Assembly (NCBI GenBank): GCA_014058105.1
Contig: JACGCM010002017.1
Span: 1,116,001 to 1,180,000 of the forward strand
From: Kingdonia uniflora
Lineage: Eukaryota > Streptophyta > Magnoliopsida > Ranunculales > Circaeasteraceae
Length of the DNA: 64,000 nt
Reading direction: 5' to 3'
Every line of letters begins with the position of its first letter. The stretch's first letter is position 1. The notes under the pieces are model-generated. The model had not been told where the DNA came from. It saw only the letters and a list, made by a program, of their open reading frames with translations, and made no database searches. The position numbers and the translations under genes are program-made. Below are positions 1-64,000 of this stretch, one piece after another.

Positions 1-5
1 AGCGA

Positions 6-3000
6 CAGGGGCGGAACTAGTAGTGGACTGACCCGGGCTATAGCCCGGGGTAAAATTTTGCCAAAAAAATAAATAGTTTTATTTGTTCGCACCTCTCTTC
101 CTCCACTCTACAGACTACAAACAAACTTTTCTTCCTGTAACTTTCTTCCTCTCTTCTCACACAAGACACAAGTCACACAACACAAGCCTTTCTTCTCTCA
201 TTCTCTGGTTTTCTTCTGTCTTTCCTCAATCCTCTCTCTCATAACACAAGCCCGCCTCTCTTCCTCTACAAACAAACCTCCGATTTGATGAATTTGACGA
301 ATTTCTTACCTTGTATCGCGCTTGGGAATCCAAGTTGTTTATAATTGACAAATTTGATTTCACCATACTAGGTATACTTTCTATCTCTCCAATTTTATGT
401 GATTATGTTTGGGTTGTTTTTGATTTCTAGGGTTCTTAATTAAGTTTTTTTTTATGGTAATTACGGGTTTTAGTGCGCTTGGTGCTTGAATAATTGGATA
501 CCTCTTTAGTGTGATTATCTGTGTTTTTGATGATTTTTTAGAATTGACCAATTTATCTTGGATAGGTGATCAAAAGTTTGTATAAACATTTTGCAATACT
601 CCATAAGTGAATTTTGTTTGTTATTTCCCAAGTTCCATATCATCATTCCCTTTGATCTCCCCGAGTTATTGAAAATATTATATAAAATTTTCGTTTATTT
701 AACACCCTCACTTATAATTCTACGAAATTCCCTATGCCCAACATATTGTTATCTCAGTTTCTCAAATTTCCTTTGATAAACTAACTTTCTCCTTAGATTT
801 TCCGTTAATTTCAGAGCATACTAATTGACCCAAGTTCCATTTTTTTGTGATTTTCCCTTGTATCTCTTGCATATATGCTCTGAAACATATGATCTTGCCG
901 AGAGTTTTTAAGATCGTTAGATGGGGTAACCATCTATAATTTATATTGTAAGAGTTATTTCGTCTTGATTTAGGATATACGTGATGATTCGACCATTGAT
1001 TAAAATTCCGGCTAGATATCATACATCAATATGATATTTTGGCATTGAAACCTGGGGGTATGATATATCGAAGCTATCTTGACGAGTATTTTTTTTATTT
1101 ATGTTTCAGCAGGATTCAGTACCAACCGCCAATATGATTGAAACCTTGTCACAAGACTCACCACAAATGAAATACTTTTTTCCCAGATAATAAAATTTAG
1201 TACAATAATATAATTTGAAGATTCCTAAAGAAAAATTACAATACATTTCATAGACATTCTAAGAAGCAGACTAGTTTGTCTTTTATCTTATTTTCATTAG
1301 ACTTCAGCAAACTCTTTAACAAGTAAAGAGCATGACAAAAGTTGAATTCAACCGCTATAAACCGTCATTAAATAAATATTTACTAACAAAACAGTTAAAA
1401 TACAACATTCTAGATATTTTGGGTACAAAATAAGTGCAGTAAAAACAGATGCAAAGTTTTGCAAGCTGTGCATCTCTCCTTGTAAACCAGAGAGCCAAAC
1501 CAGGAAAACGCAGTCCTGCAAAATAGAAATGAGCTAATTTAGCTTTTATTAAAGATGAGCTTAGAGAGATTTATTGGATAGCAGTACTTACAATAAACTG
1601 AATGATAGTATCGCTTAGTGTAGAAGAAAGTTATCATTATCGCCAGAAAAATGAAGAATGTCATAATCTGAAAGGGAATAAGGACTGTAAGAATGGTGCC
1701 ATATTCTTCATATAATATCACTAGATATATGAAATAAGATAGGGTTTACCAGAGTTGAATTGAATCTTGGTTTGATATCAAGTATGTAAGATCTTCTACA
1801 AAAATCATAATTTTTTTTATTGTCATTGTTGTGATGTAAACTCAAATCATGTTCCCTTAAACTTATTTAGTATACGCAAAGAAATTACGTAATTAATTAA
1901 TAATATTAGTAATTTTATAAGGATATTTACTAATATTATTAATTAATTACGTAATTTCTTTGCGTATACTAAATAAGTTTAAGGGAACACGATTTGAGTT
2001 TACATCACAACAATGACAATAAAAAAATTTATGATTTTTGTAGGAGATCTTACATATTTGATATCAAACCAAGATTCAATTCAACTCTGGTAAACCCTAT
2101 CCTATTTCATATATCTAGTGATATTATATGAAGAATATGGCACCATTCTTACAGTCCTTATTCCCTTTCAGATTATGACATTCTTCATTTTTTTGGCGAT
2201 AATGATAGCTTTCTTCTACACTAAGCGATACTATCATTCAGTTTATTGTAAGTACTGCTATCCAATAAATCTCTCTAAGCTCATCTTTAATAAAAGCTAA
2301 ATTAGCTCATTTCTATTTTGCAGGACTGCGTTTTCCTGGTTTGGCTCTCTGGTTTACAAGGAGAGATGCACAGCTTGCAAAACTTTGCATATGTTTTTAC
2401 TGCACTTATTTTGTACCCAAAATATCTAGAATGTTGTATTTTAACTGTTTTGTTAGTAAATATTTATTTAATGACGGTTTATAGCGGTTGAATTCAACTT
2501 CTGTTATGCTCTTTACTTGTTAAAGAGTTTGTTGAAGTCTAATGAAAATAAGATAAAAGACAAATTAGTCTGCTTCTTAGAATGTCTATGAAATGTATTG
2601 TAATTTTTCTTTATGAATCTTCAAATTATATTATTGTACTAAATTTTATTATCTGGGAAAGAAGTATTTCATTTGTGGTGAGTCTTGTGACAAGATTTCA
2701 ATCATACTGGCGATTGGTACTGAATCCTGCTGAAACATAAATAAAAAAATACTCGTCAAGATAGCTTTGATATATCATACCCCCAGGTTTCAATGCCAAA
2801 ATATCATATTGATGTATGATATCTAGCCGGAATTTTAATCACTGGTCGAATCATCACGTATATCATAAATCAAGACGAAATAACTCTTACAATATAAATT
2901 ATAGATGGTTACCTCATCTAGCGATCTTAAAAACTCTCGGCAAGATCATATATTTCAGAGCATATATGCAAGAGATACAAGGGAAAATTACAAAATTAAA

Positions 3001-3784
3001 AAGGGAACTTGGGTCAATTAGTATGCTCTGAAATTAACAGAAAATCTGAGGAGAAAGTTTGCTTATCAAAGGAAATTTGAGAAACTGAGATAACAATATG
3101 TTGGGCATGAGGGAATTTTGTAGAATTATATGTGAGGATGTTGAATAAACGAAAATTTTATATAATATTTTCAGTAACTCGGGGAGATCAAAGGGAATGA
3201 TGATATGGAACTTAGGAAATAACAAACAAAATTCACTATGGAGTATTGTAAAATGTTTCTACAAACTTTTGATCACCTATCCAAGATAAATTGGTCAATT
3301 CTAAAAAATCATCAAAAACACAGATAATCACACTAAAGAGGTATCCAATTATTCAAGCACCAAGCGCACTAAAACCCGTAATTACCATGAAAAAAAAACT
3401 TAATTAAGAACCCTAGAAATCAAAAACAACCCAAACATAATCACATAAAATTGGAGAGATAGAAAGTATACCTAGTATGGTGAAATCAAATTTGTCAATT
3501 ATAAACAACTTGGATTCCCAGGCGTGATACAAGGTGAGAAATTCATCAAATCAGAGGTTTGTTTGTAGAGGAAGAGAGGTGGGCTTGTGTTGTGAGAGAG
3601 AGGATTGAGGAAAGACAGAAGAAAATCAGAGAAGAAAGTCTTGTGTTGTGTGACTTGTGTCTTGTATGAGAGGAGAGAGGAAGAAAAGTTTGTTTGTAGT
3701 CTGTAGAGGTGGGAACAAATAAAACTAATATTTTTTTTTCGCAAAATTTTACCCCGGGTCAGTCCACTACTAGTTCCGCCCCTG
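6..3784. mobile_element. Giant foldback (inverted-repeat) element with hAT-like CAGGGGCGG ends
   Basis: Left arm 6-1912 and right arm 1927-3784 are reverse complements around a spacer of about 14 bp. Where compared they are nearly identical: a 183-bp stretch in each arm (1539-1721 and 2118-2300) shows about one difference. Length differs by about 49 bp because of small indels, for example extra bases after the terminal CCCGGG on the left. The outer ends read CAGGGGCGGAACTAGTAGTG and its complement, resembling plant hAT termini. The window starts only 5 bp before the left end, so the target-site duplication cannot be checked. Each outer arm begins with a CT-rich leader-like stretch followed by a possible splice donor (CTAG/GTATAC), as in a transposase 5' region, but no transposase reading frame is present. 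The right end abuts a LINE relic. Confidence 0.85.
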
Positions 3785-4375
3785 ACTGTATCGCAGATGG
3801 GCATGACTGCATCCATCATTATCTGGGAAATATGGAGAGCAAGGTGAGCAGTAAGGTATGACTATTTTCCTATGAACGTTGAGGAGATTAATCAAAATGT
3901 TATTACTCAACTTTAAACTTCAAGAAAAATGTGCAAAGCTAGCAGATTATAAGTGGTAAGATGTATCAGACCATCCATATTTACATACAAATTATATACT
4001 GGATCAGCTAAGTGGAGGAAGGGTTGTTGTTAACGACCATGCTGGTAATCTTGTCTTTGCTTATTGGTCATCTCAGATTTTGTAAGATGCACTTGCACAC
4101 TTGAGGTAGATTCAAGGACAATTGCAAGTTGTTACAATAGCACTGGCAGTGCTTCCCTAGATACGATAGTATATGGCAGGAAATTAAAGAGCTAGGGATT
4201 TGCTCATCAGTCTTTGACACATTTTTAGAGAAGCAAACACCACAACAGATAGGCTAGCTAAACTTGGAAGTGAGCAGGTCATTCTTCAGTTTGGGGGCAG
4301 GCCTAGTCTTCAAGACACAATAAGGGATACCCACATTCTTGATAGAGTGGGTGTACATGAAATGATTTAATACTT
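3785..4375 (+). pseudogene. Decayed LINE reverse-transcriptase tail: RNase H domain relic
   Basis: Broken reading frames match the RNase H tail (RVT_3 family) of plant L1-type retrotransposons. Around 3811-3860 the sequence reads IIIWEIWRAR followed by a stop and AVRYD, the tryptophan-rich motif that precedes the domain. Around 4013-4080 it reads GGRVVVNDHAGNLVFAYWSS, the start of the RNase H fold. Around 4225-4285 it reads FREANTTTDRLAKLGSEQ, the terminal helix with its catalytic Asp. Several stops and frameshifts separate these pieces, so it is not functional. The foldback element sits directly at its upstream edge and may have inserted into it. 4376-4636 shows no recognisable feature. Confidence 0.7.
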
Positions 4376-4641
4376 TTCGCAGGCAAAGCTGAAGTCCTAT
4401 AATTTCATTATTTTAATTCAATAAATTTAAATAGTCGTTTTCTTTTTTTAAATAACGCTCTTAGGGCATCAAAATGGCTACCAACTGAGATAATATGTTT
4501 CGAGAAAAACCAAGGAACGTCCTTGCAGATCAACTCACTTATCCAATCTCAAATTTCTAGACAATATTATCTCAAAGTTGTGAGTGTACTAAATAAAAAT
4601 GTTTACAAGGTAACTCCAGTAACAAAAAGCTATATCTAGAC

Positions 4642-4990
4642 TGTTGGAATATTATACAATCAACTATGATCAATAACTGAATCTGTAAAGTAGATTATAC
4701 TATCCTCTTCTTCTGCTCTCTGAAAATCAGCTGTTCTTGAGTGGAGTCTTTCCTTGGATTGGCTGCAGACCTCAATGAGATGGTTTTCTGTGTTGTAGCC
4801 TCCAAGATGGACTTACTCTCTATTTAACTTGATAGGGTTAGAGTAGTCTTTCCATTATACCTTCAAACCTTAATAAAGAGTAACACTAGGTCCCACCTAC
4901 CTTAACTTGGTGTGACAATTGGGCACAACCTATTAATATGTATGCTCGTGAACGATAAGAGTAGTGCCGATATAGATGAAAAATCCAACA
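4642..4990 (-). repeat. 3' LTR of copia element 1
   Basis: Terminal TG..CA repeat of 349 bp. It aligns with 9444-9809 apart from scattered substitutions and a 17-bp length difference. It is preceded by TAGAC and followed on the internal side by a polypurine tract. Confidence 0.92.
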
Positions 4991-5566
4991 ATCTCCCACC
5001 CGACGCTAACTCGATTTTAAGAAAAATATTTTTAACGTGATTCACGGTTTTTTATGAAAAGCAGATGGTCATTCTTTATTTTTAAAACCACACATGATAA
5101 TTTGTCGAAGGCAATGTTACATCAAACTTAACTGTCACTCTACGACTACAAAGATGGCTAACACGGTTCACGGACAAATTTTGGTCAGGCCTTTGAGCAC
5201 ATGCCTAATTCATATCGTAGACATCAGGCTAGCAACCTCAATAACTTTCAAGTATAATTTCTTTACTGGTAGAGTTTAGCGCGTGAATGGCAAATGTACA
5301 CCTTAATGATGTGTTAATACATTTTCATTAGTGTCCTGCAACATGTGTTTACCAGACACATGTCATTTCAATACTTAGACAAATGATCATGCGAAGATCA
5401 TCGCTCATACTGAAATGAAGGCCAAAAGATGCGGAGCCTACCCATATTCAACCCAAACAAACTTGAGAAACCTTTCAGTATTCTCTATAGCCACTTGATA
5501 CTTAGACAACCGTCATGTGATAAAATTACTCATATCTAAAACTTTATTGTAATTGCATAATTTAAA

Positions 5567-7535
5567 CTAAATATGTGCACATATAATAACGGATCCAAAT
5601 ATAATAACAGCTAAATAATCAAAAATCAATTCTGAATGTCGACCAAAATAATAACCGGGAATAACTCCCACATGGATAAAGAATCTTAGTGCAGTAATAG
5701 TACTTAAAACAAAACAAAAACTACTCTCACATAAAAGAGCGATCCTCAAAGAGACTCCAACAAAATCTGAGTCAGAGTAGCCCAAAACCATAAGCTCATC
5801 CGATCTCCTATAAACCAATATATAATCTCTTATCCTCTTTAAATGGCGAAAAACCTTCTTGGTTGCCTGCCAGTGAATAATAAAAGGGTTATGATGGTAC
5901 CTTCCTAACATCCCAATAACAAAACTAATGTCGGGTCGCATACATATCATGCCAAAGGCTTTCGTCTGCTGAAGAAATCGAACGTTACTGCTAGCGAGTA
6001 AAATATCATCGACGTACAAAACCATAAATATAGAATGTCTCCCACTCTGATTGACATAAATACAACGATCCATTTGCATTCAATTGCCTTAGATCCTTTA
6101 GGTAAATGTGTTAACTCCCACATAGAGTTGTGAGACATAAAATCAATCTCCTATGTTATGGCATTACGCCACTGATCTACAAAACAACTAGCCATAGCTG
6201 AACTAAAAGATACTGGATCCTCAAAATTAAATAATTCCCTTTCAACTGAATAAAGATGATAACCTAAAGAAATGGCTGAACAAGTCTTTCTAGGGGATCT
6301 TCGAGTAAGAGCTAGAGGCTGGGCTAGAGGTAGAATGACAGAAAGTAGAACATGAGCGGGTGGAGGAAAAATTTGAGGGAGAACTGGTGCTACGATGGGG
6401 TCTGGAACAAGGTCTGGAATCGTACTCGTCATAGTGCCAATATCAGATAAACACGAAAGCATAACAACACTGATCGGAATAGCAGTTGGACTTCGAGATA
6501 CAGAACCCTCCTCAAAGACAAACTCTCTATGAATAGTATTGGTAAAGTAATCTCCCTCCTCTATGAAATGGGAATGAACACAATTAACAATCTCCATGGG
6601 GCGAGATGGACAATAAAACCTGAAACCTATCGATCTCTCGGGGAAACCAACGAAGAAACAACTGACGGTCCTCAAAACTAACTTTCCAATATTCGGGTTA
6701 AACAATTTTGCCTCTACTGGACAACCCCAAACATGCAAGTGATTAAGACTATGATTTTTCCCAGTTCATAGATGATCAAGGAGTAGTGTACTGGGTTACA
6801 ATACCCTGATCCAGCAAATACTGATAGAATGGTCCCAAAAGTTGACCATCTTGATCGATCTTATCATAATACTCGCATCCTCGATCTGACCGGACAACCT
6901 TGATCTTTCGATCTAACTGTTTCTCAACCTCTAACGGAAAAGACTTAAATAAATGGTTAAGAGATAAACAATATAACCTATCAACTAGTAAACCGGAACC
7001 AATATGGAATCATGAAGAATAATGTCAAAACCACCATGTCTAAAATTGAAAAAATGAGTGTAACCGAGAAACTGAAACCAAATATCGTCTCATCGAAGGA
7101 ACATAAATGGTGCATGTTAGATCTAAAGTAACACCTTTCTAAAACCAAGCAAAAAATGCCAGCGAACTCAATAGGGAGGCGTCTAGCGCCTCTCAAGAAA
7201 ACCTGCTCCTCAGGCCTTGCCGACCGCCGACTGATGAACCCTTGTGAAGAATTTGAAATATGAACAGTTTCCCCATAATCTAACCACCAAGAGTTAGTGG
7301 GGACATCAACCAAATTGGATTCAAAATAAACATAAACGTGTGAGCGCACATTTCCACTGTCGTCACACTTCAGCGATAAAAGCTGAGATGAGTTACTGTA
7401 CTGCCTTCCCTTGACGAAACCCTCGAACTGTTCCTTAAAGAGATCTAACAGTTCCGGAGAGTAGTTAGAGTTCATCAAGGTCTCAATATTAGTCAGTTGG
7501 TTCTGAATCATAGGGTCCATAGCTGCATGAACCAA
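5567..7535 (-). pseudogene. Copia gag-pol remnant (protease, integrase, RT, RNase H)
   Basis: Reading from 7535 downwards, a protease segment has WWLDYGETVHISNSSQGF, a decayed D-S/T-G-A active site (the usual DSGA is now DYGE). Around 6840-6960 an integrase-core piece reads IKVVRSDRGCEYYDKID, carrying the second catalytic Asp. At 6500-6738 comes the post-integrase motif HVWGCPVEAKLFNPNIGK with FVGFPERSIGFRFYCP. At 5567-6079 RT and RNase H fragments include MVLYVDDILLAS, the YVDD catalytic box, and VLGYSDSDFVG. The N-terminal half of RT is largely missing, and frames change between the segments. All parts follow copia order (PR-IN-RT-RH). Non-functional. Confidence 0.88.
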
Positions 7536-8479
7536 AGACTTATTTTAGGACTTGCAAAAAATAAATTTTATGCACGTTTAACTTGATCTGTAAAAGATCT
7601 ATAACTTGATGTCTTTAATCTCGATCCTACCTCGGGTTAGGATAGTCGAGTCAAAGTGTATATAATATTTAAGGAATTGATTTTTCACTCTGCGGGTACA
7701 GCGATATATCATCGAATCCCTTATTTGGGTGCTGATTTGACATGCATTGCCCCCTATATGGTGATCACTCACGCTCAAGACTAGACTGACCACTTATAGT
7801 TTGACTCGAGACACTTCCTCACCTTTAGGCTGAGGGTTATCCTCATCTCCCCATACCGTATATCCTATCTTGACCCACTAATTAATTAGAAGTTTTTTAG
7901 CCTCTTTTGGGTGGTCTAATTGTTTCAAGTTTAATTAGTGCAAAATAGTCTTAATGAGACTTTACGAGAGAGTCTCAAAATTGCGGGAAACGTTCAAATT
8001 TATAGATAAAACTCTTTTGGGTGTATTTACCCACTTTGTATTCCGCATTCCTGACGACTACTTGATCTCGCTAAAACTCCATTGGAGATCCTTGATCATT
8101 AAAAGACCCTATATCATGAAGGATATATTTATATAGCTAATGTCATATACTAATTATTTATTGTGATCCCTGAACATGGCCGACATACATGGATATGCTA
8201 ATAGTAGAGTTTACGTGAATAACTAGTACTCATGAAAATGTCCAACTAGTCAACATATTAATGTTACAACTTCATATCAGATATATAAGTCGTAAGACAT
8301 AATTAATATCTACATTCCGCGACAATCGCAGAGTCCTAAAAAAACAAGAAACACAATAAAAGACACAGATATATAATGCAAAGTAGTCTCGCTGCTCGTG
8401 GAGTTGAACGTCGGCAGACCAACAATCAAACACAAAACCCCCAAAATACCTTGTTATTACTCCCACTCAGTGCGATAAA

Positions 8480-8930
8480 TAAACTTCCACCCTACGACAC
8501 AAAATTCTTATTAATAAATGCCACCATAACCTCTGAACACAAAACTCTGCTCGCAAAACAATGGTGCATCAGGATGATCAGGCAAACGCAAATACACAAA
8601 CAACAACTTAAACTCCTACCTCGACCTCTGTAGCGCATCCATAAACCCCTCCGTTATAAAATTTTGATGACTCCGTCCGAAATATTTCTTAAAACTTGTA
8701 ACAAAAGCCAATACCTCCACAGCCGCAACCAAAACTGATGGAGTTAATGTCGATGAGAAAACATTGCCAATCCGATTAGAACCATATCCAAGCAAAACCA
8801 GCGAATGCGAGAGAACCCCACCGGCGACCAAGAAACCCAAACCAATTGTACCTGAAATCAACCCCAAACTCCTAGAAATCACTGAAATCGGTAGAGTGAT
8901 TAGCTTCCAAGCCAAACTAGAACTCTTACT
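8480..8930 (-). pseudogene. Captured fragment of a PUX10-like UBX-domain gene inside copia element 1
   Basis: The minus-strand frame from about 8930 reads SLAWKLITLPISVISRSLGL, then a Gly-rich hydrophobic hairpin (SGTIGLGFLVAGGVLSHSL), then ITEGFMDALQRSR, a TAG stop, EFKLLFVYLRLPDHPDAPLF, and after a one-base shift FINKNFVS, stop, GGS. This matches the order of the hydrophobic segment and the start of the thioredoxin-like UAS domain in plant PUX10/FAF2-type UBX proteins, which recruit CDC48/p97 to lipid droplets. The UBA N-terminus and UBX C-terminus are absent. It lies between the retroelement's primer-binding site and its protease region, so it was probably copied from host mRNA or DNA. Two stops and a frameshift make it non-functional. 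The assignment rests on remembered family sequence, without a search. Confidence 0.72.
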
Positions 8931-9429
8931 GAGGCGACCGCCAACAAATCAGCATTGAATAGAGGGGTTTTCTACTCCAAATCAAGAAACCCTAGAATAA
9001 CAGATAGCTTAATTTTGGGAAGAACACCCATTAAGCCCTAGAATTACACAGATCTCTGATGTGGAAAATGAATCGAGTACACCTTGGATACAAAGCTCAA
9101 GAGAATAACTAGAATCTCCCCAAATCATAATTGATCTCTTTAGAGACAATTGCGACCAAAATCAGATTCGAAACCTAAAATTTCTCTTTGGTGAAATTGG
9201 AGGGAGGGAGAGAGAAGAAGAAGAAGAACCCTTAAATAAAGTTTGTTTGGGAATGATGGATAGGGAGAGAGAAAAAAAAAGACTCGGTTAACAGAACTGA
9301 AAACTTGTTGTACGCATGAGCAGTTAAAACAACTTAAAGTACTTAACCAAAACCATTAAACTACAGTAAAACAACTTGTGACAATAATCCGTTGTATCAA
9401 TAAATTAATCATAGAAAATTTGCATCCTA
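8931..9429 (-). other. Leader region of copia element 1
   Basis: About 500 bp between the primer-binding site and the UBX-like fragment, without a coding frame. On the minus strand it has a CT-rich run (around 9200-9230) and a sequence resembling a host 5' UTR. It may therefore be part of the captured transcript rather than retroelement leader. Confidence 0.45.
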
Positions 9430-9441
9430 GCTCTGATACCA
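9430..9441 (-). other. Primer-binding site (initiator tRNA-Met) of copia element 1
   Basis: The minus strand reads TGGTATCAGAGC, complementary to the 3' end of plant initiator tRNA-Met, 2 bp from the LTR end at 9444. This fixes the orientation of the element. Confidence 0.9.
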
Positions 9442-9443
9442 AT

Positions 9444-9809
9444 TGTTGGAATATTATACAATCAACTATGATCAATAACTGAATCTGTAAAGTAGATTAT
9501 ACTAACCCTTCTCCTACTATCTGAAAATCACATGTTCTTGAGTGGAGTCTTCCCTTGGATTGGCTGCAGACCTCAATGGGATGGTTTTCTGTGTTGTAGC
9601 CTCCAAGAGGAACTTCCTCTCTATTTTACTTGATAGGGTTAGAGTAGTCTTTCCATTATACCCTCAAACCCTAATAAAAAGTAACACTAGGTCCCACCTA
9701 CCTTAACTTGGTGTAACAATTGGGCACAACCAATTACATCTATACGACCTATTAACATGTGTGCTCGTGAACCAGAAAAGTAGTACCGGTATAGATGGAA
9801 AATCCAACA
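9444..9809 (-). repeat. 5' LTR of copia element 1
   Basis: 366-bp TG..CA repeat paired with 4642-4990 and followed by the TAGAC duplication at 9810-9814. Confidence 0.92.
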
Positions 9810-9814
9810 TAGAC

Positions 9815-10207
9815 AAGTCATATTAATAATATATAATTAATTAAATTTGATTATAAAAAAAAATCCATTTCCAATCTCAAATATGTATCAATGGCCATCA
9901 ATGCTAAGTTTATTTATGTCCATGTGTCGTCAGTTTTTCCTGGGTTAAATAAAATTAAAATCTGCTTAAAATCTCAACAAAAAAGTAAAAAAATTCTCAT
10001 TAATAAACAAAATTCTTATATTTTGTGTAAACCAGATTTTTTAATGGCAGACACAATACAAAGTGCGACGTAATCTTATTAGATTTCGACTCGACCACAA
10101 AATAGATCTCCCTTGAGCTCTACATAAAACCCAAATGTTTTTCAAGCATATTAATCTCACATACTCACTCTTGAGTTTTAGGTTTTGAGCTTCAGCAATG
10201 GCTGTTA
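9815..10207. other. AT-rich spacer, no recognised feature
   Basis: AT-rich sequence with no supported reading frame. The last about 100 bp before 10199 look like a short leader ending in an ATG at 10199, but the frame after it is not recognised and stops soon. Confidence 0.5.
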
Positions 10208-10595
10208 AGGAGATACCGGAGTTCATTACGGGGTCCAGTGGGTATCCCCAATCAGATCTTTGGCCGGTAGTACAGTTGCTAATAGTGGTTTTGTCACCGT
10301 CGATAACGAAGATTTTGATGCTAATTTTGGAAAGGTTCTCGATAGAGGACTCGTGAGAAGCTTTCATAGAGTCCAAGGAGAGCTTAAGATCGATGTTTCG
10401 ATCAAAAAAATAGTCGGTTTAACGTACCCAGAAAATTGAGTTACAGTTCTCGCAATAAAGAAGAGAGGCATCACGTTTAAGAGAGAAGAAGGAGCAATAC
10501 GTGACCCACACGTGGTTTCTTTAAGCCAAATCCAAGTTCAGCTACAGGTCACCCAAACCAGGCCCAAACCTAAGCCTGACATAGCCACGTCTTAA
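10208..10595. repeat. Unclassified 390-bp repeat, copy 1
   Basis: Direct repeat of 13461-13840, beginning GGAGATACCGGAGTTCATTA and ending in a Pro/Gln-codon-rich tail (CCCAAACC...). Three frames stay open over much of it in both copies, so it may derive from a protein-coding gene, but I recognise no domain. Copy 1 lies just upstream of the decayed LTR at 10811; copy 2 lies inside that element. Confidence 0.75.
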
Positions 10596-10810
10596 GTTGC
10601 ATAATGGGGATAGGTACTATTCGTCTTAAGGTGGAGATGTTTGCGCAGTTGTTTATGTAGGATATTGTGGTGGTAAATGCTTTGCCTATATATGAAGCCA
10701 TGGTGTTTAGAAGGGATGAAGGGAGAATGCCTACAAGGGTTACATTAGTCTCAATATTAATAACATGGGTTCTTTATTATGCAACTGGTTTTGCTCTCAA
10801 GGGTTGAAGG

Positions 10811-11189
10811 TGATGTGAATCGTCATCTAATAGTCGTTCTCACCGACGACGTATTATCTTTATTTATGTTATTTTGATTAAAGCCTCTCTATTGCTGGAG
10901 ATGCTAAGCAGATTTAGGGACTTGCTTGTTTAACCAACATAAGGTTAAAGATGAAAATTTTCCAATTTAAGCAGAATTTTATTTAGATTAGAATTAGGGT
11001 TGTTAATTCTTATCCTCCTTGTATTCTATAAAAGGGAAGACCTAGGTTATTTTCTTTTTAGTAGTTAGTAGAGTTGATTTGTTTATAAAAGAGTTAAGTT
11101 TTCCTCTGAATTAACTCTAGTAGAGATCTAGTTCAAACTTAGTGTTTACCAAATACGAATTAAGCTTCCACATTTATAGATTCACATTA
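10811..11189 (+). repeat. Left LTR of the decayed non-autonomous LTR element
   Basis: 379 bp, similar along its length to the LTRs at 34598-34974 and 36209-36565, with the same promoter-like CTATAAAAGGGAAG (11027-11040) and the same terminal inverted repeat TGATGTG..CACATTA. Confidence 0.82.
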
Positions 11190-11656
11190 TTTGGCATCAA
11201 TGTTGTGTTCACATCCCCAGTGTAGTAAGTTTCAAGAGCAAGATGCCTTGTGAAATACCCACGACGAAGTAACCTACACTCGCTCTAGATGTAGCAAAAT
11301 TAACGGAAAGACTCGATCGGCTTGTTGAGGCTTTGGGTACGGGAGCCTTTATCCTCCCCCCCCCCTCCCCAATCAACGGCGATTTTACCTCCTATTTACG
11401 ATGACTACCTTAAAGATTGGAGCAACACCGCAAAGATTGGTGAAACGGAAACCCCGCTTATACGTCTTCCCATCGATAGCGACGCGAGATTGAAAACCTT
11501 GATGTTTGATACGGCGAGCAAAGATACGCCGACCATCTTGGAAGGTCCGGTCAATGACCTACCATCACCGACAGTAAGTTCACATTTGAAGACAGCGTCA
11601 TACGGCATCCATTTTTTTTGAAGCCGCGATAAAAAATACCGTCATAATTTGTGATA

Positions 11657-13439
11657 GAGAGAAATTTTGACTACAGTCCCACCTACAGTCTGAATATTTG
11701 TACAGATAATGTAGTATGATGCACTTCAACTTCTTCTATTATAAAAATATTATCACATTCTTTGGCCAAATCTCTGAACTCGTTATCACATCTGTCTATA
11801 TTAGCTTGGGTTGGACCATCATCACCATCAACTGATGAGTGATTTGAGTAATACCCTTCTTCTGCATCTAGGCTATCTGGGTTAGTTTCTGCTCATCTAT
11901 TCCAAGCATCAACTTCATCAATTTCTTCTTCATCATTTGAAGCTTCTCCCCCTAATCCAACTCCAGCCTCAGTTTCAGCATTAACTAGAGCCTCTCCCCT
12001 CAATCTAACTCTGGTCTCAATTTTAGCATTAATTGGAGCATCTTCCCTCAATCCAACTCTACCCTCAGATTCAATATTAGGTTCATCATCACTGAAGTCC
12101 ATATGTGGGAAATCATCAAGTTCTTCCTCAGGTACTTCACTTTCCATTAGTTTCTTAACTCTTTTAGTATTCTCTTCACCACTTTGTAAACTACTGTCTT
12201 TTCTCTTTGGCTTTTATATAACTCTTTTTTTCTTTTCTTTTTGAGTCACAACTACCTTTTGTCTACCCCTGGCAATAGTCTCATGTTGAAGTGGATCAAA
12301 CTGTGTACTCTCAACCTCAACCTGAACTTGAGAAGTAAGACATATTGGTGGACCTTCATCTGGTTCTATCATAACTACATATGGTTGTTGAATTAAAGGT
12401 GGGGGCACAACTTCTATAGGCACTGCATATACATAGAAATGTGCATCCCACATACTATTAACATTACTACAATGCCACATCTTATACAAACTTGTATCAT
12501 CGCAAACATCCACTATCTCACCTGCACACAGTGTCTTCACCACTATCCCAGAACCAGGTGAAATAGCTTCATTTATCCCAACAACATCAAACATAATATA
12601 CTCCAACAGACCTTGATAGTAAAATTAATCCCCATCTACATTTTCAAATATATGCATGTCCCCATTAATGTATAGACGATGTGTGTACCCTGTCTACCCA
12701 GGTTCAGACCATCTACCTCCCCAATGAATAATAACATTTTTTTAGGTCATTCTTGTCATTGCAGCATACCCCAAACACTATATAATTAAGACAAATATCA
12801 TGGTAACATACCCAAAATACCTAATTTAAAAATACCACTTGTAAAAGCCCTAGTTTTTTTAATATACTCTAATTACAGAAAACCAAAACCCTAATTTTAT
12901 AATCCAAACCACTTTTAAAAATCCCTAATTTTGTAATCCAAACTCTAATTATTAACACAAATCTTCTAACTTTCAAAATGGGAAAACCAAAGTAACAAAT
13001 ATTAGAGAGAGATTTACAAATTTTGCTTATTCATAAAGAAAGAAAGAGAGGGGGGAGGGAGAGAGACTTACATTGTGATTAGGAGAGAGATAAGAGATTC
13101 AAAAGCTTGGCGAGATCAAGTATTAGATTATTGCACTCTAGTTTTCCTAAATTTTTATAGTTGCAGAAGATATAAATTTTCCTAAATTTTCCCTCCAAGA
13201 ATAATTTTTTTCTTAGACAGTTTTGGTGAAGAGATGACCAAAAAACAATTTGTTCACCTGTTAGAATAAATCATGTGCAATTCACATAAGGGTAGATTTT
13301 AGTTCATGTCAAAATTTGAGTTCAACGAAGGTTGACCTGTGGTCAGAGGCAATTTGGAGACCAAAACTACATATTTAAACAACTTGGGGACTAAAGGCAA
13401 ATATTTAGTCTGTAGGTGGGACTGTAGTCAAAATTTATC
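11657..13439 (-). mobile_element. Mutator-like element (MULE), deletion derivative
   Basis: Terminal inverted repeats of about 42 bp (11657-11699 and 13395-13439) share AATTTTGACTACAGTCCCAC and then continue with a few mismatches. Flanks are TTTGTGATA (11648-11656) and TTTATGATA (13440-13448), a 9-bp target-site duplication with one mismatch, the size typical of Mutator. The right terminus is about 2 bp shorter than the left. The interior carries the 5' part of a MULE-type gene on the minus strand and lacks the transposase core, so it is non-autonomous. It lies inside a decayed LTR element. Confidence 0.8.
11700..12759 (-). pseudogene. MuDR-type transposon gene N-terminus (PB1-like region), broken
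   Basis: One frame can be followed from an ATG at 12759, with stops near its start and again at 12214. It includes IIHWGGRWSEPG, TGYTHRLYINGDMHIFENVDGD, then from 12606 MEYIMFDVVGINEAISPGSG, SLYKMWHCSNVNSMWDAHFY and a basic tail. After the 12214 stop the same frame goes on into an acidic stretch (PEEELDDFPHMDFSDDEPN) with a duplicated, degenerate repeat rich in Glu and Gly, ending DEVDAWNR. This layout (beta-grasp-like N-terminus, then an acidic linker) is that of the region ahead of the transposase in plant MuDR proteins. The MULE transposase and SWIM domains are missing. Family assignment is from memory. Confidence 0.6.
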
Positions 13440-13460
13440 TTTATGATATCATGAGGATTC

Positions 13461-13840
13461 GTGATAAAGGAGATACCGGAGTTCATTACGGGGTCCAGTG
13501 GGTATCCCCAATCAGAGTTTTGGCTGGTAGTACAGTTGTTAATAATGGTTTTATTGCCGACGATAACAAAGATTTTGATGCTGATTTTGGAAAGGTTCTC
13601 GATAGAGGAGTCATGGGAAGCTTTCTTAGAGTCCAAGGGGAGCTTAAGATCAATGTTTCTATAAAAAAAATAGCCGGTTCAACATACCCAGAAAATCGAG
13701 TTAGAGTTCTCGCGATGAAGAAGAGAGACTTCACGTTTGACAGAGAATAAGGGGTAACACATGACTCACACGTGGCTTCTTTAAGCCAAATCCAGGCCTA
13801 GCTACAGGTCGCCCAAACCCAAGCCTAACATAGCCACGTC
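13461..13840. repeat. Unclassified 390-bp repeat, copy 2
   Basis: Second copy of 10208-10595. A plus frame runs 13451-13750 (99 codons, including DFDADFGKVLDRGVMGSF). The equivalent frame in copy 1 carries a stop and many amino-acid changes, so neither copy looks to be under selection. Confidence 0.72.
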
Positions 13841-14123
13841 ATCAGGTTATGCTTCAAGCCGGAGCGAACCAACCCAAGCCACTCAAGTCAAGCCGAACCA
13901 GCTCCAACTTAAGAAAGCATCTCCAACAGTTTTGTTACCAATGGAGCTCTAGCAGTTCAAAATTAAACCAAGTCAAGCCAGTACCAACAAAGCAGCTCCA
14001 TGTAATAGTAGCTCTCAATCACCATGCCACACAGCAATGGATTCAAGAAATACGTACACAATACGAGATGTCGATAGACCTTATCCAACAGCTCCATTCA
14101 CACATGTCGTAGTCCGAGATATC

Positions 14124-14298
14124 CCATTATTGGAGATGCTAAGTAGATTTTAGGAACTTGCTTGTTTAACTAACACAATGTTAAAGATGAAGTTTTTCTA
14201 ATTTAAGTAGAATTTTATTTAGATTAGAATTATGGTTGCTAATTCTAATCCCCCTTGCATTCTATAAAAGAGAAGGCCTAGGTTATTTGCTTTTCCAC
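14124..14298 (+). repeat. Truncated right LTR of the decayed LTR element
   Basis: Matches the middle of the family LTR (from TTGGAGATGCTAAGT to CCTAGGTTATTTG). The first about 90 bp and the last about 130 bp are missing. The upstream join, at ATCCCATTATTGGAG, fits a deletion at a short ATT homology between gag and LTR. Confidence 0.72.
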
Positions 14299-14743
14299 GG
14301 TTAACGTCTTTTCAATCCATAACAGGACGTGCCTTCGGCACTATCCCATATGCAATGCCTAAACACATGTAAACACCATAAATCATGTTATTTATTTACA
14401 TCTTGACGTGCCTTCAATCGGCATTTATAGGTTACTATCTTCGACATTATAATTCATGTTGGATTTTTAGGTTACCATCTTCCATATTATAATTTGTGTT
14501 TTTATCAAAAACAAAAACAAAAACAAAAAAAATGTTTTTATCAAGGAAACCCATGTCACACCATGGATACCGCTTTTTTACCCAACTCTCGCTTTGTAGT
14601 TCAACTGGCGTGCCTTTGGCACTACACTCACCCAACCCCATTCAATGAATCAACACCTTGTGAATCTTGTGTATGAAAGTACAATTGTAGCTTAATTCAT
14701 TTAACTACCATCGAGTACTGCAGACATATCTTATTCAACACCA
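14299..14743. other. Intergenic segment with small GTGCC/GGCAC hairpins
   Basis: No coding frame supported. The motif GTGCCTTCGGCAC or GTGCCTTTGGCAC, a 5-bp stem with a 3-nt loop, occurs near 14329 and 14609. A related GTGCCTTCAATCGGCA lies near 14408. A (CAAAAA)n stretch lies near 14508-14532. Confidence 0.45.
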
Positions 14744-14748
14744 TATAA

Positions 14749-15589
14749 TGTTGGAGTACAATCTGTGTGAATTAACACGGAATAAATCCTCAATTTATTC
14801 TATGTAACAATCTGTCTCAATACAGACTGTATATGCTGTATAATAATGTAAAGTCTAGAAAAAACTTAAAATTGTCACTGTAATCTTACTGTTTTACAGT
14901 ATGATTAAGTAGAAATAAGAGAATAGTACAGTCTTGTAATGGAAATAAAATATAAATTAACAAATGAACTACACTTACTGTTTACCGAAAGTTAAATACG
15001 AATTAGGATTAAGGAGGATGACTGAGGCTTGCTAGGCAATCTACTTAAGACAATATAGCTGCCCTGTTTACGTGCAAACAGATCTCTAGCAGGTAGTCTC
15101 CCAAGATACAACAGTCGGTACAGACGTAACCTGCATTGGAATACGTTGTCTCTGGTGAACAATATGCGAACTGCTCTTCAACAGTTTAAGAGGAGGAGGA
15201 GATTCGAGGGTAAGCCACACAAAAAAATAAGTGAGTAAATTGATCAGATTCAACACTAATTTATAGGCTAAACACACCTATTCACAACAGGTGCAACTAC
15301 TTGAAAAGGCACATTTACAATAGTTGTATTTGTTTAAAACTAACGGAAGGAAAAGGCACGCACCTTTTCACTAACAGTTTTCAAGTAGGTGACTTTGGAG
15401 ACGAATTACTCATTCATTCGATAACCATTTTGGTTGTTTGAATATACCGTTGGAAAACCCTCGGAGAGAGCTTCGCAATGGTATCAGCAAACATGCGTTT
15501 CGGACATCGGGTCGCACCTCAAAGTGGGCCCAAACAAGCCGTGTCAGACCTGTCAGAAATCTGATTGTTTTACAAAACTGTTGCCAACA
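14749..15589 (-). repeat. 3' LTR of copia element 2
   Basis: 841-bp LTR, TGTTGG..CCAACA, highly similar to 20106-20943 with scattered substitutions and a few indels. Confidence 0.93.
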
Positions 15590-16182
15590 ATCCCCCACAT
15601 GAATGACGAATTTGCCTCTCTAGAATAACGAAAGTATTTGAAGAGCATCTTTTAACAATGCTGCATCGAGATAGGTAAAATATTTCATCTTGAACCTTCA
15701 CTAGTAAGAGTTTATCGAATTTACTTATCCAATCGGTGAAATATTTCATCTTGAACCGTTGGCTGTTTGTGTAAACCAAGACAATAAACTTTACACAACA
15801 TTGAACCGATTCACATATAGTTCTCGGTTGTGTTCATTTTGGCCCTGAACAACTTGGTTATGTGAGTGTTACTAGAGAATTCTCGCCTTATAAGAATTCT
15901 CATAGGGCCGACCCAGCACTACACTCGCATAGGTGACGAACGTTTCTATAAAGAGTATCCTACTATACTCCACTTGTACTTGACAAGATATAGACGTCAT
16001 TAGAAGCATAGCTTAACCTGATCATACGCTGTAGGTTACACTTGTTGCATCATAGGAATGGAAAGGAGTGTATACTCTCAAGTGCACACATTTGAGTTAC
16101 TCAGAACTGGTTGTCCTATTGACGTTGTCCCTGGGATCTCCAATTGCTATGTTAGGTTTCCGTATAAGGTAACTCGTTAGTT

Positions 16183-19100
16183 TTAGGATTTTAAACCCAT
16201 TCCTCTCGATGCGCAGTCAATTTTCTCTCTAGATAAACCTTTAGTAAATAGATCCGCTAGGTTATCTTGTGATTTCACAAATTTAATGGTTATCGTACCA
16301 TTTGAGAGTAACTGCCTCACGGTATTGTGTCGTCGACGAATGTGTCGTGACTTACCGTTATATATAAAGTTTTGAGCTCTATACATTACTGCTTGGTTAT
16401 CGCAGTGTATACATATGGCTGACACAAGTTTCGGCCATAAAGGAATATCTTCCAGAAGGTTTCGAAGCCACTTTGCTTCTTCGCCCGCTTTATCTAAAGC
16501 TATAAACTCTGATTCCATTGTGGAACGAGCTGTGAGTGTTTATTTGGAAGATTTCCATGAGATAGCAGCTCCTGCTAATATAAACACATATCCACTCGTG
16601 GATTTGGATTCATCTGAATCAGATATCCAATTTGCATCACTGTATCCCTCAAGGACAGCTGGATATCTTCCATAGTTTAATGCAAAATTAAAAGTATTTT
16701 TCAGATATCCTAACCCTCTAAGTAGCGCCTCCCAGTGACTCTTACCTGGGTTGATTGTGTATCTACTTAGTTTATTTATGGAATAGGCTGTCAGGCCGTG
16801 TATAGTTCATGAGATACATGAGACTGCCAATTATCTGAGAGCACTCTAACTGGGATACGTTATCACCAGTATTTTTGTGTAACACTAAGGATGGAGTAAA
16901 AGGATTATTGCACCCTTAATGCCATAACTTTTAAATCTCTCTAACACTTTCTCAACATAGTGAGATTGTGATAATTGTATTCCGTTAGGTGTTTTTTATT
17001 ATTTTAATCCCTAAAATAATATCTGCAACACCTAGATCTTTCATATCAAAGTTGCTTGAAAGCATTTTCTTTGTGGATGTAATAACCTCTGTATTATTCC
17101 CAAAGATTAGCATATCATCAACGTAGAGGCAAACAATGACACACCCTTGTCCTGTTTGCTTAAAGTAGACACACTTGTCACTTTTATTGATACGAAAGCC
17201 ATTTTTCATCATGACACTGTCAAATTTTTTGTGCCATTGTTTTGGAGCTTGTTTAAGTCCATAAAGAGATTTAACAAGTTTACACACTTTGTTGTCTTGT
17301 CCCTTTGACTTAAACCCCTTTGGTTACTCCATATAGATTTCCTCATTTAACTCACCATTGAGGAACGCAGTTTTGACATCCATTTGATGGATCTCCAGGT
17401 TGTATATAGCTGCTATGGCTATTAACATCCTGATTGAAGTAATTCTAGTTACTGGTGAATATGTGTCAAAGAAATCTAAGCCTTCCTTTTGACGATATCC
17501 CTTAGCTACCAGCCTAGCCTTGTACTTCTCAATTGAACCGTCAGGTTTTAATTTCTTCTTGAATATCCATTTACATCCAATTGGTTTACTTCCTGGAGGA
17601 AGATCTACCAATTCCCAAGTATGATTGCTTAGAATGGATTCAATTTCACTATCTATAGATTCTTTCCAGTAAGAAGCCTCAGTAGTTAACATAGCCTCTT
17701 TGTATGTTTGTGGTTCGCTTTGTAACATGTAAGTTAGAAAGTCTGGACCAAAGGATTTAAATGTTTTAGATTTCTTACTTCTCATTGGTTCCGTCTCAAT
17801 TTCAAGGTTATCTGAACCATCTAGTGGTTCAGTAATCTTGGTAGACACCTCAAGTGTTCTTTTTAGATTCGGAGTACCAGTATTCCTTTTATGTGGGAAC
17901 ACATCTTCAAAGAATACGGCATCACGAGATTCTATAATAGTGTTGACATGAATGTCCTCATTATCAGATTTAAACACCAGAAATCTGAAAGCACTACTAT
18001 TTGCAGCGTTGCCAAGAAAATAGTAATCTACTATTTTTGAACCAAGTTTAGTTCTCTTTGGAGGAGGAACTGAAACTTTGGCTAAACACCCCTACACTTT
18101 TAGGTATGTATGGTTAGGATTTCTCTCTTTCCACATCGCATATGGAATACTATCAGTCTTCTTGTGAGGAACTCTATTTAAAATGTAGTTAGACATATAT
18201 AGAGCTTCCCCCCACAAGTTCTCAGGCAATCCAAAACTTAAAAGCATAGAGTTTATCACATCCCTTAAAGTTCTGTTTTTCCTTTCAGCCACTCCATTTG
18301 ACTGAGGTGAGTATGGAGCTATAGTTTTATGTATGATACCATTTTCTGCACATATTTGTGCGAAAGGAGATTCATACTCTCCACCTCTATCAGATCGAAT
18401 GATCTTGATCTTCTTGCTCATCTGATTCTCAACTTCAGCCTTATATTGGTTGAACAAGTTGATTGCCTCGTCTTTACTTGTAAGTAAATACACATAACAA
18501 TAACGTGTGCAATCATCGATAAATGTGATAAAATACTTTTTACCTCCACGCGTTGGAGTTGATTTAAAATCACATAAATCTGTATGTATTAAGCCCAAGG
18601 GATCAGTACTTCTCTCAACCGAATGAAATGGTTGTTTAGCAAATTTTGCTTCTACACAAGTCTCACACTTGTAGGTTTTATCAATCTCAAATTTAGGAAT
18701 TAATCCTAAGTTTGCCAATTTCTTCATTTTCCTGAAGTTGATGTGTCCTAATCTATCATGCCATAAATTAGGTGACTCAAGCAAGTAAGAAGAAGCAACT
18801 TTATTAATAGTAGAGTAAGCAGGGCTTCTGCCGATTACACAGACATTTATCTTAAACAGGTCATCACTCATGTATCCCTTACCTACATACACACCACCTT
18901 TGGTCAGTACAAATTTATCTGACTCAAAGACCATTCTAAACCCTTTCTTACTTAGAACAGATCAAAATATAAGATTTTTCCTAATGTTTGGAACATGAAG
19001 AACCTCGTTCAGAGTAACATCCTTTCCAAAAGTAAATTTCAGGATGACTTGTCCTTTACCTTCAACGCTTAAAACTGCAGAGTTACCCATGAAGAGCTTC

Positions 19101-20024
19101 TCTTGGTGGTCCAGTTTCTCATAGGTGGCAAACATAGATTTGTCAGAACAAATGTGACGAGTGGCCCCAGTGTCCACCCACCATTCTCGAGTGTTGTTAC
19201 CAATCAGGTTCACTTCTGACACAACAGCAGATAGATGCATGTTCTCGATGTCATGAGCAATGTTCTCAGTAATATTTGCTTCAGGATTCTTGTTATCTTT
19301 GGGACCTTTGCGATGAATGCAGCTTTTAGCAGCATGGACTGGTTTCCCACAGACAAATCATTCTCCCTCGAACTTAAAGAACTTCTTGTTTCCCTGGTGG
19401 GAGAAATTCGCCTTTCTCTTGTTGTTTTTCTTCTTGTTTGGTTTGGAGCTTTCAACCACATGCACTTTAGCCTCATTGTTGGTGCACTTGTCGGTACCCC
19501 TGTTATCCTCTTCGATCTTGAGTCGAGCAACCAAGCCTTCAAGACTCATTTCCTTTCGCTTATGCTTAAGGTAATACTTGAAGTCTTTCCATGCAGACGG
19601 AAGCTTGCCAATGATAGCAGCGACCTGGAAAGATTCACTGATAACATTCCCCTCTACAATGATATCATGAAGCATGATTTGGAGGAGTTGGAGTTGATCA
19701 ACCACAGATTTCCCATCAACCATCTTAAACTCCATGAATTTGTCCACGATAAACTTCTGAATACCCGCATCTTCAGTTTTGTACTTCTTTTCAAGAGCCT
19801 CCCACAGCAAGGAATGCTTCCTTTGCTTTCTCTGGAGTTTCTCCTTCCTTAGGTTTTGGTGCGTCTTCAAGCATAAACCTAGCCAATCCCAAAGTGGTTA
19901 AGTAGAAGAGCATCTTGCTCTGTCATGTTTTGAAGTCCACACCCTTGAACTTTTCAGGTCTCTCTTGTGGCGTGAAAATATTTGGAACACCACTACTCAC
20001 AGCGGGGGTTGAAACAATAGTCAT
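16183..20024 (-). pseudogene. Copia gag-pol polyprotein with in-frame stops
   Basis: The frame starts at an ATG at 20024 (MTIVSTPAVSSGVPN). Gag follows to about 19350. A zinc knuckle ([13 protein letters not shown]) has its first Cys codon turned into TGA. The protease has [12 protein letters not shown] (near 19175). The pre-integrase zinc region and integrase core (18092-18934) contain HTDLCDF, IRSDRGGEY and GVAERKNR, the three catalytic acids. RT (16985-17977) has MDVKTAFLNG and CLYVDDML. RNase H (16183-16518) starts MESEFIALDKAGEEAKWLRN. Stops interrupt gag, the knuckle, the protease-integrase joint, the integrase end and RT; most are in frame, plus one frameshift near 16990. The element is recently dead rather than ancient. 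Confidence 0.93.
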
Positions 20025-20105
20025 TTTCTATCACAAAAAAGACATTGTTAGTTAGTTTAGTTCACACAAATAAACCAACAGAAAAAACATATATTGTCTT
20101 AAGAT

Positions 20106-20943
20106 ATTTGGAGTACAATCTGTGTGAATTAACACGGAATAAATCCTCAATTTATTCTATGTAACAATCTGTCTTAATACAGACTGTATATGCTGTATAA
20201 TAATGTAAAGTCTAGAAAAGACTTAGAATTGTCACTGTAATCTTACTGTTTTACAGTATGATTAAGTAGAAATAAGATAATAGTACAGTCCTGTAATGGA
20301 AATAAAATATGAATTAACCAATGAACTACACTTACAGTTTACCGAAAGTTAAATATGAATTAGGATTAAGGAGGATGACTGAGACTTGCTATGCAATCTC
20401 TTTAAGACAATATAGCTACCCTATTTACGTGCAAACAGATCTCTGGCAGGTAGTCTCCCAAGATACAACAGTCGGTACAAATGTAACATGCACTGGAATA
20501 CGCTGTCTCTGGCGAACAATATGTGAACTGCTCTTCAACAGTTTAAGAGGATGAGATTCGAGGGTAAGCCTCACAAAAAAATGAGTGAATAAATTGATCA
20601 GATTCAACACTAATTTATAGGCTAAACACACATGTTCACAACAGGTGCAACTACTTGAAAAGGCACCTTTGCAACAGTTGTATTTGTTTAAAACTAAAGG
20701 AAGGAAAAGGCACGCACCTTTTCACGAACAGTTTTCAAGTAGGTGACTTTGGAGACGAATTACTCATTCATCCGACAACCGTATTGGTCATTCGAATATA
20801 GCATTGGAAAGCCCTCAGAAAGAGCTTCGCAATGGTACCAGCAAACATGCGTTTCGGACATCGGGTTCCACCTCAAAGTGGGCCCGAACAGGCCGTGTCA
20901 GACCTGTCAGAAATCTGATTGTTTTACAAAACTGTTGCCAACA
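20106..20943 (-). repeat. 5' LTR of copia element 2
   Basis: 838-bp partner of 14749-15589. The internal boundary is inferred by alignment because the terminal TG is mutated. Confidence 0.9.
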
Positions 20944-20948
20944 TATAA

Positions 20949-21905
20949 TAGATAAGAGACCCCTCTTCATATAAAGCTCAATCTATTAAGGAGTAAGAAC
21001 TAAGGTTCAATCATCAGCATGCCAACCAAATGTTGTTTGCATATACTAATCATCTCCTTGTACCTTTTCCCTTTTTCCTAAACTCAAGTGCAATGAAGCT
21101 TCTAATGAGTTTGAAACTAGCAAATCACTGAGTAAACAAAGTTCATTTGTTGGATAGTTTGAATTTTTATGCCAACACCAAATTATAATTGAATTGTGAA
21201 TAAATGTTAACGCCATAATCACATAACATCCCATAATGAGTGTAATATGCTAACACCATAATCATTTTTAGAGAGCACTCCAAGACATACATGTAGCAAG
21301 ACATACACGTGTTACATTTCAAAAGCATGCTAATAATAACAATATGAAGGAAAGCCTTATTTAATTAACAAATTAAATGATACCTGATTTATAACATAAC
21401 ATTGCGAAATTGAAAAGCTAACCACATATATTATACTTCAAAATCTCGAGAACATAAACCTTGGTAGGTGCAAGCATCCTCACATACTACAGTTAAATCA
21501 ATCAAAACCCCACCAACAATTACAAACATATCTATCAATAATCACCAACGAAAACACCATAGAAGTATCAAACTATCCTACCAACGATAATGCATAAGCT
21601 TGAAAATACCATTTTGATGCCTCATAATAATATTTTGCTTATTGAAGAACCCCTAAGCCTTTGTCACCATGTACTTCCTTCACCCTCAGGCCTCAGAGGC
21701 AAGACCCAAAAACCTAATGGATGAAAACCAAAAGCTGCATTAGAGGCTCGGATTTTCTAAAACAAAGTCGTAAGCAAAACACCGAAACATTATCTCAAAA
21801 TCGAACCCAAAAACCCACAAAACATAAACCTATAAATCACCGTAATTGAATCCCTTGATCCGGAACCTGTAAATCAAATATGAACCCTTAATACCTCAAA
21901 CAAAC

Positions 21906-21936
<31 letters not shown>

Positions 21937-23380
21937 GATTATCTTTAAAATCACCATTGATTGTACTTGAATTGGGTATTGTTAAATTCTCAAATTAAAA
22001 CCATGAAATCAACATATTGAAACCTGTTAAGAATCGAGGTAGCTATTCTCTCCTCTTTGACAAGAACGATACGCAGAATAAGCCCTAACAGAAGAATTAA
22101 CCAAGCAAGAACAATAACGACACAAGAATTCCCAGAGGAGGGAAGTGGAAAACCCTTGCGGATAAAAAACCACTCCCCGAACAATCCACTATGCTAATCA
22201 AACAGGTTACAATGATCTCTTCAAGCTTCTCAAGCCTTAATGGAGTCTCTCAAATTCTAGGTCTCTCTAGAATTAAACTCACCAAGATAAGCTAACAAAA
22301 TAACCTAAGCCTCATATATATAGTAGGGAACTTAAAATACAAGTAGAACGGATCTCGAGGCAAACTCAACGCCTCAAAAAATAACATCTAAAGCAAACCT
22401 ACGCCAAGCTCGTTCGGATGACTTTGCGATAATTGGTATCCTGCCCTAGAAGCATAACAACTCGTTCGAACGGCATCCAAGCTCGTTCAAACGAGATTGG
22501 CGAACCAAATCCAAAACCGCGAAAACAGAGATTTCGTTCGAACGACTTTGACAATTTCTTGATTTCTTCGACAATCCTTAGTTCGAGATCACATCCAACA
22601 AAACCATGAAATTACTAAACCCGGATAAAGACATTGAAGAGAAGATCGAAAACTCCAAACTCGATTGATTGAAACCCTTGCTCGGTTCAAAACCAAATTG
22701 ATTGAAAATCTATTCTACATAGATTGAAACCCTTGTTGTAGATTGTTGCAAATCTAAAACCTTACAATTTCTGATTAGAAAACGTGATGAGGAGAGATCT
22801 AATCACGCCTGCTAGGGCTTCATGGTGTGAGAGAGAGAGAGAGATAATCTGCATAATTTTAAAGCGTAGAGAGAGAGCGTTGGTTTTGTTTTGAGATTTT
22901 ATTTATTTATTTATTTGATTTTTTTGTTTCGGATAACAAATTCTCGGGGGAGGAGAACAATAGTTTGTAGTTGGGGTTTTTTTTTAGTTTTTGGACTTAA
23001 AACTTGAACTTCCAAAATTGCTCATTCATGTGAGATTCTCGAGACACTCACATCGCATCCCGGCCCCTCTTTGTCTCTAGACATAAGGCAAACTTGTCTA
23101 AAGCGGCAATGAGATCATGTTATTTGAGTTTCTAAACTGAACCCATGCATTTAAGATATGCTTATCATGTTATTGTTGATGTTAGTTGCTCAAAATGTCA
23201 TACTAAAAGTCTTTGGCGAGACGTAAATTAACTCGAAGATGGTTTTTGGATGCCCTCCTGCTGGTGATGCGTTGTTTTTCAGTAACGAAACCTTATAACA
23301 AGTAACAACGCATCTGAAAGCGTCGTATCTCATGTACAACGCAACACTCTCTCTCCTCACATCGTCTTAGACAAAGCTCT
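20949..23380. other. Intergenic region upstream of the GON4-like gene
   Basis: No supported gene. It contains a 29-base C run (21908-21936). A stretch at 21960-22620 resembles a minus-strand LTR or leader: TATA-like ACTATATATATG on minus near 22320, and several CGTTCGAACG-type motifs at 22410-22540. GA repeats lie near 22828-22845. I could not assign a family to the 21960-22620 stretch. Confidence 0.5.
21908..21936. repeat. Poly-C tract, 29 bases
   Basis: Uninterrupted run of C in otherwise AT-rich DNA. The length may be inexact if the sequence came from an assembly. Confidence 0.9.
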
Positions 23381-24039
23381 CTCTCTCTCTCTGATTCATC
23401 ATCTCTTTGCTTCGACTGAAACCAGGTACTCTCTCTCTCTCAAACGAAACCCTAATTTTATAATTTTTCCTCAAATTTGGAGGTGCTATTTGATCTCTTG
23501 ATTTCGATTTGACGATGTTGAATGCACACAAGGGTTCCAATTTAAGACCAATAGAATTCATAGAGACCCCTCATTGTTCCCTCACTCTTAAAAACTGTAA
23601 TTCGAAGAAATATTCATTCATTTGGCGAAATTATGAACCCAATTTTACTCCATTTCATTGTCGAGAACGATGATGCAATACAATAAGCCCTAATTCATCG
23701 AATTCTTTTGATACATGCAACCCAAGTTTGCAGTAAGTTGTAATGCAATTGGAGTTTTCGTCTTAAATTTTAGTAAACCCCTTGCTCGTATCATATACAT
23801 TGTAGGATTACGTAAAGTGATTTAGCAGTACTGCGCTTTTCCTTGTGATCCCTCGTGTTTTTCTTAATCAAACTTACTGTATATGTTCAGGGAATTTCGG
23901 CGATTTTAACGGTGGTTATATGACATGGTATGTTCTAGTGGGTATGCTTGTCCTGTATTGGAACATCTGAATTAGAGTTTTTGTTCAAGGAATTTGAGTT
24001 TTTCAAGAATTTGGAGTTACTGTAATTTTTTATAGCACA
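23380..24039 (+). promoter_or_regulatory. Probable 5' UTR and leader intron of the GON4-like gene
   Basis: A CT-rich block (23372-23393) is typical of a plant 5' UTR. A likely splice donor CAG/GTACTC lies at 23426-23427, followed by CT repeats and a telo-box-like AAACCCTAA (23444-23452). A possible acceptor is GTTCAG near 23891. The first long frame then opens at 24040. No clear TATA box was found, so the transcription start is not fixed. Confidence 0.5.
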
Positions 24040-27000
24040 ATGATGCCAAATTCTAATGAAGAATCTGCAGAAGTTGGGCACGTTGATGAAGATGAGGATG
24101 TAGACTTCAATCCATTTCTTAGAGGAACCCCTTCTCCGGAAGCTTCTTCTAGCTTGAGCTCTGAAATTGAGGGTTTAAGTGATAATGTGATGGACAACAC
24201 AGAAGAAGCTTTTGCTGACGAAGATGCTAATGAAATGTCGGAGTTAAGTAGAGATTCTGAAGATGATGAAGAGGAGGTTTTGACACAGAATGTAGTCTCG
24301 ACCCCTCTACTAGAAACAGGACCAGGCTATCATGAAGGGGTTGTTGAGAATGTTAATGAAGGAGAGTTGATAGAATCAGGGAATTCTAGTAAGCATGTTG
24401 TGGATTTAGATGACGAGGATGCAATTTGTAGACGTACTAGGGCCCGCTACTCACTTGCTAATTTTTCACTTGACGAACTGGAAAATTTTCTTCAGGAAAC
24501 AGATGATGATGATGATCTACCGAATGTAGATGATGAACAAGAATACCAGAAGTTTCTTACCGCTGTATTACTGGGCGGTGATAATGGTGATCAAACTATC
24601 CAAGAAACTGAAAACATTGATGATGAAGATGAAGATAATGATGCGGACTTTGAGATTGAAATAGAAGAGGCTTTGGATAGTGACCTTGAGGAAAGTAAAA
24701 GATGTGAATTGGGAAAGGAAAACTATGGGGAAGAGAGCCGTCGACCAGTGACTAGACGCCAAAAAGCTTCTATTAAAAACAACAAGACGCTTTTGGGACA
24801 TGCCAAAAAACCATTACGTCCCTTGGTACCACTTGCGCCCAAGACACATGTTGCACCTTATCCCTATCTCGGTTGGCCAAAGCTAATGCCTGAGGGCTCT
24901 CTTCAGTGTCCTTCCTCGACCCAAGCTGGTTTAGTAAATGTTTTTACTCCACATCAAATAGGCCAATTACATTGTTTAATACATGAACACGTCCAACTTC
25001 TTGTTCAAGTATTCTCTCTTTGTGTTTCTGATCTTTCCCGTCAACATATTGCTCATGAAGCTCAGGGAATGATGTCGGAGATGATTTGTAAGCGTGATGA
25101 ACTGAAACCACTGAGAACGGTTCCTTATCCTGACTTTTGTTTTCGGCCCCCATATATTCACCCATCCGTGTCTGATGAACCTGCACCAGCAGATTCTCGC
25201 GTGGCTTCTCCTTTTGCAAAAAGATGTGATGACTATATTTACGGCAGACATGTTGATCCCCTTCAAAGAGCGGAGAGTTTTCTGTGGGTGCCTCACGTAA
25301 ATGGTCCAATAATGTCGATTCTTGATGCAGCTTCACTTAATTTAGTTGGGAGCTATATGGATGATATTTCTTCAGGTAGGTCCATAAATGGAATGTAGCA
25401 TGCATTCTTACTTCTTGCTTTATAAATCATATGCTTTCCCGAGCAAGGATCATAAAATTGAATTCAAGTGATGTCTCAGTCGACCCAGATATCGATTCAT
25501 CCTGACAGATGAATAGCGGCCAATATATATTTTATATCAAGAAACACTAATGTTGGCAAATATATTATACGCTCGGTTTCTATTTTTTTTATAACTGTAA
25601 TCTTTGTTGTGTATGGCAGCTGTGAAAGATTATCAACAACGTCACATGGCGGCTATGTGTGAGTATCACAATGAAAGAGTACCTCTTTTTCCTCTTCCTA
25701 GGTCTCGTTCACTTACTGAAGGTGGTAATGGGGTTTCAAGGGGCCCTACTCCCCAAGGTTCTGATATAGTTCCACCATCTTTGCCTAAAAAGACTTTGGC
25801 TGCTACAATTGTGGAAAGTACGAAGAAGCAATCAGTTGCTCTAGCCCCAAAATATATTGTCAAGTTAGTCCAGAGATTTTATCCGCTATTTAATTCAGCG
25901 TTATTTCCGCATAAGCCTCCTTTAACATCTGTTGTAAACCGGATACTTTTCACTGATGCAGAGGACGAGTAAGTTGCATTCTTGTGCTTTATGTTTTCTT
26001 TATGACCTAGTATTTTGATTCTTACGTGTAGCCCTTTTAAATGAAACATGCATGAGGGTAACATTAAAATTCTGTGTTGAATTTTCTATATTAAAGTAGT
26101 TCTTATTGCCTATTAGTACTGTGATGGAAATATGTAAAGTACAATTAGTTATCTGAATCACATTTTAAGAATATCTTTAGTACTTGAATGAAATTTAGTA
26201 AATAATAATACAATGGCATGCATCTCTTACCAACAAGAAATACTTGGGCTCATAACTGCAGTTTGTTGGTTTAATTCTATCCAGATAAGAATCAGTTAAG
26301 ATTTACACTGGAAAGAGGAAGAAGGTGGAAAAGTGAAATGGAGTGATAAAATATTGTGTTGGTTGTAGTCTTTGCTCTATATCTTATAAATAAGAATAGG
26401 GGAATTAGTAGGGAAGAAGTTATCCTCGAGATCTGTACACACTATGATGCCCATATCATTGAAAGTGTAGCTATTGTATACTGTCTTGCTATAAGTGTTG
26501 ATTACAGTTTTTGCTTCCTTTTCCTGTGCTTTTTGTCCAGTTAGTTTTATCTTGCGATTGCATTTGAAGGTTCATTCTTATTTTTTAAAATTTTGGAGTC
26601 TTGACACAGATTACTAGCCATGGGATTGATGGAGTTTAATACCGACTGGAAAGCTATCCAGCAACGCTACCTTCCTTGCAAAACCAAGCATCAGGTTATT
26701 TTTGCTTAGACTTGTTTATAGCATATCATTTTATGCCTCAAAACTTCGATGCTGAATTTTCTAACACCCATATGTTTTCTATCATATTAATTTCCAACCT
26801 AATTTTGTGTATTGTTATAGTTAATGCTGCACTTACTATGCAACACAAAAGTTAAAAACAAAGACCCTTATGTATCAAACCACCAGAAATATTGGATATG
26901 TTCTTAGTTAGAACTTAGAACTCATATGTGCTTGTTTATCACATAAAGTTGCTCTTTACTTCACCGACAAATATACAAGCTCTGTCTGGTCCTTCTTAGT

Positions 27001-30000
27001 ACCTCTTTGTAGTGTGAAGCAATTGACAGAATCTTGCAATTGATGAACACAATAATTAAAATCAGATAATCTTACTAGAAACTCAATTTCGAAATGAGGA
27101 AACTCAAACTATTCTAGTACTACTACTACTACTACTACTACTAAACTCATAACAGAAAAAATAAAAGAAAATAAACCCAAACCTAGGCTTTATAGGGCAA
27201 GCCTTTCTAATTCTACTTAAACTCCCCGTAAGGAAGTTTCTTTATTCTTAAATACAATCTATCTAAAATAGAAACAAAAATAAAATGCTTGAAAAATGAA
27301 TTTCTACATTGTGATAGATCTTGTAGCCTCGTGATACACAAACGATTTAATGCTCACACCACTCAGTTAACGAGATTTCTGTTCACAATTTTAAGATCTT
27401 AAACATTATTTCTTGCTCCTCTGGGCCTTTACCATCTATATATATGTACATGTTTATCATGGATTACATGTATATGTCTCTAGCATTCCAGTGGTTTACT
27501 ATTATGAAGTGTATGGATTCTAAAATTTTAAATATAGTCGAATTGCTCCAATGGGTGACAGATAATTATAAAATTTGTCCATTTTTATGTTGCTGATGCA
27601 CTGCACCTTATGGATTCACATGTGTACATATTCTGTGGCAGATCTTTGTTAGGCAGAAGAACCGATGCTCTTCGAAAGCACCGGAAAACTCGATAAAGGT
27701 ATGGATGCATTGTCTTGTGCTTAATGCATACTAATTTATTTTGATAAATAAATAAGTCATTTTGATAGATTAGCATTCGATGTTCGTGGGAGTGCTTTCT
27801 TGTATAATTTGTACCTTTTTAAGGAGTATGAAGTTCGTGATACATCAGAATTTGCTATTTGGAACATTTTCTTATGATTCCTGAGCACTTCTCTTGGATC
27901 AAGTAATAATCCCTCAAAAATGCAAAAGTATGATGTTTTCATCTTACAAAAAAAAGCTTGCAAAAAGGGGAATTCTGGTCTTTAGTAAAAAGATCTTTGG
28001 AAGCATAATAATTCGCTCTTAAAATATCAATTTCCTAATATATCATTTATTTTCATTGATGAATATATGAAATCTACTTTATTCAGGCAATTCGAAGAAT
28101 GAAGACCTCTCCTTTGACGGAGGAAGAAAAAGCACGCATTCATGAGGTAATAAAAATGGGGAGTTTTTCTTAGAAAATTTTATCATTTGGTGCTTATGTT
28201 AAGATAAGTATTCATTTTTTCTCGATAAAGCCAGGGATTAAGGGTGTTGAAGCTTGACTGGATGTGGATATGGAAATCTATAGTCCCATATAGAGATCCA
28301 TCTTTGCTTCCTCGGCAGTGGCGTATTGCTCTTGGAACACAAAAGTCATATAAGACGGATCCAGTTAAAAGGGAGAAAAGAAGATTGTACGAATCACGTA
28401 GAAGAAAACGCAAGACTGCAACTTTGTCCAGTTCGCAAACTGCATTTGAGAAACAGGTTGGCTTACTTAAATAAACCCACTTTTACTTTCACAGTAAAGA
28501 CCATGCCAATAATTAGTGGTAAAAACTAGATGAAAGTTACATGTGGGACCGACAGCCATAAACCGTGCTCAAAACATGGGATTTTACTCTTCTTGTTTCT
28601 CTTATTGGTGAGGCTGACATGGTTATTCATGTCAAGCTGTCCAATATCTGTGTGTTGTATCCTCGCAGATTGCCTTCTTTGAAAGTTCATCACTATGACA
28701 CTTCTGTATATTACAGTAATTGCCTTTCTAATGGATCTAAGTTTGCAAATCTACAAAAGAAAAGGCCTTCCCTTCTTTCTAGAATAAACACCCAGCTGTT
28801 TGGATATTACTAGTATACCGCTAAACGTGGAGCGACCGACGCAACGTTTTGTAAAACTAAAATGGTGGGCCTATGGTACTACCCAAATAAGACTTGTGTA
28901 AAACTGTCTGTATTTGTTGTAACTAAAACATTTTTTACATGCTTTTAGCTTAACCTTCTCCAAACTTGTGCAATATTATTATAAAAAATTTAATTGGTAT
29001 TCTAATTTTTTTGCAAAAATTGGCAGCACTTCCCCAGTTTTATAGAACTATTACCACCTGCAAATCATTTCATAAACTGTATACCAATCAAATAAATTTG
29101 AACAACATCTTCTCTATTTCATAGGCTATCATTTCATATTTTTGTATAGCAATAAAAGAAAATTGGACAGCACTTCCCCAGTTCTATAGACTATAAACAA
29201 CCTGTAAATTATTCATTAACCTGTATAACAATAACTTAACACAACTACACCATACAATATGCACAAAAACACTTCCATGTCCTGTCATAAGTTTTCCATG
29301 CCTTGTCATAAGCTTTTCATAACATCAAATAACTCTAAACTAAAGAATGGCATAAAGTATATAGTTCATTACTACAATATAGAGAAGAAGAAAAAGAAAA
29401 ATGTCCAAATTCAAATATTACAACTTCAAAACCACATTAATTTGTGACGATCTATCATACTCCTACCGCTCAAATGGTAATGATACATGTACACCTGAAT
29501 TGCCCCTGCATAGTAAATAAAGCTGCCTGTTATCCAAAAATTCAGCTTGAATCTAGGGAATATGTGATGCTTTTTGGTCTTCCCAAATAATTCGTACATA
29601 ATTTAGCCAATTACCCAACTTAGTATACGCTTACACATGACAATACACATTACTAATACAATGCATGTATCTTTAAATAATTGTTTGGTAAATCTATGAA
29701 CTCACCAAATCTCAAGAAACTCTTCCAACCCCAGTTAGTAAAAATGCAATGCGGGAGAGAGAGATTCGAGGAAAATGGAGGAAGAAAGCATATCGATTGA
29801 TTTCTCTTCTATCAAAAATCACACAATTGATGTGCTTTTACTTGAAAACATACATGGGTGTTGATGAGAAACGAGATTGTCATAGATTTTCATAAACTAA
29901 AATCATTTATTGACTTTTGCAATATAATGGGTTAATATATGATTACACATACACTGTTTACTAAGAAGAATACCACAATTTAAGAATAACGAGACAAACT

Positions 30001-33000
30001 TAGAAAGATTAGCCAAGCCCCTATAACCTAGAAAGCAAATCGACGAAAAAAAGAAAGAATATATAGATATTTCTATGACGCCTTTTATCGTACGTTCTTA
30101 GTCATCTTTACCAATAACTTCATCTTTTAAGTAATCAACCGTAATTTGATAATAAGTAGACAATATGTAAACCCAAAATTTGAACTCTTTTGGTTTATTT
30201 AGACTCAGTGCCCTATCATATGCATTGCACGAATGAACGCACGTTTCTACGCTTGGGTTCATCCCCATTGTAGTTTCAGACTTTATTTTGTTAGTGAAAG
30301 GTGACCTTCAAATGAATGGGGTTTTTATCCAATCGGATTCCTTCCTACAGTCTATCCGTTAACTCAATGAAATTTTATTAGTTACAGTTATGAACAAATT
30401 TGCATAATAAAAAAACCAAACTTGGTACCAAAAACTGCACTAAATTGCACAAAATTACTCAAACAAACCATATCCGTCGTTTCCCAGCTTCAAGATGCCC
30501 TTGCTTTCGAAAAGAAGACGAGACCGATGAAGTGGGCAAAACCTGAGCTGAAGCCATCAACAATACATAATTCTCCACCAAACTAAAACCCTAATCCACC
30601 ATAAACCCAAATTAATCCAAAATATTTTATCCAAAACCTGAGCTTAAATTGGGGATTTGATGAGGGAGAGAGAAAGTGAGAGATGAAATCTAGAATTAGG
30701 GATTTGATAAGGGGGAGAGCAACAAAGGAATGGTTCTTTCCTTGCAGTGGGTTTAGCAACCAATTATCCTCAAAAACGCAATGCGAGAGAGAGATTCGAT
30801 CAATTGATTTTTCTTCTATAAAAAAAAAAGAGCAGATCGATTGAGAGAGAGAGGAGTGAGTAGAGAGATCAAAACAGAGGATAGGTTCTTACATACTTAC
30901 CCTTACAAAGTGTATATTGTTTAAAATATAAGGAGGGGCAATTAAGAGATTGCACACGACCAATCACCGGAAACTTACGTCAGCTAACGTCAGAAAGTAT
31001 TTTTCTCCCCATATCTAATGTAGGAAAGACCTCCTGACGTTGGTCTGTTGGTCTGATTAGTGAACAAAATACATACAACAAAAATTAATGAATTAAATCT
31101 TAAGAATTACAGCAGAGAACCAGCAGAAGGACATGCCCTTTTACTTGGAAAATCAAACTGGTGAAGTTTAAGATACCCAGAACTTGCAACTTTGATCCCA
31201 AATGTCAAAGTCAAAAGTGCTGCCATAAATTGTAAAAAGCGGTGGACTTATAAGCGTTCGATGTCTCGCCACAACTTATGACATCTCACATTCATTCGTC
31301 AGTAAGTCTCAAAAAATGATGCTAACCAGTTATCAGGGGTCTGTGTCCTTTCTGACCTAAAAGTGGATACGTTAAGTTACATAAACAGTTCATTGGAATA
31401 GTTATTGACATTGTGGGATTTGCGACATGTGCAGGATTTTGTGGCTGATGACGTTGGTGAAGGGAATAGAAGTGGAGATGATACTATGGGTGATGAAGAT
31501 GAAGCATTTGTCCATGAAGCCTTCCTAGCAGATTGGACACCGAAAGATGGGAGGGCCATGTCTTCTGGACAACCTTTGTCGAACCTTGGCAGAAAAGATT
31601 TTTCACAAGAGGGTTCTTTTGTTCATGAAATACCAGCAGGTTCTTGCCCTCAAAACGAATGCATGCATGAGTTTCTCCAAAATACGGCTCATTTTACACA
31701 TGTTAGATATAACTCATCTTCCACAGTGGATTCCCATCATGTTCAACCCGATTGGATTTTCAAAACCTCCAAGAGCCAAGTAAATCTGCGTCCATATAAA
31801 GCTCGTAAAAAGAATGTGGCCCAGTTAGTGAAGTTATCCCCTGATTTGCCTCCTGTAAACCTTCCTCCATCTGTTCGTGTGATCTCTCAGTCAGCTTTTA
31901 AAAGTTACAATGGTGGCTCTTCTCAAAATACCAAGGTTTCGGATAGTGGCGTTGAAACAGAAGATCTCGTCCTGAGACTTGCAGAGAAGAAGAATCCTCC
32001 AATATATCTCAGCAATGCTAATATCTGTCCAGAAAATGCAAAATCCTGGATGGGTCCACCTGCTCCAAAGGAAAAGAGTGCAGAATCCGAATTTCATATG
32101 CATCCTTTACTTTTTCAAGCCCCAACGAACGCTAGTACATTCAACTTCTTACCTGCAAATCAGCTAAATTCAAACTTTCACTTTTGTAAACCTCCAGAAG
32201 TGGGCCTATCAGCTTATATGTCTATGAGGTCAAAGGAGAGCCTGTCTAGTTCGTATGCTGTTAATTTCCATCCACTTCTACAAAGAACGGATATTCTAGA
32301 TCATGATTCAGTATCTCGAGGGCATTTGACCAACGTTCCTCAAGACACGATACCTGAACCTAATAGTTCTTACGAGAAGGAAAATGAACTGGACTTAGAG
32401 ATTCACTTGAGCTCTTCTCATAAGAAAGATAGAGTTCTGGAAAATAGAGACGTATCTGAATGCAACTTTAATGGGTCGACAATTAATTTACTTGAGCGTA
32501 GTACCATAAAAGAAAACCAAATTTATCATAATCTGCCTCATGGAAGTGTGGTATCTTCCACTCAAGACTGTGCTAGTGAGCGTGACCCTCTTTTCGGTGA
32601 TCATACAACTGTTCTGGTAAGAAGGGATACAAATAGATATACAACTGAAGATAATGCAGGAGACAGTTCTCTTCAAGAGATTGTGATGGAACAAGAAGAA
32701 TTAAGCGACTCCGAGGAAGAAATTGATGACCACGTACAGTTTGAGTGTGAAGAGATGTCTGATTCTGAAGGAGAGGAACCCGATAGTCAACACCTTGTCA
32801 ACTCACAACATAAGGTACATGCATGTCCTATAAATATTTTATTATCATTGAAGGTCGATATTTTACTGTAATGAAAGTTATGTTCCGTGCATGAAACACT
32901 ATCTCAGTCACACTGCATTTTCTCAAAGCATATTTTGTTATATTTATTAGCAATCTATGATCAATTTTCCTTCTCATGCATAACTCAGGAAGTTTTCCTT

Positions 33001-34367
33001 CAATATAGAAAATTATCGATTCTTGCACACTATCACGGATTTAATGAATGGCTAACATTGTCTAAATTGCCAAATTATCTCTGAAATAGTTATATTGACT
33101 GACTGAACTGATGTTCCACGTACTCATTTTGTGTTGGACTTTTTCCAACGTCTCCGTTTACTTTTATTTCGCCTATATTTCATTTCACCATGTCTGCGTT
33201 TTAGGATTAAAATAAAACTGAGATGTAAGTTTGTTGTTTGAAATAGAAGTGAAATGTTCCTTTCATGGTTTTAAGTGTTTCTTTATGGGGTTGTTTGGGA
33301 ACCTCCAAAACTCGTCCATTATACTTCTATCTTAACTGAAAATTGAAAATGAAAGTTGGCATGCTGTTGGGATCCACTGTTTCTTGGTTTTTTATCTGTC
33401 ACGGCTGTTAGTTCTTTATGTTACCAGTAGTAATGTCGTTTCGCAAAGAGACTAGTTTCAAACTTCCTACTGCTTGATGAAGGTAGTTTATCTTAAGTGG
33501 AAAGCGATTTTGGTTTCACAGAACAATTTATCAAAGTAGTTAGGTTTCTGAGACCTGAATTAATTGTTGTCAAGGAAGATGTACTACTCTCGTCTCCCTC
33601 GATGCTCTTACTGGTAAAGAACAGCTTTTTCCATCTCTCTTAGGTGCTCCATTTGTTTGCCCTAATCAAAGAAATTGTACCATTAATTATCAAACTGAAA
33701 GTTGAAACCGGTTTATGCAAAATGCAGTAATACTTCCTAAGATTAGGGTTTGCATCTGCTTGACGCTTGGATTGTAATATGCTTTGTGCAAGTATTTTGA
33801 GCTACCTATTTTGTTATGCATTTCTAAACTCATTATCAGATAAACAGTTGACATTGCGTTCCAAACTTCCTTTCTATTCGGCTTACTCAGTTTGTTTTGT
33901 GCAATTAGGTATTCCCACCTGCTACAGCCAAGAAAGAAGTTATAATAAGCAAAGATCACAATCATCAGGGCGAGCTGATAAACTTTTGTAGTCCCATTGG
34001 CAGCAAGGGCAGGAGACGTTCCCTTAGGTCGGGATTGACTATCAAAGACAGAGATATCTCGAAACCTAGTAATGATATCAGCAAAATGAATGACGGGTCA
34101 GCTGGCAAGAGTCGTTTATCACGGCCGAGTAGATCGTGTAGGAAAACTGCACCAAATACAGTGCCCAAAAAACCAAGAAAGCGTACGAGTAGAAATGGTT
34201 TTATAGGTAAAATAGCAGATAACTTGGTTGGTTCTCATCCTGATGCGCCCTGTAAGTTAACGGATGTGAATATCCTCTATCCTCAGTTGTCTGCAGGGGA
34301 AGCTACTCAATGTAGTGTTCCAGTTCATGTCCAAGAGGATGTTGTCGAAACCAGGCTTCTTTTGTAG
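24040..34367 (+). CDS. GON4-like / SANT-domain nuclear protein, 8 coding exons
   Basis: Exons 24040-25375, 25620-25968, 26610-26694, 27642-27698, 28087-28146, 28235-28456, 31435-32814 and 33909-34367. All introns are GT..AG and the phases join without a stop, giving 1315 aa. Residues 1-240 are acidic (FNPFLRGTPSPEASSSLSSE at about 24-43; YSLANFSLDELENFLQETDD). Residues 300-560 hold the conserved core (PYPYLGWPKLMPEGS; YIVKLVQRFYPLFN). Exons 3-6 code two SANT/Myb-like helical segments (LLAMGLMEFNTDWKAIQQRY; LTEEEKARIHEGLRVLKLDW). A basic RRRKRK at 684-689 looks like a nuclear signal. The rest is low-complexity, with an acidic patch near 1130-1160 and a basic C-terminus. It resembles plant proteins annotated GON-4-like or homeodomain-like; animal GON4L is a chromatin regulator. 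The plant function is inferred. It is convergent with the starch synthase gene. Confidence 0.88.
27117..27143. repeat. Trinucleotide microsatellite (ACT)n in intron 3 of the GON4-like gene
   Basis: About nine tandem ACT units within the 947-bp intron 3. Confidence 0.9.
28457..31434 (+). other. Long intron 6 of the GON4-like gene (2978 bp)
   Basis: No coding frame supported. It holds two short internal duplications. One is a GGACAGCACTTCCCCAGTT-type block (near 29024 and 29163). The other is a GCAATGCGRGAGAGAGATTCGA block (near 29748 and 30777) followed by similar TTGATTTCTCTTCTAT sequence. These suggest one or more old insertions, but no terminal repeats were resolved. Confidence 0.5.
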
Positions 34368-34597
34368 TAGTCATTACCTCTCCTTTTTGTGGTAAATATG
34401 AATATTTTGATTTAGATGGTGTTTCCTTCTTGGGTGTTTTTACTTGTATTCACAAATTTTGTAAGAGTGATTTGAATCAAATGTCCATACCCTGTACATG
34501 AATGCTCAGAATTAATAAATGAACGAGCAGGTTTTTACCTTATATTCAACATAGTGCCTAGATATTCTTTTTTCTTATAAAAGGTAAATTGTGTTTT

Positions 34598-34974
34598 TGA
34601 TGTGAATTGTCTTTCTCACTGTCAATCGACTATTTATATTTATGTTATTTTGATTCAAGTCTCTCCATTGTTGGAGATGTTAAGTTGATTTAGGAACTTG
34701 CTTGTTTAACCAAGACAAGGTTAAAAAGGAAATTTTTCTAATTTAAGTATAATTCTATTTCAATTAAAATTAGGGTTGCTAATTTTATTCTCCTTGTGTT
34801 CTATAAAATGGAAGGTATAGGTTATTTGTTTTTAAGTAAGTAGTTAATAGAGTTGATTTGTTTATGAAAAGAGTTGAGTTTTTCTCTCATCTTATTAAAT
34901 TTTATTTTAGATCTAGTTCAAACTTAATGTTAATCGAATACGAATTAAGCTTTCGCGTTCATAGATTCACATTA
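34598..34974 (+). repeat. Left LTR of the small non-autonomous element
   Basis: 377 bp with the promoter-like CTATAAAATGGAAG at 34801-34814. The 3' end CACATTA is a one-base variant of the complement of its 5' end TGATGTG. Confidence 0.88.
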
Positions 34975-35027
34975 ATTGGTACCAGAGCTGCGTTGAGATC
35001 TAAGTGTAATCAGTTTCAAAAGCAAAG

Positions 35028-35670
35028 ATGCCTCGTGGAAGACCTACGACGAAGAAACCTACTATCGCTCAAGATGTAGCAACCGTAATGGATAGGCTTG
35101 ATAAGCTTATCGAGGCTTTGGGTAGCGAAGCCTCCCCCCCCCCCCCCTGTTGGGCGTAACAGAAGATCTCTTTCTAGAGGGAAGCGTCGCTGCAAGGAGC
35201 GATGATCTCAACAATCCTTTGCAAGTCTAGGTATCGAAACTGAGGCTTACAATGGTGAGAGAATCGGAATTCAAGTCTTAGCCAAAGGGCCGGCCATAAC
35301 AACCGACAACCAAACAAACGGCCCGCACGAAGAGATGACCCAACAACAGTGGGATATGCTTCCCGTCAAGATTATAAACCCAAATGATAATTGGTTTCTA
35401 CAATTTGAACCAATCGATTTGTCAATCAGAAAGTTTGAAGATAGTGAGGAGTGGGGCTACGACGATTCGTTCAGCAGCAACGACAAACTCACTTCTCCTA
35501 TTGAAGAAGAGTTCGTTATCGAAGCCGAAACTTGTGATGTTGAGGAAATTGGGGTACAACCCAAGGCCAACGGACCAACCACGGCAACCATCGACCAACC
35601 ACGAGGTTTTCGCCTAGAGGCGACCCTGGAATACAACCAACAAGGATTGCCGACGCCGACATCAGTCTAG
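35028..35670 (+). pseudogene. Gag-like remnant in the small non-autonomous LTR element
   Basis: An ATG at 35028 opens MPRGRPTTKKPTIAQDVATV, then MDRLDKLIEALGSEAS, then a polyproline run from a C14 tract (35134-35147) and a stop. A second frame from 35335 reads MTQQQWDMLPVKIINPND and on to 35670 with acidic content. No zinc knuckle or enzymatic motif is visible. The start matches the decayed relative near 11243, which also has a C run at the same place. Gag is inferred from position only. Confidence 0.5.
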
Positions 35671-36208
35671 CAGTGGTCGGTACCACAATTTATCATTTAG
35701 GAGAGACAACTGCAACAGTACGTGTTGTGCACATGCTTTATGAACAACAACCAGCTCCAGTAGTGAGTACCAATCAACATGCTACTCAATAGTGGATTCA
35801 GGAAACACGTATGAATCACAAGATGCAGATTGGCCTCGTCCAACAGTTCCGTTCATGCATGTTACAGTCTGAGGTATCCCAATATTTAATTCGTACAGGG
35901 GAGATGATGGCCCTAGGCGAAGAATTATTTCCGTATGTTGATCCGTTTTGGGAAAACTTCGTAACAGGGTTTGAGGAGCAGACCACGGTATTTGTTTAGC
36001 ATTTAATTTTAGACGTTAATGGGCGTAGGGATGTTGGTGACAACATCGTACCTCCGCACATGGGTATGACCTCGGTTTACGGTAAATTTTGCGGTAGAAT
36101 TCGAAGTTCGAAGACAGGTATGCCATACCAGAAAGTTTCGAATTCCGTGATGTTTCAAAAACTTGTCGATTTCGTGGTCGAAATCATCTGTAGAGGGAGG
36201 GAGGGATT

Positions 36209-36565
36209 TGATGTGAATTGTCATTTAATAGTCGTTCTCACTGTCAATGGACTATTTATATTTATGTTATTTTGATTCAAATCTCTCTATTGCTGGAGAT
36301 GCTAAGTTGATTTAGGGACTTTTGTTTAACCAACACAAGGTTAAAGATGAAGTTTCGCAATTATAATTAGGGTTGCTAATTCTAATCTCTCGTGTTCTAT
36401 AAAAGGGGAGGTCTAGGTTATTTGTTTTTAAGTAATTAGTTACTAGAGTTGATTTGTTTATGAAAAGAGTTGAGTTTTTATCTTATTAAACTTTATTTGA
36501 GATATAGTTCAAACTTAGTGTTAATCGAATACGAATTAAGCTTCCGCGTTCGTAGATCTACATTA
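36209..36565 (+). repeat. Right LTR of the small non-autonomous element
   Basis: 357 bp, about 20 bp shorter than its partner because of small deletions, followed by GTTTT. Confidence 0.88.
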
Positions 36566-36570
36566 GTTTT

Positions 36571-38498
36571 ATTTTATCGATTGTACATTGTTTGCTCCAA
36601 AGGCAATCTTTGGAGTGAGAATTTAGTGGTTCAGGCTAAGAAAATAAGTCTTTTCTTGCAAAATGAATGAAAGCGTGATGATTATGCTACTTATTTGTCT
36701 AAATATATTTTCCCTTTTTTTAACAAATTATAACAACAATTAATTTTTTTTACTACCGTTTGTTTTTTGGATTGTGTACAAGTATTTAGTAGTTATCTAA
36801 GCTTTATAAAAAAAAACTAAGTACAAACTTTGTTCATAAATATCCTTAATGTTGAGTTTGAATAAGATTGATTCAGGAATACTGATTAGGGAGACAGTCA
36901 TTTGATTTGTCATTGTTTGTTTGTTTTTTGATAGTGAGGTTAAACATAAGTTTGCTTGTGTGTGAATTGCAATGTTGAAATAATCTTCAAGACAACATGC
37001 ATGTAGCGAGGCGTATGATGAGCTATTAAACCAAAATAGCCAGCACTATATTCTTGTGCACGCTTGCAAATGCAAATGCCGCCCATGAGAAAGGACTCTC
37101 GACTCCTTACAATTTTGATTAGAGAAATATAAGTTAACACATATTATAGTTTTATCACTAGGATAGTTTTCAGTTAACACATCAACCATCAGTTTCAAGT
37201 TGTGCAACCTAGGACTTGCTGGTTTCTACAAGAGGTTTCGAAAAATAAACAAATCATCAGAGGTTAACTCCAACTGGCCTCCTACCCTTTCATTTTTTGA
37301 AAGGTATGGGCCTTCTACCCTTCACCGCTTGAAGGAGCCACATTCGACTTAGACTTTGACATACCTAAGGTATATTTGCTCAAATCTGACAATATTTATC
37401 ATTTTCTTCCGGGTTTTCATGCTAATTGCAGGAAGCCAGGAACTACATCTTTCAGAGGTTCATAAACAATCAGAGTTGCAGGTAAACAAATAGACGCGAG
37501 GGGAAGACCCTCCTATCCCCAATTAGTGCTGTTTTTCAGTTTTTTTCCAGGAGAAATATTAATGCAAGATGCAACATCAATAGGAATGGTATCTGCCTAT
37601 TTTTACCATTTCAATGCATGTCTTGAGGATATGTGAGCTTGGCCTTGAGCTATTACAAACAACTAACCAAACAAAGATACAATCCTATGATATAAGGTGA
37701 TAAAGATACAACACAGTTATGATTGAAATCTTACTTCCTCCAAAACAAGAAAATAAAAGATGTCCACAGGGATTGTTTGTTTCAGGTAGAGTCAACCTCA
37801 ACGTTTAACTTGAGACATCCCTCTCTAAAGTTACTTTTGGGAGGAAACTGTTGTCATTCTCAGTTAGGAATCATAGGAAAGGCTTCTACTCACTTAGGTT
37901 TAAACTCATATAGCCTTATGTTCTTGATATCTATTTGGCTTTAAAAGAATCTAAAAAGATACGGAAATTATTTCTGCTAAAAGTCTGTTAAACATTAAGT
38001 AAAAGAGAAACCCAAAGAAAAAATAAAAATGTGTGGTTATAAAAGTCTATGCTAAGACACCCAAACACATCTATTACAAAGAATAAATATAATACCGAGT
38101 AAAGGTAAAACGAATCTGACGACGCTTCATTAAATAGTGTTGGAACTAGTTACTTCTCTGATATTTCTCCGTAGAAGACTGCTCTTTATTCATCATCCAT
38201 ATGCTCGCCAAGTTTCATGGATCGTTTGAACTCCAGTTCTCCAAGGAAAATCTCTCACAAATGAAAAAGCCAATTTCAAAAATCTCTTATTCCGCACTAA
38301 GCTCATTTCTTGAAAACCAAACAAAACATGTTTTACTATATGAACTTCACAGAAAAAGTAAATAATAATATGAAATGAGAAAAACTGAATAAAAAATAGT
38401 ATATCTTTGCATCAATAGAAACTGTAATACAGCTAATGTGTTAATGATGACATCTATACACAAAAAAGAAAACAGAAATGATTGACAGTTTTTATACC
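36571..38498. other. Intergenic region between convergent 3' ends
   Basis: AT-rich sequence between the LTR element and the starch synthase stop codon. No reading frame, RNA gene or repeat family could be supported. Confidence 0.5.
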
Positions 38499-41400
38499 TC
38501 ATCCGACATAAGGTGGATCAGCAAATACCCATTCAAAGACTTGTTCGTAATGAGAAGCGGCATTATCCCACGTGTAATCTCTCTCCATTCCTCGTTTCAT
38601 CAATCCCTCCCAAGATGGCTTGTGGTCTTTATATGTCACAATGGCAACTCTCAGTGCCTGTCAATCACATATGATGGTAAGACAACTTTAACATACCAAA
38701 ATATGAGAAGGATTTATCAAACACAATAATTAAGGGAATGACCATCAGAAATTAAGGACAAACATAGATCAAATTTAATCCAGTATATTGGTCCTTGGAA
38801 AATGGACATGCAGAACACATTTTCTTATATCCATAAATATACCGAAATGATATTGGTGCAAATATAAGTTGCGGATAATTAAGACATGTGAAAAGAGAGA
38901 GATATACCATTTAATGTATAGTATTTATACATATTAGAATGAACCAAAGTGTTCACAATATATATTAAAGTGCATCATAATCGCCACTAATATATCTATA
39001 CATTTAAATAACGTGATATACTGTGTTGGGGTCCAGATTTTTACCTACGTGTCAGAAATATTTTCCACTCGAGTCTGAACATATAGCAAGGTGGAGGGAC
39101 AGTGATCAGAGACAAGGACTTGAGGGGTTCAGATGCAAGGGTATCACTGAGGTCATAATTCAACATTACTGTAGTTAAATAGTTCCTAGATCAACCAACT
39201 AATACACAGTTTGATTGAACAATCTTTTGAGCAGGTCAACTTCGAAGTTTAATATTCTAAAATTGATGTTTGTTGGTCATGCTAAATTGATATTACTAAT
39301 TAAAATATCAGCTCCCAATTTATGTGGCAGTTGTAAGTGTCTGACTTTTGCGGGGGGATGGGGGTAACTCAGTCATTGAGAATACAGGAGTCTTTAGACA
39401 TTACACTCTACCTATGCTTTCTAACAAAATTCTTCTATCATTTTGATTATCTCTAGTATTATATAAAAAAATGTCTACGTGAAAAGAAAAAAATGAGTGA
39501 TCCTGAGTTTTTTGACTTTTTAAGAAGTTTATTCGAACAGACTTTTCCTTTCCTATTCGAATAGAGTCTTTTTCTATTCGAATACATTTCAGTTTGCGAA
39601 GTTTTATTCGAATAGACTCATGTCTGTTCGAATACACTTTTGTGTGTATTTGAATACACTTCTTGCTTATTCGAATACACTTTTTTTTTATTCGAACAGA
39701 AACTTGTTTTGTTCGAACAGAGGCGCGATTCAACCTTTTTCTTTAGGCGTTTAAGGGCATATTTGTCCCATTTTGTAACTAGGACTTGTAACCCTTATAA
39801 AAGTGGCAAGGCTAGGCATTATTAGATCATGTTAGATCAATCAAAGTTCTGAGAGAGAGACTTAGGGCTTGAGAGTAATTCCATTGTAATTAATTCTTAT
39901 TAAGCAATTGACGCTCTTAAAGTGATTTACCCAACCAATTGTGTGTTCTTTGTGCTAATTATGCGTTTTAAGGTTTCTCTATTTGTATTGTGGATTAAGT
40001 GGTATCAAAGTTCCAGTTACAATTCTCGGGAGTGATTGTGGTTTATGGTCTCTACGCGTGACCGTCTCAAACAAATGAAGGAGAAGCTGGTGAGTCCGTT
40101 GACGATTCACCGGAGACCTAACTCGAAAAAGGACAATTTAGAGATGGGCGATTCCGAAGTTCGACTAACGTCTTTGGAAACGAAAGTTTCCGATCTAACT
40201 ACTACTCTAGGGGAGTTAGTAGAACAACTGCGTCTCACAAACCTCGCAAAGGCTTCCACTTCGGCGAAACGGCGAAACCGCTCGAGGAAGAAAGGGGTTC
40301 TGGAGGTGGATGGAGACGAGGATAATGCGGAGATAGATAGCGATTCTAGTGATGCCGAATCCGTCAAGGAGCGCTCGGGTATTGGTAAGTCAATGAATCC
40401 TATGCGTAATCTTCATATTGACTTTAAGATTGAAATTCCGGTATTCGATGGTTCAATCGATGCCGAGAAATTGAATAATTGGTTAGATAGGTTAGAGACC
40501 TATTTTTCTGTTTACGAATATTCCAACACTCAGAAAATTTGTTTCTCTACATTTAAATTTGCAAGTCGTTCACTAACATGGTGGAAATCCTACCGGAAAT
40601 GCCACGATGTAAGAAGTTTGAGTTGGAAAGAATTTAAGGTTTTGGTGAGGAAGCAATTTTATCCAATTGGGTATGAACAAGAGCGATGGTACAAATGGCA
40701 CAATTTGGCCCAAAAGTTTGGGCAATCCGTACATGATTACACTACGGCGTTTCATAACCAAGTTTTGGTTTTGGACATCGATGTGGACGAGTATGAGGTG
40801 TTCATGAAGTACACGGGGGGTTTGCCGGAGTCCATAAGAAGAGAGTTGAAGCTCTTTACTGTGGCCAATATCGAAGACGCCACCGTGAAGGCAATTGTTA
40901 TTGAAGGCAAGTACTTGAAGAGTGACAAAGAAGAATACAAGAACAGGTCGGGGTACAAGTCTAGTTGGAAATACGAGCATAAAGGAGAGTCCAAAGGAGA
41001 GGGGTCTTCGTCCAAGGATAATTATTGCAATCATTGTAAGGCGAGTGGGCATATTTCAAATAAATGTTGGAAACTTCACCCGGAGCTTAGGCCGGAGGAG
41101 AAGAGCAAGAAAGAGAGATATGCACTTGACGCAGAGGTTGTTGACCTCCCGGATTTAGATAAACCGAATCCTAAGCTTACACTTATGCTATGCTGTCAGG
41201 GGCGCCGCCGGGGCGCTCTGGGGCGGCGCCGGGGCGCCCAATTTATAACTATCCGCCTCGCCACCCTAGGGCACCGCCTTAGGGCGCTTGAAAGAGCGGA
41301 GCGCCCTGGGGCGTTTTTTTTAATTTTAATTTTTTTATTCTTGTTTTTCCAATTGTTTTGGCTTAATAATAAATAAATAAATAACAAAAAAAAACATAGA

Positions 41401-44400
41401 ATTGCCAAATCATTTGGCTTAATTATTTAATAAATAAATAACAAAAACCAACTAACTGTTTTCAGTTGCGATCTCTCTCTCTCTTCAAAGTTTTCAAATC
41501 TCTGTAACTCTCTCGAATTTAAATTTTGATTCTCTGCAACTCTCTCACAAGTAAATAATCTCTCTATTTCAAGGTTATTTTGATTGATTGATTCCAATTC
41601 AAAATTAGGGTTAGAATGTTATTTTGATTGATTGATGATTCCAATTCTCATTGTGAGCTGTTTTGTTTAGGGTTGCTATCTCTCTGATCTCTGAATTGAT
41701 TGATTCCAATTCAATTCTCATTGTGTTCTTCATTCTTACTTATTGTTAGTTGACTCAGTTCTTGCCCTTTTTTTTTTCTTCTGCAAAGAGCCAAATACTA
41801 ATTAGATGTTTAATAGTTAACATGTAACAAGGGAAGAAGAGTATAAGAAGATGACTAGTAACTACTTAGATGTTTGAAACTTTGAATTAAATAATTACAC
41901 ATACTACAAATTACACATTGACATGTTACAAATTTACACATATTACAAATTTATTACAAATTTACATTTTCCCGCCTAGCGCTCCGCCCCGCCCCGCCCC
42001 GCCCCTGACAGCATAGCACTTATGTTTCAGCAGACTTTGGCTACATAGGAGGAAAGTCGGGAAGAACTTTTTCATGTCAGTATTCAGGTAAAGCAGAGCT
42101 TAGTCGAGGCCATTGTGGATCCGGGTAGTCAGAAAAAATTGATTTCTGAGGCGTTGGTGAAGAAGATGGGTTTTACGACTACAGCTCATCCTAAGCCGTA
42201 TGGTTTGGGGTGGATTCAGAAATATGCGGATTTGATGATCACGAAGCAGTGTACATTCAAGTTTGTGATAACTTAAAGGTTTATTGACGAGGTGACATGT
42301 GAGGTTGTTCCTTTGGAAGTGTGTCAGGTCATCTTGGGTAGCCCTTATCTTTGGGACCGAGATGCGATTAATTACGGTAGAGCTCGTAAGTTTCGCCTTG
42401 TGAAGGAAGGAAATGAGTTCCATATCAATGCTTGTAAGGAGCATGTCACCACAAATAATTTAGTAATGGCGACTCAGGTGGAGCGGTTGGTTAATGTGAG
42501 TGGCAAGTTTGTGTTATTGGTTCGACCGGTTCAAAAGGGTACGTCGGCTAGAGTGTTGTCTACAATATACAAACCAACATGGGAAAGTTGCAAGAGGAGG
42601 TTGTGGTACATTCTGATCACAAACCGTTCCAATTTTTAGCTACACAGTCCAAGCTACAGCAAGCTCGCCAGATGAAGGAGATGTCGTATCTCCAACAATT
42701 CCCCTTGATTATACAGTATACGAAGGGAGTGGACAGCAAAATGGCTAATAGGTTATCTCGACCCCCATTACCAACTACTTCCGCTATGTTGGTTTATATG
42801 CAGATACAGCCTATTGTTACGTCAGAGTATGTTGCAGGATATGATGATCCCAAGGGGCGTCGTGTGTTTCACCGAAAGTTACTGCAAGGCAAGACATGTG
42901 AGTATGAATTGGATTTGCCGCCTTCTATGCAGATGTATTCAGTGATTAATGCCGAGCATTTGAGGCTGTTTGAGCCGTCTCTTTTAGATGAAGACTCTAC
43001 AATCGACACTTGCCTACCGTCAGTTGATGACTTATGGATGGAAAGAGAAGATCCGTTGCAGGAGGATGGTATTCTAGAGAGGAAAGTTCATACAATGAGA
43101 CGGGGTAGTATTGAGTCATTTCGCGTGGGGAAGAAGGGTTAACTACCTAGCAAGTCGAAGTAGTACAGCAGGGAAATGGGCACAGCCGCATTCTCATATC
43201 TCTAGTTCTAGCTTGAGCAGGAGCTCAAGGCTCCTAAAGGGGGAGCCATGATCCAGGAGGATCTGAGTTTTTTTTACTTTTTAAGAAGTTTATTCGAACA
43301 TAATCTTTTTCTATTTGAATACATTTCAGTCTGGGAAGTTTTATTCGAATAGACTCGAATACACTTTTTCCTGTTCGCATACACTTTTGTGTATTCGAAT
43401 ACACTTCTTGCTGAGTGTTGTTTTATTCGAATAGACTTAATGTTTATTCGAATACACTTTTTTTTATTCAAACAGAAACTTGTTTTGTTCGAACAGATGC
43501 GCGATTCAGCCTTTTTTTTAGGCATTTAAGGGCATATTTGTCCTATTTGTAACTAGGACTTGTAACCCTTATAAAAGGGGCAAGGCTAGGCATTGTTAGA
43601 TCATGTTACATCAATCAAAGTTCTGAGAGAGAGACTTAGGGCTTGAGAGTAATTCCATTATAATTTATTCTTATTAAGTAATTGAAGCTCTTAAAGGGAT
43701 TTACCCAACCAATTGTGTGTTCTTCGTGCTAATTATTCGCTTTAAGGTTTCTCTATTCGTATTGTGGATTAAGGAGTGATACAGATAGGGGTCCCGGTTT
43801 GTTTTAGTTACTTATGTGGGGTGATAAATCATGCAGTACTCTATATGGTGTGAGCGAATCTAGGGATCACCTGATCCAAGTCCCATAGGAAGACACCTGA
43901 CTAGATTTGCCACAAATATTAAATCAGAAACTAATACTTTATCAATCATTAGAAATATAGCTACTCGTAATTTATTACGGAAGAAACCTTACCGCCAGCA
44001 TACTCTCCTTTGACAATGGAGAAAAGGCCCATCTGTAAACAAATAAAAAAAAAGGCACAAATAACCACTCTAGTAAGATCATAAGAAAATATTAAGACAA
44101 ATCAAACATTAAATAAAATTACTTTAATTGGAGTCAAATAAAGAGTTTAGTACACAAAATGGTGAAAGAGATCAAAACATTTTTTCTGATATTATTCCAT
44201 ATTGTCTAAAAACAAATCATATTTTCACTCACTATATAAACTTATCTTTAAGTTCATACATTATGAATCTCTCCAATCATAACTTTTAGGTCACCGTTCA
44301 GTAGAAGATAAATGCACATTATGATGTCGATGAAGTTCATGCGGAGGCACACATGTAGGAAAGAAAGGATCTGTACAATTGGTCCTAATCATAAAGGTAA

Positions 44401-47400
44401 AAAATCTACTTTATAGGAAAAAGGAGAAGGTTAATTTGCATTATTAATTCACTTCAAATTCATGCGATACCTACACCCCGAATATCATCCAAAGTCAAAA
44501 ATGAGAAAAGACATTTCAAATGTAGTTTTATCATTTCAAATGTAACTTTTGTTTTTTGCTAAAAATGGCATTTCAATGCAGTTTTTTGCTCAAAAGCAGC
44601 ATTGTTCAAGGCATTTTCCACCAAATCATGCAACCAATATTTCAGATTTTAATGCATAATATGGAATACGAAACGGCATTGTAGAAATTTGCACAAACGC
44701 CATTTAACGTAATAACTACGTTTGGAATATTTAAATGAAAACCACCATGTATAGTACATTGGTCAAGAAGAAAGTGCATACCCGGTACCCTGACCGCTGC
44801 CTTCTTCAGCAAAGGGATTGAAAGTCTCGACTGTATCCTGCAAGAACACAAAAAATGAGACGCGTAGACTCGAGAGATATTTCCCAATAAAAACCTCAAA
44901 CCTTGGCATAATTTCTCAAAACAAACTCACTCTAAGTCCTCCAGTGCAATGCACAACAGGAACAGTCCCATATCTCATTGCATATAACTGGTTAAGACCA
45001 CAAGGTTCGAATCTCGATGGCATCAAGAGTATGTCACATCTGTATGTTATCGAATTTTGATAAGTCAACAACGAAATGAAAATTTTGAAATAAATAATTT
45101 TACCGAACTTTACAATAATAACTTACCCTGCAGTTATCTTGTGAGAAATTGGAACATTAAATCCAACCCAACCACGAAACTTGTCTTTATAAGCAAATTC
45201 GGTTTCTCTCATCCAGTCTTCAGTATCTGTATCCCCTGATCCAAGCATCACCTAAAATAGGTAGATATGTCCAACTATTAATCCTGAAAATAGAATCCAT
45301 GGATATATATATACTGCAGCTACAATCGCTCAAGAGATCTGCTCCAATTTAGAACTCCTCATGAAGAAGATATTTTTGTTATATAGGAAGGTTCAACCAT
45401 TGTTCCACTTGATGCAGACCCGTAGGCCAACCCTGCCATTATCATGGTTTACGGCGGTATGTGACATTTTTTTCTCCTGTTTTTATATCCATTGGAATTT
45501 ATCACAATAACTCATGAAACTTCCTGGGGAAAAAATAATAATAAATAAAAATAGGGAATTGAAGGTATTGTGAGAGATATTTTAAATCAATTGACGAAAC
45601 TGGGGGAGTTTGATTAGGATGTTTGGGGCCTTGAAAAAATATACGGAACTCATAGGACTTGGGAAAGTTTAGACCAAATTTGAAAGGATAATTTTGGGTA
45701 CTTAAGAAAAATTTAGAAGAGTAATGACAGTGAAAATTCTCTCTTCACAGTGGGTTGAAACGTACAAAACCATAATTTTAAATGAATCGCAAAGTTCATT
45801 TTCCACTCAAACGTTCGGATCGAACTCAGTGCAAAAAACCTTCCCAAATCCCGAAGATAAAAAGAAAGGAAAAAACATGTGCGTAAAATCAAAAAGAGAA
45901 AACTTAGAACATCTAGAGAAGAAATCTAAAGAAAGGAGAGACATCTTCAAAGAGAAAATTGGAGAAGGACAATCAAAAAAGGAACATCTAGAGATAGAAA
46001 TCTAAAGAAAGGAGAGACATCTTCAAAGAGAAAATTGGAGAAGGACAATCAAAAAATCTTAGCCAGTTTAAAATTTTAAAGTTAGGAACGTCTTGTGTGG
46101 TGGTGCATTTACTTCTTGCAAATAAGCATATTTTGATGTAGCACATCCCTAGGAAAGGCGTGCACCACAGTAGTTAGCTCTTTACTTTGGCCAACAGTTA
46201 GTTTTGTTTTAGAGAAAAGTTCTAATTAATAAAATTAGGGTTCCTCAAAGAACCTAATTTCCTTTTTCACAATTGATTAATCTAGTGTTCTTCGTGATTA
46301 TTGGCTTCCGCGTAATCAGTTTACACTATATTTAGATATATCACTTCGCATTACCATGTCCAACCAAACAAATGAAAACAGATTTCTAAATTTTCATTAT
46401 TTTTTTCCATTTCCATGGAAAATGGTTATCCATTTTCTTCAATGTACCAAACATACGCAAGGAGATAAGGTAACATACTACAATACTAGTAAGCAAATTT
46501 CAAAATCTCATACAACCTGGCTGGTACTAGATTTAGGCTACCATTGGTAATTACCATCTATAAGCCGTGCAAAATTCCTAAGAAAAAGTACATACTGAAG
46601 TACTGAATATACCACAGTTTTATGAACCATTTTTTATAGTGCCATTTTATCCTTACATTAGTAACAAAAAAATAAAGGATATGATTCATCATGAACAAAT
46701 TTAATTAGATTATTAGCTTCCTTTAGAAAAATAGCGCAAAGGGTGCCTGGCCATGATATGCACAATAAAAGATAATTTCTGCTTACAAATTGGACATCAT
46801 CTTGCATAAGCTCTGGCATCGCAGCCTGAATTAGATCAGTGCCTTTTTGGTAGTCGAGTCTTCCGATGAATCCAATCTACAAAGGCCACTTCAAAATCAA
46901 CTTTCGTGTCTATTTCATTTAAAAATTTAAAGTTACAAATTAATCTCACCATCGGACAATCAGGCCTAATAGGAAGACCCAATTCCTTCTGTAAAGCTGT
47001 TTTACAGTTAACCTGCAAATGTCATGATTTAGGCAAGAAAGATATAGGTTAAGGCAATAATTTAACTGTTAACTGATATAAAGAGGATATGAAGTACAGG
47101 CCACCTTTTCCGAGAGGTCATCAATGGAATAATGAAAGTCAATATGTTTGTCAGTAGCTGTGTCCCACTCAGCAACATCAATACCATTTGTGATTCCTGG
47201 TTGTAAAGTTGATAAATGAATATTTTGCATGAAACTGAGATAGCCGAAGTGTAACTATTGCAATAACGTAGCTTCTAAAAAGCAACATCCTTGTAGAAAT
47301 TATTTGCACGTCCCTAGAAACATCCAAGAAACAAGAGTTTCTCACTGGTGACTAGCGTCTAGCTCATTGAGATACACAAAAACACAAGATGTATATCTCA

Positions 47401-50400
47401 AGATGAAGGACGAGAGCCAAACTCGGATACATATTTTTGGCGCTCTAGAGACTTTAAACTACTTTTCCTCTATGTTATTAAGTTAGAACATATACCATTG
47501 AGAACACTCTTTCGGCTGCTTAAGAGCTCATTTAGACCATATCCACCTTCAGCCGTTGTTATTTCCCAAGAATATCCCTGCCACAAAATGCAAAACTTGA
47601 ATACTGGCAATTCATGAGATTAAAATCTGCAAGTAGAAAGTAAGGTCGTGGCACATGCACTGACTAGGGGTCAACAATTAAACTGTTCTTATAAATCTTC
47701 TTACCGGAAATTTTACTCGATTATCTACCAACTGGATGGTCAAAACAATCCAATTGGGATAATGTTTTTCTTATTCCTACTGAAAATCTGTCGAGATGTA
47801 TTTCCAAAACATATATTTCTTAATTATTCGCAGCAAAAAATTGTAAAAACCTGGAAGTGGCCCTTCTATAATTGAGCAGAAGTGCAAAATTTGAAGTCCA
47901 ACGGTCTGATGGCCACAGTTCGAACTCCAAAAGAAGGATAGTAGTGCATACTAATTCAAGATGATCTTCAAAGTATTATTATCATGAAGTATGGTCCATT
48001 CACCGATGGGCCATCCCATCATGATATGAAAAAATTGTACTCTTGAGTACTCATCATTCACAATTTATAAAGTACCAAAGAGATTCTACCGGAAATTATC
48101 AATAATTATCAAAGATGACAGTACCTGGCTTACTGTGAGTATTCGATCAGATGTTACAACTGCACCCTTTAGAATATTGACAGCCTCACCAGTGTCAAGA
48201 GCATGTGTCCTTGCCCATGTGGGAAACACCCATTCCAGTGCTCCATACCACTCTGTTGGCAGCCCCAAGTTCTTGTAAGTTGCTGCAGCTTCCACTCCCT
48301 TTCATACAAACGAAGTTCTCATAAGCGAAATATTCAATATAGAATTTGAAGATTACAGGACACAAACTTTCTTCTACTCAATAAAATCATAAGTTATAGT
48401 CTTAAGGGAGAATTTATCATTTTGTATATTCATAATCGTAAACAAAGATGGTCTAGATACACCATAAAGTATAAACAATCCTACTTCATCCTAGTTAGCA
48501 TCTGTCTTATATTACGCAAATTTCATGGCTTTATTAAACATATAACATTTTAGATCTCCATGGACTCATGGTTGCCATTAATGTATGATACATGCTATAC
48601 GAAACGTATCGAATTGACACACAGATCCAACCAGTAGAAAATGTCTACCTGATGTGCAAGGTTATGTATGACAAGAATGCTCCGAGCGTCTTTATAAACC
48701 CCATATGGGCGATACTTGGACGCCAAAAGGCTACATTACAAGAAACGTATTAGAGAACGCCGATACTTAGTTCATGTTATTAAGACTAGCCAACTCTGAA
48801 AACAAGGATTGAAATATTTTTCATTATCAATCACCCAGGTTTTTGTATATTTCCGATAATATCAAAAATATTGGTCGATTTATGTCTTGCTTCAAGAAAT
48901 CAGAAATATCGGCTTATATTTACAACTATCTTATGATAGATAAGGCATATCAGGGGTTTATCCTTGATTTTCATAAATAATTAAATTGTCTGATATTCGT
49001 TCGGATGATATTTTGAACAATGGCAAGGAAAAAGGCTGTCACATACACCGGTACAAGACCTGCATGCCAGTCATTAACAAGGAATAAACACTTCTCGCCA
49101 TAGGTAAACCCTCCAAGAGGAAGTACCAATGGAGCCTCACATGCTGCATGACAGAGTAATGTGAACCTGAACTGTGAAACCATAGATAAACTTATTATAT
49201 CAGTAAAACAGAGATGACAACAATAATCAATTGAGCTCAGATCCCATTACAACAGAAATATAACCATTACCTGATTGTCACCATAAGCACCACGAGTATC
49301 ACCGTATGGATTACCAGGTCGGTGATAAGAAGGGTGATCAACGAATACCTGAAACAAAAAAGCCCAATAACTCTGGATGTTAACAGAGGCCCACAGGTAT
49401 AACTGTGACTATATATTTACAAAGACATTTCATCTTAATTGGTCCTCCAATCTTAGCATCTCCAATGTCATCCTAAGAGCTTAAGAAAATGTGAAGAAGA
49501 AGTGGTCATATCAGGGGCGAAGCTTGGGGGGACCCACTGGATTTGCCAAAAATCACTTACCAGATAGCTAAAAATTATACATATATGTATAATTTGTATA
49601 TATTTTACCCTACTCAATTCTAATCATATAATTGTTGTTGGTCCAGTGGACAAGTATGTTGGTTTTGACTACCTAAACAAGGGTTCAAGTCCCCACAGTC
49701 TAAGACTTTTTTCTTTCTTTTTTAACTTGGCATGAGTTCTAATATAAGCGATTCTAAAATACCCTAATATGCTTCATAATTTTTTTCTCGGGGGCGATGC
49801 CCCCGAACCCCCTTATTTTGTTTTTTGACCCCAGTGGACTCAAGTCTTGGCTTCGCCCCTGGTCATATGACAAGTGGATTCGGGCAAAAATAACGACTTA
49901 TGTACTGATATTCGATAAATTTTATGTTTTACCATGTATATGACCCCCACTGAGTCTTAGAAATGAAAGATATGATTGCCATGTGGGTCCAGTTCGTCAG
50001 TTTTGATCGCACAAACCCTGAATCAATTCCTACCCATAGCCTTATATTTTATTTTTACCCCTTAAAATGTCGTCTTAACTCTGTCATTATTTTCAGTTAG
50101 TTTGCATATGGCTTGGTTGGTAGAGGTAGCATCTTTTTACTTTGTTGCGTGAATTCCATTCCTCATGCTTGTTTATTTTCTTAAAGTTTTATTTTTTTAT
50201 TTTAGTAAAGACGTTCAAATCCAAACACATCTAATACACAGTTTTTTTATCTTTTGGGCATATATGTAATGTTTTTTTTACTTCTTAAGAAAAATACTCT
50301 AATCATTTTTAGTAAATCGTTCTCTTGTATGTTTACAAAGTGGTTGATTCATAATCATTCCAATAAGAACAATGCTCAAACGCCTATAAAAGTACCTCAA

Positions 50401-53316
50401 ATATTTTTCAGGGGCCTAAACCCCCTTTATTAATTTTGACCCCACTGGACTAAAATCCTGGCTTCACCTGGATATGTTTGGACTAGTATAAATTTTGTAT
50501 GCATCTAAAGCAATTTGAAAAACAGGATCTATTGGCCATCTTTATCCTCTCTTTCTTTTACGTGCATGCATGCATACATGGTGTGCATCCCAAAAAAAGA
50601 GCTAGATTGTTGTAATTTATACTACTAGTAAGAGATATTCCATGGATTAGATGCATAAAAAAATTATATTTGGTACACTTTATAGCACTCGGGCGAGAAA
50701 AAATTGAAGATGCCCTAAGAGGCAAATACAAAAATTAAGCATCTAAGTTCCCTTATATGAATCTTTACCAAGGTTCTCTGGAGTACGAGTATTCAAATCT
50801 TTAATTATTAATAAATCAAAATCCTTACCCAATCAACTCCTGCTCTATATTCATGGAAGAAAGCAACTTCCTGTAGACCCTCAAAGCAAGGGATCTTGAT
50901 GCGACAATCAGCATCAAATGCATTTGAATAATTCTTATCCACGGCTGTACCATTCTGGTATCTTGGAGAAACAACCATGACTCGGTGCCCGCGAGCAGCA
51001 AGTGCAACTGGCAAAGAACCACAAACATCTCCCAAACCTCCTGTTTTTGAATATGGTGCTGCTTCGGCAGTAACAAAAACAATGTTATGAGTTACTATTG
51101 TTGGAGATTCCTTCGTCTCTCCTTTAATTTCTTCGACCTCTTTACTGACTGAATCGACACTTGATTCCAAGGCTTCTTTTTTGCCTGATTTCCAGTTACC
51201 ATCCTATCAGCATTTGTACATTTATAATCATGAGAAGCAGATTAAAATACACTGACATACATCTACTCCTCTCCTTTAAAACTGTTTCATGTTTTTTCTA
51301 ATTTTCAACCTTTACGGTTTTTGTTTTGTCGGCTGTAAGTAGAATCATTAAGGAAAGCTGGTTTAAAGAAGGAAGCATGGTTTTCTGTATTTGAGGGACT
51401 TAGGACATAATAAAGTATATTGTGTTCCCATATTTTCTAATGTTGCGGAAAAGTTTAAAACCTCCATCAGACTGTATGAGTTGATCGTCAGTGGTAATCG
51501 AAGGGTATTATAGAAATAAATGACTACATGGAAGCTTTCTATATCTACCTATTATTCTTTTTACAAAGTCCTGATATATTCTTAAGAATTTGACAACGCA
51601 AATGATTACAAAACCCTACACATCTTTTGGTGGCCTATAACACTCATAATATGAGTATATAATAGATCAAAGCTGTTGATATACAAGAACTAGTTGATTT
51701 ATGGATAGGCCATGGGATGCCATAATTGTGGAACACATAGTGATCAATACAGGTTATCTTAGTTAACAAAGCCCACTCAACCGCGCCTAAGGCCCCCGAT
51801 ATCATAAGCGTGTAAAGGCTCTTTAAGAAGGTGCATTTTAAAAGAACTCACTCAAAAAACCTAAAAGGCCTTCATACCCACCCCAATGGTTCCGCTCAGT
51901 CTAGGGCCTGTCTAATCCTTTATCACTTCACGTAAGTTGTAACATTTTCTATTTTAGCGCAGGTGACTCCCGTTTAAGCTGCGTATTTTTTTCAATCTTA
52001 ACTGTACATTGCTCTCTTTTACTTTTATTTTCTTCTCACATATGTAACTTATATATAGTTAGAAATATCTGTTCTAGAAGTTCCTAATAGAGATTATAGT
52101 GTTTTCTAATTTAAAACGGATCCGACCGCTAACAATATATAGACATTGTCATTCTCAGAAATCGAAACTAGACGTCGATATTGCTAGGGCCTAGGCCCCG
52201 CATTGTACCGAGTACCGACATTGTCCCTAACTTCACCACCTAGTATGTGCTAGGTGTGGGGTTTTGTTCTTAGAAGGTATCGGTGCGATTTAGTAAGGTC
52301 TATCTCCTTATATCCTTGTGTTAGACTACATCTTCACTCGATGTGGAACTAATTATGATCCACCGATCTTAACAGGGTGAAAATGTCTGCTTCTTCAAGA
52401 AAAATAAAAAATTAACCAAGTCTTTCTCTCCGCCAGAAAAATGTACGCTTACAAAATGTTTGATGAAATTCCAAAGTGAAACAAAGACTTTTCAGCCAAT
52501 TATGAATGATTTACAAAAACAAAACAATGGATTTGGTTAGGTTTTTCTATAAGAAATTCAAACATAATGCACTCCAGCCAATCACCCATCACTTTCATTT
52601 CAGTTCATTGAAATAAGCGTGCTTAGCACAAAGAAATAAGTTAAACAAAGTACGCCCTCAATGGTAAGATTTCATGAGACATTAATAATAAACCAATCAA
52701 TGGTGAACATCCACCTTATCAATCAATTCTCGGCAATATCAAACTTCATTCTATCAATGTGTCAGCAACCAAATATGGACAATGTTCCTATCTCCAATAC
52801 CTAACCAAACTCAACACACTTTGATACAATTCCATAAACAAACTAAATTATGCATCAATAACACAATCTTAATCTTCTTCTTTATCAAAGTTTACACCTT
52901 TACATCTCTCTACCTTCAAAACTCTTGTCAATTCTCAAAGAACATCAAACTACACTGTACTAATCCAAAACAAGAAAACCCATTGCAACTCACATAAAAT
53001 TAAACCACCCCATTATCAATCTAACAAAAACAAAACAACCCCATTATCAAAAACCCGATCATAAAAATATGAGAAAAAAATTGAACTTACTTGATTGAGT
53101 AGATTCCAAGGGCAAGCCAATAAGGAGACCCAAATCCTTCCCATCATCAACCACACTCCTATGTTTTCCCACAACTTCTCTCTTCAAAGACCTAAACCGA
53201 CGTCCATCACTACATCTCCCAAAGGGTACTCTCGAAACACCCAAATTTAAACGAGTTTCAGCTAAACTCAAGTTTGGGTTCAAAGTTAGAACGTAAGAGA
53301 TCTTCATAGCCTCCAT
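38499..53316 (-). CDS. SS1: Starch synthase I, chloroplast/amyloplast, 15 exons
   Basis: GT5 enzyme that extends short glucan chains from ADP-glucose in plastids. Exons in coding order: 53316-53091, 51184-50829, 49348-49271, 49171-49047, 48730-48649, 48298-48125, 47577-47496, 47196-47105, 47012-46950, 46876-46787, 45251-45127, 45039-44931, 44837-44782, 44032-43993, 38657-38499. All junctions are GT..AG and phases match; total 618 aa, normal for the family. Residues 1 to about 75 ([20 protein letters not shown]) are Ser/Arg-rich, as a transit peptide. KTGGLGD (122-128) is the ADP-glucose-binding loop; [13 protein letters not shown] (about 505-517) and TGGLR (530-534) form the second site. [20 protein letters not shown] and the C-terminus [11 protein letters not shown] point to class I. 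The start is the first in-frame ATG. Intron 14 (5.3 kb) contains a retrotransposon; intron 2 contains a MITE. Confidence 0.96.
39498..39997 (+). repeat. Left LTR of the gypsy element, with TTCGAA palindromes
   Basis: 500 bp. About nine ATTCGAATA or TTCGAACA-type palindromes lie at 39531-39722, in the U3 part. A TATA-like CTTATAAAAG lies at about 39794-39803. Confidence 0.88.
40045..41186 (+). pseudogene. Gypsy gag (capsid plus zinc knuckle), interrupted by a DNA element
   Basis: The ATG at 40045 ([15 protein letters not shown]) opens a frame with a coiled-coil-like segment, an acidic linker, then the retrotransposon gag domain ([59 protein letters not shown]). A CCHC knuckle follows, [14 protein letters not shown]. 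The frame is open for 380 codons. At 41187 it runs into the DNA element and ends at 41376 as a chimeric tail of Arg/Gly-rich sequence. Gag would normally continue into protease at 42024. Confidence 0.88.
41187..42017. mobile_element. 831-bp GC-ended DNA transposon (MITE-like) in gypsy gag
   Basis: A perfect 18-bp terminal inverted repeat (GCTATGCTGTCAGGGGCG) is flanked by ACTTAT on both sides (41181-41186 and 42018-42023), a 6-bp target duplication. The ends are very GC-rich (GGGGCGCCGCC repeats); the centre is AT-rich with CT-rich leader-like and intron-like sequence (41460-41750). There is no transposase frame. The CAGGGGCG core recalls hAT ends, but the repeat extends 10 bp further out and the duplication is 6 rather than 8 bp, so the family is left open. 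Confidence 0.85.
42024..43142 (+). pseudogene. Gypsy pol remnant: retropepsin, then RNase H and integrase tail
   Basis: 42070-42540 reads [20 protein letters not shown] (an aspartic protease whose usual DSGS is DPGS), [20 protein letters not shown] and [16 protein letters not shown], with one stop at 42274. At about 42579 the sequence jumps into RNase H ([38 protein letters not shown]). From 42860 it is integrase C-terminal and tail sequence ([37 protein letters not shown]). The RT core, including YVDD, and the integrase DDE core are absent. Confidence 0.82.
43249..43771 (+). repeat. Right LTR of the gypsy element
   Basis: 523 bp, partner of 39498-39997, with an internal insertion near the 5' end (AGGAGGA) and the same TTCGAA palindrome region (43290-43498). 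Confidence 0.88.
45906..46055. repeat. 75-bp unit duplicated in tandem, intron 10 of SS1
   Basis: Two adjacent copies (45906-45980 and 45981-46055), nearly identical over TCTAAAGAAAGGAGAGACAT and what follows. Very purine-rich. A 93-codon open frame (45724-46005) covers copy 1, but its Lys/Glu-rich content reflects the base composition, so no gene is called. Confidence 0.85.
49512..49860. mobile_element. 349-bp hAT-type MITE in intron 2 of SS1
   Basis: Ends are CAGGGGCGAAGCTTGG and CTTGGCTTCGCCCCT(G). A perfect 8-bp target-site duplication GGTCATAT lies at 49504-49511 and 49861-49868; the terminal G may be shared. The 8-bp duplication and CAGGGGCG ends identify hAT. The core carries a tRNA-like pol III promoter arrangement (49639-49694). 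There is no coding frame. Confidence 0.92.
49632..49704 (+). other. tRNA-like segment with A and B boxes inside the hAT MITE
   Basis: TGGTCCAGTGG (49639-49649) fits the pol III A-box consensus and GGTTCAAGTCC (49682-49692) fits the B box. They lie 43 bp apart, as in a tRNA. The T-arm core GGG-TTCAAGT-CCC can pair, but the outer T stem and acceptor stem pair poorly, so this is not a functional tRNA gene. It may be a tRNA relic or SINE head carried by the MITE. T runs follow at about 49708-49722, which could terminate pol III. Confidence 0.6.
50409..50470. repeat. Truncated second copy of the hAT MITE end
   Basis: Resembles 49787-49861: GGGGCCTAAACCCCCTTTAT, then TTTTGACCCCACTGGACTAAA and CTGGCTTCACCTGG. 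Only one end is found and its outer CGCCCCTG has decayed. Confidence 0.5.
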
Positions 53317-54338
53317 TAGAGACTCCTCCAGTCCTCCTTCAACAACAGGTCCGTGAAAAAAATGAGGAGAGAGAGAGTCTGAAACGATGGAGTGAGATTT
53401 CAGCAATTCTCGCGTAAACTGCAGTTCATACGTGGAGCCTCCTTATTGAGACAAGTGTTAAATGAGTCGAATCGGTCATCACGTGATGTGTTTGTCTTTA
53501 TGTGTTTAAGGAACATGATTGAATTGGAAGATTTTATCATTTTTGGTGGGTCCTACTAGTTGGAAACGGGTCGGGTCGGGTCCCAGGCGAATTTGGATTG
53601 TGGGGTAGAGGTGTTTGAAGAAATGCTCATCGCCACTTCATGTTGACAAGTTTTTTGTTTTTTCTTTAATTGTGGCAATTTTGATTTTTGGGGGGCACTA
53701 TTTGGTGCGTGGAAAATATTTGTGATACGAGTAGTAGTCCCACAAGAATCTTTTGGAGGCCCCATAGATGAAGGAAGGAACAAGAGTTTAAGTATAAAAA
53801 ACACATATAAAGTAAAAAATTATTTTTTAGAACCCCAAAGCATTTTATTTTTTTCCACTTTGGGCAATTCTGACGCCTGATTGTATTATTGAGGTGCAAG
53901 GCTTGAATACCTGGTATGAAACGTATTATTGAGGTGGAAGGCTTGAATACAGACTATATATTCCAATAAGTAAGATTTTTGATGACTTAGCAATTGGTGA
54001 TTCACGGATTAGCTAAGCTTTACTCGTGTCATTAATATAATGGTTACGAGTTACGGAATCATTGGAAACACTTGTGATTTGAATATACTTTTGTCTTTAC
54101 AAGCAAAGCCTTGGGTAGATTTTATTGATATTGCTAAATTGAGAATAAACTTTGTGTTTATGAGTACATTGTCTTCAAGATACACACTGCCATTAGGGAT
54201 AGTTTATGTGAGTTTATGTGTCAGCCCTTATTGGCGACATATCTCCCCCCTAATGTGAATCTGTGTGCCGATGTAACTAAGCCCAGCCCTTTCGTAAGCA
54301 ATGATTTTTTTTTTGTATCTTGTAAATTGTTTTACATA
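53317..54338 (-). promoter_or_regulatory. SS1 5' UTR and promoter region
   Basis: Upstream of the SS1 ATG the minus strand has a CT-rich leader (53366-53380) and a G-box CACGTG at 53480-53485, about 165 bp from the start codon. No clear TATA box was found. A short tandem duplication (TATTGAGGTG(C/G)AAGGCTTGAATAC) lies at 53886-53950. 54000-54338 shows nothing recognisable. Confidence 0.5.
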
Positions 54339-54514
54339 ACTTATAGGTGGAAAATATGCAACAAGGAATCAGCATTGATAAATTTCAATTACATAAATTG
54401 ACATTCCAGAGTGCTAAAATTTGAACGGCAAACAATAACACCTTCTCATTTGCTCGTTGTAATGGTTCAAATGAAAAAGTTTAGCTAGTAAAGCTCAATT
54501 CTATGATATTTGTA

Positions 54515-54852
54515 ACACTACCTGCCCTAGATGCGGAGTGGAAGTAGAATCCACAACGCACGCCCTTTTCTTCTGCTCCAAAAACCTCAATTTCTGGATC
54601 AATTCTGACCTGGCTTTGGATTTTGAGAGCTGGACCTATCTGGACTCCATCCACCAGACCATCCAGAAATGCTACCAGATGAAAGGAGGCATTACCGATT
54701 TCCTTGGCTTTCTTAGTATCCTTAGTTCTCTCATGTTTTCCGTCTGGATTAGCAGGAACGAGCTCATCTTCGAACAGAAGCCTACGCGTATGGGGGAAGC
54801 TTTGAAAAGGGCTAAGCAATACATCATCCCTCATTGCAACACTCCTAAACCC

Positions 54853-54907
<55 letters not shown>

Positions 54908-55417
54908 ACCAGACTATAAACGGTGGCACGTCGTCTACGTCGACGCTTCATGGACTAAAGCAGACAGGCCTAGTGGAACAGGTTTTCTTATTAAATCTCA
55001 TTATAATCTTATCTTATGTGCAAGTTTTGATACCGCACACACAGCCGACCCCGAAGAAGCTGAGGCTCTCTCAGTGATTCGAGGGATGGAGGCAGTGCAC
55101 AGACTGGAGCTTGATAGGGTGCTCATTCTGACAGACTGTCAGCGACTTGTACAAGCGTTTCATGACAGGCCGGAGGATCTATCCTGGGGAGCCCTCACTT
55201 TGGCTCCAAATATTCGAGGCCTAGCGGACCGTTTTCAGGGTTTTATTTTGGAGTATGTTGATCGGCGATGTAATTATTATGCACATTTACTTGCTGCTCG
55301 GGGTGCAGTTTCCCCCACTTGTGTTTTTTATGAGGCTGCAGAGGCCAACATGTTTGTAAACTCTCTTCTGACCAGCCATTAGGTTTTTTTTTTATATTTC
55401 TCTTTGCTTAAAAAAAA
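54515..55417 (+). mobile_element. 5'-truncated LINE (L1-like) insertion with a C39 tract
   Basis: A 12-bp target-site duplication ATGATATTTGTA lies at 54503-54514 and 55418-55429, with a short A tail (55411-55418) before the right copy. The insert begins inside the reverse-transcriptase zinc-binding region (CPRCGVEVESTTHALFFCSK). Next come ILSSLMFSVWISRNELIFEQ, a C39 run plus (AC)n, and then RNase H in another frame (RWHVVYVDASWTKADRPSGT; EAEALSVIRGMEAVHRLELD; ILTDCQRLVQAFHD). The last catalytic motif reads RRCNYYAHLLAARG, with His where Asp is usual. Dead on insertion, as usual for truncated LINEs. Confidence 0.9.
54855..54910. repeat. C39 homopolymer followed by (AC)n, in LINE coding sequence
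   Basis: 39 C (54855-54893) then about eight AC units. It separates the zinc-finger and RNase H frames of the LINE fragment and probably caused the frame change. Confidence 0.9.
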
Positions 55418-56151
55418 ATGATATTTGTATATAAACCGTACACTCAACCACTATTAAAATATGGCAATCAATATACATGCCATATTTCGGTTTATTCATT
55501 TTAAAACATCATGCGCCAATCTTGCTTCCCAATAAGCATAAGCATCTTCATCATCGGCAGATTTGTAGACATATGTATAAATAAATGAAATTAGACTAAA
55601 CATCTTATCTATTTTCTTCTTCTATGTAAGACGAATAAAACGAAAATGTAAAATGCCAAATATTTACTTCGAGCATTTGTGGCAGTTTTTCGTCAAGATT
55701 CATGACTTATATAGTTTGAAAGAACTTGTCTAAAACAATAACCAAGGTAAGCAATTTAAAGTAGAGTAATAACAACTAAAATCGCCAAACTTTGTTTTTT
55801 ATATTTTCAATTTCCTCCGCCATCTCAATTATGTAATTATTTTTTTCTTGCATGAAAATGAAATTATTAGAAAACGCAATGTCCGTTTTAATTAGATATG
55901 GGGATTTTAAAAACACTCTTACCCATAGAGTCATGCGAACCTGGTTTTGAAGTAGGATGTTTCTAACCACTGTAATTGTAGAAAAAGCATGTTTAGCAAT
56001 CCCCATTATACTGTCACAACACGCTGAAAGTTTTTCTAATTATTGGGCTTGATTGTTTTAAGTAATGCAAATTTTACAAAAGAAGTCCAATTATACGATA
56101 AATTATTACAATACCGTCACACCTAAAGTATTAAAATATAAAATTCTACGA

Positions 56152-56340
56152 TTAACGACAAAGAGAGCACTGCATTAATCCATTCTCATTGTACTTAGCG
56201 CACTTATTCTTCTTGTCTCCAATCACCACATTACAACTTCCACCACACTCCAAGCACGGCACAAACCTTGCTCCCCCGAACCCTTCACACGTTTTACTTC
56301 CCACGTCTTTATTGACCCCCGCTCCTCCGAGTCGACTCAA
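56152..56340 (-). pseudogene. Truncated glutaredoxin-like pseudogene (left duplicate)
   Basis: Matches the last about 62 codons of the intact gene at 58748-59815: DVGSKTCEG(F)GGARFVPCLE, CGGSCNVVIGDKK, CAK(Y)NENGLMQCSLC. Two zinc-type cysteines are replaced (Phe for Cys314 and Tyr for Cys343, numbering of the intact protein). The region before it has a small deletion and then unrelated sequence, so the glutaredoxin fold is gone. Confidence 0.85.
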
Positions 56341-56849
56341 CTCAGTTCAACTAAAGTATTAAAATGGAAAGTATGCAACCTTTTATTCGTCTGAAAGGAA
56401 TCAAATAAATTTTAATTACATAAATTGACAGTCCTGTATGTTAATCACATGAAACCCTACGCTCAACTTACAAAATAGCACTATTAAAATATGGCAATGA
56501 ATATACATGCGCAACATGCCATATTTCTTTATTGGGTTTATTCATTTTAGAACGTCATGCTCCAATCTTGCTTCCCAATAAGCATCTTCGTTTGACAGAT
56601 TTATAGAAATATGCTTAAACACACTGATGGCGTAATATGAAATAATTTACACACTGCAAAATAAATATTACCCAAGATGTTTAGTCTAATGTCATACATC
56701 TTGGGTAAACATCGATCTTATATATTTTTTTCTATGTAAGACAAATAAAACAAAAAATGTAAAATGCAAAACATTTACTTCCAACATTTGTAGCAGTTTT
56801 GGGTTGAGATTAGTTAGTTATAAAGTTTGGAGGAACTAGTCTACAACAA

Positions 56850-58329
56850 GATCGGTTGGATTTTCAAAACTTATGAAGGACAAAACAAATGTTTTCATAA
56901 AATCACAGATTTTATCCCTTGACCTATTAGTCATTTCCTAAAACTCTTTTTCATTCAACAACTTTGTTTACATAAGACATGTGACTCTTGAAACCCTCCC
57001 TTGACCTCTTAGTCATTTCCTAAAACTTTTTTTCATTCAACTATTTTGTTTATATAAGCTACGTGACCCTTGAAACCATATAATAGCCTAAAACTTAGTC
57101 TCATATTGTATAGACAATTAGAAATGCATGATATAACATATGGTTTGTATAATATTTATGTAAATTTGGTTAAGAGACAATGTATATATATGCTAGACTA
57201 GGCTTACCATATTATTATTATTATTTTAAAGTTATCCAGTCCTTCTTGGGATTGGACTTATCTATTGATTACATGTTCTATTCACAACAACTAATAGAGA
57301 CATAATCCGAATGAATAACTCCCCGTGTACTCACGGAGTTAAAAGATGATTTGTATAGCTTTAACACACTTGGACCTCTCTCGGGCGCTGACTCGAGCCT
57401 TTGGGCCTAGGGCAAAAGGAGGGCTTTTATAGCCTTAACACATTTGGATTTCTCTCGGGCGCCGGCTCGAGCCTTTGGGGCTAGGGCTAGCGATAGGCTT
57501 ACCCTATTATTATTTCTTAAAGATTATTCAGTCCTGCTTGGGCTTATCTATTGATTACACGATATTTTCTCAACGGATAGTAGAGGCCTATTCCGAATGA
57601 ATAACTCCCCCACGTACTCACATCTGAGTTAAAGGAGGGCTTTTATAGCCTTAACACACTTGGACTTCTCTCGGGCGCCGGCTCGAGCCATTGGGCCTAG
57701 GGCTAGGGATAAGCTTACTCTATTATTATTTTTTTAAAGTTATCCAGTCCTTCTTGGGCTTGGGCTTATCTATTGATTACATGTTCTCTTCCCAAAGGCT
57801 AGTAGGGACCTGTTCCGAATGAAGAACTCCCCACGTAATCACGTCTGAGTTAAAAGCTCTTGCACTTGCACGTTAGAGTAAAAACAGGAGAGACGTTGTA
57901 AGTAAAAATCTATAAATACCTCTCTTGTATTCTACACATAACAATATGTAGTTCATCTCTATCTCTCTCGTTTTTTACTCGGTTTCGCTGAGGTGCATAC
58001 TTGTACGTAGTCTTCCGATACTGAGACTATTGTATCGATAGTATTGTTCATTGTATTTTGGGAATATATTAGACCATAAATACATGTACTTGGGGGTAGG
58101 TCGAAATACTATTTAAAGAAAGTGTGATCCACACCTCGAGCCCTTTCATTCATTGTTGTTCATATCGATTACGTGGTTATTGTATTTTAAACCTTATAAC
58201 ATTTGATGCAACTTCAAATACTGTTCCTGCTGAGAAACTTAGCTGCTGCTCTATCCTTCATGCAATTTAGAGTTACAGTTCCATTTTTGGGGAAAACTAT
58301 ATCACAGATTCCTTATATGTATTCTACAA
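56850..58329. mobile_element. Inserted block with LTR-like features and internal tandem repeats
   Basis: About 1.48 kb present only in the right duplicate. It has a promoter-like CTATAAATACCTCTCTTG near 57910, leader-like sequence after it, and three tandem repeats at 57203-57850. A solo or broken LTR is possible, but no clean TG..CA ends were found. Confidence 0.4.
57203..57850. repeat. Three tandem repeats of about 215-295 bp
   Basis: Units start near 57203, 57497 and 57711. Each has CTTA..TATTATTATT, TCAGTCC or CCAGTCCTTCTTGGG, TTATCTATTGATTACA, then TTCCGAATGAATAACTCC. The first two end in TCTCTCGGGCGCCGGCTCGAG-like sequence. The first unit contains an extra about 80-bp duplication. Confidence 0.85.
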
Positions 58330-58747
58330 TTACTAGGTGGGCACTTTGAAGTAAAGTAACAGCTAAAATCACCAAACTTTACATTTCATATTTTCAGTTT
58401 CCTCCGCGATCTCAAGTAAATTTTTTTTTTTTCTTGCATGAAAATGATGTTAGTAGTAAACAATGTCATTTTAAGTAGATACGGGGTTTTAAAAACACTC
58501 TTACCCATAGAGTTATGCGAACCTGGTTTTGAAGTAGATTGTTTCCAACCCACTGTAATTGTAGAAAAAGCATAATTAGCAATGCCCATTATACCGTCAC
58601 AACATACTAATGGAGCGCTTAAGGTTTTTCTAATTATTGGGATTGATTGTTTTAAGTAATGCAAAGTTTACAAGAGAAATTCAAGTATAGACAAATTATT
58701 ACAATACCGTCACACCTAAAGTATTACAATGCTCCAAAATTCGGCGA

Positions 58748-59815
58748 TCAACGACAAAGAGGGCACTGCATTAATCCATTTTCATTACACTTAGCGCACC
58801 TGTCCTTCTTATCTCCAATCACCACCTTACAACTTCCACCGCACTGTAAGCACGGCACAAACCTCGCTCCCCCGCACCCCTCACACGTTTTACTCCCAAC
58901 GTCTCTATCGATTCCCACTGAGTTAAGTAATCGGCCAAGTCGACTCAACTCGTTCAACTCAACTACCTTGTCCACCCCACCAATGTATCTTCCTTTAATA
59001 AATAACCTCGGTACGCTTACACCTTCGCCCAGCAACTCTTTTAGCTCGTTGAGGTACTCGCCGTGTAACGATACGTCACGCTCGTCGATCACCACCATGT
59101 TCCCCTCGATCACCGACCTAGCCCGGTTGCAATCATCAAATGTGCGACGTACCCCACGTAATGTAGTCGTATAGAGTACCACCGAGTCAGACCCACCTGG
59201 TGGGCATTTCTCGGGGTACTCACTTAATGGGTCCCGCCTTATAAAAAAAGCGGGTTTCCCTTCCTTTTCTCTCTCCAATCTGTCCCTCAATACAAACATA
59301 TTTTCCTTCACCGGCTTATATTCCCCGGTTACGGGTTGCGTAAATATATTTACTTCTGCCGCGGACCTCTTCAACTCGGTGGACTTTGGCGATAACTTTG
59401 CACGATCAAGCTCATCGAGCGTGTGAAACGACACGTTCTTGTTCATCAGCGGCTTCTTAAACATCGGACTAACTTGCCCCGAATCACAACCCGACATAGA
59501 AACGGGAACCGACTCCGTTTTCGTTAACTTGGGCTTTGGGTTATGAAGAGTGGGCTTTATTTCTTCCAAGGCCTTGCTAACTTCGGACCACGATTGAGGC
59601 CCATCAGGTGCAATCTCGAACTTGTCAAGCTTCTCTAGAATAATAGTTGGCACATTTACGGGCTTCTCAAATTCTTCGTCGTCACGATTCTCTCCCTTGA
59701 GCCATGGCTCTTCGATCGAATTTACATCGAAGAGCGCAAAGCTCGTTGGTGCAGGCCGGTAGAGGTTATCTGCTGCGATGGACGACTCGATTCGCTTAGA
59801 CTGAGTACAACCCAT
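58748..59815 (-). CDS. Glutaredoxin-like protein with C-terminal Cys4 zinc-type motifs, intronless
   Basis: 355 aa from the ATG at 59815; the frame is also open 21 bp further upstream but without an ATG. MGCTQSKR at the N-terminus fits N-myristoylation plus palmitoylation, so membrane attachment is likely. Residues 20-200 are a low-complexity linker. Residues 211-301 form the glutaredoxin-like fold (VVLYTTTLRGVRRTFDDCN; GVSVPRLFIKGRYIGGVDKV). The CxxC active site is absent: TTTL replaces it, as in other plant proteins of this class (At5g39865/At3g28850-like). Residues 311-354 hold four CxxC motifs (311/314, 322/325, 340/343, 351/354), probably binding zinc. Thiol-redox catalysis is doubtful; a scaffold role is inference. 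A truncated duplicate lies at 56152-56340. Confidence 0.93.
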   Translation of the reverse strand: MGCTQSKRIESSIAADNLYRPAPTSFALFDVNSIEEPWLKGENRDDEEFEKPVNVPTIILEKLDKFEIAPDGPQSWSEVSKALEEIKPTLHNPKPKLTKTESVPVSMSGCDSGQVSPMFKKPLMNKNVSFHTLDELDRAKLSPKSTELKRSAAEVNIFTQPVTGEYKPVKENMFVLRDRLEREKEGKPAFFIRRDPLSEYPEKCPPGGSDSVVLYTTTLRGVRRTFDDCNRARSVIEGNMVVIDERDVSLHGEYLNELKELLGEGVSVPRLFIKGRYIGGVDKVVELNELSRLGRLLNSVGIDRDVGSKTCEGCGGARFVPCLQCGGSCKVVIGDKKDRCAKCNENGLMQCPLCR

Positions 59816-60236
59816 TTTTGAGTTCTTCAGATACAAGTTTGGAGAACAAATTAATGTTAGGTTTTGATGTCTTGGTTATGGTAGTAAAGCATTGGGTTGG
59901 TTTATGGACCTCTAAGCACTTGCCATGTGGATTTCGAGATAGATCGACATATAAGCATTTTGTCTACCATATTATGTGTGGTTATAGATAAATAAAGGGT
60001 CGTATATTTGAGCCACAAATGGATAAAGATAGAGATTTGTGTACCACATACAACTGATATATTTGAAGTCATCTTGTAGAACTAATTATGAGGCCAATTG
60101 GGATTTGCATTTTTGTTTTTTAAGATATTTTAATTTTCGTGGTCACCTATGTTACAAGTACAGCGGGGAAAAAGAAAGGTCTTCATCTCTCGAAGAATAC
60201 AATTTAAATATATATATCCATGGTTGTTTCACTGTC
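59816..60236. other. Upstream region of the glutaredoxin-like gene
   Basis: AT-rich probable promoter of the minus-strand gene. No clear TATA box and no second gene were found. Confidence 0.4.
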
Positions 60237-60745
60237 CTAAATAAACCATAGCACATCAGAGTTCATAATTTATCACCATTTGCACGATTAATCCCTGAGA
60301 CAATTGAAATCACACCAACCAAACATATAAGTCGATTAGGACTTCTACTTCTAGAGGTATGGTCCCAGTGTCCTAAGTAAACTAAGTAAGTCGATCAGGA
60401 TTTACGCTTCTAGAGCCATGGTCCCAGTATCCTACAAACCAGGTGAGTCGATCAGGGCTTCTATTTTAAGAGGCATGGTCCCAGTATCCTAAATAAACCA
60501 GAGTGATTAGCATATTAGAGTTCATAATTTATCACCATTTGCAATATTAATCCCTGGGCCAGCTGAAATCACACCAACAAAACATGTGAGTTGATTAGAA
60601 CTTCTCATTCTAGAGGCATGGTCTCAATGTCCTAAATAAAACAGAGTGGTCAAGAGATCAGAGTTCATGTTTATCACCATTTGCACGATTAATCCCTGGG
60701 CAGCTGAAATCACACCAACCAACCAACACGTGTAAGTCGATTATT
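60237..60745. repeat. Complex tandem-repeat array
   Basis: A long unit (AGAGTTCATAATTTATCACC, then ATTAATCCCTG, GAAATCACACCAAC, then GTCGATTAGGACTTCT, TCTAGAGGYATGGTCCCAGT, GTCCTAAATAAAC) occurs about three times. Its second half (about 57 bp) is further amplified between 60340 and 60490. No coding frame. Confidence 0.85.
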
Positions 60746-61052
60746 ATTCTTTTCCCTGTTTCATTCCTATTCCATCCATATTGCTCGAGTAGCGCCTACT
60801 TAAGTTGATACTTCAGCCATAGATAAATATAGGGATGTCAATGGATCAGATATGCTACAATCGGAATGTTAATACTTCAACCATTAAATAATTAACAACC
60901 ACTTAACCACATAGTTAGATGTATTATAAATAGTTTTTTATTGTTATAATATGTATTAATATATCGATATATAATTTCGGATCGGATATTTATCGGTTGC
61001 AGTACGTTAGATAGTGTACCATAAGCGTGAGATAATATCTCAACACAGGCAA

Positions 61053-61406
61053 CACGTGAAATGCACTTCACGTGCTTCCGTCATCAACAACCACCGTTCT
61101 TTCACGTGCTCTCTCTTGTTCTTATTTCGTCACGAGAATAAACATTAGGTGAGCCGTTATAACTGAAGTTAGTTAAGCGTTAACACGTGTTGATCATGCA
61201 CGTTGTAAATGACGACGTGTATCACATCATAACAGTAGTGCGTGAGTCTGACACGCGCAGTGGACCCCACGTGAAAGGGAATTAAGGAGTTCAGGGTCTT
61301 TAATTTAGTCTGCAAGGACCAGTTTGGTAATTTTTGTGGCAGGTTGTACTTAAACTAGCTAAAGTATGAGTCAAATAAGAAGATGTGTTCTATTTGGGGG
61401 CACGTG
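61053..61406. promoter_or_regulatory. Cluster of six CACGTG G-boxes upstream of the bHLH gene
   Basis: Perfect CACGTG at 61053, 61069, 61103, 61194, 61268 and 61401; a seventh lies at 60727 and a GACGTG near 61214. G-boxes bind bHLH (MYC, PIF) and bZIP (ABF, HY5) factors. The cluster lies about 1.7-2.1 kb before the bHLH start codon and about 1.3 kb from the glutaredoxin-like gene, so its target is inferred. Confidence 0.7.
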
Positions 61407-62413
61407 CTATACTTTAAGACCGTGAGATTCTACTAGTGGTAATCTAACGGGCCTTATTTTATCCTCATTTTTAATTGTTTTAGATTTGGATTAATTAATT
61501 ATTTGACTACAACTCTACAAGTCATTTATGTTTATATTTGCTTTTTTGGGAAATGACACGAAGTCTTCTTTAAATTTCACAAAAGAAAATATAGCAAATG
61601 CGGAATTGTACATTTATGGATATGTTCGAGAAAAGAAAAAAACATTTATGGGTATGTGGAAATAAATATAAGCATAAGATATAATAATTTATTTATGTGT
61701 CATTTTCAATTACATGCTGCATCTACACGCAGAGGGGGCAGACTGGCCCTAACATGATTTTTTTTTTTGATATCTAGCAATTACTGTAAAATACTTACTA
61801 GCTAAGCTACCATTTCCATTAGTCAAACTATGTAAAGAGTCCGAATACACTTTATTGGCTAAGCATAAAATTCATTTGTCAAACTATGGTCAATATGACA
61901 TCACTTTACCAACTAGACTACCTGTATCACCTCTCTAATTGTAACAACATTGAAGTAATTTACCACTTAAGCTGTCTACTCTGTCTGTCAAATTATAACC
62001 AATCTTACAACACTTTATCAGTTAAGCTAATTGTATCATCTACCAAACTGTAACTCCATTTGTCAGACTATGATCACTAAAAAAATTAATTCTTTTTTGG
62101 CTAATCTAACTGTACCGCATGTCAAGTTATAACGTACTTTATCAACTAAATTAGCTGTAATACCTGTTCTAAACGGCATCCTCAGAATCAGGGAAACCAA
62201 AACATGCATATTCGAATGCTCATGATCCAAGTCGTACAATACTCGTAGATAATCATCATGTAAACAAACTCTTATCTAAAATTAATTATCTTTCCTCAAC
62301 AACAAATATAAATCTGCCATTTTATATCCAAAATCCAATTTTTTTTTACCTCAAACTTGATTTTTTTAATGACTCTTATGCCCCTCTTAAGAAAACACGA
62401 ATCTTGCTTGCAC
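61407..62413. other. AT-rich stretch before the bHLH promoter
   Basis: No gene supported. 61760-62165 contains loose, imperfect repeats of CTATGGTCAATATGACATC/ACTTTATCAACTA-type sequence, probably an old degenerate tandem array. Confidence 0.45.
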
Positions 62414-63122
62414 TATAAATAGTCTGCAAATGAGATGTAAACAAAAGAGCAGCAGAATCCTTGCCGACTTCAAAAATCCAAAACTTTCACATGAGAGCAC
62501 TTAACCATGGTTAACTTTTAACCACCTTACCTTAGAGATCTGGTTAGAGTTTGAGAAGAGAAACCCACCCGTCTCTTTCTCTCTCTCTCTCTGTGATTTC
62601 AGAAGAGCTCAATAAGAGGAAGGGAAGTTGCTTTCCGGGATATTTAAAGAGTTGGTTTTGATGAGCATTTGAATCTATCTCTGGGAGCTTTTGATTGGTG
62701 AGTTATGATTTATTCAATTTGATTTAGTTTGGGTTTTGTTATGCTCTGTTGTTGTTGTTGTACAGTTACTGGGGTTTTGTTTAATTTGAATCTGGGGTGA
62801 TGAGATATTTGTGAGATCTGTTATAGTGGGAGAATGATGAAATGTGAGTTTTTTTAATGGTTTTGATGTTGTTTTTGTAAATTATGTCTGGGAGTTGTGT
62901 TTGAGTATTGGGTTTGGAGTTTTTTATGATGGGTAGGAGTGATTTGGGGTGTTTTTGAAGAAACTTGTAATGGGGTTATTGTTGTTCATTGATTGGGTGA
63001 ACATGTTTGTTAGTGTTGATGTTTTTGGCAATGGGTGGGATTGAGTTTGGGTGCTTGTGAAAAGATTTGTAGAGTTTGGGAAGGTTTTGTTTAGTGGTTT
63101 TAGTTATCTTTTGGAGTTTGGA
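62414..63122 (+). promoter_or_regulatory. Core promoter, 5' UTR and leader intron of the bHLH gene
   Basis: TATAAATA at 62414-62421 predicts transcription from about 62445. A CT-rich leader (62571-62592) follows. A strong splice donor G/GTGAGT at 62697-62698 and a TTTTAG acceptor near 63102 suggest a leader intron of about 405 bp ending just before the start codon. Confidence 0.6.
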
Positions 63123-64000
63123 ATGATGAAGATTGAAACAGAAGTTGATGTTGGGGTTTGGAATGATGAAGATAAGGCTATGGTAGTTGCGGTTTTAGGT
63201 GCTCGAGCTTTCGATTACTTGGCTACGAGTACGGTGTCGTTGGAGGAATTGTTGGCAACTGCAGGGAGTGATGAAAACATGCAGAACAGGCTCTCGGAGC
63301 TTGTTGAGAGGCCAAATTCCTCGGATTTCAGCTGGAATTATGCGATTTTGTGGCAGATTTCGAGGTCGAAGTTTGGAGATTTGGTTTTATGTTGGGGAGA
63401 TGGGTATTGTAGGGAGCCGAAAGAAGGAGAAGAATCTGAGGCGACACGAATTTTGAATCTTCGCCTCGAGGATGAAACACAGCAAAGAATGAGGAAGAGA
63501 GTGCTTCAGAAGCTGAACATGTTTTTTGGAGGTTCGGAGGAGGAGAATTATGCTTTTGGATTGGATAAGGTCACAGACATGGAAATGTTTTTTCTGGCAT
63601 CAATGTATTTCTCCTTTCCAAGAGGTGAAGGAGCTCCAGGCAGAGTTTTTCAATCTGGGAAACACCTATGGGTATCTGATGCCCTGAATTCTCCATCTGA
63701 TTACTGTGTTCGATCGTTCCTCGCAAGGTCTGCTGGAGTTCAAACCATTGTGATCATCCCCACGGATATTGGGGTTGTTGAATTAGGATCAGTGAGATCG
63801 ATCCCGGAGACTTTAGAAGTAATGCAGACTATAAGATCGGCGTTTTCAAGTGGTTCCCCGTCAGTATGGGTCAGACCAACCACGACAATACCTTCAACAA
63901 GTGAAAGGTCTAAAGATAAAAATGAAACCATCTCCAGTTTTCGTTTTGGGGAAAAGACAGATGAAAGTTTCAAGCTTTTTGGACACAATTCAAACTATTC
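63123..64000 (+). CDS. bHLH13: bHLH-MYC_N transcription factor (bHLH13/JAM2-like), 5' part, runs off the window
   Basis: Open from the ATG at 63123 to the window end (292 codons, no stop). It begins MMKIETEVDVGVWNDEDKAM. The bHLH-MYC_N domain follows at residues 15-210: LVERPNSSDFSWNYAILWQI, SKFGDLVLCWGDGYCREPKE, RMRKRVLQKLNMFFGGSEEE, MFFLASMYFSFPRGEGAPGR, SDYCVRSFLARSAGVQTIVI, PTDIGVVELGSVRSIPETLE. In Arabidopsis JAM1-3 (bHLH17, 13, 3) this domain binds JAZ repressors, and the proteins repress jasmonate responses by competing with MYC2 at G-boxes. The DNA-binding bHLH region and any ACT-like domain lie beyond the window. The assignment within the JAM group is by resemblance to bHLH13. Confidence 0.9.
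   Translation, partial: MMKIETEVDVGVWNDEDKAMVVAVLGARAFDYLATSTVSLEELLATAGSDENMQNRLSELVERPNSSDFSWNYAILWQISRSKFGDLVLCWGDGYCREPKEGEESEATRILNLRLEDETQQRMRKRVLQKLNMFFGGSEEENYAFGLDKVTDMEMFFLASMYFSFPRGEGAPGRVFQSGKHLWVSDALNSPSDYCVRSFLARSAGVQTIVIIPTDIGVVELGSVRSIPETLEVMQTIRSAFSSGSPSVWVRPTTTIPSTSERSKDKNETISSFRFGEKTDESFKLFGHNSNY

What the first reader, a model, noticed from the sequence alone, without database searches (positions are those of the whole stretch)
8380..9440. Host UBX-domain (PUX10-like) gene fragment captured between primer-binding site and protease of a copia element
The minus strand carries the hydrophobic segment and start of the UAS domain of a PUX10-type protein (AWKLITLPISVISRSLGL; GFMDALQRSR; KLLFVYL). 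It lies inside clear LTR boundaries with a 5-bp duplication, and with upstream sequence that resembles a host 5' UTR. Transduction of host genes by copia elements is documented in plants but uncommon, and PUX10 proteins have a known job (CDC48 recruitment to lipid droplets).
Basis: partly seen in the sequence, partly recalled or inferred. Interest (0 to 1): 0.75.

Follow-up and report, generated by a model that had tools for sequence, protein, structure and literature searches.

The report
Host gene piece in jumping element
A copia-type retrotransposon in the plant Kingdonia uniflora carries a decayed piece of the plant's own PUX10 gene, apparently picked up once and found at five places; this kind of gene theft is well known in plants, though here a Helitron separately copied part of the same gene.

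Summary
Window 4642-9809 (minus strand) is a degenerate Ty1/copia element (LTRs 4642-4990 and 9444-9809, TSD TAGAC, PBS 9430-9441). At about 8494-8935 it carries, in sense, part of exon 1 of host PUX10 (89.6% identical). The genome is Kingdonia uniflora; the donor is GIB67_000900. Five loci with the fragment were found (31 of 31 candidates scored). All five share 11 substitutions, a 3-bp deletion and a frameshifting base against the host: one capture, then spread. The host piece replaced about 122 bp of leader upstream of gag; host and insert-free element share 9 nt at the 3' junction. The carrier lineage has gag deletions, so it was probably mobilised in trans. Template switching fits best but is not proven: the piece lies within one exon. 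The supposed host 5'UTR is element leader. Changes are spread evenly over codon positions: a decaying passenger. Ordinary in kind. Beside it, a 9.7-kb Helitron family independently took the overlapping 5' part of the same gene (24 short matches; 23 of 23 fetched confirmed).

The parts
4637..4641 (.). target site duplication TAGAC (left)
4642..4990 (-). 3' LTR (TG...CA), 349 bp
   Evidence: K2P 0.073 to the 5' LTR over 348 sites
5570..6079 (-). reverse transcriptase remnant (RVT_2 E 7.4e-4, 19.6 bits, below the Pfam cut-off of 31.6)
6154..6765 (-). integrase C-terminal SH3-like domain (PF25597, E 6.7e-12)
6981..7544 (-). gag remnant (start about 7520) with internal deletions, running into a protease remnant (SWWLDYGETVHIS)
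   Evidence: no Pfam match, so the naming rests on a recalled motif and on alignment with L015 and L016
7545..8493 (-). element leader, gag-proximal part, shared by insert-free copies
8494..8935 (-). captured fragment of host PUX10 exon 1 (host L004 1458-2005 in fuller copies; the window copy has lost the 3' end); residues about 64-246 of 462: hydrophobic segment and start of the UAS domain; sense to the element
9430..9441 (-). primer-binding site TGGTATCAGAGC (initiator tRNA-Met type; that naming is recalled)
9444..9809 (-). 5' LTR, 366 bp
9810..9814 (.). target site duplication TAGAC (right)

Best explanation
A copia lineage of Kingdonia uniflora with a deleted gag picked up about 548 bp of host PUX10 exon 1 once. 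The likely route is that reverse transcriptase, copying element RNA inside the particle, jumped to a co-packaged PUX10 mRNA at a shared ATTTTGTGC, copied the mRNA, and jumped back to the element leader, so that host sequence replaced about 122 bp of leader. The resulting copy was then spread, probably with proteins supplied in trans, to at least five loci. The fragment sits in the leader, is frameshifted in all five copies and decays as a passenger. Shown: common origin of the five fragments, sense orientation, replacement rather than insertion, gag deletions, no sign of coding constraint. Inferred: RNA as the template, supply in trans, gag deletion before the capture.
For: The host end point on the 5' side is the same in five of five copies, with the same element flank in four (window, L011, L012, L014); on the 3' side host end and element flank are the same in the four copies that keep it. 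11 substitutions, a 3-bp deletion and a 1-bp insertion are shared by all five against the host. Host and insert-free element share 9 nt at the 3' junction; random junctions reach 9 or more in 0.014% of 200,000 draws. Insert-free L015 and L016 have 122 and 123 bp of own leader at the place. The fragment is sense to the element and wholly exonic. Gag deletions are shared by L011, L012 and L014, the protease-side one also by the window, and judged by BLAST continuity by insert-free L058. Differences from host at codon positions 1/2/3 are 92/84/103 pooled, p = 0.38.
Against: The 5' junction shows no clear microhomology. The element flank on the 5' side differs in L013. No intron is spanned, so an mRNA template is not shown; DNA repair with filler DNA would leave the same marks. 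In a tree of the leader flank of six copies the window groups with insert-free L015 and L016 (99/97), so the copies are mosaics or the history is not a simple tree. No helper copy was sought; the gag frames of L015 and L016 hold stops too. Pooled codon counts count shared changes more than once, and the control (host against the C1862 paralog, 17/16/29) is weak because that paralog is itself decayed.
Confidence: 0.75

Rival explanations
1. DNA-level capture: a break in an integrated element copy was repaired with filler DNA from the PUX10 locus by microhomology-mediated joining, and that copy then amplified.
For: 9-nt match at one junction, loss of element sequence between the junctions, no intron in the fragment to tell mRNA from DNA.
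Against: Needs a chance sense orientation and a chance all-exon segment (exon 1 is about 0.8 kb, intron 1 about 5.8 kb). Transduced genes in plant LTR elements are said to lie usually in the sense of gag-pol (PMC7264820, passage; the passage does not name the route).
Confidence: 0.2
2. A separate later insertion (for example a retroposed PUX10 copy or a DNA transposon) that landed in this one element.
For: The window copy alone could not exclude it.
Against: Four other loci carry the fragment with shared end points, and element sequence was replaced, not split.
Confidence: 0.02
3. The fragment is kept for a function, for example as a source of small RNAs matching PUX10.
For: 84-91% identity to the host gene persists; [quoted passage not shown]
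Against: Frameshift in all five copies and even codon-position changes. C-to-T and G-to-A make up 167 of 279 differences from the host, as in methylated silent repeats (recalled pattern). No expression or small-RNA data were at hand.
Confidence: 0.03

Closest known systems
Bs1 of maize (LTR element with pieces of three host genes)
   Same: LTR element carrying host gene fragments in its internal region
   Different: Bs1's pieces form a chimeric gene reported as transcribed and translated (PMC13317346 section 4); here one piece lies in the leader and is frameshifted
LTR-captured genes of rice and sorghum (Jiang and Ramachandran 2013, PMC3726574, passages)
   Same: Host genes carried by LTR elements, many in rice evolving without constraint
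   Different: That is a genome-wide annotation set; here one event is traced to donor, junctions and copies
Template-switch chimeras: Veju TRIM long form and BARE-2 (PMC13317346 section 4)
   Same: Foreign sequence brought into an LTR element and propagated with it
   Different: There the partner is unknown DNA or another retrotransposon; here it is an identified host gene

Membership tests
Ty1/copia LTR retrotransposon | Two LTRs with TG...CA ends | tested here: met
   4642-4990 and 9444-9809
Ty1/copia LTR retrotransposon | 5-bp target site duplication | tested here: met
   TAGAC on both sides
Ty1/copia LTR retrotransposon | tRNA primer-binding site next to the 5' LTR | tested here: met
   TGGTATCAGAGC at 9441-9430; match to initiator tRNA-Met recalled, not tested
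Ty1/copia LTR retrotransposon | Integrase before reverse transcriptase, RVT_2-type RT | tested here: met
   SH3 domain 6765-6154 precedes RT 6079-5570 in sense order; RVT_2 itself scores below the Pfam cut-off (19.6 of 31.6 bits)
Host gene transduction by an LTR element | Donor gene present elsewhere in the genome and intact | tested here: met
   C722, GIB67_000900, 462 aa with UBA, UAS (FAF1) and UBX domains listed
Host gene transduction by an LTR element | Fragment inside the element and propagated with it | tested here: met
   five loci found
Host gene transduction by an LTR element | mRNA origin (introns missing) | tested here: inconclusive
   fragment lies inside exon 1
Helitron (second family, seen in passing) | 5' TC, 3' CTRR, insertion between A and T, often a 3' palindrome | tested here: met
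   C264 copy: A before TC, CTAG end, T after it, no strong hairpin; C11 copy: G before TC, GTAG end, T after it, clear hairpin (two copies seen in full). Criteria from a PMC2575219 passage
Helitron (second family, seen in passing) | Rep/helicase in the element or in an autonomous relative | not tested
   not searched for

The most novel reading that the evidence does not exclude
PUX10 in Kingdonia is a favoured donor: overlapping parts of one gene were taken separately by a retrotransposon (in sense) and by a Helitron (antisense to the Helitron), leaving about 29 partial copies whose small RNAs could act back on the single intact gene found.
Probability: 0.06. Interest if true: 0.55.

Novelty: new member of a known kind. 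Interest (0 to 1): 0.28.

Why it matters
It is a well-resolved capture with donor, both junctions, insert-free relatives and a defective carrier background in hand, which makes it a usable test case for how LTR elements take up host sequence. That one gene was taken by a class I and a class II element invites a test of whether donor choice is random. No functional consequence is shown.

Tried and rejected
Host 5'UTR reading of 8936-9440: rejected, insert-free copies carry it. Later private insertion: rejected, shared end points. The paralog at C1862 as donor: rejected, 73% identity to the window insert over 206 bp against about 90% for C722, and it has stops. Coding function: rejected by the shared frameshift and even codon positions. 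A roughly 300-bp leader segment beside the insert in L012 and L014 (first 95 bp also in L013) was not identified: genome searches for it did not complete (in one form; in another). A count of the Helitron family with the 330-bp piece did not complete, nor a search with 9030-9443 (not repeated), nor the UBX family search. L057 was fetched as a further insert-free copy, but it is truncated and rearranged upstream of the leader and was left out of the counts. My notes say 13 shared substitutions and up to 150 bp of replaced leader; searches show 11 in all five copies (one more in four of five) and 122-123 bp, and the report uses those.

No paper of the held open-licence library has both PUX10 and retrotransposon (0 papers); subscription papers were not searched.

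Full report
What is there. The window lies at C678:1116001-1180000 of a 1.0-Gb plant genome. The exon 1 protein of the donor locus on C722 is 100% identical, over 98% of 267 residues, to GIB67_000900 of Kingdonia uniflora, whose contig length in that listing, 1,829,850, equals that of C722. The element on the minus strand has LTRs at 4642-4990 and 9444-9809, TSD TAGAC and a PBS at 9430-9441. Pfam finds an integrase SH3 domain (E 6.7e-12) and a weak RVT_2 match below cut-off among the six pol-to-leader pieces given; gag and protease remnants are read from motif and alignment. The window's LTRs differ by K2P 0.073 over 348 sites; those of copy L011 by about 0.11 over 343 sites, a value slightly raised because its ends were not trimmed exactly. 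At a rate often used for plants (1.3e-8 per site per year, recalled and not calibrated here) that is roughly 3 and 4 million years.

The fragment. Window 8494-8935, minus strand, matches host PUX10 exon 1 at 89.6% over 440 sites. In the fuller copies the captured stretch is host L004 1458-2005, about residues 64-246 of 462: the hydrophobic segment and the start of the UAS domain. Exon 1 (ATG at L004 1269, end at 2051) has UBA and FAF1/UAS matches, and the full protein also lists UBX. The window copy has lost the fragment's 3' end and some flanking leader by a private deletion at about 8493/8494.

Copies. A genome search with L004 1450-2075 (the captured segment with short flanks) scored 31 of 31 candidates: the donor, five element loci (C678 the window, C2431, C7, C1524, C883), a 78% paralog on C1862, and 24 short matches discussed below. 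The tool warns that such counts can be low, so five is what was found. The leader probe (7700-8493) gave 900 first-look candidates, of which the best 40 were scored and matched; insert-bearing copies therefore look like a small minority. All five inserts share 11 substitutions, a 3-bp deletion and a 1-bp insertion against the host; one more substitution and a short deletion are in four of five. One of the 11 (host M, inserts R) looks like a change on the host side, since Lotus and Camellia PUX10 also have R there (two proteins looked at). So the five descend from one capture, and the frame was already broken in the copy that spread.

Junctions. On the 5' side the host end point is the same in five of five copies; the element flank is the same in four and differs in L013. 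On the 3' side host end and flank agree in the four copies that keep it. Insert-free L015 and L016 carry 122 and 123 bp of own leader where the host piece lies in the others. Host and insert-free element share ATTTTGTGC at the 3' junction; random junctions reach 9 nt or more in 0.014% of 200,000 draws. The 5' junction has no clear match.

Order of events. Copies L011, L012 and L014 share gag deletions against L015 and L016; the window shares the protease-side one and has a larger one of its own. L058 aligns with L012 straight through these deletions and has no PUX10 match (BLAST), so the lineage was probably defective before the capture, although loss of the insert by recombination is possible. 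L013 could not be tested for gag because its similarity stops in the leader. A tree of the leader flank from six copies puts the window with insert-free L015 and L016 at 99/97, and none of the four other insert copies aligns over the whole of 9042-9441 as those two do: the copies look like mosaics, as expected if RNAs recombine during reverse transcription. That tree does not support a simple insert-bearing clade.

Selection. Differences from the host at codon positions 1/2/3 are 16/14/16 in the window and 92/84/103 pooled over five copies (chi-square p = 0.38). C-to-T and G-to-A make up 167 of 279 differences. This looks like a decaying passenger. The control is weak: the C1862 paralog (17/16/29) is itself a pseudogene.

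Mechanism. Sense orientation, all-exon content, replacement of leader, and microhomology at the junction that a reverse transcriptase moving towards the RNA's 5' end reaches first all fit template switching onto PUX10 mRNA. A DNA repair event is not excluded, because no intron is spanned. Supply of gag in trans is inferred from the deletions; the gag frames of L015 and L016 also hold stops, and no helper was sought.

What is known. Capture of host genes by plant LTR elements is documented in numbers: 672 in rice, 1,343 in sorghum, 424 in maize (PMC3726574, passages), with Bs1 as an early case and template switching described as a route (PMC13317346 section 4). Transduced genes are said to be usually in sense (PMC7264820, passages). 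No held paper has both PUX10 and retrotransposon.

A second capture. The 24 short matches reach only host L004 1450-1517, the left limit being the probe's own start. 23 of the 24 were fetched; 23 of 23 contain a longer piece of the gene, starting between 1189 and 1343 and ending between 1491 and 1517, in the longest 5'UTR plus the first 249 nt of coding sequence. They show no BLAST match to the copia element. Two copies, read together with neighbouring stretches, run 9,761 and 9,677 bp from TCTATACTACTAAAGG to a CTAG or GTAG end followed by T; the C264 copy has A before TC, the C11 copy has G there and a clear 3' hairpin. A precedes the TC end in 5 of 7 copies viewed. These are Helitron features (criteria: PMC2575219 passage). 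The PUX10 piece is antisense to the Helitron. A rhamnogalacturonan-lyase-like frame also lies in it (recognised from memory, not searched).

Verdict. In kind it is ordinary; the double use of one donor gene is the point most likely to catch a specialist's eye.

Noticed in passing
L024-L046, L047-L053; full copies in L051+L055+L059 and L052+L056+L060: A 9.7-kb Helitron family independently carries host PUX10 5'UTR and start of coding sequence (host L004 1189-1517 at most), antisense to the Helitron: 24 short matches, 23 fetched, 23 of 23 with the longer piece.
   Followed up: partly
L012 about 4630-4930, L014 about 4920-5240, first 95 bp in L013: A roughly 300-bp leader segment of unknown origin lies beside the PUX10 insert in two copies and partly in a third; apart from short ends it does not match L015, L058 or the window.
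   Followed up: partly
window 6-3784: A 3.7-kb inverted repeat (central arms 1090-1912 and 1927-2749, 98% complementary, 14 nt between; outer parts mostly 90-100%, one 77%): a very long palindrome or foldback element.
   Followed up: no
window 10207-10506 and 13467-13766; 10913-11058 and 14149-14294: Two pairs of direct repeats (88-89% identical, spacing about 3.25 kb) just beyond the copia element, enclosing an unknown stretch; a 47-nt inverted pair at 11654 and 13398 lies within.
   Followed up: no
L023, C1862:2743424-2743783: A second PUX10-like locus, 78% identical, with stops and no match to the first half of exon 1; similarity of its flank to the donor locus suggests an old duplicated segment.
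   Followed up: partly
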